Assembly: GCA_964035545.1 (NCBI GenBank)
Contig: OZ037766.1
Location: 9,929,722 to 9,993,721, forward strand
Direction: 5' to 3'
DNA: 64,000 bases
From: Bugula neritina
Lineage: Eukaryota; Bryozoa; Gymnolaemata; Cheilostomatida; Bugulidae
Shown one piece after another: positions 1 to 64,000 of the stretch (its first letter is position 1; each line of letters starts with the position of its first letter). Under the pieces are notes generated by a model. That model was not told the origin of the DNA. It was given only the letters and a program-made list of their open reading frames with translations, and did not search any database. The translations under genes and the position numbers were made by a program.

Positions 1-163
1 GTGAAATGAAAGTCATGCCAAAAGTCCCATTTTGCCACCTGTGCCAAGTGCTTATTATGGCATTGGGATACATTAATTAACAAATATTACAAACACATGA
101 AGAATTATTTTAATAAATGCAGTGTTTTTCAAATCACATCACTTAAAATAGAAATCTGCCAAC

Positions 164-346
164 CTTTCTTTTCAAAACCTTCAACTTGGCAACCATTGAT
201 GAAAGTAATTGTGATACAGTATATACTGAAGCATTTTCATCTAAAGTTGTTTGTATCAAATGCGCTGTAGAGTTGACATGGGAGATTTCCTTGTCAATAT
301 TTTTCTGGGCATTTCTGAATTTTCTATTGAGTGACTCATAAGGTAC
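164..346 (-). CDS. MAEA: MAEA (CTLH/GID E3 ligase subunit), one internal exon; gene runs off the left edge
   Basis: One 183-nt exon (61 codons, phase 0 at both ends) on the minus strand, bounded by an acceptor TTTCTTGTAG just above 346 and a donor AAAG|GTTGGC below 164. Its translation starts VPYESLNRKFRNAQKNIDKE and ends near KLKVLKRKV. This lines up with residues about 24-84 of animal MAEA (VPYETLNKRFRAAQKNID... in vertebrates). MAEA is the macrophage-erythroblast attacher protein, known in yeast as Gid9/Fyv10-type, a RING-containing subunit of the CTLH ubiquitin ligase. This part is the N-terminal helical region before the LisH/CTLH/CRA and RING domains, which must lie left of the window. 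The short first coding exon should lie between 347 and about 6000 but I could not identify it. The assignment rests on sequence similarity recalled from memory. Confidence 0.85.
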
Positions 347-3300
347 CTACAAGAAATTAATAGAATTGAAAGTTATGTTCTTTGAACAATATGTATCCGC
401 TTTAGGCCAAAAATAAAGACAAAATTATATATTTTTACTATATAGAATAGGAATAAAGTAAAAAAGCATTGAAATTACTAGAAAAAATTGTGTTAAATGA
501 ATAGGGCACATATTGTAGTTGCTTAACATTTGGAAAATTATTATCACATAAATTGACATATTACTAAAAAATAACACCCACCCCATCCTGTCAAGATCTA
601 CACATACAAAGAAACACTTGACTATTGAACAGAACAGCCCTAAGAGTTTGGTGAGAATTTTTTCTTCTAACTATTTCATTTTTCTAACCCCAAAAGTTTA
701 ATAAAGCCATATAAATACTAACAAATACAAACTATAGTGAGAAAATGCAAATGGTGAGATTATCAGTAATCTGACAATTTTTGTAAAAATGACACAATTA
801 CTTTGGCCCCTGAAGACAGTTTAACAATTACATTAATTAATCAACCGCTAGTGTATGTACAAACTACCTTCATGAGACACTTTCTGATGTTTTCCTTTGT
901 AACTTATAAATATAATTAAACAATTTTCTTAATTATCATACCATGATTTGACAATTTAGTACTCTCGGCATATAACTAATTATATTACTAGCTTTAACTT
1001 TTAAAGTATATCAATTAGTTCTTAATAACACAGGTAGCTTGCCTGCCCAAAATTTATTATTTAATTTACATAAAGGCCTTGGTGTTATTAGGGCAATCCA
1101 AAAGCACTTAGTTGCATTACACAACGTTTTATAATGACCCAACTTTTTGCAATCATTTCTATAAATTTTCAGTTGGAATGTGAATCGAACATTTCTTGAG
1201 AACTTAACATCTACAACGCAGGTTTTTAAAATATTTCTTATCCTGCACAGGCTTTTGCAATTTTTATTAAAGCAAAGTCAGCTTGGCTCAGCTTCCAACA
1301 CAAACCTTCAGAGTAGAGTGCTCCAACACTTGAACATCAGCCATACTGAAGATCCACAGACTAAAGAATTAAAACTGTTTGATCCCCGATCTTTGCTGAA
1401 CATAAACAATAAACAATTATATTTGATGCAATGATAGTCGAAGTAAATCTAAAAAACATTTCTCATTGCTAAACATGCATCCTGTAGCATTAAAACAGAA
1501 CAAATCAAAAATTAGATTAGCAGCAGCCTATTCTGGTTAAAGTTTGTACAAGGATTAAAATTTTTGAATTCTATAAAACTATTAGATAAAAAGTCATCGT
1601 CAAACACTTGGCAGAAAAATAAAAAGTTATCAAAAAAAAAAATCTGCAGGTTTGAAAATTATGAATTATTTAAAAATAGAAATATCAGCATCTAACTCTG
1701 GGTATACTAGTATAGTCAATTTTCATTAATTCAAAAGCCTAAGCCGGTCAGCTAGAGTTTGAACATTAAATAAATGATAACAACCAGAAATATGCATAAT
1801 ATTTATTATAGAACTTTTACGTTCATATTTACAGTTTTATATAAGAATAACAGCATTCTTAAAAAAAATATTATTCAAAGGTACACTTATGAAAGTCTCT
1901 AAAACAGAAATCAAGTATGAATATTTAAGGCCAGAAAATTACTAACAATTTTTTTAATGCTTCTGTTGCACCAAGTATAAAAAAAGAAGGAATATATTAA
2001 AATAACAGTCCCAGGATTTAGCACTACATTTGACTTGTACTTGAAAAACCTTAACAAGAGCATTTTATTTTCATACTTATAGTGATACTGATAAGTTATG
2101 GTGAAAGTAAAATTAAAACTCTTGCTCGTTGCATTACATACTCAACAGTAAACTTAAACTTAAATGTAAACTCCAACTGAATGCCATTACTTGCAATACG
2201 CAATAAAAATAAATTTATGAATATGAATCACAACATGGTTCAACAGATAATATCACTATCAGCTCACATTTACCTTGAAGATTTCAAAATCAATGATGGT
2301 TTCATTTTACTCTAACCCCAGAGCATTACTATTTGTATTAGTATATTTATGGTTATATTCATAGTGTCTCTGAAACCATTACAGCAAGTATAACTTATAA
2401 GCAATATTATAAGCATAACGGGTTCCTGTTGTTTCATACACAAACTACTGTACACAGAAGGAATAATGCATTAAGCCCAAATCTAAATAATAAATAAATA
2501 TCAAAATAACATGTATTTTAGTTAATTTATATTGGTGTGTACAAAACGACTTGCAAAAAAGTGGGTACAAAACAACAGGTGTGCCAAATGACCTGCACCC
2601 AAGCATAACTATTGGTAACACTCAGTAATAGTAACTTGAACTTTAATTAAGTCGACGATAACAGTTGGATTATTAGTCAATTTTATGGTTATGGATATCA
2701 ATATGCCTAGCCCTACACTAATACTAAAAGTAAAACTTTCACATGTAGACCATAGCTTTGGTAAGATTTAGAGTAAGACTGTAAGACTAAAAGCAAGAGT
2801 AGCTGTAAGCCGTACTCGCAGAACTATCACTATTACTATGACACTTTCACTTTGACAGTATCAAATTCAATGTGACTATCACTCAGTATCAGCATCACTA
2901 TCAGTACCAATAGTTATAATTATATTACTATGATACTTCAAGTTCAACTCTAACTCTAAGTTTATAAGTCTTACTCTATGACTATGAGTATGAGCCCCAA
3001 GGACCGAAAGTGAGCCCGAGGAGTGAGGACACACCGGACACAGTTTGACACTTAGAGTTTGACACTTTGACTTTGAGCTTTGGCTGCGAGTTGCGACACA
3101 ACCAAAACAAAAAAGATTATTACAAATACATGCCTTACTTTGACTGTAATTTAAATTATTATTATTAGTAGTGAGAGTATTATTAAATATGTGTAAAATC
3201 ACATCATTATAATTTATAATTATGACTATAATTATTAATGTATTTAATTGCAAAAATAATTAATAAATTTATTAAAAAAAACACAGCAGCAAAAGTTTAC

Positions 3301-6158
3301 AATTTAGTTGGTAATTTAGGCTGTAAATCCTAAACTATATATGTTTTGCGTTGCAGGTAAAGTAAATCAAATTTCTTTTATCTACAACGATTGCTAAGGT
3401 TATTACTAGCGGAGCCGTTTGTAACACAACTCAAACTTGAAATCATACGTACCATTGGGCTCTGACCAATATGATTATGCGTTGCTCAGGTAGGTAAAAT
3501 TTCAACATGAACTAGTACTTTCTTCCCGTCAAATTGCCGGTTTTCTCGATGCATTTACGAATTGAAAACAATTAAGAAAAAACTCGGGAGAAACGAGACC
3601 CATGCTAACGGGAGCGAAAAGTTTTCTCGGATGATAAACTAAATTTGCGAAATCGAAATCCTAACTATAGCCTGGTTAAGGAAATACTATACTTTTACCA
3701 GTATAAGTGGCGTTCTTTAAATTTTGTTATACCAGTGCACACATTGGAGATATGATCCTTAGTTGACAGGTAATACTATTCAAATGTCTAAATGACCAAA
3801 ACCGTGTTCAACTTCAAGTTAAACTTAAACTCTAACTCTAAGTTTAAGTTTAAGATAAATTCTAGTTTAACTACTCAAAGTCAAGTTCAGCTTGAAGTTG
3901 AAGCAGAGTCAGAAGTATCAACTCATACACTTGCAGTTAAAGTACTCGTACTCAAACGTAAAGTGAACACTTGTACTTATAGTTAATGTTATACTAATCT
4001 AATACATATTGATATTGAATTCGTTGTAGTATAACTATAACTGTATAAGTATAAGTATTACATTTAGTATTAGTATTAATATTAGTTGTACTTGATAGTT
4101 GATCATAGTCAATGTCATTCCCATTAAAATTGAATTTAATACAATACTAATAGTAATAGTCACTATAGTGTAATACTGTTACTAATCGTAATACTCATAC
4201 TCATAGTGATAGTAATATACAATATGAATAACAATAACTGAATAAGTTTGTTATACTAATAATTATTAGTATAACTATAATAATTGTAGTTATATTTATT
4301 ATTTAATTTTATATTTTAAATTAGTTATAATATTAATAGTAGTAGTAATAGTATTAGTACAACTACAAATACTAATCCTTAAAGTTGATAGTAATGCTAA
4401 TTGCCTAATGGTAATTGACTTAGAGTAATACTTGTACTAAATTTATTAGTAATACTATTACTAATAGTAAATGTAATGGTAATACTAATACTAATTGTAT
4501 CACATTAATATCCAGTTTAACAATAACAATTACTAAAGTTGATGTTATACTTATAGTTATGCTTATACTTGTACTTTATTACTTACTCTTAGTCTTATAT
4601 TTAATGTTATACTTATAGTTAATGTTATGCCCATACCAAATTGGTAATACTAATTGCCCTAGGATTAGTAATACTAATTATACTCCTAGTCTTAGATTTC
4701 TTCCTGGTAATCATACTCATAGTGATAGTCACACTGATACACTTACTCACACTGTTAGTGTTACAGTTACTCTTAGAGTTTAAGTTCTTCAGTCTTTCAC
4801 GTTCTGTTAGTTTTACATTTACTCTTACTTCTTGGTCTTACCTGTTACTTGCCTGTTTGTTACTTTTACTCTTAGTCAATTAGTGTTACTCTTACTGTCT
4901 TAGTCTTGTACTATTACTATTAGTATTACTTTGTATGTATTATTATTAGCATAACTATTAGTATTAGACAATTACTGATTGGTATTAAACTATCAGTATG
5001 AGTATCAGTATGACTATACAGATTATACTTATAGTTATACTCAAAAGCCAAAGACAATACTTATACAGTAATACTTATACTAGCAGTAGTGGTACTAGTT
5101 ATACTAATATTTTTAGTCATTTAGTAACATTATATCCCACTATGACTACATGAATATCAGTATAACTATATGAGCATCATTGTAGGTTATATTTTTTGAA
5201 TAATAATATGAATATCAATATGTATATTATAACTGTATGGTATACCAACTTTAAAAAAAGTAAATCTAGCACTAGAAATAAATGGTAATCACCTAGTTTT
5301 AATGAGACTATCAGAGGTCATAAGAATCTAGGCTAAGTTATTGTATTATGGAATATCACACTTTTATGGATCTACCAAATAGTGAGTCCTTTTAAACATT
5401 TTCCATTAGCGCAAGAAGCTGTTAAAATTCAATTAAAAATATTAGCCAATGTTATACATTCTAATAAGGTGTAAATGTTCTTTTAAAAAAGAGTTGTCTT
5501 CTACTCTTCATTTGTACCTTATGCAATTCATCAATTCATTATAAAATGTTGGGGTCTTTCAAAATGATGTTAAGACTTATTTAAAGCATAAAATTTGACT
5601 CGCAAACTTTTTTCATTAAAGTTTTCTACTCAATTTTCTTTTAAAATTGAACACTTTTTACTAAAAATAAATGAAAATCAAAAATATTATCTCATTAGTT
5701 TGGGTACAGGGCACCAGCAGCGCTCTCTTGTAAATGGCCAGGTCAGGTATTGTTATTGTTTTATTTTTTAGTAGTGGCAACTTTTAATCATTGATTTAGG
5801 CATATTTTGTGTTGCATATAAAGTTACCCTTAGTGTGTAATTACACTGTTTTTGTTGATAATGCATTAAGTTTCACAATGATCTAAAAAGCTTGTATCAC
5901 TACATGTTGTGAAATGCCCTAAAATGACTATGAGACTGAATTAAACCTAAACTCACTTATGACTAACAGAGCAACACTGAATGACACTATTCAGTAACCG
6001 AATGACTAGAAAATGCTATTACATGTCTTTAGTTGTTTCTAAATGATTCCTTGTGTACTCAAATTTAGGTGGAAGTGACCAACAAGCATTCCTGAACAGA
6101 GACAAAATTGTTACCATTTTGAATTTTTCACATAAACTCTAACCATACTGTCCACTCA
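347..6158. other. Non-coding stretch between MAEA exon and CtBP start; repeat-rich
   Basis: No convincing exon was found apart from what must be the unlocated first exon of MAEA and any untranslated CtBP leader. 347-2600 is AT-rich with no visible structure. About 2620-3000 and 3790-5110 is degenerate simple sequence made of three-base steps (ACT/AGT/TAA and TAATAG-like words). The open frames here (for example 3792-3986 and 4641-4883) encode only low-complexity peptides produced by those repeats. The divergent MAEA/CtBP promoters should lie in this interval; no TATA box or other element could be singled out. Confidence 0.6.
3790..5110. repeat. Degenerate trinucleotide-stepped simple repeat (TAATAG/TAATAC type)
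   Basis: The sequence is dominated by words such as ACTAATAGTAAT, CTAACTCTAAG and TTATAGTTATAC, with three- and six-base periodicity on both strands. Because TAATAG/TAATAC and their complements CTATTA/GTATTA alternate, many segments are locally self-complementary. There is no coding signal. Confidence 0.7.
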
Positions 6159-10627
<4,469 letters not shown>

Positions 10628-11225
10628 TCAAATTCAAAGTGCTCTCACCACATTTACATAAGGCTGTACTCTCCAAGTCTACCTTCTGAAGCATTCGAAG
10701 TTTTCTATTGTCTTTACAACACGAGGTAGTCACTACCTAATTGTAATATATGTGCTGTATGTAACATTTTTGTGTATAAACATTTTGCCATTGTTTTATG
10801 ATTTGTAACATTACATCTGGAAAAGACTGAATTATTATGCTATTGGTCAATTTCTTGTGTGGTTCAACATCATATTAGTTAATGGAAAAGGCAACTTCAT
10901 TTACTCTCTAATTTTCTATTACTCCTGTGTATATTTCACCACTAGCATCTATATTATACACTAATCATATTACGGACCTGATATAGTTTGCTATTTTGTT
11001 AATATTAAGTCCATGCAACTGTAACTGGCTTATTTGTAATTAGATAATAGTGAACAGTTTTCTGGTTATAAATATACACTTTTTATACATTATATTATCT
11101 ATCACTGGGAAATGTGTAAACACAACAATTAAAATCAACCTATTACATTCATTAAATTTGTGAATTAATATATTTCAATGTTGGACTGAAGGCAACATTT
11201 TTGTTCTATTCTAATGTTTGACCTA

Positions 11226-11231
11226 AATAAA
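11226..11231 (+). promoter_or_regulatory. Candidate poly(A) signal of CtBP (AATAAA)
   Basis: Canonical AATAAA about 600 nt after the CtBP stop codon. Another AATAAA-like word follows near 11290. The real cleavage site is not visible from sequence alone. Confidence 0.35.
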
Positions 11232-11818
11232 TTTATACCTCAAAAATTCTAGTATTTCAACTTAATAACATTGACTTGACGTTGCTTTTTAATAAACTGG
11301 ATCTAAAAAAGCCAGTTGTTAAAATAGATTGTAGTAATACTGCGAGAAATGTCATTGTAAAAATGTAATATTCAATATAAAGTACAAAATAGTGGGCACA
11401 AACATTTAGCACATATATTTGCCTCAAAATTGCTGTGAACTGATAGAAGCTAATTGACTCTCATTTAATCATTAGTAAAATTTTATAAAAACTTGATAAG
11501 AACAAATATAATAAAATCAAATTGCTGACCAATACACAAAGATAAACCTATTAATTATGAGTATTAAGATACCAGCTGTGCCTATAAAATTGTGTAGAAA
11601 CAATAGAATGAGGATATTATAAAAATTGAAAATAAATGAAATCATCACATAATTTTGCAACTTTCCTGTTGATACTTGGGCTAGATTGTGTCCAAACACA
11701 AATGGAAAAGTAGATATAAATATTACCTATAATACGTGATTTAACTACACCAGTGTTTTAAATGTTGCCTAAATGTTAGCTAACCACTACATTTGAAACC
11801 CAGCAGTGCTTTATCCTT

Positions 11819-11824
11819 TTTTAT
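11819..11824 (-). promoter_or_regulatory. Candidate poly(A) signal of the CARD-Rho gene (AATAAA on minus strand)
   Basis: TTTATT on the plus strand reads AATAAA on the minus strand, 78 nt past the minus-strand stop codon at 11902. This is a normal distance for a short 3' UTR. Confidence 0.45.
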
Positions 11825-11901
11825 TGTATTGTATCTAACACTTGTAAAAGCAATCCTGAACCTATTTCTTTCAAACTGGAAAGACAATTTGAAACAGCTG
11901 T

Positions 11902-14900
11902 TCACATACATAAACACGGATCCTTTCTTCTCCGAACTCTGAGCATTCTCTTCAACCCAACTTCTGCAACAGACTCTAAAAGCTTGTGAATGCCTTCTCC
12001 AGTGTGGGCAGAGCATAGGAAGGCTGTCTTTTTCGAGGCCCTCATGTGTTCTGCTGCTTTATGTGCCTCTCTTGCTTCCACAAACCTCTCCCCTTCCTGT
12101 CTAATCTCGTACAACTTCTACAATATTTTTTCAATTATCGGCAAAAATTACGAGGTTTGATTCTCTTAAAAATAATATAAAACATGGATTAAATCAAACT
12201 GCAGTCATTAACAACATTATGAAAGCATAATATAACTTCAATTTACCTATTACTAAATACAGTAATGGCCTTCCCGAATACAAAAAAATCTTCCAAAATA
12301 AATATTTCAAGCAGTTGTCTAAAAAATTGTTCCTATCCTATTGACCATGAGTGAGAAAAAAGTTAAAATCTGAGCTCATTTCTCAAGTTAGCCCAAGAAG
12401 TAGGTGTAACAAAGGTTATACCTATCAATGCATCTGTGCTTGGAGAAAAAAAAGAAAGTTTTCCCTTATAAATAACAAGTTAATTCACTCATGTAAAAGT
12501 TTGAAAAACAGAATTTTCAACTATTTTAATCATAACAAAGGATTATCTACTCTTGAACTCTGTTGACCTACTGAAAGAGTTTTTTGTGACAATCACAACA
12601 GGTTTTAAAGAACTCAACTAGTATTACATACACCAGTTAGCATAAAGGAGGGTGCAGTCACATGTCTTCAAATATATGCAATATACACAGTGGGCTACTA
12701 ATATAATTGTAATGGAAAACTGCAGTTTCTTAAAACAATGCAAAGCGATTATTTTGATTACTATTCACAACTTTTCATATAAAGAAATAGTAGCTTGAGT
12801 ATAAGTATATTATATACCACAATTATATCTAAAGGTCAATAAAACAGTCTTATTTAAAAACAACTATTTTTATAAAATTCTGGCATCAAAACATTTCAAA
12901 GGGAGAAATTCAAAGATAGCCTGGGAACTATTTTTTTTCTTTTATCTATAGTTGAATTCTACAGAACTTTATATAAACTGAAAATCTGCATCTGCAGAAA
13001 ATGATAATATTATAATGAATAGTCCATTTGAAAGGGCAGCCCCTAATTTATTTTAAGATTACTTTATTTTCAAGCAGGAGCTCATGGTAGCATGCAAGAG
13101 CCCTCAACCTGTATTATTGATTATATATGAGCACCACGCGTCAACAATAATATAGAACAAAATACTAGCCTATGCTGACGTAGCAAACTTATGCAGACAC
13201 AACAACGACTATACAATATACGTTGGTGTACAATTGATATTTACCATTCAGTTCTGAGCTACTGGAAAGATAAATAAAAGTAAAAGCTTTAAAATACAGT
13301 ACTTGGCTATAAATGAGAAAATGAACCTAGAAAGAGGCTAATGGAAGTAGCTAACAATATAGTATTTAATAACAGCAGAGGCTGAGGAAGGGTTTGACGT
13401 ACTGTCAGCGTCCAGGAAATGTGCATAGTGAGTGGTGCAGCTGGACTTTATGTTAGTATCTTGTATTTATGACTGATACAAACTGAGGGATAGTATTGTA
13501 TCTATTGTGTAGATAGATAACAAAAATCAATGATCATGATATGTTGAACTTACCATCAATTAATCATTCTACAAGTTACACATTACCAAGTATGATCACC
13601 TTAAAATGCAAAAATAGAACTGTTCTATTTGGAGACATGTTGACCACAATGATATGCTGGCAAAATGAATGCTTCAAAGTATATTATACCAGGCGACATG
13701 TAATAATATAGTATAACTTACTTTCTGATCATTCATTGGATCAGTTTTATTTCCAACAAGTATGTACGGAACTTTTCGACAGTAGTGTTTAAATTCTGGA
13801 TGCCATTTTGCCAAGACGTTGTTTAGTGTAGTTTGACTGGTAACACTGAAGACCAACAGAGCAACATGAGAATCGGCATAAGATAAGGGGCGGAGTTTAT
13901 CATAACCATCTTGGCCAGCAGTGTCCCAGAAATTCACCGTCACCATTGTGTTGCCAAGTTGTATTTCTACAGAGTGGTTATCAAATATTGTGGGAACATA
14001 ACTTTCCAGTCTTGTTTTGTTAATGAAGTAATGAATTATACTAGTTTTTCCAGTTCCACCATCACCAACTAGAACACATTTTATTTTTGCATAATGGCGA
14101 ATTCCTCCAGTGACTGTGAAACTAGGTGTTCGCATTGTGGAAGTTCTGGAGGAAGGTTTGGCCTTTTGCTCTTCATCTTCTTTGTTCATATCATTAAGTA
14201 GAGCCTCATATATCTCATCATACACCTTTTGTTTTTCAGCCTTTTCTTTTTCCAATTCATTCAACACAGTCACAGTTCTCTTATACTTCTCATTACTTTC
14301 AAAAGATTGACTTTGCCTCTTTAACTCTTCTTGTAGCTAAAATTACAAATATTTCCCCTTTAACAGTAGCAGTTTGTAACTTACGGTACAAACAAAAGTG
14401 AGAAAAAACGTTTCAGATACAAAATACCCTTTCCAGAAGTCTCTTACATCTTGTTTTAAACATGAAATTGTATTCCTTGATGAGGGGATAAGCTTCTACC
14501 TTGGTTTCAAAAGGTGTCAATATATTTGGAGTGTGTTACACCTACCAGCCATTTTCCAGAAAAATAATGTGAAGAAGAGTTTCCACTGATATTTGATACA
14601 TAATAACCATAAAACTTTTGTGATTTTGGTATTCAATGAATCTTAAAAGAAATTGAATGTATTACATGAACTTGGTTATTCCCAACAACAGTTTTTATTA
14701 TTTTCTTAAATTTTCTGCTAGTTTAATTATGACAATATGACAAACTGTGGCCTATTTCATTGTAATATAGCTATTAGATAATAATTTGATTATATAGTAA
14801 TCAATATTAATAATATGTTGTAGAGCCAAAAAGTTCCCTTAGCAAAAATACAGAACTGTGTTACTTATGCTTTCAATTTATGCTCAGAGATTGATTTGCA

Positions 14901-16156
14901 GATACAATATACTTTTTTAAAAAACAATTGCACACTTATGGTAGAGTCTAAAAAAGCAACTCTTTGAAAACACTTTAACTGGTCTAGTAAACTATTACGG
15001 CAGTAGGGAAGTTTTAGTTTTGAAAGTAAAGGCACTCATGCAGAATGAATAATGAACAAATGGAAATAGTAGTTAGTAATAATGGTAATAACAAACTAAT
15101 AATAGTATTGTGGTATAAAAAAACTTTTGCATGAAAAAGTCATCAGTGCTAGTGAATCTTATTACCCGGACTGAATTTAATGTAATGAAGATAGCTGTAT
15201 CATGAGGTGGCGGATTTGAGAGCAGCGACTTGCAACAATGTTGGGACTTCTGGAGTACAACCAGAATGATATGACAATTCAAAATTTCTCCAACAATAAC
15301 CCATCCCCCCCCCCCCACCTAGTCTGAATTAGACGGCATAAGACTAATGCTATAACTTACATGGGTTTAGATACAACCTCACTGACATAGCCCCAAGAAT
15401 CATGGTATATTGAGGAGCAGATTGAATGTCTAACAAGATAATTATACTTTTGAACCATGAGAAAAATCCAGATATAATTTTCCCCATGGTAATCAACTAA
15501 GTACAATCATTTATAGACTAACAAGCAAGAAGCTAAATAATATGATAATTAAAACAACAATCACTGGAAGATATTTATTCATAAGCAATAATAGAATTCA
15601 CTAGTCTTAATGAACTGTAATGCCATAAAGGTAAAATTAGTACGAGTATGTAAGAAGTGTGAGATCATTCACGAGAGATGATAGATGATTTCCTGAATTG
15701 TAATAACTGGACTTCCTTTTAAATACTGCTACCCACCGTCTCCATTTCTGCCTGCATTGAAGCCACAATAATAGATTGCTGTTCCAGGCGTTCTTTAAGA
15801 GACATCAATCGCTCATCTTCAACAAAAGGGAAGCTGCTAGCATGGTGCTCTTGCCCCTCTTCAATAGAGACAACTTCAGGTGACATGGGCTTCTCCAATA
15901 ATTCTGCAAGCTCCACGTACCCTGCTTCTTTCATTGCTGTTATAAACTTTGCCAAACCATCACGGTTTTTTGTAGGAAGGACACCCAAAAATATTCGCAT
16001 CCTTTGAGCTCGAGTAGCACCAGACTGAATATTCTCACAATCTTCTTCGCTTAGAACATGCTCTTGAAAGAGAAAATCCGTCACATCTTCAGGATTCAGA
16101 TTCCGTACCAATTCAACATAATTTTCTCGCAGCTTCTGGCGGCTTTGATGGTCCAT
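11902..16156 (-). CDS. CARD - coiled coil - Rho-family GTPase fusion protein with CAAX-like C-terminus; 3 exons
   Basis: Exons (minus) 16156-15737, 14336-13722 and 12117-11902 all meet at phase 0 and give 416 residues. Residues 1-92 (MDHQSRQKLRENYVELVRNL onward; TDFLFQEHVLSEEDCENIQS) read as a death-fold CARD. About 112-201 is charged and heptad-like, a probable coiled coil. The GTPase follows: P-loop GDGGTGKT 231-238, switch I YVPTIFDNH with Thr256, DTAGQ 278-282 with the catalytic Gln, NKTD 336-339, CSAHTG 380-385, and an insert-helix-sized segment between the last two, as in Rho proteins. Basic RVRRRK (405-410) precedes the terminal CLCM, a possible prenylation box. The family logic suggests a death-fold adaptor that recruits a membrane-anchored switch, which is inference. 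Splice sites: ACG|GTGGGT, TTTTAG|CTA, AAA|GTAAGT, TTGTAG|AAG. A further small exon in the 1.4-kb first intron cannot be excluded. No gene symbol is known to me. Confidence 0.85.
15305..15317. repeat. Poly(C) run in intron 1 of the CARD-Rho gene
   Basis: A run of about 13 C on the plus strand (poly-G in the transcript) in an otherwise AT-rich intron. Such runs often vary in length between individuals or are mis-assembled. Confidence 0.6.
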
Positions 16157-17689
16157 GACTCACCCAAATTCTACCAATAATGAAAAATACTATTAGGCTT
16201 ATAAATCTAAAAGTTATAAAATCATTGCGTATTAAGCTATTACTAGACTTGTGTGTTAAATCACATCGAGTTGCTTATCTAAAGTTGGTCGGGATCAAAA
16301 GACCTTATAAAACTTGGCGTGTTCAACAGATAAATTTTAGAGAGTGCCAAATTTATTTTATAGCTTATTATGTTAAAGATTAATAAACATGAACCATGAA
16401 AATTTTTTGCTGACTACTAATGTGAGGCATGGGAAGATTCATTCCCTGTTTACTCTAATGGCTTTGTGCAAGTCATAAGTCATTGAAATATTCTTTGCCA
16501 TTGAATAAAGCCAGTAATTTGTTTAGCATGTCTAAACATGGTTCTTTCCCTTTCAAATGTGTATATTACCTTCTAAATTATAACTATATGGAGTACCTTG
16601 CAGTAAATGTTATGTCAAAACTAGTAGCTGATCATTACAATATTAGTTTAGGATATCGTAATGCAATAAATTATGAATGCTAGATAAACAGTTTCAACAC
16701 TATCAAAGTTGGATTAGGCTTTGTTAAAATATGCTATTCTAATTTTCTAATTCACAAGATCCTCATTGAGAATCAAGTTCTTCACCATTTGTGCCACCCT
16801 AAAATCTTCAGTCACTTTTTATTACTAATAAAATATAAATAAACACCCATTTCTAAATAGCTATATGGCGTCAATACCAAAAACTAAAACGCTGATTATT
16901 TCATAATATATGCATGTAACTACCCACTAATTTTTATGTAATGCTTTAAATAAACATCATATGTATTCGTGATGACCTGATGAGACACATGCAAGTCAAC
17001 TATAATTAACTTGTAAATATCCTACTAATAATTGACTTGGGTCAACCCAAGTCTTAACACAACTCTATTTAGAGCCTGGTCACTTTTTTAGTCTATGACT
17101 TGACTTGGTTAGTTATTGACCTAACCTGGCTTGCTATGGCTTCAACTTAGTATTTTACAGTCAATCTGACCTGGCTTTTTACTTAACCCATTTATGACAT
17201 TTCCCATCACTATGAACATTTTATATAATAGTAATTAATAACTGATAGGCTAACAAAAATCGTCTTGTTGTAATCTTAATTTATACTAACAAGTTATTAT
17301 TTTATATTTAATTTAACAATTAAAATTTCTTATTTTTACTTATTCAAATTTATGCCGAAACACAAAGCAAAAGTAGGCTAGTTAATTCTAGTTTATGATC
17401 TTTACAATGGTTACTGATACTCTGGTAGTTAATGACAATATTTATACTTTAATTTTATAGTTTGAGTTTATGTTATACTTTCATTAAAACTAACAACTTA
17501 TGTTAGCATATTCAAAGTATTAGTATCACTGTAAGTGTATCAGTATGATTAAATTTAAAAGCTGAAGAGAGTAACCCTGCCACACTTACTCTTGATAAAT
17601 GACACAATCACAGCCACTGACCAGTGATTGTGATTGGGCTTGTATAACTAAGTCTAACGTCTAAGAGTAACTGTAGTGTAAAGTGGATA

Positions 17690-18000
17690 TCACCAACAGT
17701 AACACTAAATAGTAAATAGTAATGCTAATAGTAATAGTAAAACTAAGTGAATCATAAATGTAATAGTACTACTAGCTGACTAATAGTATGTGTAACTGAC
17801 TAACAGTAAGTGTTACTCAGTTACTCAAAGTTACTGTTAGTAGCTGGTTAGAACTAAGAATAAGACTAAGAGTAAGAGTAACTCAGTAAATTAGTTTTGC
17901 TGTACCTCTTACTAGTTTCACTGTTACTAATTGTGATATTAATAATACAGTAAAACTAATTCTAATAGTTATAGACTTAATCACCTATAGTAAATATAAT
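17690..18000. repeat. TAATAG/AGTAAC-type degenerate simple repeat
   Basis: Alternating AGTAATGCTAATAGTAAT and ACTAATAGT words with six-base periodicity, of the same kind as the tracts near 4, 21, 24 and 48 kb. Confidence 0.65.
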
Positions 18001-18650
18001 TATAATACTAGGTCTAATAGCAAACGCTCTTGGCTAATGCTAATTCAGTAACAACAATACTACCAATAAATATAATTATAATGAACAACTGTAGTCTCAG
18101 AAAATCAAGTGCTGTTTAGTGTTTAAGTTTAAGTTAGGTGTTAGTCAAACTTTCATCTATCGTATGTATAATCGGATTAAATGTACAAAAAACCATTATT
18201 TCATTTTTCTTATTAGAGTAGTCTAGATAACCTATTATTCTTTCTTTATGCTACACAGTATTATAGATTGTGACTGTTACTTCTTGACTGTTTGCAATGT
18301 TCTGGCTTTTGACTGTCTCGGGGAAGTCACAAAACGGATTTACCCGGAAATGCTGAAACTCTAATTGGGGCAAAATAAAAGTCGCTAGTTGAAGCCTAAA
18401 GTAAACGACCAATCCAACCAAGTTTGAACTTTTATTGGGGCTGCGTGTCTCGATATCACACTTCATTTATTATTTCAGTGTCAAATAAACCGCTGAAATG
18501 GGTTGTTAATATTTCGATTTAGACAAAAGGTTAGAGCTTAAATAAAAATCGTAACGGTGCGCCCACCTTCAATTTGCATTTTAGCTAGCTCTTCTTCATT
18601 ATAATTATATCATGTTCAGATTTTAAGGCTTCAACTTTTGCTGCTAATCG

Positions 18651-18791
18651 AATGGTTCTATAAGCAGCTTCGAGTTGGTGGTGAATGAGTGCGGTAGTTT
18701 AGAGTCTGACGTTTGGATTTATATCTTCAACTCGTAATTTCTAATTACTGCACTCATTCACCGCCAACTCGGAGCTGCTTATAAAACCATT
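18651..18791. repeat. Imperfect 141-bp palindrome (inverted repeat, arms about 48 bp)
   Basis: The left arm starts AATGGTTCTATAAGCAGCTT. The reverse complement of the right arm starts AATGGTTTTATAAGCAGCTC. Similarity continues through GAGTTGG(T/C)GGTGAATGAGTGC. The arms are separated by a loop of about 45 bp. Length and structure resemble a small foldback element or MITE; no target duplication was confirmed. Confidence 0.7.
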
Positions 18792-18894
18792 CCCGCTATC
18801 ACAGTTTCCACAGATCTAGGCTTTCAGCACGTGCAAGTAAGGTTTGCACCAGCGTGAGTTTGCGCATAGTCACTCACATTGAAATATAAATGGA

Positions 18895-18965
18895 GTTCTA
18901 ATACTAATAGTAATAGTAATTAGTATTACTATTACTATTAGTAATAGAATAATACTAATAGCGGT
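18895..18965. repeat. Self-complementary TAATAG repeat hairpin
   Basis: An ACTAATAGTAATAGTAATT half is followed at once by its near-exact complement AGTATTACTATTACTATTAG, so this short tract can fold into a perfect-looking hairpin. Confidence 0.65.
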
Positions 18966-19634
18966 TAAAGTGGTCACTAACTCCTATTTTATTTGTAGCT
19001 CCTCTTTTGCTTTTAGTTTAGCCTTTGGCTTTTAGTTTTAGTTTTTGTTAATCTAAAAGTAAAAGTAAAACTATTTAATTTTAAATTTTCAAATCAGTAT
19101 GAGTATGACTATGAGATTGGGTATCCTTCTACACAAAACCTGAAAATGGTATTGGTAGTGGGCGTAGTGCCAGTGGTCAGTGGTAGTTCAACTCAAACAA
19201 TATTCAATTTTAATTTAGCATTGTGATTGTCGAAAGTTATGTGTATTCGTACATTAGCAGTATGAGTATCAGTCTATCACTATAGAGTTAGACAGTATAG
19301 TTAAACTTAAAGGCACCTAACAAACTCAGTCATCAGTATGTTATTGTTGATGTTAAACTTTAAAGACTAGAGAGCAAAAATATTCAAGACTAAATTTAGT
19401 CAGCCGAGGACCTAAGTTTTAGTTTACTCATTTCAGTTTGGGGGAGTTTCCCACTAAGAACCCCTGAAAGGTGAATGCATGGGAACTCGATATATGCATA
19501 TACATAATATATGCATATAATACATATATACTCTTTTTTTATATTAGATCATTCATTTATTTTATTTTCTTTTTCTTTAGTTATAGGTTTAAAGTAAAAT
19601 GTAAATACAAAAATTTAAGAACCAACACTCTAGT

Positions 19635-20333
19635 CTAAATTCCATCTCTCAACTCTCTAGTAGTTCGAGGATAAAAAGAGGGAAAATATACTTTTGAAGA
19701 TATTGCAGGCAAGAAAAACTTTGAGTGTTGTCTGGTATTAATTGGAGGTTGTGGAGCGACATATCCTTGATTTATTCAATCATTTTCTATACATTTGAAA
19801 AATAGTTTTTGCCGCAATTCTTTTCGACGGTCTTTCATGGATTTAATTCCTGTGGCTTCTCGCAGATTGCTGTAGCTTACTTGTGATTTTATAGAAAAAA
19901 TAAAATGCAATGCTTTATTTTGAACTTTTTCAATAATTTTAATATCTGTTTTTAAAACAGGATCCCAAACCTGACAACCATATTCCAACGTTGACCTCAA
20001 TAAACTGTAATATGCAACAAGCTTAGTTTTTGTGTCTCTAGATTTTAGTACTCTTTTTATCATTCCCAGGTTTTTATAGGCATTGGTTATTATTTTATTT
20101 ATATGATTGGTCCACTTCATATCATAACTTAATTCAATACCTAAATATGGATGTGATTCTACGTTACTTAATCTAGTATTATTTAAAGTATATATTATAT
20201 CAGAATTTTTTTCACCAACTGATATAACTGAGCATTTGGCTGCATTAAAACACATCTGCCAGGTATGGGACCATTTCTCCACGGTATTTAGATCTTGTTG
20301 TAGCTGATTTTTATTTTTTCTGACTCGAGTCAA
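19635..20333 (-). pseudogene. 5'-truncated non-LTR retrotransposon (LINE) fragment: C-terminal part of reverse transcriptase, dead
   Basis: The minus-strand frame carries the typical RT thumb/C-terminal pattern of Jockey/CR1/RTE-type LINEs: TWQMCFNAAKCSVISVGEK, then HPYLGIELSYDMKWTNHINK, RSTLEYGCQVWDP and VQNKALHFIF. It lacks the catalytic palm upstream (5' truncation near 20333) and has an in-frame TGA at 19776-19778. The same frame continues beyond with KFFLPAISSKVYFPSFYPRT until a TAG at 19635, so the stop is a lesion, not the original end. An AT/ATGC microsatellite follows near 19490-19530. Confidence 0.85.
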
Positions 20334-21289
20334 TTTTTATTTTAAATTAACTTTAAGTTCAAGTTGGAAATCTTTTGTCAAATTCCATGTCAACTTTGAG
20401 TCTCATAGTCATAGTTTATAATTATTAAGATGTAAAACTGAATGTAATTATTAGTATAAATATATGTGAATGTATTGCTCCTTTCAATGGTTTCGAGATG
20501 TTCAAAGTTAATCACTTAAAGGCGGTAAGCTTCCAGGTTATTTATTACATTTGAGCAAAAGTTTGCATGCTTTTCAACTGTTTTAGCAGCATTTTACCCA
20601 ATTTCTTATACGAAAACACTACAAAAATGTAAGTAAAAGTGGTCATATTAGGTGTCTTAGACTTGCCCAGACTTGCCCGCGAGCGTGCCCTCCGTGACGT
20701 GGGGATGGCAAAATAGCCCAATTGTAGCGTGAGTTTATATCGCGTAAAGTTATTAAGAAGCGGGTTTGTCACAGATTCTCGTTATTCGTAGCTCAAATCA
20801 CATGAATGTTACTCTTCGGGCGGCTACTAATAACTAACGTTAGCTACGCAACATCAAGAAAGGTAACTAATTTAACTGTTTTCAAATGGACTATTCCATT
20901 TCGCTAGTTTGTAACTTGCTGTAAATCACAAAATAATTATTTTCCCTATTTTAATTTCAATTATCATGTCGACCACACTACCAGAAAATTACTCTTAAAT
21001 ATGCAGTAAATGATGATTTTCAACCGTTTTGTGATGAATTATAGGTTAGTAGTTGTCTACGTAAAACCAAGTTTTGAAATTTGTAACTAAATCAGTGAAT
21101 CACAGTATCAGTATGAGTGTCACTAGTCTAACTCTATTTCTATGACATTGACTCTCACTCTAAGTCTATGACTATCGCCTATTGGTGAACTATTATTAAT
21201 AATATTCAATGGTTATATTTATTAATACTATTATTAGTCATAATGATAATCATATGACAGTATCAGTATGTTAATGTTACGGAGCAGGA

Positions 21290-21480
21290 TCAGTTTCGAA
21301 ACTAATACTTTAACTTATACTTATAGTTATAATATTAGTTATAACTATAAGTATAACTATAACTATAAGTTATACCGATAGCTATATTAATATAAATATT
21401 TATATTCATAGTAATACTAATAGCAAATGTAATATTATTATGTTGATAGTTATACTTGTAAGTTATAATATAAAGCAAAC
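21290..21480. repeat. TATAAGTATAACTATAACTA-type simple repeat
   Basis: A run of TTATAGTTATA / TATAACTATAAG words on both strands, giving hairpin-prone sequence with six-base periodicity. Confidence 0.6.
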
Positions 21481-22784
21481 GACACAAGTATTAATTTCAA
21501 TTTGAACTGCTGGTCTTGAAATAAAAAGTGAAATAAATATAAATAATAAAATATAAATTATAATAATTTAATTATACTAATACTTATACAGAAATATAAT
21601 TATAATAAATTTATAAAACTTAAACAACTTTTAATTTAAGGAACAACTTTAAATACAAACATAAAGATAATATTAAATAATTATAATCATAATGATCATA
21701 ACAATAAATATAATTATGATTCCAATAATTATCAATATATTATATAATATTTATTGCAAGTGAAAGTTAGTTATTCTCCGCCAGCTGCATGAATGTGACT
21801 GGTAAATTTTGTAACCTTTGGCAGTAATAACTTTGTAGCATAAATTAGACACATTTTTATGAAAATACATAATTTTAATGCTATAGCTGCTAGTAATTCT
21901 AATGGGTGTAATAATATTACTTTCACCAGCATTAATTTTTACTTTGTTCATCTCTTCATAAAGCATTTTCTAAATCCTTTTTTGAATAAATATACATATA
22001 ATGTGCTGAATAGATTACATATGTTGGGGTTCTTCCTATACTGCAGCTCAGCCTACACTCCCCCCCCCCCACAAATGTTCCTAAACTACTAGCTTCATCA
22101 GGATACAGATTGATGGAGCTGTATTGATAAAAACTTCTCTTTTTAGCAGTAGAGGCATCATGAAAAAAAAGGCAAGTATTTTACTCAATAAGAATTCGGT
22201 TTTTTACTTCTACAAATTTGATAGCCTACACGATTCTATTTAAATGGAAACTGGTCTGACATAATGTGTCTGCAATTTATTAGTTATAATATAGTAAATA
22301 CTATGCAGGCCTATAGATCAAATGGCTCAAAAAAAATTAAATAAAACATTACACAATGCTGTATTTATTAGCAATGTAATACTTAGCAACTAATTTCACA
22401 TTATTATTGTTTGCAAAGTTTCATACATCTACATATGTTTGTTCAATTCAGTGTTCTGAAGTAGAAGGTTCCAACAGCAGGGAAAAGCCTTGAACAAGAT
22501 ATTATGTTCTACATCTCCAACTCATTTTAACTTTGCTGGTCAGTTCATTGTGTATCTGGAGCATAGTTTTGTATTTTCAAGTAGTCCATCAGATAACTTT
22601 GTAGATAGTAAAGATTAAAATGCTTGTGCAATGATGTCCATAATGTTGAACCGATTTATTGAAACTAAAACTGTTCTTAATTATAACAAAACTTGACAAT
22701 CTTTACATAAAGAATAATGTCCTATAATCTATCTTCATTGTAAACAAAATTAGAAAGTTCCACACCAGCAAAATGTTAATCATC

Positions 22785-23345
22785 ATCTGTAGGTGGAAGA
22801 CGCGTGCACTCAGTTATAAAGGCAAGCTGACGGTGGTTTTCTTTGCCTTCTATGAAGATTTGGAAAGAGCCAGAAAATTAATACTCTATAACTGCAAAAC
22901 CATGTTGTAGTGTCTTATGTTATTGATTGAATCATCTAAAAGAAAAATTGTTGTATCATTATAATTTTACTGTTAATGAATTAGCAAATCTACTTATCTT
23001 GGTAAATATATTCAAGAACAAATACTATAGTGTAACTCAGTTTTGGTTATGTGTATGCTCCTTAAGCGAATTTACAGCAGATATCAAACTATATATTAGA
23101 GACTGATATAGGAATTACATTTAAGCTAACCATGATGATGTAAATAGCTGTTGTATGTGACTTCGAGAACTCTGCTGGCCATGTCAGTTCAATTACACCA
23201 GGGTGATCTGTTACGAATCTCATGTCATTATTGAAATTCAGCTTTTTCAAGTGCCTCTTCACAACTCTGGCAGCATTCTGACTGCTCCTTAGCTTTCTGC
23301 ACCTGAACTTTCTTCTACTTGCACCATTCTTCTATTGGTGGAATG
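22785..23345 (-). pseudogene. Possible degraded or unrecognised coding remnant (two segments)
   Basis: On the minus strand, one segment (about 23275-23125) reads open through KRHLKKLNFNNDMRFVTDHP to a possible donor ATG|GTTAGC. A second (about 22875-22785) reads SFQIFIEGKENHRQLAFITE and ends in PPTDDD and TAA. Both look protein-like rather than repeat-derived, but stops interrupt the sequence before each and I recognise no family. It may be a decayed transposon gene, or the last exons of a small real gene. Confidence 0.25.
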
Positions 23346-24059
23346 TTAGCCTATAACAAACAGGTGTACCAAAGCTAAAAAAAATATCTAATTCAATGCA
23401 CTAGGATATTATTCAACTCATTTAAATTTAATATATAGCAGTAAAACAATTACATAATTGTATTTATTTTATCAGCTTTACTTTACAAAGCTGAACCATA
23501 TAATTTAGTAACTTGTCATCATAATAAACTTTGTACAACATACAAATTGAAAACCTGATGTGATTGCTTTTTTAATAGAATATACATCAAAAACATGTTA
23601 CTTTGATAAGCGTGTTTATAATAAAAGTATTAAACCAGTTTAAAAAAAATTATTTTGTTATATAAGGGATCACAAAACTAAATCATTTTAGACCTGTAGC
23701 TCAATGTTCCTCAAGCAACGGGCTGCTATGACTAATTAATTTTCTATCATTGCATTTGACTGTTCTACTCATAGTGTATTGGCGAGTTAAAATTATTGGT
23801 AATTTAATGTATATTTTAGCTACCTCTGTACAATCAATGTCATAGTAATATCAATTAGGTTTTAAATTTCACTGAGTTTATAGTAAATTATTGCAATCGG
23901 TACATAACATTTGGCTAGTTCTCTAGTTCATTAAATAACCATACGAACTTAAATTTACAACATGAAAAAACACACAAAGCAAAATTAAAATAATCATATT
24001 ATGAACCAATGTAATTGATAAGCGATAATGCTGTTGTAAAACATAAATTATCAAATTGA

Positions 24060-24360
24060 AATAGTTATTATTACTATTAGTATTACTATCATTATAACAA
24101 CTATAACTATTATTAGTATTACTATTACTATTAGTATTAGCATTAGTAGTAAAAAATGAGTAGAGTTCAACATATACAATCTAGTTCACAGTTACTATAA
24201 AAGTAGAAGTAGAACTTTTAAAACTATTATCTCCATCATTATCAGAACTATGAGTAATACTAGTACAGTACTAGTAGTTGTACTAATAGTAATACTAGTT
24301 ATTAATACTAAAAGACAATAGTAATAGTATCACTATGAGTATGATACTTGGGCTGGCAGT
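24060..24360. repeat. TATTAC/TATTAG simple repeat tract
   Basis: Begins TTATTACTATTAGTATTACT and continues with the inverse-complement words AGTAATACTAGT; same class as the 48-kb field. Confidence 0.65.
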
Positions 24361-26135
24361 GATTATCACTATCAGCATCATCATAGTGATAGTCAAAAGT
24401 TACAAGAATTAGAAGCCATATTCATATTGATATTCTCATTGAGTTATGCACAGTCATATTCATAGTAATAGTCAATCACTGATTGAGTTAATGTCATAGT
24501 GATACTCATACTCATAATTAATTTGCACGATACTCATACTCATAGTGATAGTAATACGTCACCGTGAATTTCAATTTAATAATAATTTTAATTTAATATT
24601 AAAGTGATATTAATTATTAATATTATCATTGAATCATTCATTGTTGCTAATATTATGTCTTACTCTTAGTCTAACAGCAGCTCTATAAAGAAGTTAAACA
24701 TAACTGATAACAAAACACATTTAAAAAATAATACTGTAACAATCAATATAATGCATATCAATATGAATATGCTAGCAACCTAATTTTCAGCCCACTTCAT
24801 TAACTTTCTGTGCAGTATTGTGAATTGTGATAAAATAAATTTATTAATGGTGACCTTGACATCTTCGTCCAAATGCCTTTCACGTCAAGCCCCGAACCAA
24901 TTTGTAAAAATTTTGGATTTTTTACTTTTGATTATTTTTTACGAAAAGAGCTTCAAAATAAATTTAAAAAAAAGTGAGCTGTTGTCCACATGAAAAGAAA
25001 TATATGAGTTAATTTTCTAAATTCAGGAAGTTACCAGAGGATCACAATATTTTTTTAAAAAAATCTTCATTTTCACGACAAGCTCTATATATTAATATAG
25101 AAAAATAGAAGACAACTCTTCTTTCAGATTTTTCATGTGCCACGGTCACGTCAATCTCAGTGCTATTAACACATATATTTTAATTCATTTTTTCTGGTAT
25201 ATTGAGTTGAGATTTTTTGTATATATTTTGTGAATGCAACTAAAAAAGTATGATCTTTTAATTAACAGTAATTGATTTTATCAAAATAACCTGGATGCCT
25301 ACGATGTTTAATGCTTTTAAATTTCGAAAGGCAATTTGAATAATGGGATTGCAAGTGCTCAAGCTCACTAGTACGAGTACTCAAACCAGCTGGTACCCAG
25401 TTTTAGTTATATTTGCTCATTACATCAAGCAATTCGGAGATCACCTAGCAGTTAGTATTACAGTAATTCAGTACTTGGCATGTTTTGCAAAGTCTCCTGT
25501 CTTTGTTCCGCTTTTAGACTTGAGCTGCGAAATGTTTCAACAAGTTCAACTACACTTTGCTTCATAATGGTTGAGTCTTTAGTCCACTTTCCGATTGATC
25601 ACTTCAATTGACCTATATCACTATATTAATATTGTTCATTAGTTTAGGTTCATGTTTACTGCAACTATAAAGTTTGTACTACTGTAGGGTTTAATACCCA
25701 GTATTAGAATATGTTCATCTGCGAGTATATACCTTAGCTGTTATCTACAGACTGTTTGAAAGTTGTATGTTCAAGCAATTTTGTTTTATAAGAAATGTTG
25801 TGAAAACATGTCTTGAATTAATTTGGGATTGCTCAAGTTTAAATGTTCAAACCACCTCTGTGATTAGGCTATGTGTTGCAGAAGTTACATGTAGCATGCA
25901 ATGAAAGTTAGCAATAATTACTATTAGATAATTACTGTTAGATACCACAGAATTTAGAGCCTACGGAAACTTGGGATTTGAAGTTTGAAATTTTTTGATT
26001 GCTCGCTGATGAAGTTTCGATAGGCTCTGAATATAATGATTACACATAATCTTTTGTAGAACTTAAATTCTTGCCAGAATTATCATACTAAGAAATACTT
26101 TGATTTTCTTTCACTGTTGGTGCTTAGAAATAATT

Positions 26136-26263
26136 ATGGCTAAACGAAAGTCCAAGGTAAGTAGTAAATGATGAAATAAAATCCATTTTTATCAAACTCG
26201 ACATTTATTATTGCATAATTTTTCCTTTTTTCAATATCAAATATACATACATGCATATATACA

Positions 26264-26357
<94 letters not shown>

Positions 26358-29300
26358 TTGAAGCAAATAATGTGTTTATATTTTATAAATATTTCTCATG
26401 TTGCACTGAAGTAATATGGTTACTCAATAGACCATATAAATTTAGTAAATTTACTACCTTGGACTATTTCTAGAATACTCACCACTATAACTTTTATAAA
26501 CTTCTGCATGTTCAAATGCAAAATGCATACCTCTAGAAAATAGCTGTGAAACTTTTATTTAATGCACTATTTTATTTCATATCTTAAACTTATAAATCAT
26601 GAGTTCATTTTTCAAAATGTTTAAATTAAGTGCTTAAAAATGTATTCCTGCACAAATACCCTAGAGCAGTTTGACCACAACCCCAGCTGTTTTGGCAAAA
26701 CACATTTAAGGGTTTTTTTGTTGACATAGTGGAGAATGTTTTTGGCAGTTGGGTAGACTTGAACTCCAGCTGCTTATACGCAATCTGATTGGCAGGATTT
26801 TACATGATCAGTTGATGTTTGTATCTGATTGGTCTAATAATGCATTTGCATTTGAAAATGTAGAGTTTTATAAAAATTATAATGGTGATATTTTAGAGTC
26901 GGTACACACCCTTTTTCGGTTGAATTTTATAGTCTGATCATGCTGTAGTCATCTACAACACTTCAGTGTATGGAGAAATTATTAGTATTACGAAATCTGT
27001 TTTGGCTTACTTTGCTATGCTAGTTTTCCGACTTAGTTGTTAAGTGATATAGTTTTAAATCAATGCATACTACTAAATACATTCTCATAGTCTGGTTACT
27101 TTGCGTGCTTCAGTTTACTTTAATGTAATTATTTAAAAAATTGTTCAACATGCACATTACAAATGCATTAGCCTGCAGTATAACCATAAATTATATGCTT
27201 GTGTACCCACTACTATTTTATTTTAAATCTGTAAAACAGCAGTTTTTTGCTCTGTCACATTCATCTGCATCGAGTGGTCCAATATTTAAACGCCTAGGAC
27301 TCTTTTGCATTAGCTGGCAAAGTTTCTTCTTGCTCAATTACCTTTAATGAAGTTAGACTACAAGAATAGCTGTAAGATGAATTCTGTTGCTTTACATTTG
27401 TTGAACATATTTTCTGTTCTTTTTTTTCCAGATGTTCTGTCAAAACCACTGTTTTTGTGCCTTTTGAACTATAAGTTTTGGTGCATTTGTATCCCAAGTG
27501 AAGGGTTGGGTTTGGATTTCGCTCAGTTGGCTGACCGTCCTTAAAATGTAGGGAGCAAACTCTGGATTGTTTTAGAGTCCATAAATTTCCTAATTCATCT
27601 TTCCGATTTATTAAAACACACCAATCGTGACTCTGTTGCTCATTTTTTGTGGCAACATATAAAGAGTAAAAAGATCTAATTGTCCAGGATTGCTCTTTCG
27701 AAACTTTTGAAGTTTGTATTCTCCATTATGGCAGTTTTTAACTGCGCAGATTCTCATGCCGATCTGTAAAATTCCAAGCAAAATATTCGGTATTGGATTA
27801 GATTCCTACCAGAACAAAGTTAAGAAATATACCACAGATCTTTTGGAATATAAGTTGTGAACACAGTTTTGTGCTAAAGCCAGTAATTAATGTAGCCAAT
27901 ATTGTTGACTTTGAGTAAGTAAAAGTTGAAAAATATGGTAAAAAGCCAAGCCTTGAAAAATGGCAAAAGTTCAAGAAACCAGATTATCAAAAGGTACAAC
28001 ACATATGGAGTACTATGTCTGAGAGTAATGACCATCAAAATGTTCTATTTTCTGTAGTACTGCATATGTTTGATATACGTAACAAACATTTTGTGTTATG
28101 TATGTACATCAAGCATACATATAAATTGAGGAGTTTTCTTATAGATGTTGAACCATTTAAAAAATCTGGTCATGTCAATCCTGGCAGAGAGCGCAGATAG
28201 TCCAGAGCATTTCTCTAAATTGGTCAGAACCATGTCCATAACAAGAAATCAAGTGTGGGAAATAGAAGCAGCAAAAGTGACGTAGAGTGACAGCCCTCTC
28301 TGGAGATTGCTCAGATATGGCGAGTTACTGCTTCTAATTTCTATCGTGTGAAGACACAAATGGAATCTCAAGTTAATGACGCACGTACTGACATGAGCAA
28401 ATTGGTAAGCTCATTAATAAGCCCAGGAGACATAAGCTCTGTACCTTCCATTCAGCACGGCCGCTCAATGGAAGCTAAAGCAAAACAGACATACTTGGAT
28501 TCAAACAGCCCTCATCGCAAGAAACTAACTCTTAGGGACTGTGGACCGTTTTTGTTCACAAAATTTGGGTTTTCAGGTGCTTCCCCTGATATGATAGTGA
28601 GCTGTGAGTGTCACGGGTAAGGCATTCTAGAAATTAAGTGTCTGGCTTTAGATGATTTCCCATCATTCAACACAGTTTCCTTTCTGAAAATTTTTTTTGA
28701 TGGCACAAAGTCTATTCTCAAATAGAAACACCAATATTATGGCCAAGTACAAGGTCAGCTTAAAATAACTAAAGCTGAATATTGTGACTTTTTTGTATTT
28801 ACTGTAAGAGGAAGTGTTACTCAACGCATAACACATGACTTGAGATTCACGGAAACCATGTTCATCAAACTGTCCAGATTTTCTATCGATTATCTGAGTC
28901 CAGCATTTTGGCTGCAGCATAATCAAAATGAGGAACCTTCGAAAAAGCAGACCTGTTTTTCAGAATTAAAAACAAAGCCTTTAGCTGCAGCAAATATGCA
29001 GTGAAAATAAAAATACTAAGAGTAGGTCTTTCTTTGACAATGATGTAAACATAAAGCCTTCATTTTGGACTGAGGTTTTGTGTAACTGCCACTGATTTAA
29101 TATAAATATATGCATATTTTGTTTATGTACATTAAATATTTCACTTGTTTTGAAATAATTTATTTTTATGTCAAGCCTCATTTTAATAAATTAATTGTCA
29201 ATACAAGACTAGGTCAAATATGATCTGAAGATAATATACAAATGTAAATGGTCTTGATTTATAATATATAGATCTCAACAAAGAGAGCCAAAAGGGAGCT

Positions 29301-32300
29301 CGCACGGACACACGCATATAGATAAAAGTTTACATGCGTTGTCTGTTGTTAACAACTGTTGGCAAAATGCTAGGTAAAACAATTTTTTAAATAATTACAA
29401 TAAAGTAAACTGAAGCACGCTAAATAACCAGATTATGAGAATGTATTTAGTAGTATGCATTGATTTAAAACTAAATCATGAAATTATTATCATTATTGCA
29501 ATCTCTGTGCTTGGTAAACAGGATAGAGAGAGGTGGTGTGACTGCTGTAACTGTGCTACTACTCTACATACTAACAGAAACTAGCCCAGTGTTTTTACGT
29601 GCCTTACATAAGATATTATAATAGAACTGATAAGTTTGGTCTAGCCAATGTCATTGCAGCTCAGTGTCTGTGCTTGTGTGCTATGCTCTCACTACTGCTT
29701 TACAATACAACCAAGTAACAGCACTGATTGATTTGATGTTCCAAGGCCCAAGTAATGTCTACCTTTGATGAAATCACCCTAAGTTATAACTGTCTACATA
29801 GGTGCTTACAAACTAAATCAGAAAACTGGCATAGCAAAGTAAGCCAAGACAGATTTCGTAATACTAATAATTTCTCCATACACTGAAGTGTTGTAGATGA
29901 CTACAGCATGATCAGACTATAAAACTCAATCGAAAAGAAGTGTGTACGAACTCTAAAATATCACCATTATAACTTATATGAAACTCTACATTTTCAAATG
30001 CAAATGCATTATTAGGCCAATCAGATACAAACATCAACTGAACGTGTAAAATCCTGCCAATCAGAATTGCGTAAAAGCTGCTGGGGTTCAAGTCTACCCA
30101 ACTGCCAAAAACATTCACCACTATGGTAATAAAAAAGAACCATTAAATGTATTTTGCCAAAACAGCTGGAATTGTGGTCAAACTGCTCTAGGGTATTTGT
30201 GCAGAAATACATTTTTAAATGCATTTTTTAAGCACTAAATTTAAACATTTTGAAAAATGAATTTATGATTCATAAATTTAAGATATGAAATAAAAAAATG
30301 CATGTAATAAAAGTTGCACAGCTATTTTCTAGAAGTATGCATTTTGCATTTGAACTTGCAGAAGTCTATATAAGTTATAGTGGTGAGTATTCTAGAATTA
30401 GTACAAGGTACTAAATGTACCAAATTTACATGGTCTATTAGACTGAGGCAAAAGCTACGAGTCCTTCTAAGAAACAGAAAACTGGTGCAGATGCTACAAG
30501 TTCTTCTAAGAAACAGGAAACTGAGGCAGATGCTACAAGTCTTTCTAAGAAACATGAAACTGAGGCAAATGCTACGAGTCCTGCTAAGAAACAGGAAACT
30601 AAGGCAGATGCTACAAGTCCTTCTAAGAAACAGGAAACTGAGGCAGATGCTACCAGTCCTTCTAAGAAACGGAAAACTGACGCAGATGCTACCAGTCCTT
30701 CTAAGAAACGGAAAACTGAGGCAGATGCCATGAGTTCTTCTAAGAAACAGAAAACTGAAGCAGAAGCCATGAGTCCTTCTGAGAAACAGAAAACAGAGGC
30801 AGATGAGATGTCCAAAGCTAAACCTCCTATTTCATTGGAGGAGATGGATTTTCCTTCCAGTGCCTCAACTAAAACAGGAAACACCTGGAATAGAAAGTTT
30901 ATTTCTATGAATGTTAATGGATTTCGAGCATTTCTAAAAGTAAGGTTTGCCTCTACTATGTAAATGTAACTCTGTTATTATATGAACTAATTGAAAAATT
31001 GTGTCACAGCATATTGCACAATCCATATTTACTCAATATCCCAACTTACCATTTTCAAATTGTTATGTATTCATACTGTTAAGAAAGGCTCAATCTGTTG
31101 ACTATTTTCATAGCTTATGCTCACAATTTCTGCAAAGTTATATACATTACATATGTGTGTGTGTTCGTGCGCACGCACGCGTGTGTGTGTATTGGAAAAC
31201 AGTCTGTAAAAACATAAATGTTTACATTACGTTCTAAAACTCAGTATGTCATTCTGATTCCAATTCTGAATCCAATGTGTGTCATCTCCATACTTAATAA
31301 AGTATATATTCTATTTAGCAAGCTTTGATTCTGTCACCAACTTTCAAATTTACTTTTGCTAAGCATTCCTTCTTCCATGTGTTTTATCATCAGAAAGGAG
31401 GCTTGGATTACATTAAGAAAGAATCTGCTGATGTTTTCTGCATCCAAGAGACAAAATGTTCGGACAAAGACATTCCAGTTGATGATTTCAAGAAAGCTGG
31501 ATTCTCAACTCATTTTCTTGCTGGCGATAAAGCTGGTTATAGCGGAGTAGGTATTATCTACAAGGATCCACCAATCAGCATCAAGGATGGCATAGGTAAG
31601 TATCGTTGATAAACATGAATGTAATTGCAATGGATCAATAAGGGTGCTTTTTATTAATGGGAGGCTCAGTAAACCACCAGGTTTTATGGCCAACTTCATG
31701 TGGTCAGAGGTTAGTTGAAAGTTCATAGTAACAACTTAGAATTTGAGTACATTGACCCCCTGTTCACACATTGCCTACCGTGCGCCGTAACAGCAAATGT
31801 CCGCCATCTTTCATAACATCGGGCTGAATCGTACCCCGGTCTACGCTGCGGGGTTGATCAAGCAGTGCTTGATTCAAAAAACCACGGCGAGCTCCTATTG
31901 GGTAGAGTTGATCTGGTACTAAAATTTAAAGAACAATTTTGCTAGTTTAATTGCTTATTGTTGATTAAATTTAACCAATTCAAAAGTTTTGAAGGATTAA
32001 AAAATCGTCATCCGGCTTGTTTAAATTAAACTCAGCTTAAAAATCTAGCTTTCCTTAATCACAAAAGCACGAAAACCAAAAACTTAGAAATTATTTGGAC
32101 GGCTAAAATATTTATTATTCAAATTAGTTTGCACAAATATTTTAAGGACACATATATTTAAAAAAGAGAGTATTTCCTTTTAATTGCTTTTATTTAGTCA
32201 ATAGCATTTATATAACGTCTTTTGGAAATAATGTCGCGAATAGTTTGTGAATAACATCCTAAGGCAAACAGGTCACCGCAGACAAGAATTAGCCTTATTA

Positions 32301-35205
32301 TGATTGGTCACAGCTCAACATTATGCGTTGTACTTTTACGTCAGTGTGTGAACGCCTGTTGACAAAACGTAACAACGGCGCCATTTTGTTTGTGCTGTTA
32401 CGGCGCACCGTACGGCAATATGTGAACACAGAGTGGTATATATTAGGAGTGTTGACTTTAGTATTTACGTGCATGATTGAGTTTTAATTATTCTTTTAAT
32501 TTTATGTGCATTTAAAATGTGTTTAAAAACTTTACCAATAAACAAAACTAAAATAATGTACACAAAAAAATAACAAAAATTTTTCCTTTATAACTTATAT
32601 AAACTCGCGGTACCAATCGCGGCATAATGATTTTTCATGCTCTAAAGTCAACACTCCTAAATATACCACACTGTGTTAACAGGGGGTTAATGGTTACATG
32701 TGTAAGAACTTGGTTTGTCATGTGAATATAGTTTGAAAATGACTAAATCGTACATTGTTGTAAGTAAATGGTAGTGCTTACATGTGTTCACATTAAGAGT
32801 TGTCTTCCTTCTGGTGAGGCAAATTCGGTAGTTTGCAATAACTACAGCTAGTTAAAAAAGGAACACTTCATGGCTCTGACTATCATTTAAGTTGTCAATT
32901 TTTTTGTTTTTGAATTAGAATAATACAATACTTTTAATACTTAATTTCCGTTTCTAGGCTTCACCAAAGTATTTTGGAACTAGTTATTCCCTTCTAACTT
33001 TTTGCAGATGTAGAGAAGCATGATGATGAGGGGAGAGTGATAACTGCTGAATATGAAGGCTACTACTTGGTAACTGTGTGTAAGTCTAAACAATTTTACT
33101 TATATTGCTTACAATATATTTTGTATTATTTAGTTTATTTTGCTATTATTTTAGTCCTGCACTTGTATTTTATCACTGGCTGCAAACTTGCATTGTAAAG
33201 TTTGCAATATTTTAGACGTGCCCAACTCTGGGAGAGGGTTGAAACGGCTTGAATACAGAACTAAAGAATGGGATGTTGATTTTAGAAAGTATCTGAAAGA
33301 ACTGGATAACAAAAAGCCAGTTATTGTGTGCGGAGATTTGAATGTGGCTCACAATGAAATAGGTGAGTAAAATTACTATACATGATTTGTCCAGTTGTAA
33401 GCATGAAGTGTAGCATCAATAGTTGAGCTGCTACAAATTCTTTTGCTATCCAACTATAACAACTAGCAACATAACTTATTATATCCAGCTTATAAGATTC
33501 TCTTTCATTAAGAAAGGTATGTTACTTCATGTTCTCAACAAACTTATATACATGAATAGAAAATTGCTTTGCTTCAGAACTTTTTCGAAATACGTCATCT
33601 TTGTTGGCTCGAAAAATCCTAAATTTTGTAAAGATGTAAAGAAAGTGTTAAGTAATTGAAGTCTTTTAAATGCTCTTCATGGTTATTTAAATTTTAAATC
33701 CTTGTAGTTTTCCAACCTAAAAATTGTTTTGCATTTTTATATGTAAACCTTATCAATGGAATAGTTTTTAGTTATTACCAGCAAACAAGTGCTTTTGTAG
33801 CTTTTTGTTGGACCATAGTTTCAATCAAACTACAGCTCACTTGGAGAGCATATGCAAAAATAATTGTGCTAATTGCGTAGTAGTAACATCGTTATAACTT
33901 ATTTGTTAGTGTGGTTAAAATTTAAGGGTGGCCCAAAAGTTGGAATTGGTGACATTTTTTTCTCAAGCTTGAGAAAAACATCAATATGGTCTTGATATGG
34001 CATAGAAAACATAATACATTTCCCTAAAAAATAAAATTGCTATTTTTTTGTGTCAGTAATGGATTATTTTATTAAACGTAGTGGCATTTTTTCGATTGTA
34101 AATATTGAGAAAAAAACTTTTGCAGTTCTAGCCTCCATAAGTTTAGGTTATTAGCTGACATTTCATTGCTGAATAAATGGCGAGAAAGAGCAAAAAAAAC
34201 AATTATTGAAGAAAAGATAAGAAAACTCCCACTTCAATTACATGATAATTATTTTTCTAAAAAAAACTAAAACAATGCATACATTCAATTGCTCTTGAAC
34301 TTGATGAATTATCTTTTTGGGGCCAGTTGTAGCCTTTTAAACAAGTTATTCTTCAAAGTCACTTTTATGTTTGATTGAAAATGATTTTTGTTTGGCTATA
34401 TATACTTGGGCTAATAGTTTTCCCTTGTCTCTTAGCAGCACGATTTTAAATAACCTTCCTATTTTTAACCCAGAATGAAAATCAGCTATTGCTTCATCAT
34501 GTATGAATAATGATTGAATTTTACTGCAAAGCAATCAAAACCTACATAGGTCGACCAAAAAATGCTTTGAAGTTAATAGTTGTGTGCAAATGTGTTCAGC
34601 TGCAATCAATTAAATATTTTTTGCAAGATGTGTCCAAACTACTATAATACTGCTTGTCAATGTTCACCTATATTACGTTATTATTGTAACTTTTAACTTT
34701 GTGTTGAATGCTTGATTCCTTGGCATATTCAGATCTGAAGAATCCGAAGAGCAACAAAAACAAGACACCAGGCTTCTGTGATGCTGAAAGAGAAGGGCTA
34801 ACTGAGTTGCTCCAGGAAGGTTTTATAGACACTTACAGACATATTTATCCTAACAAAGAACAGGCTTATAGTTTTTGGACTTACATGGGAAATGCAAGGG
34901 CAAAGAATGTTGGATGGTAAATCAATATAAATGTTGTACCAAGTGCTGTTTAATTGTGTTTGTGTGGTTAGTTTTCATGTATTATAATTTATACTCAATA
35001 TCATTGCACCACTGTTATGAGTAGCTTGCCATTTATCTTAGTGAAATTTTGAATAGCAAATAACTAATTCTTATTATTATATTACAGGAGACTAGACTAC
35101 TTTCTCGTATCAAAACGATTGGAAGATAAAATGTGTGATAGTCTTATGAGGAGTGAAGTTATGGGCAGTGATCACTGTCCAATTGCCTTACTCATGGCTT
35201 TCTAA
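26136..35205 (+). CDS. APEX1: AP endonuclease APEX1 (ExoIII/APE1 family) with N-terminal 13-residue tandem repeats; complete, 7 exons
   Basis: Exons 26136-26156, 30442-30939, 31394-31595, 33008-33079, 33216-33362, 34733-34916 and 35088-35205 all join in phase and give 413 residues (human APE1 is 318). The enzyme cuts DNA 5' to abasic sites in nuclear base-excision repair. Exon 1 encodes MAKRKSK, a basic start like APE1's nuclear signal. Residues 12-128 are nine repeats of a 13-residue Lys/Glu/Ser-rich unit. The nuclease domain holds every key residue: Asn164, Glu192 (CIQETKC), Tyr265 (YVPNSGRG), Asp305/Asn307 (CGDLNVAH), Asp378 (GWRLDYF) and Asp403-His404 (GSDHCPI). The position of human Asp70 is Asn166, as in E. 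coli ExoIII. The redox Cys65 of mammalian APE1 is Ile here. Intron 1 is nearly all transposon. Exon 1 is short but its phase and the GTAAGT donor fit. Confidence 0.93.
26265..26354. repeat. (AT)n microsatellite, about 90 bp
   Basis: Uninterrupted TA dinucleotides just inside APEX1 intron 1, preceded by ATACATGCAT words. The poly-Tyr/Ile frames across it are artefacts. Confidence 0.95.
26427..30440. mobile_element. About 4-kb DNA element with long inverted arms, filling APEX1 intron 1
   Basis: The left arm (26427 to about 27147) and right arm (about 29376-30440) are reverse complements with scattered mismatches. Examples are AATAGACCAT...CTAGAATACTCACCACTATA at the outer ends, the matching CAGTTGGGTAGACTTGAA(C) segments, and GCATACTACTAAATACATTC near the inner ends. 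The right arm carries about 345 bp of extra sequence (about 29470-29815) missing from the left arm. The core holds a dead YqaJ-type nuclease. The outer termini read (C/T)AATAGACCAT. I could not confirm a target duplication. The arms' divergence and the dead core suggest an old insertion. Confidence 0.75.
28290..28935 (+). pseudogene. YqaJ-like viral recombinase/exonuclease domain, inactivated
   Basis: One frame reads [14 protein letters not shown], then [43 protein letters not shown] and [20 protein letters not shown]. These match the conserved series of the YqaJ/lambda-exonuclease-like family (R-TASNF, the GxSPDxxV aspartate, the E-x-K pair, and the GQxQGQ helix). It is broken by TAA at 28618-28620 and TAG near 28719-28721, both in frame. 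The upstream SPLW motif sits in a different frame, so there is also a frameshift near 28303. It lies inside the inverted-arm element and was probably its gene or cargo. Confidence 0.8.
30454..30804 (+). repeat. Nine tandem 39-bp repeats in APEX1 exon 2
   Basis: Exactly nine 39-bp units, each coding a 13-residue version of [13 protein letters not shown]. Codon-level variation keeps the Lys-Lys core and the acidic end. It is in frame, so the array extends the protein's disordered N-terminus. Confidence 0.95.
31153..31190. repeat. TG/CG microsatellite in APEX1 intron 2
   Basis: TGTGTGTGTG runs flank a GCGCACGCACGC core. The alternating purine-pyrimidine sequence can adopt Z-DNA. Confidence 0.8.
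31751..32691. mobile_element. MITE-like element 1 in APEX1 intron 3, interrupted by a second MITE
   Basis: The left end ATTGACCCCCTGTTCACACA continues TTGCCTACCGTGCGCCGTAA. The right end, read in reverse, gives ATTAACCCCCTGTTAACACA, then (after the nested element) TGTTCACATATTGCC and GTGCGCCGTAACAGCA. This gives terminal inverted repeats of about 50 bp and no open frame inside. It is likely a non-autonomous DNA transposon. Confidence 0.7.
32431..32672. mobile_element. MITE-like element 2, nested in the right end of MITE 1
   Basis: The arms GAGTGGTATATATTAGGAGT...GTTGACTTTAG (left) and the complement of CTAAAGTCAACACTCCTAAATATACCAC (right) form inverted repeats of about 32 bp around AT-rich sequence. 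The TGTGAACACA / TGTGTTAACA words on its two sides look like a diverged target duplication of about 8-10 bp. Confidence 0.7.
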
Positions 35206-35388
35206 AATGTTCTCAAAAATATTGGCATACTAGTCAACTGTTTTTGAAATGTTCAATTGTTTTAGTCATGCGAATCTGTAGCCAGTAATATTACTTGTAT
35301 AATTCATAATAAGTTGTCAATTTTGTACATAAATATATTTTAACAAGAACATTATTCACATACTTTTCCGAAGTGTTCCACATTTGTA

Positions 35389-35394
35389 AATAAA
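35389..35394 (+). promoter_or_regulatory. Candidate poly(A) signal of APEX1 (AATAAA)
   Basis: AATAAA 184 nt after the APEX1 stop codon, lying between the two convergent stop codons of APEX1 and CNEP1R1. Confidence 0.45.
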
Positions 35395-35532
35395 TAACAT
35401 TTTTAATGTTTTAATAGTATTTTCAAAGTAGAAATGTTGAAATACTCTCCATTGGCATGAAATTTAGATATTCTGTTTACAATATATACAAAATCCAGTA
35501 GCATTTATAAACTTGCTAAATACTTCCTTTTT

Positions 35533-38500
35533 CTATGTTGTAGGTCTTGGCTTTAATATTAATTTACCAGTCTACAAAAATAAATTAAAATTATTGCATC
35601 TGGCTACTTAAGTAAAACTAATAATTTTCATCAACATACTGTATATATTAAATAAAAAAACAGCAATTTAACTCTTTCAGACCTGGTATAGGACAGCTAT
35701 TTATTTCAAGACTTGAAAATTATTTGAGAATTCTCTAGAATCTAGATATTCTATTAAATAGCTATTACATATGCATTCATTTTATATTAATACAATAATA
35801 CACGCAGCAACAGCACAAAAATGAGCTAAAGAATTACAAAGCTTTAATTATTTCAAATAAAAATTTGTGCTAAACATGCCACCATAATTAAAACGCTATA
35901 AATTTCAGTCAACAAGGGTATAGTTCCAATGGGGTATAAAGATCAATGTTGAAATCGGTCTCTCAAAATAATAAACGCACATTTGCACATATTTTGTTTC
36001 AAAAATTTGTGCTTTTAATGGGAATGTTTTAACATGCTGTTTATCATGGATAAATTTACTTGCATAATTGTGTAAATGTAGCTTTTAAACTGCTCAGAGA
36101 ATTACAGTACACTGACTAAATACTTTGCAAAAATCACAGTCTAAAAAATCAATGGTTCACTAAAACCGTTGGCGTCTCCAATAAGAACAGTATACATGTG
36201 TCAATAATAAACAAAGGCATTTGTCTAAAATAGATTGTATCTGTAAAAGTTAAACAAAAAACTACTTACATCATCACAAGCCATATTGTAATCTTCAAGT
36301 ACCAATCTGCATCTTGATGCAATTCTATGTATTCTAAAGTTAAGGAATTAATTTAGCCTGCACAGTTACATTCTGAATCAAGTTTGCCAACTCTGTCCAG
36401 ATGTCGGTAGAGAAGAATATAAGTATATAAAGCATTAAATTGGCAGATACCAGAAGTGGCATAGCCATGGCCTACTGGTCTGGTATGGCAGCCACCATAG
36501 TTCTAAGTTGCAGACTCATTTCACAGTTAGGTGACATGATGTAGCCTTATTCTATTCAGCACTACTACTATTTCGCCAAAAGTATAGACATGGTATAAAA
36601 ACTTCACATCCTGATACAGATATTTTTATAAATGATACCCATATAATTATTGTGAAAACTCAACAAATGTTTTATTACATGAACAGTCAGGAATGCAAAT
36701 AATTTCAAATTATATTATTAATGTCAAATGTTTCGGTGACAAAGTAATTAATAATGTTCACCATTAAGGCTCAAACATGTATGCCTGAGTGTAGAGCAAT
36801 CTTTTACTCACATGTTTCTTATAACTTACACAATAATTATTTTTATTTATATAACATACAATTTTTCTATTTAATTTCACAAACAGTTCCATTCTTCACC
36901 AAACAAACAAAAACTGATTAATAAAAGTAATCCGACACATTTTAAAATGAGACCAAAAAGCACCGTAATTTAGCAAATATTTGTAATTGCATCAAAGATG
37001 TTGGAGTTGTCTGCCGTGCAGAATTTATTAACTAAAATTATAATTCTACCTATTTTATTAATACTTAATTGGGATTATACACTAGTGACTAGAGCAACTT
37101 ACATCAAGTCTCAATGACATTTAACCTTTCAGTTTTCTGCCTGCAATTACTAATCTCACCCTCGAAAGTTATGCAGATGTAAAAGGATACATGGATGGAG
37201 CGTAAACCCTCTTGTGTATTCCAGCAAGGAAGAGAAGCAGCAAGATTAAAATACTGAAAGTGAACAGCCAATGCTCCAGCAACGATTGCACAAAAGTAGT
37301 CTAAAATTTAGAAACAAGTCTATAATGAGTTGACAAGTGAGCAAATACAAATAAAATACAGCTGATTAGCTATATAACTTTCAATACCCAGCAATTTCAA
37401 TCATTGCCATGCAATTCCCTGATTTTAGCCAGTATATAAATTGAAGTGTGCGGGAAGCCACTTGCATAAAAACATGTAAATCCACTTGCAGTATATACAA
37501 TGTGAATAGATTTTCAATACACATTTGTAAGGTGTTTACATCAAGACTAGAAAATTTTTCAACTGGTAAAAATGAGTAGAATTTAACCTGTAAAGTTCTA
37601 GCATCCCTGAGCCAATTCCAAGCACCAGTTGCTGTACAAACAGTTGTGATTGCCAATATAACTGAAAAAAACATGCCATAACAAGCAAACAGCAAAAATA
37701 AATATGAAATATGTTTGCATGCACAATATTATTGATCTTGATTTGAACATTAAAGATAAAAACTGCAATGATTTGTAGTAGTGTTTTTGGAGTAGTTGCA
37801 GTTAAAAATATAAATCTGCTAGTAAGTTTTTTTTATGGAAGTATAAAAAGTCAAAAATCTGAAAAATATTTTCTAACTTTTGCCACCCACTTCATATTGG
37901 TATCTCAATAGAGTAGTTACAATTTTCATTATAATCTTGAACATGTCATTATTTTTTAACCGGATATAATACTGTGGTGGTTCGTGGAACTACCAGCAGC
38001 ACAACATGTAGGGTCGCGTAATTGACCCGGAACAATGGATAGCCAATTAGCGTAGTTGAGAGTTAGCAGCAATTGTAGTTTCCCGCTGCTAACTCAGTCG
38101 AAGCTAGAGTGTGAAATAGATTAGATGTGTAACTTGTTAGAAATAATGTATCGTGTTTTTATGATGTATAGTTGTGAATAAAATATACTCGTTCACTCGA
38201 CTTAGCCTGGTGCAGTTCTATACTAGATAAATAGACTCTCTGGATAGCATATCAACCCTAATCTGAAAATTATAACAGTGGTGGCAGCGGTGGGATAGTG
38301 CATCCAAGATGGAGACTGACAATGCTGAAATTCAACCACCGGCAATCGAAGGTGAGCGTAGAGACAATGCTGTAGAGACAATGCCTGTTAACCATGTAGT
38401 AGAAGAGCGAAGGGTTCCGCGAGAACTAGCTGAAGACCGCTACAGGTTAAAGGCGCCCACCTTCACGGGTGAAGAGGAGGTGGAACAATTTATTCAAGAG

Positions 38501-41500
38501 TTTAGCGACGTAATGGACGTCGCTCAGTGGCCCCCTAGGGTGGCCCTGCTGAAGCTTAGAATGGCATTGATGGACAAAGCCAAGCCCTATGGGCTGGGCG
38601 TAGACATTGATAATATCTTTGCTTCTCTGCGGGCCCGCTTTGGCCTCTCGGCTACAGATGCCAGGGCCCGATTACAGAGGTTGCGGCGTGATCCCCGCAC
38701 CCCGCTGCGGGAGCATGCCGCCGCGGTCATGAAGCTGGCACAGATCGCGTACAGCGACTTGCCCCCAGTCAACCGCGAGAGGTACACCCTCGACGCTTTC
38801 ATAGCATCTGTCGACGATCTGGGTCTCCACCACCAGTTTCTAGCTAGGGGAGTCACCACCGTTGAAGATGCTCTGACTGAGGGGGAAGCTTACCTCCTAG
38901 CTAACCAAATGCATAAAAGTCGCGGAAGCTCCCGCCAAGTGGAGATAGACCGCGCAGACACGGCCGCGGGACAAGGGGAGGAAACCCCCGCCGCGGCTGC
39001 CGTGTCCCAGTTGGCGACGGCATCAAAAGTCACTCAACTGACGGACATGCTAGCCAAGCTGATAGCAACACTGACACCACAAAACCCAGTGAGTACCGCC
39101 CCTGAGCCCATGCGGCCATCGGCGCCGCCACAGGGAGAAACAGTCAGTTTTTGCTGGGAGTGCGGAAATCAAGGACATTTCCGCCGATATTGTCCCTTCC
39201 TAAATCAGGGGTTAAACTACCGCGGCCCGCAGATGTTCCCACCTTCCGCGGGCCGACGATGAAACCTCTAGGGAAGAAGAAACGCAGGTCACCCAGACGG
39301 GTACCGCGTACTGGCAACCAACAGTGGCAACAGCCACGACGGACCAGCAAGGGGCTTCGCCCCGCGGCTGCCTTTTCTATGCCCCTTCACAACAGATTCA
39401 CAGGGCTGCAAGTCTAAGAATCTGGATGGGAGCACACAAAGGTAGCTGAGGATCTAGCCTCGGCACCCCCGAGGCCTACCCATCACCGCCCCAAGAGACC
39501 TCCTTCGCGACCCAAAGCGAGGGAGGTACTCCCTGCGAGAGTAAGGCCTGAAGGGAGAGTTCAGGTGCAGCCCCATGGGAACAGCTATTTCTTGCCCGGT
39601 AAACTGGAAGGCAAAGCTGTTACTTTTCTCATTGATTCGGGCTGTACCACAAACCTCTTAAGCCGCCAACTCTTCGACACCCTCAGTGCTAGGGTCAGGG
39701 GCGAGATGGAAGCATACGAAGGGGAATACGGCACCCTAGCCGACGGGTCGTGCCTTCCCTTCTATGGTATAATTGAGCTGACGGGACGAGTCCGCGATCA
39801 AACGATCCAAGAGACGTTCATCGTCAGTCAGCTCAAGGAGGATGCTATCCTCGGGATGCCGTTCCTTAAACGGCACGGATGTCACATAGATTTTAGCAGA
39901 TCTGCAATGATGATGTCCGGGCGGGAACTCGCCTGCGTCGACAAGTTCGGCTGCCCTTTAGTGGGAGGTGTGCAAGTGGTACGCAACCGTACCATACCAG
40001 GCCGCTCCCGGGCTACCATTCACTGCAGGGTGAATAGTAGCCGGATCTCTGGACTCGGGGTGGTTGAAGGCGCGCACGAAAAGATCCAACTTGCCAGCAG
40101 TCTGAACCAGCTGACTGAGCAAGGGGAGATCTTAGTGCAGTGCGTCAACCCCTTTACCGAGCCTATCAAGCTCCCGGCTGGGTCGATGCTGGGCCGTTTT
40201 CACTCTGTTCAAGAGGGAGACGTAGGCCCGTCGCTGGGTGATGCGACAGAGGCACTCCCTCGACACCCTATTCAGGGACGAGGGGCAGTCCCAACACATC
40301 TCCGGGAGTTATACGAGACGGCCAGTAACGGCTGTGCGAGTAACAGAGAGCGCCAGGCTATGGCCAAGTTACTACGCGACTACGGTGATGTGTTCAGCAG
40401 CGGAGAGCATGACGTGGGACTGACTGGAATTGTCAGACACGAAATACCGCTGACTGCAGGGACAGTCCCTGTCCGGCAGCCCACGCGCAGGCTGGGGCCG
40501 GAGAAAGAGAAGGAGGTTAGCCGACAAATACGGGATCTTCTGGACCGGGGACTGATAGAGCCCGCCCATAGTGCGTGGAGCTCGCCAGTCGTACTGGTCC
40601 GGAAGAAAGACGGCAGTTGGCGGTTCTGTGTGGACTACCGCAAACTCAATAGCGTAACCATACAGGACGCCTACCCTCTACCTCGTATTGACGAGTCATT
40701 GGACGCCCTAGCCGGCAGCAAGTACTTCAGTACGTTAGACTTGCTAAGCGGCTATTGGCAGGTTCCTCTGAGTCCCGACGCCCAAGAGAAAGCGGCGTTT
40801 ATCACACGGGACGGTTTGTGGAAGTGGAAGGTGCTGCCCTTCGGGTTAACCTCCGCCCCAGCCACCTTCCAGAGGTTGATGGAACAAGTCCTTAGCGGAC
40901 TCCATTGGAAGACACTGCTGGTCTACCTCGATGATGTCATCGTAATCTCTCCAGACTTCGAGACACATGTCAGTCGTCTGCAGGAGGTTTTCGAGAGACT
41001 CCGAGGTGCCGGTCTTAAGCTCAAACCTTCCAAGTGCGCTCTGTTGCAGCCGGAGGTCAAGTACCTGGGGCACGTTGTCGGTCGAAACGGCGTGGCAACG
41101 GATCCCGAAAAGGTACGGGCAGTAGAAGACTGGGTCACCCCTCAAGACTTGACCGGACTCCGGGCTTTCTTGGGGCTGGTAAGGTATTACAGGCAATACA
41201 TACCAGACTTTGCGGGCATAGCCCAGCCGTTAAACCGGCTTACCGCAAAGGGAGTGACGTGGCAGTGGACTCTAGTCGAACAAGAAGCGTTCGACCGCCT
41301 CAAGGGCTGCCTCCTAACGGCGCCCATCTTGGCCTACCCAGACCCCACTCTGGAGTACATCCTAGACACGGACGCCAGTGACCAGAATGTTGGCGCTGTG
41401 CTGTCGCAAGTGCAGGAAGGCCGAGAGGTAGTAGTAGCCTACTACAGCAAGTCTCTCTCTCCCGCTGAACGAAATTACTGCACTACCCGCAAGGAGCTGC

Positions 41501-44500
41501 TGGCAGTAATCAAGTCAGTGAAGCACTTCAGACCATACCTATATGGCAGGAAGTTCCGGCTGCGTACGGATCATGCCTCGCTGATCTGGTTGTGCAGGAG
41601 AGCAGAGCCCTCTAGTCAGGTCGCCCGGTGGCTCGAAATCCTAGCTGAATTCTCGTACCGGATCGAACACCGACCGGGCAAGAGACACAGCAATGCGGAT
41701 GGGTTGAGTCGCCGACCTGACGGAGGTTGCAAACAGTGTCTCAACATCGAGAGGAGGGATGGAGGTCCCCCACGATGCGAGTTGGAGACGCTGGCTCATC
41801 ACGGAGCACCGTTTGACTGGGATCAAGGTCAACTCAGGCAAAGAGTTGATGAGTCCCCGGAGGATGTACAAAACCTCCGCGCCAACCCTGTACTGGCCGG
41901 TAATGTTCGAGAGCTGAAGAAGCTCCAAGAAGAGCTGCCTGGAGTCGTGGCAGACATCTACCGGGCCAAAAGGGAAGGGCGACGACCCAGCGAGGAACGC
42001 ATAAGACAGGGATGCGCCGAGTTCCGGCTATACTGTCAGCGTTGGGACTCGCTGCGGATCGGGCAGGATGGGTTGCTAACCATCTCTCTAGCTGCCAGCG
42101 GCAGACACCCGGAAAGGAAGAGGGTAGTCTGCCCCACAGCCATCCGCCGTGAGTTGATTTGGGATACTCACAAGCAGGCCCACGCAGGGGTCAAGCGAGT
42201 GATATCCAAATTACGACTCCGGTGGTATTGGCCGCAGATGGAGCGTGATGTCCGGCTCAGAGTCAAACAGTGTGAGATCTGCCAGGCCAGTAAGCATAGC
42301 CGCCCCCCTGGTGAAGCAGGACGGCGGAGGCTATATGCTGGTAGGCCCTGGCAAGTAGTCGCTGTAGACCTGGTCGGACCCATGCCCCTGACCCCCAGAG
42401 GCAATAATTGGATCCTAGTACTAACCGACCACTTTACTAGGTGGGCGGATGCTCTGGCTATCCCAGATGCATCAGCCCCAACAGTGGCCAGGGCACTAGA
42501 CCAACACGTATTCTGTTATTTTGGGCTTCCCGAACAGATACACTCTGATCAAGGCGCTCAATTCCAGTCTCAACTGATGAGCGACCTTTGCCACCTCTGG
42601 GGAGTAAATCAGAGCAGGACCACCCCCTACCACCCTCAAGGTAACGGGGTGGTGGAGCGCAACAACCGGATGCTAGGTGATGCGCTCCGGAGTCTCCTCC
42701 TTGGACGAGGTCAAGAGGAATGGGATACGGTGTTGCCGCAAGTCATGCGTGCATACCGTAGCACCCCACACACCAGTACTGGTGAGACCCCAAACCTCTT
42801 GATGCTCGGGAGAGAGACTCGTGTCCCTGACCATCTCACCTATCACGTTCCAGAGCAAGATAACTCAGTCCATGAGTATGCCAGTGAACTAGTGGAACGG
42901 ATGAAGGCCGCACACGAGATACTGCGTCAACAGCAGTGGAAGGTGCGGCACGAAGATTCCGATGAACCACCCCTCTATCAAAGAGGAGATAAGGTGTGGA
43001 TGGTCAATTACCGTAGGCGCCGCGGACAGGCTGATAAGCTGAAGCCTAAGTTCGTAGGCCCCTACGTGGTCGTCGAGGCTATGCCCAATCATACGTACAA
43101 GATTGAGCGCTCAGGACAGGTGTCTATCCAGAATGAGTCTCGCTTGAAACCGTATTGGGCTAGCCCCGGCGGAGTGGGAGAAGCCCCCCCGTTGTTAGAG
43201 CCCAGGAGGCAGACAACAACGCGCGGGCGACGGCGGCATGGACCTGAATACGAAGTGGTCATACCGCGGGAAGAAAACTTGGTGAGAGAGGAGCGGCAGC
43301 TTTTGTCAACAGAAGCGTGTCCGCCACCGCCAAGTCTAATTCCATCACTTCCAGAAACCGAGCCGGTTCCGGAAGTGCAAACCCCCACGGAGGGAGGGGC
43401 TCCATCCGGAGAACAAGAAGAGGTGACTGCTGACGGTGAAGTAGAGACGCCATTAGAGGCCCCTACTAACGAACCGGCAAGCGTGTCACCCCCCCTAGAA
43501 AGGGGACAGCGTACGAGGCAACCCCCCGCATACTTGAAGGACTTCGTATGTGACTGCGTTAAAAGCGGCACACATGAAAGTCTAGGGGAAAACCGTACGA
43601 GAAAAGAATCGAGCAAATGTGGGAGTTGTCAACACCACGGAAATATCAACTTTTGTATCGGCGGAAGTAGAAACAAAATTCATCCGCCGGGTGCACAAAG
43701 TCTTAATCACGCACCCCAACCACGTTGCTCGATCTTTTCATACGCTGATGCAGTCAAGAGTAGACGTGTTTCTAAGCAGTAGTTCAAACCATTTCACATA
43801 TTCAGTATGTCTTACGACAACAGATCGTGGGGTGAGTTAACTATATCTTAATACGAAACTAGATTGCATCGCTCAGCTCTGACTCACTGAGTCAATCGAG
43901 CTGGAGATAGGTTAGTGAAATACCGTAGTAAGAACTCAGTTTGACTTAGAGATTTTTATAATCTCATTGCAATACGGTTCTATCTGACTATTCACTATCA
44001 TTAATCTCTACGAGGTAACTGAATTAGGAGTTGCCAAGCTGTTCAAGCTGACAACACAGCAGTGTACTGTACTAACACTGTTGAAACTTTTTCAGATTAC
44101 ACTCGACCCTCTACCACCAGGGTACGGGATAGAACACTTCCCGCTCCGTATCCGGAGGACTATGCTAGTGGTGACCGGCCTGAGCCACTACGCCGCCGTT
44201 GGCGGTGGGTGTCTCCACAAACCGAAGAAGAAATAGAAACAGCCTGGGGGTCCAGAGGACGGACGAGATGCCAGATCTGTGGTGAAGATTGCGCCTCTCA
44301 CCGTTCCCTTAAACTACACGTCAATGCTCATCTCCTACTAACATTCTGCCCCTGCGGGTACAATGATGTGTATCCCTACCCCGTCACCAGACACAGAGCG
44401 GCGGGCTGTTTCCCTGGAGAAAACTATGTGGTCGACGCTAAGCTGTACCCGGAGTTCCTCACACTTATACGACCTCTGGTGAAGAAGGCCATGCTATTAG

Positions 44501-46085
44501 CCGTTCTGTCCTCGGGGTTCCAACGTGTGTTAGACAACGCCCGCCAACAATCCCCGTTGGTGTCTGACCGCCCTCAAATTACATACACCCCCGAGGAAAT
44601 TACATATCCAGAAGAAGGAGAGATCTCCCCTACACCGGCGAAGAGACGAACCAGGTCCCCCAGTCCACCCTTGCGCCGCAGACGGACACCGTCCCCAGAC
44701 CCAGTACGCCTGGCTACAGTAGAAGAACGCCTCCTACGATTACAAGAAGAGTTCACCCAGCTGGCACCAGATCTACTTAACACTACCACAGGACTCTTCC
44801 AGCTAAAGGGATCCGTATGCCGTATGAAACGGAAACTGCGTACATGCCAAGCCAAGCACCGGCGTGCCCAACAAGGACTCTAGTTAGACTACTCGGAGTA
44901 CTCCAACTCCGCCTCTTGGGAGAAGCCCAGATGTCATGTAAATGTTTGACTGCTTAACAGGTTATCCCCTGTCTAACACCACAGCTAGCTAGTATTCCTC
45001 GTCTATCTACAGCTGGCCAATTGTATGCAACGGATCGTTATAATGACTCTGTCTATTATTATGTCTCTTCCTGTATATTATGTATTATTTTGTCCACTGA
45101 TGTATGCAATTACTATTGAATGTTTTTTTTATATATATATCAGAAAGATGGCTTTCTGCTGGTGGGGGCGGTGTGGTGGTTCGTGGAACTACCAGCAGCA
45201 CAACATGTAGGGTCGCGTAATTGACCCGGAACAATGGATAGCCAATTAGCGTAGTTGATAGTTAGCAGCAATTGTAGTTTCCCGCTGCTAACTCAGTCGA
45301 AGCTAGAGTGTGAAATAGATTAGATGTGTAACTTGTTAGAAATAATGTATCGTGTTTTTATGATGTATAGTTGTGAATAAAATATACTCGTTCACTCGAC
45401 TTAGCCTGGTGCAGTTCTATACTAGATAAATAGACTCTCTGGATAGCATATCAACCCTAATCTGAAAATTATAACAATACATCGATTATTGATTGATGCA
45501 AAACAGCCTTATATCACGTCCCAAAAGCTACATTTAGCTGGCTCAGATATCTGCATGCCTCGCTGTAAAGATTACATAATTTTTGAAGGATAATTTAGCA
45601 TTAATTATTAAATTAGCTCCAAGATCATAGTTTGTGAGTTTTTCAACATTGAAGCATTTTTTCTTGTGAAATGTCACACCAGTATAATATTTTAAATGCT
45701 ATTTAGCAAGACCTAGCCTTCATATTTAAATATAAAAAAGCATTTTAATGCCAATTTATTTAACAGAACCAATTGGCAGGCAATTGGTGATGAAATATAT
45801 TTTTCTGGAAATTAGAACTTCATACAATGAATATATAGTTATTATCAACCAAATATAATAATATAAGTTCTTACTTCTCCAACGGCCTGTAGCTGGTTGT
45901 ATTGCAGAAATAACTTCTGTCAACCTACGTTCAAACGCTTTTAAATCTACAACAAAGTTCAATAATGAATTAACCAACTAAAATACATATGAATGCTATG
46001 ATGATGCAATATAGAAATATCTGAAGAAAAAAACATATGGAACGTTAATAAAAATATTTTCACCTTCTGTTTGTTCATGAGACAT
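35533..46085 (-). CDS. CNEP1R1: CNEP1R1 (TMEM188), nuclear envelope phosphatase regulatory subunit 1; complete, 6 exons
   Basis: Minus-strand exons 46085-46064, 45946-45875, 37661-37588, 37300-37191, 36333-36270 and 35571-35533 all keep phase and give 126 residues (human protein 125). It partners the CTDNEP1/Dullard phosphatase, which dephosphorylates lipin at the ER/nuclear envelope. Exon 1 encodes MSHEQTEG/D. Exon 2 carries the signature [23 protein letters not shown]. Exon 3 has [16 protein letters not shown], within the first membrane span. Exon 4 has the second span plus [13 protein letters not shown]. Exon 5 has [14 protein letters not shown] and exon 6 has [10 protein letters not shown] before TAG. 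The exon 3 donor (CAG|GTTAAA) is weak. Intron 2 (about 8.2 kb) contains the complete Gypsy element in the opposite orientation; without it the intron would be only about 0.7 kb. Confidence 0.95.
37969..37972. repeat. Target-site duplication ATAC (left copy)
   Basis: ATAC directly precedes the 5' LTR. The same four bases follow the 3' LTR at 45477-45480. Ty3/Gypsy elements usually duplicate 4-6 bp. Confidence 0.85.
37973..38277 (+). repeat. 5' LTR of the Gypsy element
   Basis: 305 bp, starting TGTGGTGGTTCG and ending ATTATAACA. It includes AATAAA near 38175, a plausible poly(A) signal. It differs from the 3' copy by G versus T in the GTTGA(G/T)AGTTAG segment. Confidence 0.97.
38279..38296 (+). 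promoter_or_regulatory. Primer binding site, complementary to a tRNA-Leu 3' end
   Basis: TGGTGGCAGCGGTGGGAT begins one base after the 5' LTR. Its reverse complement, ending CCCACCGCTGCCACCA, matches the 3' end (T-arm, acceptor and CCA) of animal tRNA-Leu of the AAG/TAG type, as recalled from known tRNAs. Confidence 0.8.
38309..39262 (+). CDS. gag: Gypsy gag polyprotein (capsid/nucleocapsid), 317 aa
   Basis: ATG 13 bases after the primer site. The N-terminal 60 residues are acidic and variable. Residues 60-200 read as a helical retrotransposon capsid ([39 protein letters not shown]). The nucleocapsid has one CCHC knuckle, CX2CX4HX4C, at residues 282-295 ([14 protein letters not shown]). It binds element RNA and forms the particle. 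A strong splice donor (GAAG|GTGAGC) lies inside the coding region at 38351/38352, 14 codons after the start. Confidence 0.95.
   Translation: METDNAEIQPPAIEGERRDNAVETMPVNHVVEERRVPRELAEDRYRLKAPTFTGEEEVEQFIQEFSDVMDVAQWPPRVALLKLRMALMDKAKPYGLGVDIDNIFASLRARFGLSATDARARLQRLRRDPRTPLREHAAAVMKLAQIAYSDLPPVNRERYTLDAFIASVDDLGLHHQFLARGVTTVEDALTEGEAYLLANQMHKSRGSSRQVEIDRADTAAGQGEETPAAAAVSQLATASKVTQLTDMLAKLIATLTPQNPVSTAPEPMRPSAPPQGETVSFCWECGNQGHFRRYCPFLNQGLNYRGPQMFPPSAGRR
39565..43782 (+). CDS. pol: Gypsy pol polyprotein: protease, reverse transcriptase, RNase H, integrase (1405 aa)
   Basis: The frame is open from 39418 to 43782. Numbered from the GTG at 39565, there is protease DSG at 24-26; RT with [33 protein letters not shown] and catalytic YLDD 454-457; RNase H starting LDTDAS at about 600-605; integrase zinc module His869/His873/Cys903/Cys906; and catalytic Asp935, Asp995 and Glu1031 with the usual 35-residue spacing. 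A GPY-like module ([11 protein letters not shown]) follows, then a long Pro/Glu-rich tail. It copies element RNA to DNA and inserts it. Pol is in a different frame from gag. The same pol frame is open over 39106-39414 but a TAA at 39415-39417 separates that part from the main ORF, so how pol is expressed is unclear. No ATG lies near the start. Confidence 0.96.
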   Translation: MQPHGNSYFLPGKLEGKAVTFLIDSGCTTNLLSRQLFDTLSARVRGEMEAYEGEYGTLADGSCLPFYGIIELTGRVRDQTIQETFIVSQLKEDAILGMPFLKRHGCHIDFSRSAMMMSGRELACVDKFGCPLVGGVQVVRNRTIPGRSRATIHCRVNSSRISGLGVVEGAHEKIQLASSLNQLTEQGEILVQCVNPFTEPIKLPAGSMLGRFHSVQEGDVGPSLGDATEALPRHPIQGRGAVPTHLRELYETASNGCASNRERQAMAKLLRDYGDVFSSGEHDVGLTGIVRHEIPLTAGTVPVRQPTRRLGPEKEKEVSRQIRDLLDRGLIEPAHSAWSSPVVLVRKKDGSWRFCVDYRKLNSVTIQDAYPLPRIDESLDALAGSKYFSTLDLLSGYWQVPLSPDAQEKAAFITRDGLWKWKVLPFGLTSAPATFQRLMEQVLSGLHWKTLLVYLDDVIVISPDFETHVSRLQEVFERLRGAGLKLKPSKCALLQPEVKYLGHVVGRNGVATDPEKVRAVEDWVTPQDLTGLRAFLGLVRYYRQYIPDFAGIAQPLNRLTAKGVTWQWTLVEQEAFDRLKGCLLTAPILAYPDPTLEYILDTDASDQNVGAVLSQVQEGREVVVAYYSKSLSPAERNYCTTRKELLAVIKSVKHFRPYLYGRKFRLRTDHASLIWLCRRAEPSSQVARWLEILAEFSYRIEHRPGKRHSNADGLSRRPDGGCKQCLNIERRDGGPPRCELETLAHHGAPFDWDQGQLRQRVDESPEDVQNLRANPVLAGNVRELKKLQEELPGVVADIYRAKREGRRPSEERIRQGCAEFRLYCQRWDSLRIGQDGLLTISLAASGRHPERKRVVCPTAIRRELIWDTHKQAHAGVKRVISKLRLRWYWPQMERDVRLRVKQCEICQASKHSRPPGEAGRRRLYAGRPWQVVAVDLVGPMPLTPRGNNWILVLTDHFTRWADALAIPDASAPTVARALDQHVFCYFGLPEQIHSDQGAQFQSQLMSDLCHLWGVNQSRTTPYHPQGNGVVERNNRMLGDALRSLLLGRGQEEWDTVLPQVMRAYRSTPHTSTGETPNLLMLGRETRVPDHLTYHVPEQDNSVHEYASELVERMKAAHEILRQQQWKVRHEDSDEPPLYQRGDKVWMVNYRRRRGQADKLKPKFVGPYVVVEAMPNHTYKIERSGQVSIQNESRLKPYWASPGGVGEAPPLLEPRRQTTTRGRRRHGPEYEVVIPREENLVREERQLLSTEACPPPPSLIPSLPETEPVPEVQTPTEGGAPSGEQEEVTADGEVETPLEAPTNEPASVSPPLERGQRTRQPPAYLKDFVCDCVKSGTHESLGENRTRKESSKCGSCQHHGNINFCIGGSRNKIHPPGAQSLNHAPQPRCSIFSYADAVKSRRVSKQ
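44062..44883 (+). CDS. Gypsy third ORF (env position): zinc-finger, Ser/Pro/Arg-rich, coiled-coil protein of unknown function
   Basis: About 270 codons between pol and the 3' LTR. It has no ATG at its 5' end, but a splice acceptor (ACTTTTTCAG) ends at 44095. The frame from there matches the phase left by the donor at 38351 in gag, so the product is probably made from a spliced RNA starting with gag's first 14 codons. A classical C2H2 finger (CX2CX12HX3H, from CQICGEDC) is followed by a CXC...HX4C cluster, then [19 protein letters not shown], which is SR-like and basic, then a helical segment ([17 protein letters not shown]) and a basic tail. There are no signal peptide or membrane segments, so it is not an envelope protein. 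A nucleic-acid-binding accessory role is likely but not shown. Confidence 0.8.
   Translation: MYCTNTVETFSDYTRPSTTRVRDRTLPAPYPEDYASGDRPEPLRRRWRWVSPQTEEEIETAWGSRGRTRCQICGEDCASHRSLKLHVNAHLLLTFCPCGYNDVYPYPVTRHRAAGCFPGENYVVDAKLYPEFLTLIRPLVKKAMLLAVLSSGFQRVLDNARQQSPLVSDRPQITYTPEEITYPEEGEISPTPAKRRTRSPSPPLRRRRTPSPDPVRLATVEERLLRLQEEFTQLAPDLLNTTTGLFQLKGSVCRMKRKLRTCQAKHRRAQQGL
45161..45171 (+). promoter_or_regulatory. Polypurine tract of the Gypsy element
   Basis: GGTGGGGGCGG directly before the 3' LTR. It is purine-rich with two pyrimidine interruptions, in the position where plus-strand DNA synthesis is primed. Confidence 0.65.
45172..45476 (+). repeat. 3' LTR of the Gypsy element
   Basis: 305 bp, one visible mismatch to the 5' LTR, ending AATTATAACA and followed by the ATAC target duplication at 45477-45480. 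Confidence 0.97.
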
Positions 46086-47051
46086 GATATAAAATTAGCT
46101 ACATGAATTTGTCCAAGTATAAACTCTTATTGCCTGACCAATGTGAGTAGATGGGTAAAATTCTTAGTGCCTTGATTACCATGCAGTATCCCTGTTCTAT
46201 AAATAGAAAGGATAAACTTGAGTATTGATATATCATAAAGAATATGAAGAGTTACAAAGGCTAATCCCATATGACTTCATTAGTCTGCCTAGACCTGAAA
46301 ACATCTCAGCAAAATCTAAGCAAAAATTTTGTGGGAAAATTAAAAATGTGAACAAATTTGTTATAACACTTTAGTAAAAATGAAGAGAGACAAGTATATT
46401 CGCTAAGCATGTTATATAGAGTATGTTGATATTTTTTATGTAAATGTAGTCAACTATGTGTGCTGCCTATTTGTAGTTTAACTAGCTTTTTACCTCAACC
46501 TACAATGGATAAAGGGGGCACTGATAGGTCAAAAAGTTTTGAATAGGTTTGAAGAGTAAAGTGTTAAATTCCGTTATATCAGCATTATCATCAAACATGA
46601 TGAGTTTTTTTAGAATATGACTTCACTTCACAGCTTTATTATGGACATGCATGTTGTGTTGTTATTTCCAGGGATAAAATTTGCTAAAAAATTTAGAGAT
46701 AAAATTTAGCTAAAATTGTAGATTTGACTAAATTGAAAATTTTTAATTGACTTGCTGCAAGTTGTTTAAATATAAGAAACTTTAAAGCCAAAAATTTATC
46801 AACAGAATATTTAGCTTCCACAGTCGGTGCTAAAAAAATAAATTGGTTAACATATACATAGCTCTTTAATAAAAATGTAAAGTAATTCGAGCGATTCACA
46901 ATCATTTCAATGCTGTTGGACAAAATCAAAAGTCGTAATGAGATGACATTTAACTCTTATGGTTATGGTTACTTTCAATATTATTTCTTGAAAGTGAATG
47001 CTAGCAAATTATAAAATCTTTTAAGTAACTCACAAATTTATTTGTATTTAT

Positions 47052-47480
47052 TGTAATGGATTTTGGGGTTACCTCTTAAAGCTGTCTTTTCTTGTAATAA
47101 TATTTTATACGCTTATTTTGCACTCGATAGAATTGCCTTCCCTTACAATAATATTTTATACGTTTTAATTGTTGTCATGTAAACCCAATTTCGGCTGGAG
47201 TCCAGGGCTACGAAGTTCAGGGTGCCGATTCGGGCCGAGATCAGATAGAATATTTTAGAAGTCGCGGCGCCCGATTTCTAGAGTATATAAGGGGGCGGGC
47301 CTGCCATTATAGAACAGCCTACCATTGGAGCCAAAAGAGGACACACCACTGATAGACTTTTACACTTTTCTTCTGCTGCAATCAAGTATTATCTACACCT
47401 AGATATCGTCTTCTCTCTCTTTCATTACGACAAGGAGTCATGTTCTCCAGTTAGCTTTTCCAACCCACAAAACTATCACA
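47052..47480 (+). other. Candidate solo LTR or orphan promoter with TATA box
   Basis: The segment begins TGTAATGGATTTTGGGG, has a GC-rich centre (CGGCTGGAGTCCAGGGC... GTCGCGGCGCCC) and a strong TATA box, AGTATATAAGGGGGCGGG, at about 47280-47297. A CT-rich stretch follows, ending near ACTATCACA. Composition and layout resemble a retrotransposon LTR (U3-TATA-R). No second copy or target duplication was seen, and no ORF follows. Confidence 0.35.
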
Positions 47481-48289
47481 ATATTACTAGGTAGCAACTA
47501 TCCACTGATTTCAGAACTTTTTTAACTAAATGCGTATTTAATTTCCTATTCATAACATTGCATTTACTTAAAGTTGATCATATTTTTGCAAGTCAACAGA
47601 AATTGACTCCAGTACATTCATGTTATTAAATATTATTATAATTGAAATATTTTTAAACATTATTTGATTTAATTTGTTTAGCCATTATCGTTGATTTGAG
47701 GTGACTATGACCTAACCCTACATGTTAAACATGCGTTGTACTTAGTCAATGTTATTACTTATTACCCATGATAAAAACGCACAAGGGTTTATAGTCATCA
47801 TCTATGTGAGTACCCTTGGAAAGGGTTTTTTAAGCAGGCTGCGAAATTTTTCATGGTAAATGAGAAATTATGACTGAATACCCCTCCTAATATCACCAAT
47901 GGCCTTTATTTTCTTCAGGCCACTGACCTCATGTGTACTAAGCCAGTGCTCCAAGCCTTAGACTACAACTGCTCTGAATATAAATGTTTAAATATATTAT
48001 ATACTTGAAAATTGAAATGTAAAATCAAAAGAATCAGTATGATTATTGTTACAATCGATATCATTTAAATGTGATCCTTATAATTATAATGACTGTTTTT
48101 AGCATTTGCCTTAAACTAGCACTTCATCTACTCAGTCTAAAAACAGAGAGAGCCAACAGATTTACTATTGACCTTAGAGTCTAGCCACAAATTTTACTTT
48201 AGAACTAGTCTTACTTTTAGTCGCTACTAAACTTTTCCTTTAACTTTTAAGTTTAGCTGTATACAATTAGTATTACAGTAAATTTTAGT

Positions 48290-49025
48290 TGGATACTAAC
48301 CAAAATCATAATCATTAATTAATGAAATTAGTATTACTATTAGCCTAATACTAACCCTAATATTGATAGTAATAATAGTACTAAGACTTATACGAATACT
48401 AATAGTAATACTATTACTATAACTATTACTTTACTAGGTCTAATAGTAATAGTAATACTAATAGTAAATAATTTACTATTTGAGTATTACTATTAGTATT
48501 ACTATTACTATTAGTATTAACTTCAAACATTAACTACTACTATTAGTATAACTATAAGTATACTTAGTTACTACGTTTACTCTTAGTCTTAGTAATACTT
48601 ATAGCTATACTAATACTAATAGTAATACTAGTAAATGTAATACTCAGTCTCATACCAATACTTATACTGTAATACTAATACTAATAGTAATACAGTATAA
48701 CTATTACTAGTAATACTAATAGTAATACAGTATAACTATTACTAGTAATACTAATAGTAATACTAATAGTAATACTAATAGTATTACTATAACTACTACT
48801 ATTAGACTTAGTATTACTATTACTATTAGTATTACTATAAGTATAACTATTACGATAACTATTAGTATTAGTAATACTAATGCTAATAGTAATACTAATA
48901 GTAAATGTAAATGTAATACTAATACTAATAGTAATAGTAATACTAATAGTTCTAATAGTAATACTAATACTAATAGTAATACTAATACTAATAGAAATAG
49001 TAATACTAATAGTAATTACTAATTA
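48290..49025. repeat. Long TAATAG/TAATAC simple-repeat field
   Basis: Over 700 bp of almost pure AGTAATACTAAT words with switches to the complementary ATTAGTATTACT phase, so hairpins are possible throughout. It includes a tandem duplication of a 35-bp unit containing ACAGTATAACTATTACTAGT near 48680-48755. Confidence 0.9.
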
Positions 49026-50690
49026 GTAATTTTAGAAGATGATGAACTCTTTAAGTTTATTTAATAAAATAATACACGAAAAAAAAAGCTGAAATTAAAC
49101 TTTGCAATCTGATTCAGTATTTCATTTATTTGATTTTATTAATATCATAATTTATAACTATATCAGTATGAGTATAACTGTAGGTATAAGTACAAGTAAT
49201 TTACTATTGAATTTGATTAAAGATTAACGCAACTTTACATAGTGATGGGGACTAAGTTTATTATTATTTATATTGTATAAATTATTGCAATAATATTTTG
49301 TTCGTTGTATGTGGTGGATATTTGGACTAGCAAGGATAAACATCCAGACAATTTTCGATGTGCATTTTTAGAAGATAACTCCAAATAATTCATTAACGCT
49401 TTATCCATTCTGCATTGTGCCCTAACAGTAATTTATTATCAGGTTATCAATGAGATGTTAAATCACGAATTTTAAAATAATTATAGCTTTTTTAATTATG
49501 CAAACCTTTTTGCTTGAAAAGCTTTTGTCAAAGTTTATTAAATTTTTCTATAGCAAAAATGGTACATGAAGATTGTTTTCAAGAATATAAAATGACAGCA
49601 ACATCTATGCTGACAATCTGTCGCTGCAACAGAAAAACACTCACATTACCTCACTAGTTTTTACCAAGTACATTAACTAACAACTGAAGTGAATATAAAT
49701 TTCAACTACTGCTGCTTCTGATTCTTTTCTCTTAGATATATAATATATTATACATATTATACAGATTGCCTCGTAACCAACATAAAATTCACCTTGAAAA
49801 ATGCCCCAAATTTATTGAATGCACAGTAATTCTTCAACTACAGCTGACCCTTATATAATTAGAAGCTAATTGGCCACAGTAATCCTGTTTTGTTTTTGTT
49901 TTCAGAGACGTTCTCTGTGATCATATACTGCATATTAAAAATATATTTTTATAAAATATGTCTTACTTGATGGCAATAAATATTGCAGATTGATATGCTG
50001 AAATCTTATGCGATCTTTATGCACAATTGAGATATTATTGGTCATGTATGCATTTTCCAAGAAAATCTAGTGCATAAATTGCTCAGAACTGTGCGAAAAA
50101 TATTTTACCTCAGTAATTTATAGCTAAATGCACTCTATTCAGCAAGTCGATAGAAGGAAATGCAAAAAACCTCATCTCCAGACCTACACAATTTCCGATT
50201 GCAATGGCCAACCCCAACTCAAAAGTGCATCCATAAATGAGGCTGCAGAGAATTCAACCTCATGACGTTTCTGTTGCACACTTGGTTATATTACTGCCCC
50301 AACATAGTAGTGAAAGCAAAAGAAGTTCCGGGTCCTTCTTTGAGCAATGATATTTAAATATGAACTATTCAAGGGCACTATCTCTAATAAATGGGAAATA
50401 AATTACCTTTTGAACTTTTAGTGCATTTAAAAAATTTTGATTGCATAAGCATTGAGCAGGTTTTACTATTGAAATTTGATCAGCATCTTTCTTTTAATTT
50501 CATGAACACAACAAACTGCTTGGGTTGATAGTTTTCATATTTTATTTGAACATGTTGCGACCTATAAATGTGAACAGTAAACATCAGATATTACACATGA
50601 GCATTTTATACATGTATTACTATCTACTGCCATAGACCAGTCAGAAGTTGTAGATATTCTTCCTTTATCTGCTTTCTTAATTTATTTGTA

Positions 50691-50696
50691 ACAGGG
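50691..50696 (-). promoter_or_regulatory. Candidate actin poly(A) signal (AATAAA on minus strand)
   Basis: TTTATT on the plus strand, 75 nt past the actin stop codon. Confidence 0.45.
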
Positions 50697-50770
50697 TAGA
50701 TGACAAGGTACAAGCTAGAGTTCTCAATATTAATGCAGTTCCAACAACCACAAAAAGATGATTGCACATA

Positions 50771-52597
<1,827 letters not shown>

Positions 52598-52671
52598 TTA
52601 CACCGAGAGCAAAGCAACTAAACGAACAACTTCCAAAAGACTGGACTGTCCTTGATGTGAACGGTTTACGT

Positions 52672-52679
52672 TTATATAC
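52672..52679 (-). promoter_or_regulatory. TATA box of the actin gene
   Basis: The minus strand reads GGTATATAAACG about 95 nt upstream of the actin ATG, so transcription should begin near 52645, leaving a 5' UTR of about 65 nt. Confidence 0.65.
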
Positions 52680-52704
52680 CGCGGTAGCTTTGCCTTGGCT
52701 TTTA

Positions 52705-52714
52705 CCATATAAGG
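52705..52714. promoter_or_regulatory. CArG box (serum response factor site) of the actin promoter
   Basis: CCATATAAGG fits the SRF consensus CC(A/T)6GG perfectly and lies about 30 bp upstream of the TATA box. Actin genes across animals are controlled through such sites. A CCAAT word follows at about 52729-52733. Confidence 0.7.
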
Positions 52715-52759
52715 TAAGTAATGCTATCCAATAGTGTTCAGTTAGATCCTTCGCCGCGC

Positions 52760-55208
52760 GGCTCATATTTTAAATACGAATCAAACAATCGCCATACTTA
52801 GCTGCGAGCCTACTTAAAGTTCCGTGTTCCTGTTTCCGCTTGGTGGGTGTGTTCAAATTCGATGTTATTACGATAACAATTTACTATTTAGTCTAGTGAT
52901 CATATTGATTTTGAGATTTTACTTTTCAGTTTTCACAGCTTGTATGTTTATAACAATATTAAATAAATGGCAAACAAGCGTGTTTACTGGTTGCAACATT
53001 TAACCCTAAATTATAGCCCCATTCGCAATCTTTATAACAATTACAACGGGAAAATTATTATTAAAATATTATTATTATAAATTCAAACTAAAACTCAAGC
53101 CTCGAAGTCAAACTAAAATTGATAGAACATTTCTAACTTAAACTTAGAATCAAGTTGAGCCTCAAAATGAAAAATAACAGTTATTTTTATTTGCAGTTCT
53201 ATGTTAACAATAATTGATCTGATGGACATTATCAGTATAAGTATTACTATTAGTATTACTTATTAATATTGTTATTAGACCTACACTTTTAGTTCTATTT
53301 AATATTGTAATTTTAACTTCTGTTTCATACTTGTGTCTTGTCCTTGAACTTAAAGTTAACGTTTTTTTTTTATTTGTTAGAAATACTGTTAAACTCGCTT
53401 TTCCATCGTCATTTATGAGTTTGATGTATTCAATTTCATTCTCACTTTAAAGTTTATATTTCAAGATTAAGTTGATGTTATACTTATAGTATTAATTATA
53501 TTTTATTTGTGGGCATCTTAATAATAATTGCTTTTAAAAGGCACATGAATAAACTAGCAGTATACTTTATAACATAACAAATGCTTGGGAATAAGTATTG
53601 GAATAGCAACTACTTATTGTATAATAGTACAAGTCTTTTAATATTAATGTTTTGCTCAATTTTACTATTACTACTATTATTAGTATTAGATTTAGTTTTA
53701 CCTAAATAGAAATAGTGCTTGTAGTTGTAGTTAGTACCATACAATTTTTATTATAGTCATTCTGGACTAAAAAGTGGTTGAAACTACATTCTACAAATTT
53801 TAATTTAAAATATTTATAGGCACTGCGGTGTAGGATGCTAATAGTAATAGACCTAAGCTTGCTGTGTTACTTTGTGTGCCACTGGGTGATCTGTTTCTTC
53901 TGTTAAATTGAAAATAATGAAGCATGGATTGATATAAAGTTACATTATATAAATTGTTTGAAAGTTTTGTTCTTTGGTGGATTAGTGAATAGACTGAGAT
54001 TTTTATTGCAGTTTATCTGATGCCATTTGCAGGTAATTTGGTGGAAATCGATGAAGTGATTCGTTCTACAAATAAATCATCACAAATATGAGACAGCTTA
54101 TTTATTCTTTATTATGCGGAGAGAGTAGTCAAAGTTATTTGCTATACTGTTTGATCACTCTCTTAATATGCTCCCTCAGTTTAAAAACACAGCAATGTAT
54201 ATTTTATTAAGGGCTTGTAATTCAAAATAAAAGCATATCATTGGTGTAGTTGTAATTTATTCATAAAAGTATATTTCTTATATAAAAAGACCTATACTGA
54301 CCAGCTTGGCTTCTATATTCAGTATCTGACTTTGCACATCATTTTGCCAGTTCTACAATATAGCTTATAGATGCTATTATTTAAATAAAGCATTAGCAGA
54401 TACTACTACATTGCTATCTTAACAAGGTTCTGTTATAATAGCCTTAAAATGTAGCAGTGCATGCAAATAATTAGAGGGCAAAGATTCAGTAGGCTAGGCA
54501 TAATGATGAATATATTAGGTATAATAAATGTGAGCTGATGGGCAACGCTGCAATCTCTTTCCTTATTAGGAGGTGAACAATAAAGAGTCTACAAACCATT
54601 TTGAGTAGTCAATGATGCCTATTCTAAGCTAACTAAGCCTCTCTGAACACTAGCCATATTTACTTATATTTAGTAATTTATGAACAGACTGCCATAGTCA
54701 GCCTTTTTCTCGGTGTGTAATAATATTTATTTCATTATATTTCTGAGTCTTAATTAATTTCAAATAGTGTTTTTATACTTGTATCACTAGCCAACTTTAA
54801 CCAAATACTAAACAAATGTGTATTATGTTGAAACAGGCACCACCCAATTGTACACGTCCAAGCTTTTTCACATACTTTAGATTTTTTATGGAGTGTTAAA
54901 TAAAGCTGTGCTTGATTGGTGTTGATCTGCTGAACAAATATATGAATGCAGCAGCATAAAGCTTGTATATCAGAAACATATCATAAATAATATATGCTAA
55001 AATAATTTACTGGGGTTCTAAAATACAGTTACTACAAAATTTAAAAAACTATCTTCATTAAAGTTCTTAGTTACTGGGGTCATCTATTATAGGTAAACAG
55101 GCTATATTTTGAAATACTTGGAGATGTAGTCATTATTCTTTACCTTAACTTGTTGAGATGGAAAAGTGAAAAAGTCTTAGTATTTTAGTTCTAGCCTCTA
55201 TTGCCTCT
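52760..55208. other. Non-coding region upstream of actin
   Basis: AT-rich, with a short TATTACTATTAG repeat near 53230-53280 and TACTACTATTATTAGTATTAG near 53660. No exon with credible splice sites was found. If the minus-strand exon at 55811-55975 is real, its downstream exons should be here but were not recognised. Confidence 0.45.
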
Positions 55209-55439
55209 TTAGCAGTTGGAAAATTGCTCAGGCAGCTTGATTTTCTTTGAAATGGGCATTATTTTAAAATTCTTTATCAAAGCTGCCCAATGTTTTTTAG
55301 CCTAGCATACATCATTGCACCATGATTCCCTAAAGTGGTTTACATCAAAGCCGTTCAATCTGAGCTCTTCAATTTCAGTGCAATTAGCAGATGTATTGCA
55401 TGAACACGCTACTTTATATGGATGCAAACGTGCTACAAA
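55209..55439 (-). pseudogene. Decayed protein-like remnant of unknown family
   Basis: One minus-strand frame reads FVARLHPYKVACSC, then CTEIEELRLNGFDVNHFRES and WCNDVC, a TAG, then AKKHWAALIKNFKIMPISKK and KIKLPEQFSNC before TAA. The composition is protein-like and unlike the neighbouring AT-rich DNA, but it has an internal stop and no splice context. A fossil transposase or similar mobile gene is the most likely origin; I do not recognise the family. Confidence 0.3.
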
Positions 55440-55810
55440 TTAATTGTTTCCCACATAGTTATATCTACGCTGCCCTTCAGGCAGACTGCCATCCATTTGT
55501 TATAAAGCTAGCAAGCCCATAAAGGGAAGAATTTGGACTACATCATTTAATCCTTTGTTATGTGTTAATTATGTGTACATTTGCTGTCAGTGTGTGTTGG
55601 GTGAATGTCCTAAATTCTAAGCATTTTTACTGACAGTTCCTCTCCTACTGCTAATTTGACAATAAAGTTTTAAAATTTAATAGTGTGAGATTCCTTGTCA
55701 ACCCAAACACTAAGCTTTTTCATTCCAATAGCTGTTATGAGCTTAAAGCAAAATATAATGTACTTGCGCATGGCATAAGTAATTTTCACTGGGTAAAAAG
55801 CCTAACTTAC

Positions 55811-55975
55811 GTAGTAAACTTCTCGTTTTTCCATTTTATGTTCATGAGGTAACCTCCACTCTTGCGGGTGTGGGTCCTTAGGTTCTGGCAATTTGAGATC
55901 AGCCAAGCCATATGAGCTTGAAGATGATGAGGCCAAGGGGCTTGCAGCCCTTCCATTAACCAAGGCATTTGCCAT
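55811..55975 (-). CDS. Probable first coding exon of an unidentified gene (55 codons)
   Basis: It starts at an ATG (MANALVNGRAASPLASSSSS), continues through LADLKLPEPKDPHPQEWRLP to HKMEKREVYY, and ends at a consensus donor, TAC|GTAAGT, at phase 0. The high local coding quality (low A/T at codon positions, a Ser-rich then proline-rich acidic stretch), the good donor and the lack of stops make it a likely real exon. I do not recognise the protein and could not find the next exon on the minus strand; it could be far downstream, even past actin. Confidence 0.5.
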
Positions 55976-56181
55976 GTACGCAGTTTTTTAACTACAACAA
56001 AATCAGAACTTCTGTACTTTTAGCTTTTTTAATACCAACTGAAATTGTAAATATTTATAAGCGATTTCTGTTTATTCTGTTGTAGTTCTCAAAATTTAAT
56101 AACTTGTTTTTTAGTAGTTGCAGGATCACCAGTAAAGTAAAATTGTCATCATTATTTTATGCAGCTCACACCTATGTAATT

Positions 56182-56320
<139 letters not shown>

Positions 56321-57214
56321 TTTATATTATCAGTTGTAATAATAATTCAGAATGCACATTATAATGGGGTAGTGAGTAAATGGTTAGGAAATGATTGGAT
56401 TCTGCGGTTAGTAAGCTGAAGGATAAATGATGTCCTCATCAAAACTTCTTTGTTGCTCACTGCATATCCAATTGACCTTATTGTTGCATTTGCGGAGGAA
56501 GAGGATGTGTGACTGGTTATAAAGTTGTTATTATAATAATTAGATGGGCAATACTGTGATGATCTACTACTTTGGTTTGGTGAGGAATTCCTCTGCAGTG
56601 GAATAAACTTGATATGCTTTGTTTGAAATTGATAAACATTTTGATTTAGGGCAATTTGTATCCTTAAAAATGGCCTGCTATCCAACACTACACTAGTTTA
56701 ATAATAACTTAATGAGTTCGAAGAGCCATAAACGGCACTTTGCTACTTTTTACTACTGAATTATACAATTATTTCATCTATAAGACATAAGTATTTATTA
56801 GCAGTAAAAGGATTTCTAAGTCTCCTTGTTTTCTCTTAATTGTAAATTACGAGAACATGTTCAGTTTTAGCTGAACTTTACTATTTTCAGAAAAGTTTTC
56901 AAAGGTAGTTATAGCGTTTAGCAAAGCATAATACTCATTTCAGAATAATTTGGATTTCTTTCACCAACATTACAATATATTTGTAGTCTGCAGTTTACTA
57001 TAACCCTAAACTTTAACCTAATATTTCAGATGATAAAGAATCCAACATTACTTCTTGAATCCATTGGTTATGTAATGGACAGCGCATCTTTAAAATGCTT
57101 CATCTAGTATATTATATCATTTATTACTATCTCAACTTTTCTTCTCCAACTACAAGTAATAAGAGTTTATAATACTACCTTCCTGTGACTGCAACTGTCT
57201 CTTTTGTATTTTAG

Positions 57215-57288
57215 CTGGTTACTAGGAAGCAGAGGCCTTGCTTGCAAACTAGAATTATCTCCTTTTCTAGAGAGAATCTCTGAAGCCG
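57215..57288 (+). other. Possible untranslated first exon of the dehydratase gene
   Basis: Bounded by TGTATTTTAG on the left and GAAGCCG|GTAAGT on the right, about 440 nt before the coding start. Another acceptor (CACTATAG) sits just before that ATG. One frame is open, but no in-frame continuation into the next exon's coding frame was established. Confidence 0.3.
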
Positions 57289-57723
57289 GTAAGTTGTGGA
57301 TTTTGTGAATTATCCTATTATGTATTTCTAATCAAACATTTTGAGAGGTGAAACTTATAAGTTAAACATGTAGTACACAGATAGCAACTTTTACCTTATT
57401 GATGATCTTCTGTCTTTGGTAGCCTGTTTCCACACAGTGTGCTACTTACTATATTACTACTTGCTACTGCACACAAGCTGTTGGCAGATACTTAATACAC
57501 CATAGAAATGTATAGTGATAAGTCACAATATCAACATACTGGCATATGCATTATGTGAATAATACTTTCATTATTACAAATTTTAATATTGTTATTGCTG
57601 CCTAATATCTTAATTGTTATCAGCTCGTTTATGCAAATAATATAGCAATATATTCAAATAAACTCTTTGTATTATGCTCTCCAATGAATATTGCCAATCT
57701 ATTTAAAACACTATAGGCTAAAC

Positions 57724-60700
57724 ATGGGTGAACAAATGATCAAGTTAACAGACTTGGAGTTTGCTGGTAAAAATATGCAAGACAGCCCTCTGATCCGAAC
57801 CCCTTTAATTGCCCTGAACATGAACACCCCTGGTAAAAAGGTAACACACCACACAGACACACACAGACAACACACATACGCATAATATTATGTTATATGA
57901 CCTCGTTCCGTGCTTGCATTCTACATATTGTGTGCAGGCATACTTTTATTACAGGTCTTCTTGCTATAGATTTACCTGAAGTGTGAAAATTTACAAAAGT
58001 TTGGGTCATTCAAAGGAAGAGGAGCGTACCATGCCATAACTCAACTTACAAAAGAGCAGAGAGCAGGGGGCATATGTGGTGCCAGTGCTGGCAACTTTGC
58101 TCAAGGTCTAGGATTCATGGCTAATCAGGTGCTGAGTGGGTAAATGTTTGTCTTGATAATAAAAGAAATAGTTTATTTAAATTTTAACTATTACATTGGA
58201 TAGATTGATTACAAGTATATGTTCAAGTTAGGTCTTTGGTGCTGGTTAACTGATTTTTTTAAAAATTTTATTGGGAATAAAACTTTGAGCACCATTGCTT
58301 GAATCAATTTTGCTACCAAATAAAAAAACTGGATTTTTATCTACCTTACATTATATTATATAACGTTTTATTTATTAGTGCTTCTTGTGAGTGTATTATA
58401 TACCATCAAGCTGTTAGCTCGTATAAAAACATTTAAAATTTTAGGTTTTATTAGAAATGAAAGCAATATAGCAATAAATGGCATTTTATTGGATAGTAAA
58501 GTGAAGGAACTGTGCATAACATCCATTTATTTTTTTAAATCATCACCTTTTGTATTCAGAGTTGGAATTGTCTTCTTTATTTTGCCAAATTTCAATTACT
58601 GCAATACACCTTCAATCAAACTAGTAGAATTACAATATGAGTATATATTTAGCATTGGGCAAAGTATGATAGATTACTATTATTGTGCTTATATCTGTTC
58701 GCAGCTCAATGTCTCTTGTCAAATGGTAGTTCCCGACTACATTCCACAAACTAAGCTGTCAAGAATATTAGAACTTGATGTTAAAATTAAGAAGGTTCCA
58801 TTTACTCAATGGTGGGATGCTATACTGTCAAGGACTTATGATGGCATAGGCCAGTCAACATTTATACACCCTTGTGACTACAATGTAATGGCAGGTAAAT
58901 GTGTACACCTGCTATTTTAGATAGTTTTTTTAAACAGGTAGCAAGCAATTTGATGGTGGTTCTACACCAAATTTCTTACTACCTGGTTTCAAACAAAATA
59001 AAACAATTGCCATCTACATACGTATCTTCAACATAAATTAATTAATGTAAATGTTGAAGTAATTAACAGGTGTTTAAAGTTTCCAGATAGGTGACAAAAC
59101 AAATTCTATTTAGCAGCCCATAATTTAAGCTGAGTTGCTAGCTCTGGAAGTTATTAAGATGTGTCAAGATATTTACAATCATTACAAAATGCAACATTTA
59201 ATTAGAAATTTTCAATCCGTATTTTATTTATATTGCTTGTGGCGTAAAATAGCGTTAAATTAGTAGTGAACTGGAACGATGATATTTCCTTTTAACCTTA
59301 TGAGTTTTTGAAACTGGCAAAATTTTGAAAAACAATCTGAGTCCTGTGAATTATTACATAATGACTTAATGCTGTGAGTAAATTTTCAAGCATATCCTAT
59401 AGTGACTAAACACTCTAGTTAGTGTATTAGCTATGTACCACCAAAAAGACAGCGATGTACTGTAGTTGATACTGTAGAGATTGTATTATAGGATGCACCA
59501 TAATATGATGCATCATATGGTACAATATTATGGTACATATTATGTTTTGTTGCCACCAGATTACAATTACCCAGTTATCAGATTTATACAATGAGAAGAT
59601 ATGAATTTTATTACAAAACGACTGACAAGATTGTTGGTAGATATCTCTATTTCACTTCCTTTTTTGGTACAATAGCACACAATACCTGTATAAAATGGTG
59701 ATGCCTTGTCCAATTAATTGTGTTACTGATACAACACTGTAATAACAATAACAATGATAGTAACAGCAGTTAAATAATGTATTTAAAAATAATAAAGCTT
59801 GTATTCAGTATTGACTATCATCAAACTGGCAATGCTTAATGCCAGTAATTGCTAATTATCCTAAGTCTATTTTTGTTAAGGTCATGGAACAATAGGCCTA
59901 GAGATACTTGAAGACCTTCCTGATGTAGACACTGTTATTTGTCCATATGGCAGTGGAGGCCTTATAACCGGTGTTTCCTCAGCACTCAAACATCATAATA
60001 AGGGCATCAAGGTGCTAGCCTGTGAACCTGAAACTGCCACTCCGCTACATATCTCTCTGAAAGCAGGTCGGTATATAGCAATGCGTTGTAGTGGCGTAAA
60101 ATTATTGCATTGCAGTAGTTTATTGTGAATACAGTTTATAGCATGGAATTTATAGCTGATTTTAATTTATTTTGTAACAGTTTTATTTCCTGTAATAAAA
60201 TCTAGTTGGTTTTATACTGCTATTAGGTGTATTAGTGTAACTTTATGAAATATTTGTACCTGTATTGAGTTTTAGCTTTTTCAGGTTCGCATTTTAAACT
60301 GTCTGAATATTTTTTCAATCAGTTTGTTGTTAGAGTTTGCCTAACTTTTATATTATTTACTAAAATTAGTTTCACTATCCTTTACATAACAGTTGTATCC
60401 TTGATGTAGTCAGTTATGACATTTTTTATGCAGAACAAATTGAATAACAATTGGATTTTTAAAAAATTTGGTCAACCATAGCTATGGATTGAGTTGTATT
60501 GGTAAATTTATTTATTTTTAGGCAAACCGTTGGCTTTTGAAAATCACAGATCAAGTTTTGTTGATGGTATGGGAGGGAAAAATGTTCTAGAAGAAATGTG
60601 GCCATATGTATCTCATTTAGTAGATAGTTCAATTGTTTTGTCTTTAGAGGAAATTACAGAAGCTATTAGAATCCTTATTAATAGAAATAGTTTGGTAACT

Positions 60701-60838
60701 GAGGGTGCGGGTGCAGCACCCCTTGCTGCCGCTTTGTCTAACAAAGTCCCAAACGGAACCATTGTTTGCGTTTTGTCTGGTGGCAACATTGATAGCAACA
60801 AGCTAGTTACTATTCTGAATGGACAGGTTCCAACTTAG
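57724..60838 (+). CDS. PLP-dependent threonine/serine dehydratase (ammonia-lyase) / serine racemase family; 5 coding exons, 322 aa
   Basis: Exons 57724-57840, 57970-58128, 58705-58894, 59881-60066 and 60522-60838 all keep phase. This fold-type II PLP enzyme converts Thr or Ser to 2-oxo acid plus ammonia, or racemises Ser. Residues: LIRTPLIAL near the N-terminus, the PLP Lys in FGSFKGRGA, the substrate loop GASAGNFAQG, the phosphate-binding SGGLITG and the terminal LSGGNID. The position of serine racemase's re-face catalytic Ser84 is Ala, and the metal-site Asp216 is Pro (ACEPETATP), both of which favour dehydratase over racemase. His in the usual SxGNHxQ loop is Phe here. There is no ACT domain, so it is the catabolic, short type. 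The donor of exon 2 (CAG|GTGCTG) is weak but the only one that fits the phase. ATG 57724 is the first in-frame start after the acceptor. Confidence 0.88.
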
Positions 60839-61237
60839 ATTGCTTGGCTATAAACTGCTTGCTGGTGATTGAACATTTTTTAATGAAAAAATTGTACGGT
60901 TGTATGATAGTAATTTTTTGTATTTGAGCAAAGAATTTTTGGTTTTTGTAATTATTTTACTCAGTTATCATACCTAAAATATTTAACAATTAAATTGTAG
61001 AAATTTCAATCATTGCTCTGATTATATCCTGATTTAAACTGAAAATTTGACTAAATCTGAAGCTTTACATTCCGTAAGTCAGCTTTTCTATTAATTTATA
61101 CATAAAGATGGTGCTAGTTTTCTTAAGCTTGTGTAATGCTTGTATCAAATTAAAAGTTGTCACATTTTAAGCACTCCTAAGATACTTTTGTTTTGTGCAA
61201 TTGATTTACTTTACTTTTTGAAGCTATCAAAGACATA

Positions 61238-61243
61238 AATAAA
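61238..61243 (+). promoter_or_regulatory. Candidate poly(A) signal of the dehydratase gene
   Basis: AATAAA within CATAAATAAAATATAATAAA, 400 nt past the stop codon. Confidence 0.35.
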
Positions 61244-62486
61244 ATATAATAAATATTTTTATTAGCCTTTCGAGCTTTATGCTAATATAATATAGTAATA
61301 TTGCTTATATGGGTATGTACTATGTACATGCAGTAGGTGGAAATATTGGTATTTCTCATAACGTTTGGGAGTTATGTACCAATGTTTTGTTATGAAAAAT
61401 AATGTATTATTCTATTACTACAGGTATTCAAAATATTCCAACTACCCATATTTCAATTTTGGATGAAAATTATTTTTCTATACTTTTTTGTGCTATAACG
61501 CAAACCATCGAGTTAAGATAATTCTAAACTATAATAATTATTGTAAACTTAGCTATATAGAGAATAGTTGCTACTTGCAGTGGCGAATCCATTTTAAACG
61601 TTCGCGTATCTAATGTAAACATAAGTACTAAATATCCGGGTGAGCTCATTGATTCAAGTCTCCATCGAGTAGCTGTCGTGATACTGCTAAAAAGACTAAT
61701 TTTAGGTAACTAAACAAAGCTTCTAACCATTTTTGTGCTTTCTTGAATATTTTGTATTTTATGCTAACGTTATAGTGTGTCCTCATATTTAAAAGATTAT
61801 TTTGCGTTATCATAGATGTGCATGGATTTAAGTGAGTTTCTTCAACTAAATTTTATCATGATGGTGATGATTAATTTTCAAATTAAATACTAAATAGACT
61901 AGATTGAATTATGATTTTATAGTACTTATTGAAAAAATGCTTTGCAAGTTAAACAATCTAGTACAAAGTATAATAATTTAATATAACCTGACGCCTATAT
62001 AAAAACAATTATTAACAATAAATGATTATTACAAGTACAACTCTGAAAGTGAAATAAACTGTCTTAATAAAATTGTTGCTATTAATAATTGAAGTAATTT
62101 TGATTTTTTAAAGTAATATAAAAATAATTTAAATTATTTTTTATATTAGCCCTAAAAATCTGCCAATAGATCAAGATTTATCAGTGACTTGACAACGCTG
62201 TATATAGTTATGTTGACAAATTGTAATTCTTAATTCAAGATGCAATGCTAATTTGTGTATTTTTGCAACAGAGAACTTTTCGCTGAATTTAAAAACATAG
62301 TTATGTTTTTTAAAACTTATTTTGTAATAATTTAAAGGTCTTTTAAATCTATTATGTTTTTTTTCTATATTTTTGAGGAGCCTTACTATGATTTTAAAAA
62401 TTCATTAACCTCTGGTGTAGGCTAAAATGGTTCATACAGATGAGCTAGTAAAATATGTATCATCGATTTATTCTACCATTATCTAG
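61244..62486. other. Intergenic / upstream part of the ANKUB1-like gene
   Basis: AT-rich. A possible untranslated exon ends at ACTAATTTTAG|GTAACT near 61705. No coding exon for the expected N-terminal ubiquitin-like segment was recognised. Confidence 0.35.
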
Positions 62487-64000
62487 GATGCATTTTTGCG
62501 CACTTTTACAGCTTCTTGTCCTTCAGTCGACTTTTATAATAAAACTTCTACCATGTCCAAAGCCATGGCCAGAAAACCCTCATCAAGAAAAGATGAAAAG
62601 AATAGAATAGTGATGCCTACTGCTGCTATTGGCTCTAAAGGAAAATATATTCCTTTGACTATTAAAATCATTGACACTGGAGAGGTTTTTGCATTGAGAA
62701 ATGTTACATCAATGATGACTGTGAAGGAACTCAAAAGTTATTTAGAATTTGCAACAGGAATTCCAGTAAATCTTCAAAGGATACATTATTTAGATGAAGG
62801 TTTGGAAACTATAAAAGCTCTTAATTTGTATATGTTTTGATAGTCAATGCAAACTACAAAGCATAGAATAATAATATAATTTACAGTTATAGCTACAATG
62901 ATAAGTGGAAATCCCCGCCACTCCTATTATCACATATTCACAATTAATAAATTATACATTAATATAATCATTTTAGGAGAGCTTCAAGAACACACTGATA
63001 TAAAATCTAATGACATCGTTGCTGGTGGCCAACTCCACATGACAATATGGCATACTTGGGTGAAGCTTATCAATGCAGTTGTAACAAATAACATCAGTGA
63101 GGTTAGTTTGTATTACTTTTAACAATTATATAATTATTATATAAACGTGAGGTACACAAAACAAACCTAGATTACTAATCGTTATTAGCCATGTTGGCAC
63201 AATGCTTTTTCCACTTAATACTCTGTTTTGGCAAATTTCTTTTTATTTAATCATTACCGCAGGAAGTTGTTGATACCTGCTGGGTATAAAAACAATTGAA
63301 GATACTAGACATGTGCTTATATTGGTCATCAAGGGGGTCAACAAACGTCAGACTGATCATCAGTTTTTTCTGTGACTGCTGATAACTTCGTTCATTTGCA
63401 TTTTTGATATGATCCTATTCTCACAATCTTCTGTTTGCCTAGAATCTGGATATATTGATTATTATTGTTTTCTAAAATTTTGCTCAAATAGTTCAGGTTT
63501 TTTTCTTCATGTTTTTGCATCTACTCTCAGTCAGGATCTTTTTAACAATGAAGCTTATGTATTGCTTCTAATGATACTATCTCTATCGTGTTATTAAAAC
63601 TACAACAACATGAAACGATCAAAAAAATATTTTTAAAAGCAAATACAAATGAACAAAAGTTATTATTTCTACAGCTTTACAGTGTTTTCAAAATATCAGA
63701 TGTAATTATTTTATTTCAACTGAATGGCTTATTTTGTAACAATCATTCTACTGCAATTTGCATATTTTGGCTCAAGCTGTTCATGACATCCACATTGAAG
63801 GTAAGAAATACTTTGAAATAAGTATAACTTGTTTTAACCTCACACATTGTAGGTGCTGAAACTTGGCGTGACACAAGATTCAAAGTATAGAACACCTAAC
63901 GCAAATTATATGAATGCAAAAGGAGTGCAAGCATGGCTGGCCGAAAGAGCCTTCATTGCATTATACGTTGCTTGCCACCGTGGCCATGCTAAGCTTGTGC
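62487..64000 (+). CDS. ANKUB1: ANKUB1-like protein (ubiquitin-like domain plus ankyrin repeats), 5' part; truncated by the window end
   Basis: Exons about 62487-62799, 62977-63101 and 63853 to beyond 64000 join in phase. The first carries a basic segment (MARKPSSRKDEKNRIV), then a ubiquitin-like beta-grasp: IPLTIKIIDTGEVFALRNV, MTVKELKSYLEFATGIPVNL, QRIHYLDEG. The second has IVAGGQLHMTIWHTWVKLIN. The third has KLGVTQDSKYRTPNANYM, then an ankyrin-like helix pair, ERAFIALYVACHRGHAKLV. The order and several patches (GQL-x-x-x-x-W-x-x-W; LYVA.. GH) match vertebrate ANKUB1, a poorly understood protein. Its first ubiquitin-like module is not seen, so either the start is upstream or this homologue is shorter. 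The exon 1 left border (acceptor ATCTAG at 62486, or TTTTACAG at about 62510) is uncertain; an in-frame ATG occurs at 62552. Confidence 0.7.

What the first reader, a model, noticed from the sequence alone, without database searches (positions are those of the whole stretch)
11902..16156. A CARD fused to a Rho-family GTPase: apparently new signalling architecture
Three exons, all phase 0, encode a death-fold CARD, a coiled coil, and a complete Rho GTPase with its insert segment, catalytic Gln282 and Thr256. Known family facts: CARDs recruit caspases, Bcl10 or NLR/RIG-type receptors by CARD-CARD stacking; Rho proteins are normally single-domain membrane switches. Joining both in one chain would let a nucleotide switch drive or respond to CARD filament assembly at a membrane. 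I know of no described CARD-Rho protein. The inference rests on exon joining by eye and on recalled consensus sequences.
Basis: partly seen in the sequence, partly recalled or inferred. Interest (0 to 1): 0.88.

Follow-up and report, generated by a model that had tools for sequence, protein, structure and literature searches.

The report
CARD–Rho GTPase fusion in bryozoans
A bryozoan gene joins a death-signalling CARD, a helical coiled-coil-like segment and a complete Rho-type molecular switch with a lipid-tag signal in one conserved protein, a combination I could not find described, and which would put a cell-death adaptor under direct GTP control at membranes.

Summary
On the minus strand, exons 16156-15737, 14336-13722 and 12117-11902, all phase 0 with GT-AG introns, give a 416-residue protein. 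It has a CARD (PF00619, E 7e-15), two long predicted helices (probable coiled coil) and a Rho-family GTPase (PF00071, E 2e-37) with intact G motifs, Rho insert and a C-terminal CaaX-type box, CLCM. It is not a misjoin: the bryozoan Watersipora subatra has an annotated 417-residue protein, 68% identical over the whole length. Unlabelled contigs give 10 CARD-exon and 11 Rho-exon pieces with the same splice positions. No second copy was seen in the own genome. Three word-based protein searches found no other full-length relative; paper searches showed no description. CARD fusions to other GTPase families exist (zebrafish Gbp3/4, snail AIG1), so I call it a new variant. Most likely it is a membrane-held, oligomeric CARD platform gated by a Rho switch. 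The CARD is closest to those of Apaf-1 and caspase-9, suggesting a CARD-caspase partner. Architecture is shown; mechanism, partner and direction of signalling are inferred.

The parts
15737..16156 (-). Exon 1: start codon, CARD (residues 6-88), variable linker (about 91-114), first part of the coiled-coil segment (to residue 140)
13722..14336 (-). Exon 2: rest of the coiled-coil segment (141-190), Ser/Thr-rich linker, Rho GTPase motifs G1-G4 (P-loop, switch I with T256, switch II with Q282, NKTD)
   Evidence: Translation and splice sites; PF00071 E 5e-34 for this exon alone; motifs in 13 of 13 exon-2 sequences including this one; donor position kept in 11 of 11 exon-2 pieces
11902..12117 (-). 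Exon 3: Rho insert, SAH (G5) motif, C-terminal helix, basic stretch RVRRRK and CaaX-type box CLCM, stop codon
   Evidence: Ungapped alignment to RHO1 through the exon 2/3 junction; translation; own-genome match, 99%; no Pfam Ras match when scanned alone
14337..15736 (-). Intron 1 (1400 nt, GT-AG, phase 0)
12118..13721 (-). Intron 2 (1604 nt, GT-AG, phase 0)
11820..11825 (-). Possible polyadenylation signal AATAAA, about 77 nt after the stop codon (weak: the word is common here)

Best explanation
The gene makes a membrane-tethered signalling scaffold in which a Rho-type GTP/GDP switch and a CARD are parts of one chain. Shown here: CARD, helical segment, Rho domain with its motifs and a CaaX-type box in one conserved gene with no second copy seen. 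Inferred: the CaaX box is prenylated and places the protein on membranes; the helices make dimers or higher oligomers; GTP loading by a Rho GEF (and off-switching by GAP or GDI) changes the spacing or exposure of the CARDs; clustered CARDs then seed CARD-CARD assembly and recruit a CARD-bearing partner. A CARD of the Apaf-1/caspase-9 type points to a CARD-caspase or a CARD-Death adaptor. It would act as a GTP-gated platform for caspase or inflammatory signalling, linked to cytoskeletal or membrane cues.
Against: No GTP binding, prenylation, oligomerisation or partner has been measured, and no cDNA read was seen. The residue equivalent to RhoA Tyr42 (numbering and role recalled) is His here and Arg in the other 12 of 13 sequences, so the Rho domain may not use standard effectors. 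Coiled-coil periodicity is marginal. The direction (Rho controlling CARD, or CARD clustering Rho) cannot be read from sequence. That the CARD and caspase matches on C6 are one gene is an inference from distance and strand.
Confidence: 0.45

Rival explanations
1. Signal flows the other way: the CARD is a docking and clustering module, so that when CARD complexes form, many Rho domains are brought together at a membrane and act on the cytoskeleton (for example cell rounding, extrusion or phagocytosis of dying cells).
For: The Rho motifs are complete and kept, and ordinary Rho outputs are cytoskeletal (established family knowledge, recalled). A CARD with both charge faces can join assemblies passively.
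Against: The RhoA Tyr42 position is Arg or His in 13 of 13 sequences, unlike standard effector-binding Rho proteins (recalled). No effector data.
Confidence: 0.25
2. It is a negative regulator: a membrane-held CARD that sequesters CARD caspases or adaptors and releases them with the GTPase cycle.
For: CARD-only proteins act as inflammasome regulators in mammals (PMC7555848, title in search listing only). RhoGDI-type membrane cycling would offer release (recalled).
Against: No direct evidence; the helical segment and both CARD charge faces fit assembly as well as blocking.
Confidence: 0.15
3. Adjacent separate CARD and Rho genes joined by eye; no single protein exists.
For: No transcript from this genome was seen; relatives from unlabelled contigs appear as separate exon pieces.
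Against: The annotated 417-residue Watersipora protein covers all three exons; a paper on that genome says its Ensembl annotation was made primarily from transcriptomic data (PMC12902671, passages), though I cannot see which annotation gave this record. The helical segment runs across the exon 1/2 junction, and splice positions are kept in 10 of 10 and 11 of 11 pieces. Two CARD/Rho piece pairs report the same longest contig length, 8456 and 13611 bases; those contigs were not read.
Confidence: 0.03

Closest known systems
Apaf-1 / CED-4 (CARD-NB-ARC apoptosome platforms)
   Same: Nearest CARD by fold (tied with caspase-9) and, after one designed protein, by PDB sequence search (Apaf-1 E 2.5e-4); a CARD next to a nucleotide switch in one chain
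   Different: The switch is a Rho-family GTPase, not NB-ARC; no WD40 match in the Pfam scan; helical segment and CaaX-type box instead
CARD-CC family (CARD9, CARD10, CARD11, CARD14)
   Same: N-terminal CARD followed by a coiled coil
Zebrafish Gbp3/Gbp4 (GBP-CARD)
   Same: GTPase and CARD in one chain; Gbp4 GTPase activity needed for caspase activation (PMC4932187, passages)
   Different: GBP (dynamin-superfamily) GTPase first and CARD last; not the Rho family
Snail AIG1 (GIMAP) proteins with CARD or death domains
   Same: Lophotrochozoan CARD plus GTPase fusion; coiled coils among the listed features of the family (PMC7053062, passages)
   Different: AIG1 GTPase family, not Rho
Roc (Ras of complex) fusions: DAP kinase; Roc-COR-TIR proteins of sea anemones and Aplysia
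   Same: A Ras-superfamily GTPase domain joined to death-fold or TIR signalling modules (PMC9334734, PMC8195603, PMC5094078, passages; the DAP kinase death domain is recalled)
   Different: Roc-COR type rather than Rho, and no CARD on the same protein in the passages seen; here Ras scores 128.6 bits against Roc 83.2
Rho family GTPases (RhoD, RHO1, RhoA; RhoBTB and Miro as multidomain relatives, recalled)
   Same: Complete Rho domain with insert and CaaX-type box; best PDB sequence match RhoD 148.9 bits, then RHO1 142.4 and RhoA 138.9
   Different: N-terminal CARD and helical segment; RhoA Tyr42 position is Arg or His

Membership tests
CARD (PF00619) | Profile match above curated cut-off | tested here: met
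   55.3 bits against 23.9 in the full model; 57.5 in Watersipora
CARD (PF00619) | Six-helix death-fold bundle | tested here: met
CARD (PF00619) | Homotypic CARD-CARD binding | not testable with these tools
   Only conserved charges seen
Rho family GTPase | G1-G5 motifs with catalytic Gln and switch Thr | tested here: met
   G1, switch I, WDTAGQ and NKTD in 13 of 13; CSAH in exon 3
Rho family GTPase | Rho insert segment | tested here: met
   Ungapped alignment to RHO1 over this stretch; a 3-residue gap against RhoD
Rho family GTPase | Rho-type fold | tested here: met
   Watersipora model matches Cdc42, Rac1 and RhoA: TM 0.83-0.92 of target for most of the 50 rows shown, rmsd mostly 2.0-2.4
Rho family GTPase | C-terminal CaaX box with basic stretch | tested here: met
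   RVRRRKDPCLCM here, CACM in Watersipora; prenylation itself not tested
Rho family GTPase | GTP binding and hydrolysis | not testable with these tools
   Needs protein
CARD-CC / CBM family | CARD followed by coiled coil | tested here: inconclusive
   CARD met; long helices predicted, heptad periodicity marginal
CARD-CC / CBM family | CARD of the CARD9/11 type | tested here: inconclusive
   Listed but below Apaf-1
CARD-CC / CBM family | BCL10 binding | not testable with these tools
   Own genome gave no MALT1_Ig match, but the controls also gave nothing
Apaf-1 / CED-4 | NB-ARC nucleotide-binding domain in the same chain | tested here: not met
   No NB-ARC in the Pfam scan; Ras/Rho domain instead
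GBP-CARD | GBP (dynamin-type) GTPase domain | tested here: not met
   No GBP match in the Pfam scan; Rho domain instead

The most novel reading that the evidence does not exclude
Bryozoans use this protein in place of Apaf-1: an apoptosome-like caspase platform whose nucleotide switch is a prenylated Rho GTPase instead of NB-ARC, feeding an enlarged caspase set. The CARD is of the Apaf-1/caspase-9 type. No NB-ARC, Apaf-1 winged-helix or APAF1_C match was found in the genome, but the search is exon by exon and could miss a split gene, and for APAF1_C the controls found nothing either. At least 176 Peptidase_C14 matches were counted; many are separate exons, so genes are fewer.
Probability: 0.12. 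Interest if true: 0.92.

Novelty: new variant of a known kind. Interest (0 to 1): 0.7.

Why it matters
CARD platforms are known to be set off by ligand binding, nucleotide exchange in NB-ARC or NACHT domains, or phosphorylation, and Rho switches usually act through separate effectors (recalled). A conserved protein that fuses both would give a direct, testable link between membrane or cytoskeletal GTPase signals and CARD assembly. With GBP-CARD and AIG1-CARD it makes at least a third GTPase family joined to a CARD in animals, in a phylum with few genomic studies (so the abstract start of PMC13326412, search listing).

Tried and rejected
Artefact of joining exons by eye: rejected on the full-length Watersipora protein and conserved splice positions.

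Recent paralogue or tandem duplicate: not seen. Of 38 own-genome matches, three are this gene's exons; the next best-scoring is 41% identical over residues 272-389, and no other match touches residues 1-215.

Structure from one mixed alignment: the first alignment (A3) put CARD pieces on the Rho part and was dropped; after two trials, A6 and A7 were used. The A6 model has a poor Rho part (block pLDDT 32-68 after residue 210) and the A7 model a middling CARD (58-81); each was read only for its good part. The Rho rows of the Foldseek search with the A6 model (rmsd 11.7-16.3, TM near 0.3) were not used.

Viral contigs scanned for linked relatives with two queries (P0034, P0017): 6 and 5 stretches matched a pattern, none was a relative. 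Apaf-1 and MALT1 family searches in the own genome gave nothing; for APAF1_C and MALT1_Ig nothing rang in the controls either, and for NB-ARC and the winged helix the controls that rang are prokaryotes, so absence is not shown. NACHT gave one partial match. The bacterial promoter/terminator scan is not informative here.

Limits of the searches: all three protein searches need shared five-residue words, and one search scored only the 7993 candidates sharing most words. Paper searches were judged from titles and abstract starts, and one search listed only 20 of 2,597 papers. Papers on domain combinations were opened for passages (PMC7053062, PMC9334734, PMC8195603, PMC2575513, PMC5094078): none of the passages describes a CARD-Rho protein.

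Rows dropped before counts: exon counts use only the 10 CARD pieces and 11 exon-2 pieces (4, 7) that aligned as family members; other Ras-superfamily hits were left out. P0033 is 99% identical to P0025 and P0017 99% to the window, so independent lineages are fewer. Of the 7 CARD matches, the six besides this gene lie in the five stretches fetched, but only four of the six were rescanned with Pfam; two of the matches, 0.5 kb apart, may be one CARD split by an intron.

Full report
OBSERVATION. The finding lies on the minus strand. Exon 1 is 16156-15737, exon 2 is 14336-13722 and exon 3 is 12117-11902; lengths 420, 615 and 216 are multiples of three, and both introns begin GT and end AG. The joined protein has 416 residues. 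No transcript from this genome was available.

DOMAINS. Pfam places a CARD at 6-88 (E 7e-15, 55.3 bits, cut-off 23.9) and a Ras-family domain at 226-397 (E 2.2e-37, 128.6 bits, cut-off 21.6). Exon 1 alone gives the CARD and exon 2 alone the Ras domain (117.7 bits); exon 3 alone gives no Ras match, but raises and lengthens it when joined. Among PDB sequences the CARD exon is closest to a designed protein (E 1.5e-6), then Apaf-1 (E 2.5e-4), with RAIDD, caspase-9 and CARD11 further down. The GTPase is closest to RhoD, then RHO1 and RhoA (60 of 164 matches shown). The alignment to RHO1 runs without a gap through the exon 2/3 junction and the Rho insert, which supports that splice; the RhoD alignment has a 3-residue gap there. 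The protein ends RVRRRKDPCLCM, a basic stretch and a CaaX-type box. By recalled RhoA numbering, the P-loop, Thr37, Gln63, NKxD and SA motifs are present.

RELATIVES. A search of 5.8 billion proteins found an annotated, uncharacterized 417-residue protein of the bryozoan Watersipora subatra, 68% identical over the full length, with CARD and Ras domains. A paper on that genome says its Ensembl annotation was made primarily from transcriptomic data (PMC12902671, passages); I do not know which annotation produced this record. Identity is 69% in the CARD, 25% in linker 1, 78% in the coiled-coil segment, 42% in linker 2, 77% in the Rho domain and 27% in the last 15 residues, where the form C-x-C-M is kept. 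With a second search using an alignment there are 10 CARD-exon pieces and 11 Rho-exon pieces from unlabelled contigs. In 10 of 10 CARD pieces and 11 of 11 Rho pieces a Val codon (GTN, as expected from reading into a donor) follows at exactly the position where the window's exon ends. Two CARD/Rho pairs, P0031/P0005 and P0034/P0020, list the same longest contig length (8456 and 13611 bases), which suggests linkage, though the contigs were not read. P0017 is 99% identical to the window and P0033 to P0025. A third search, with words from residues 1-195 only and E up to 10, gave 3 proteins among 786 candidates: Watersipora and two exon-2 pieces. Relatives in other phyla that share few exact words could be missed.

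COPY NUMBER. The own genome has 215.8 Mb in 295 contigs. Of 38 matches to the protein, three are these exons; the next best-scoring is 41% identical over residues 272-389, and no other match touches residues 1-215.

CONSERVED RESIDUES. All 13 exon-2 sequences (window, Watersipora, 11 pieces) keep GDGxxGKT, YxPTxFDN, WDTAGQ, LRPLSY and NKTD. The residue after FDN, RhoA Tyr42 by recalled numbering, is Arg in 12 of 13 and His in the window; effector choice may therefore be unusual. In the CARD, acidic charge at 23, 27, 37, 38, 39, 41 and basic charge at 18, 49, 52, 54, 63, 70 are kept in 12 of 12 sequences.

POSSIBLE PARTNERS. Seven CARD matches exist in the genome including this one. One partial match (28.1 bits) lies about 4.6 kb upstream, same strand, of a caspase match on C6; that they are one gene is inferred. 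Two loci have CARD and Death domains (L012, Death 32.5 bits; L011, 22.2 bits, just under the cut-off of 22.6), and one CARD lies near ankyrin repeats. Peptidase_C14 gives at least 176 matches, counted by exon, some with stops inside. NB-ARC, the Apaf-1 winged helix and APAF1_C gave none, NACHT one partial match; exon-wise searching and missing positive controls make these absences inconclusive.

MECHANISM. Shown: the gene model, its conservation and its intact motifs. Inferred: prenylation and membrane placement; oligomerisation by the helical segment; GTP-dependent exposure or clustering of CARDs; recruitment of a CARD-caspase or adaptor. Precedents are zebrafish Gbp4, whose GTPase activity is needed for Asc-dependent caspase activation (PMC4932187, passages), and CARD9, whose coiled coil lets CARDs nucleate BCL10 (PMC9342958, passages). 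The opposite direction (CARD clustering controls Rho) and an inhibitory role remain open.

NOVELTY. Paper searches for CARD with Rho or small-GTPase fusions showed no description in their listings (the phrase search and the search had 0 papers). Passages opened in five papers on domain combinations describe AIG1 with CARD or death domains (PMC7053062), Roc-type GTPase domains with TIR or in DAP kinase (PMC9334734, PMC8195603, PMC5094078) and amphioxus CARD combinations with no occurrence of GTPase (PMC2575513), but no CARD-Rho protein. So CARD-GTPase and Ras-superfamily-TIR fusions occur; the Rho pairing is new as far as I could find. The Watersipora sequence is public as an uncharacterized protein.

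Noticed in passing
Own genome, contigs C1, C4, C6, C7 and others: At least 176 Peptidase_C14 (caspase-type) matches, many in clusters and many being separate exons of one gene; some contain stops (introns or pseudogenes). It suggests a large caspase expansion; genes were not counted.
   Followed up: no
P0006: A 469-residue protein from an unlabelled contig joins an F-box domain to a Rho-family GTPase (precomputed Pfam domains): another unusual Rho fusion.
   Followed up: no
P0041: A 525-residue protein from an unlabelled metagenome contig has an N-terminal Ras/Rho domain (20-191) and a long C-terminal part with no Pfam match at E 0.01.
   Followed up: partly
window 38276-43782 (+): Two long ORFs that look by eye like gag and pol of a gypsy-type retroelement, in a stretch with GC up to 0.55 against 0.29-0.38 in most of the window.
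   Followed up: no
window 50771-51775 (-) and 8002-8463 (+): Actin (PF00022, E 9.5e-133) and a D-isomer 2-hydroxyacid dehydrogenase exon (PF02826, E 4.7e-14), CtBP-like by eye, convergent with the CARD-Rho gene.
   Followed up: partly
window 27294-27725 (-): THAP domain ORF (PF05485, E 9e-6), possibly from a transposon or a relative adopted by the host.
   Followed up: no
L012:5315-6390 and L011:4904-6490: Two further loci of the same genome with CARD and Death domains close together (L011's Death match is just under the cut-off), possible adaptors for this protein.
   Followed up: partly
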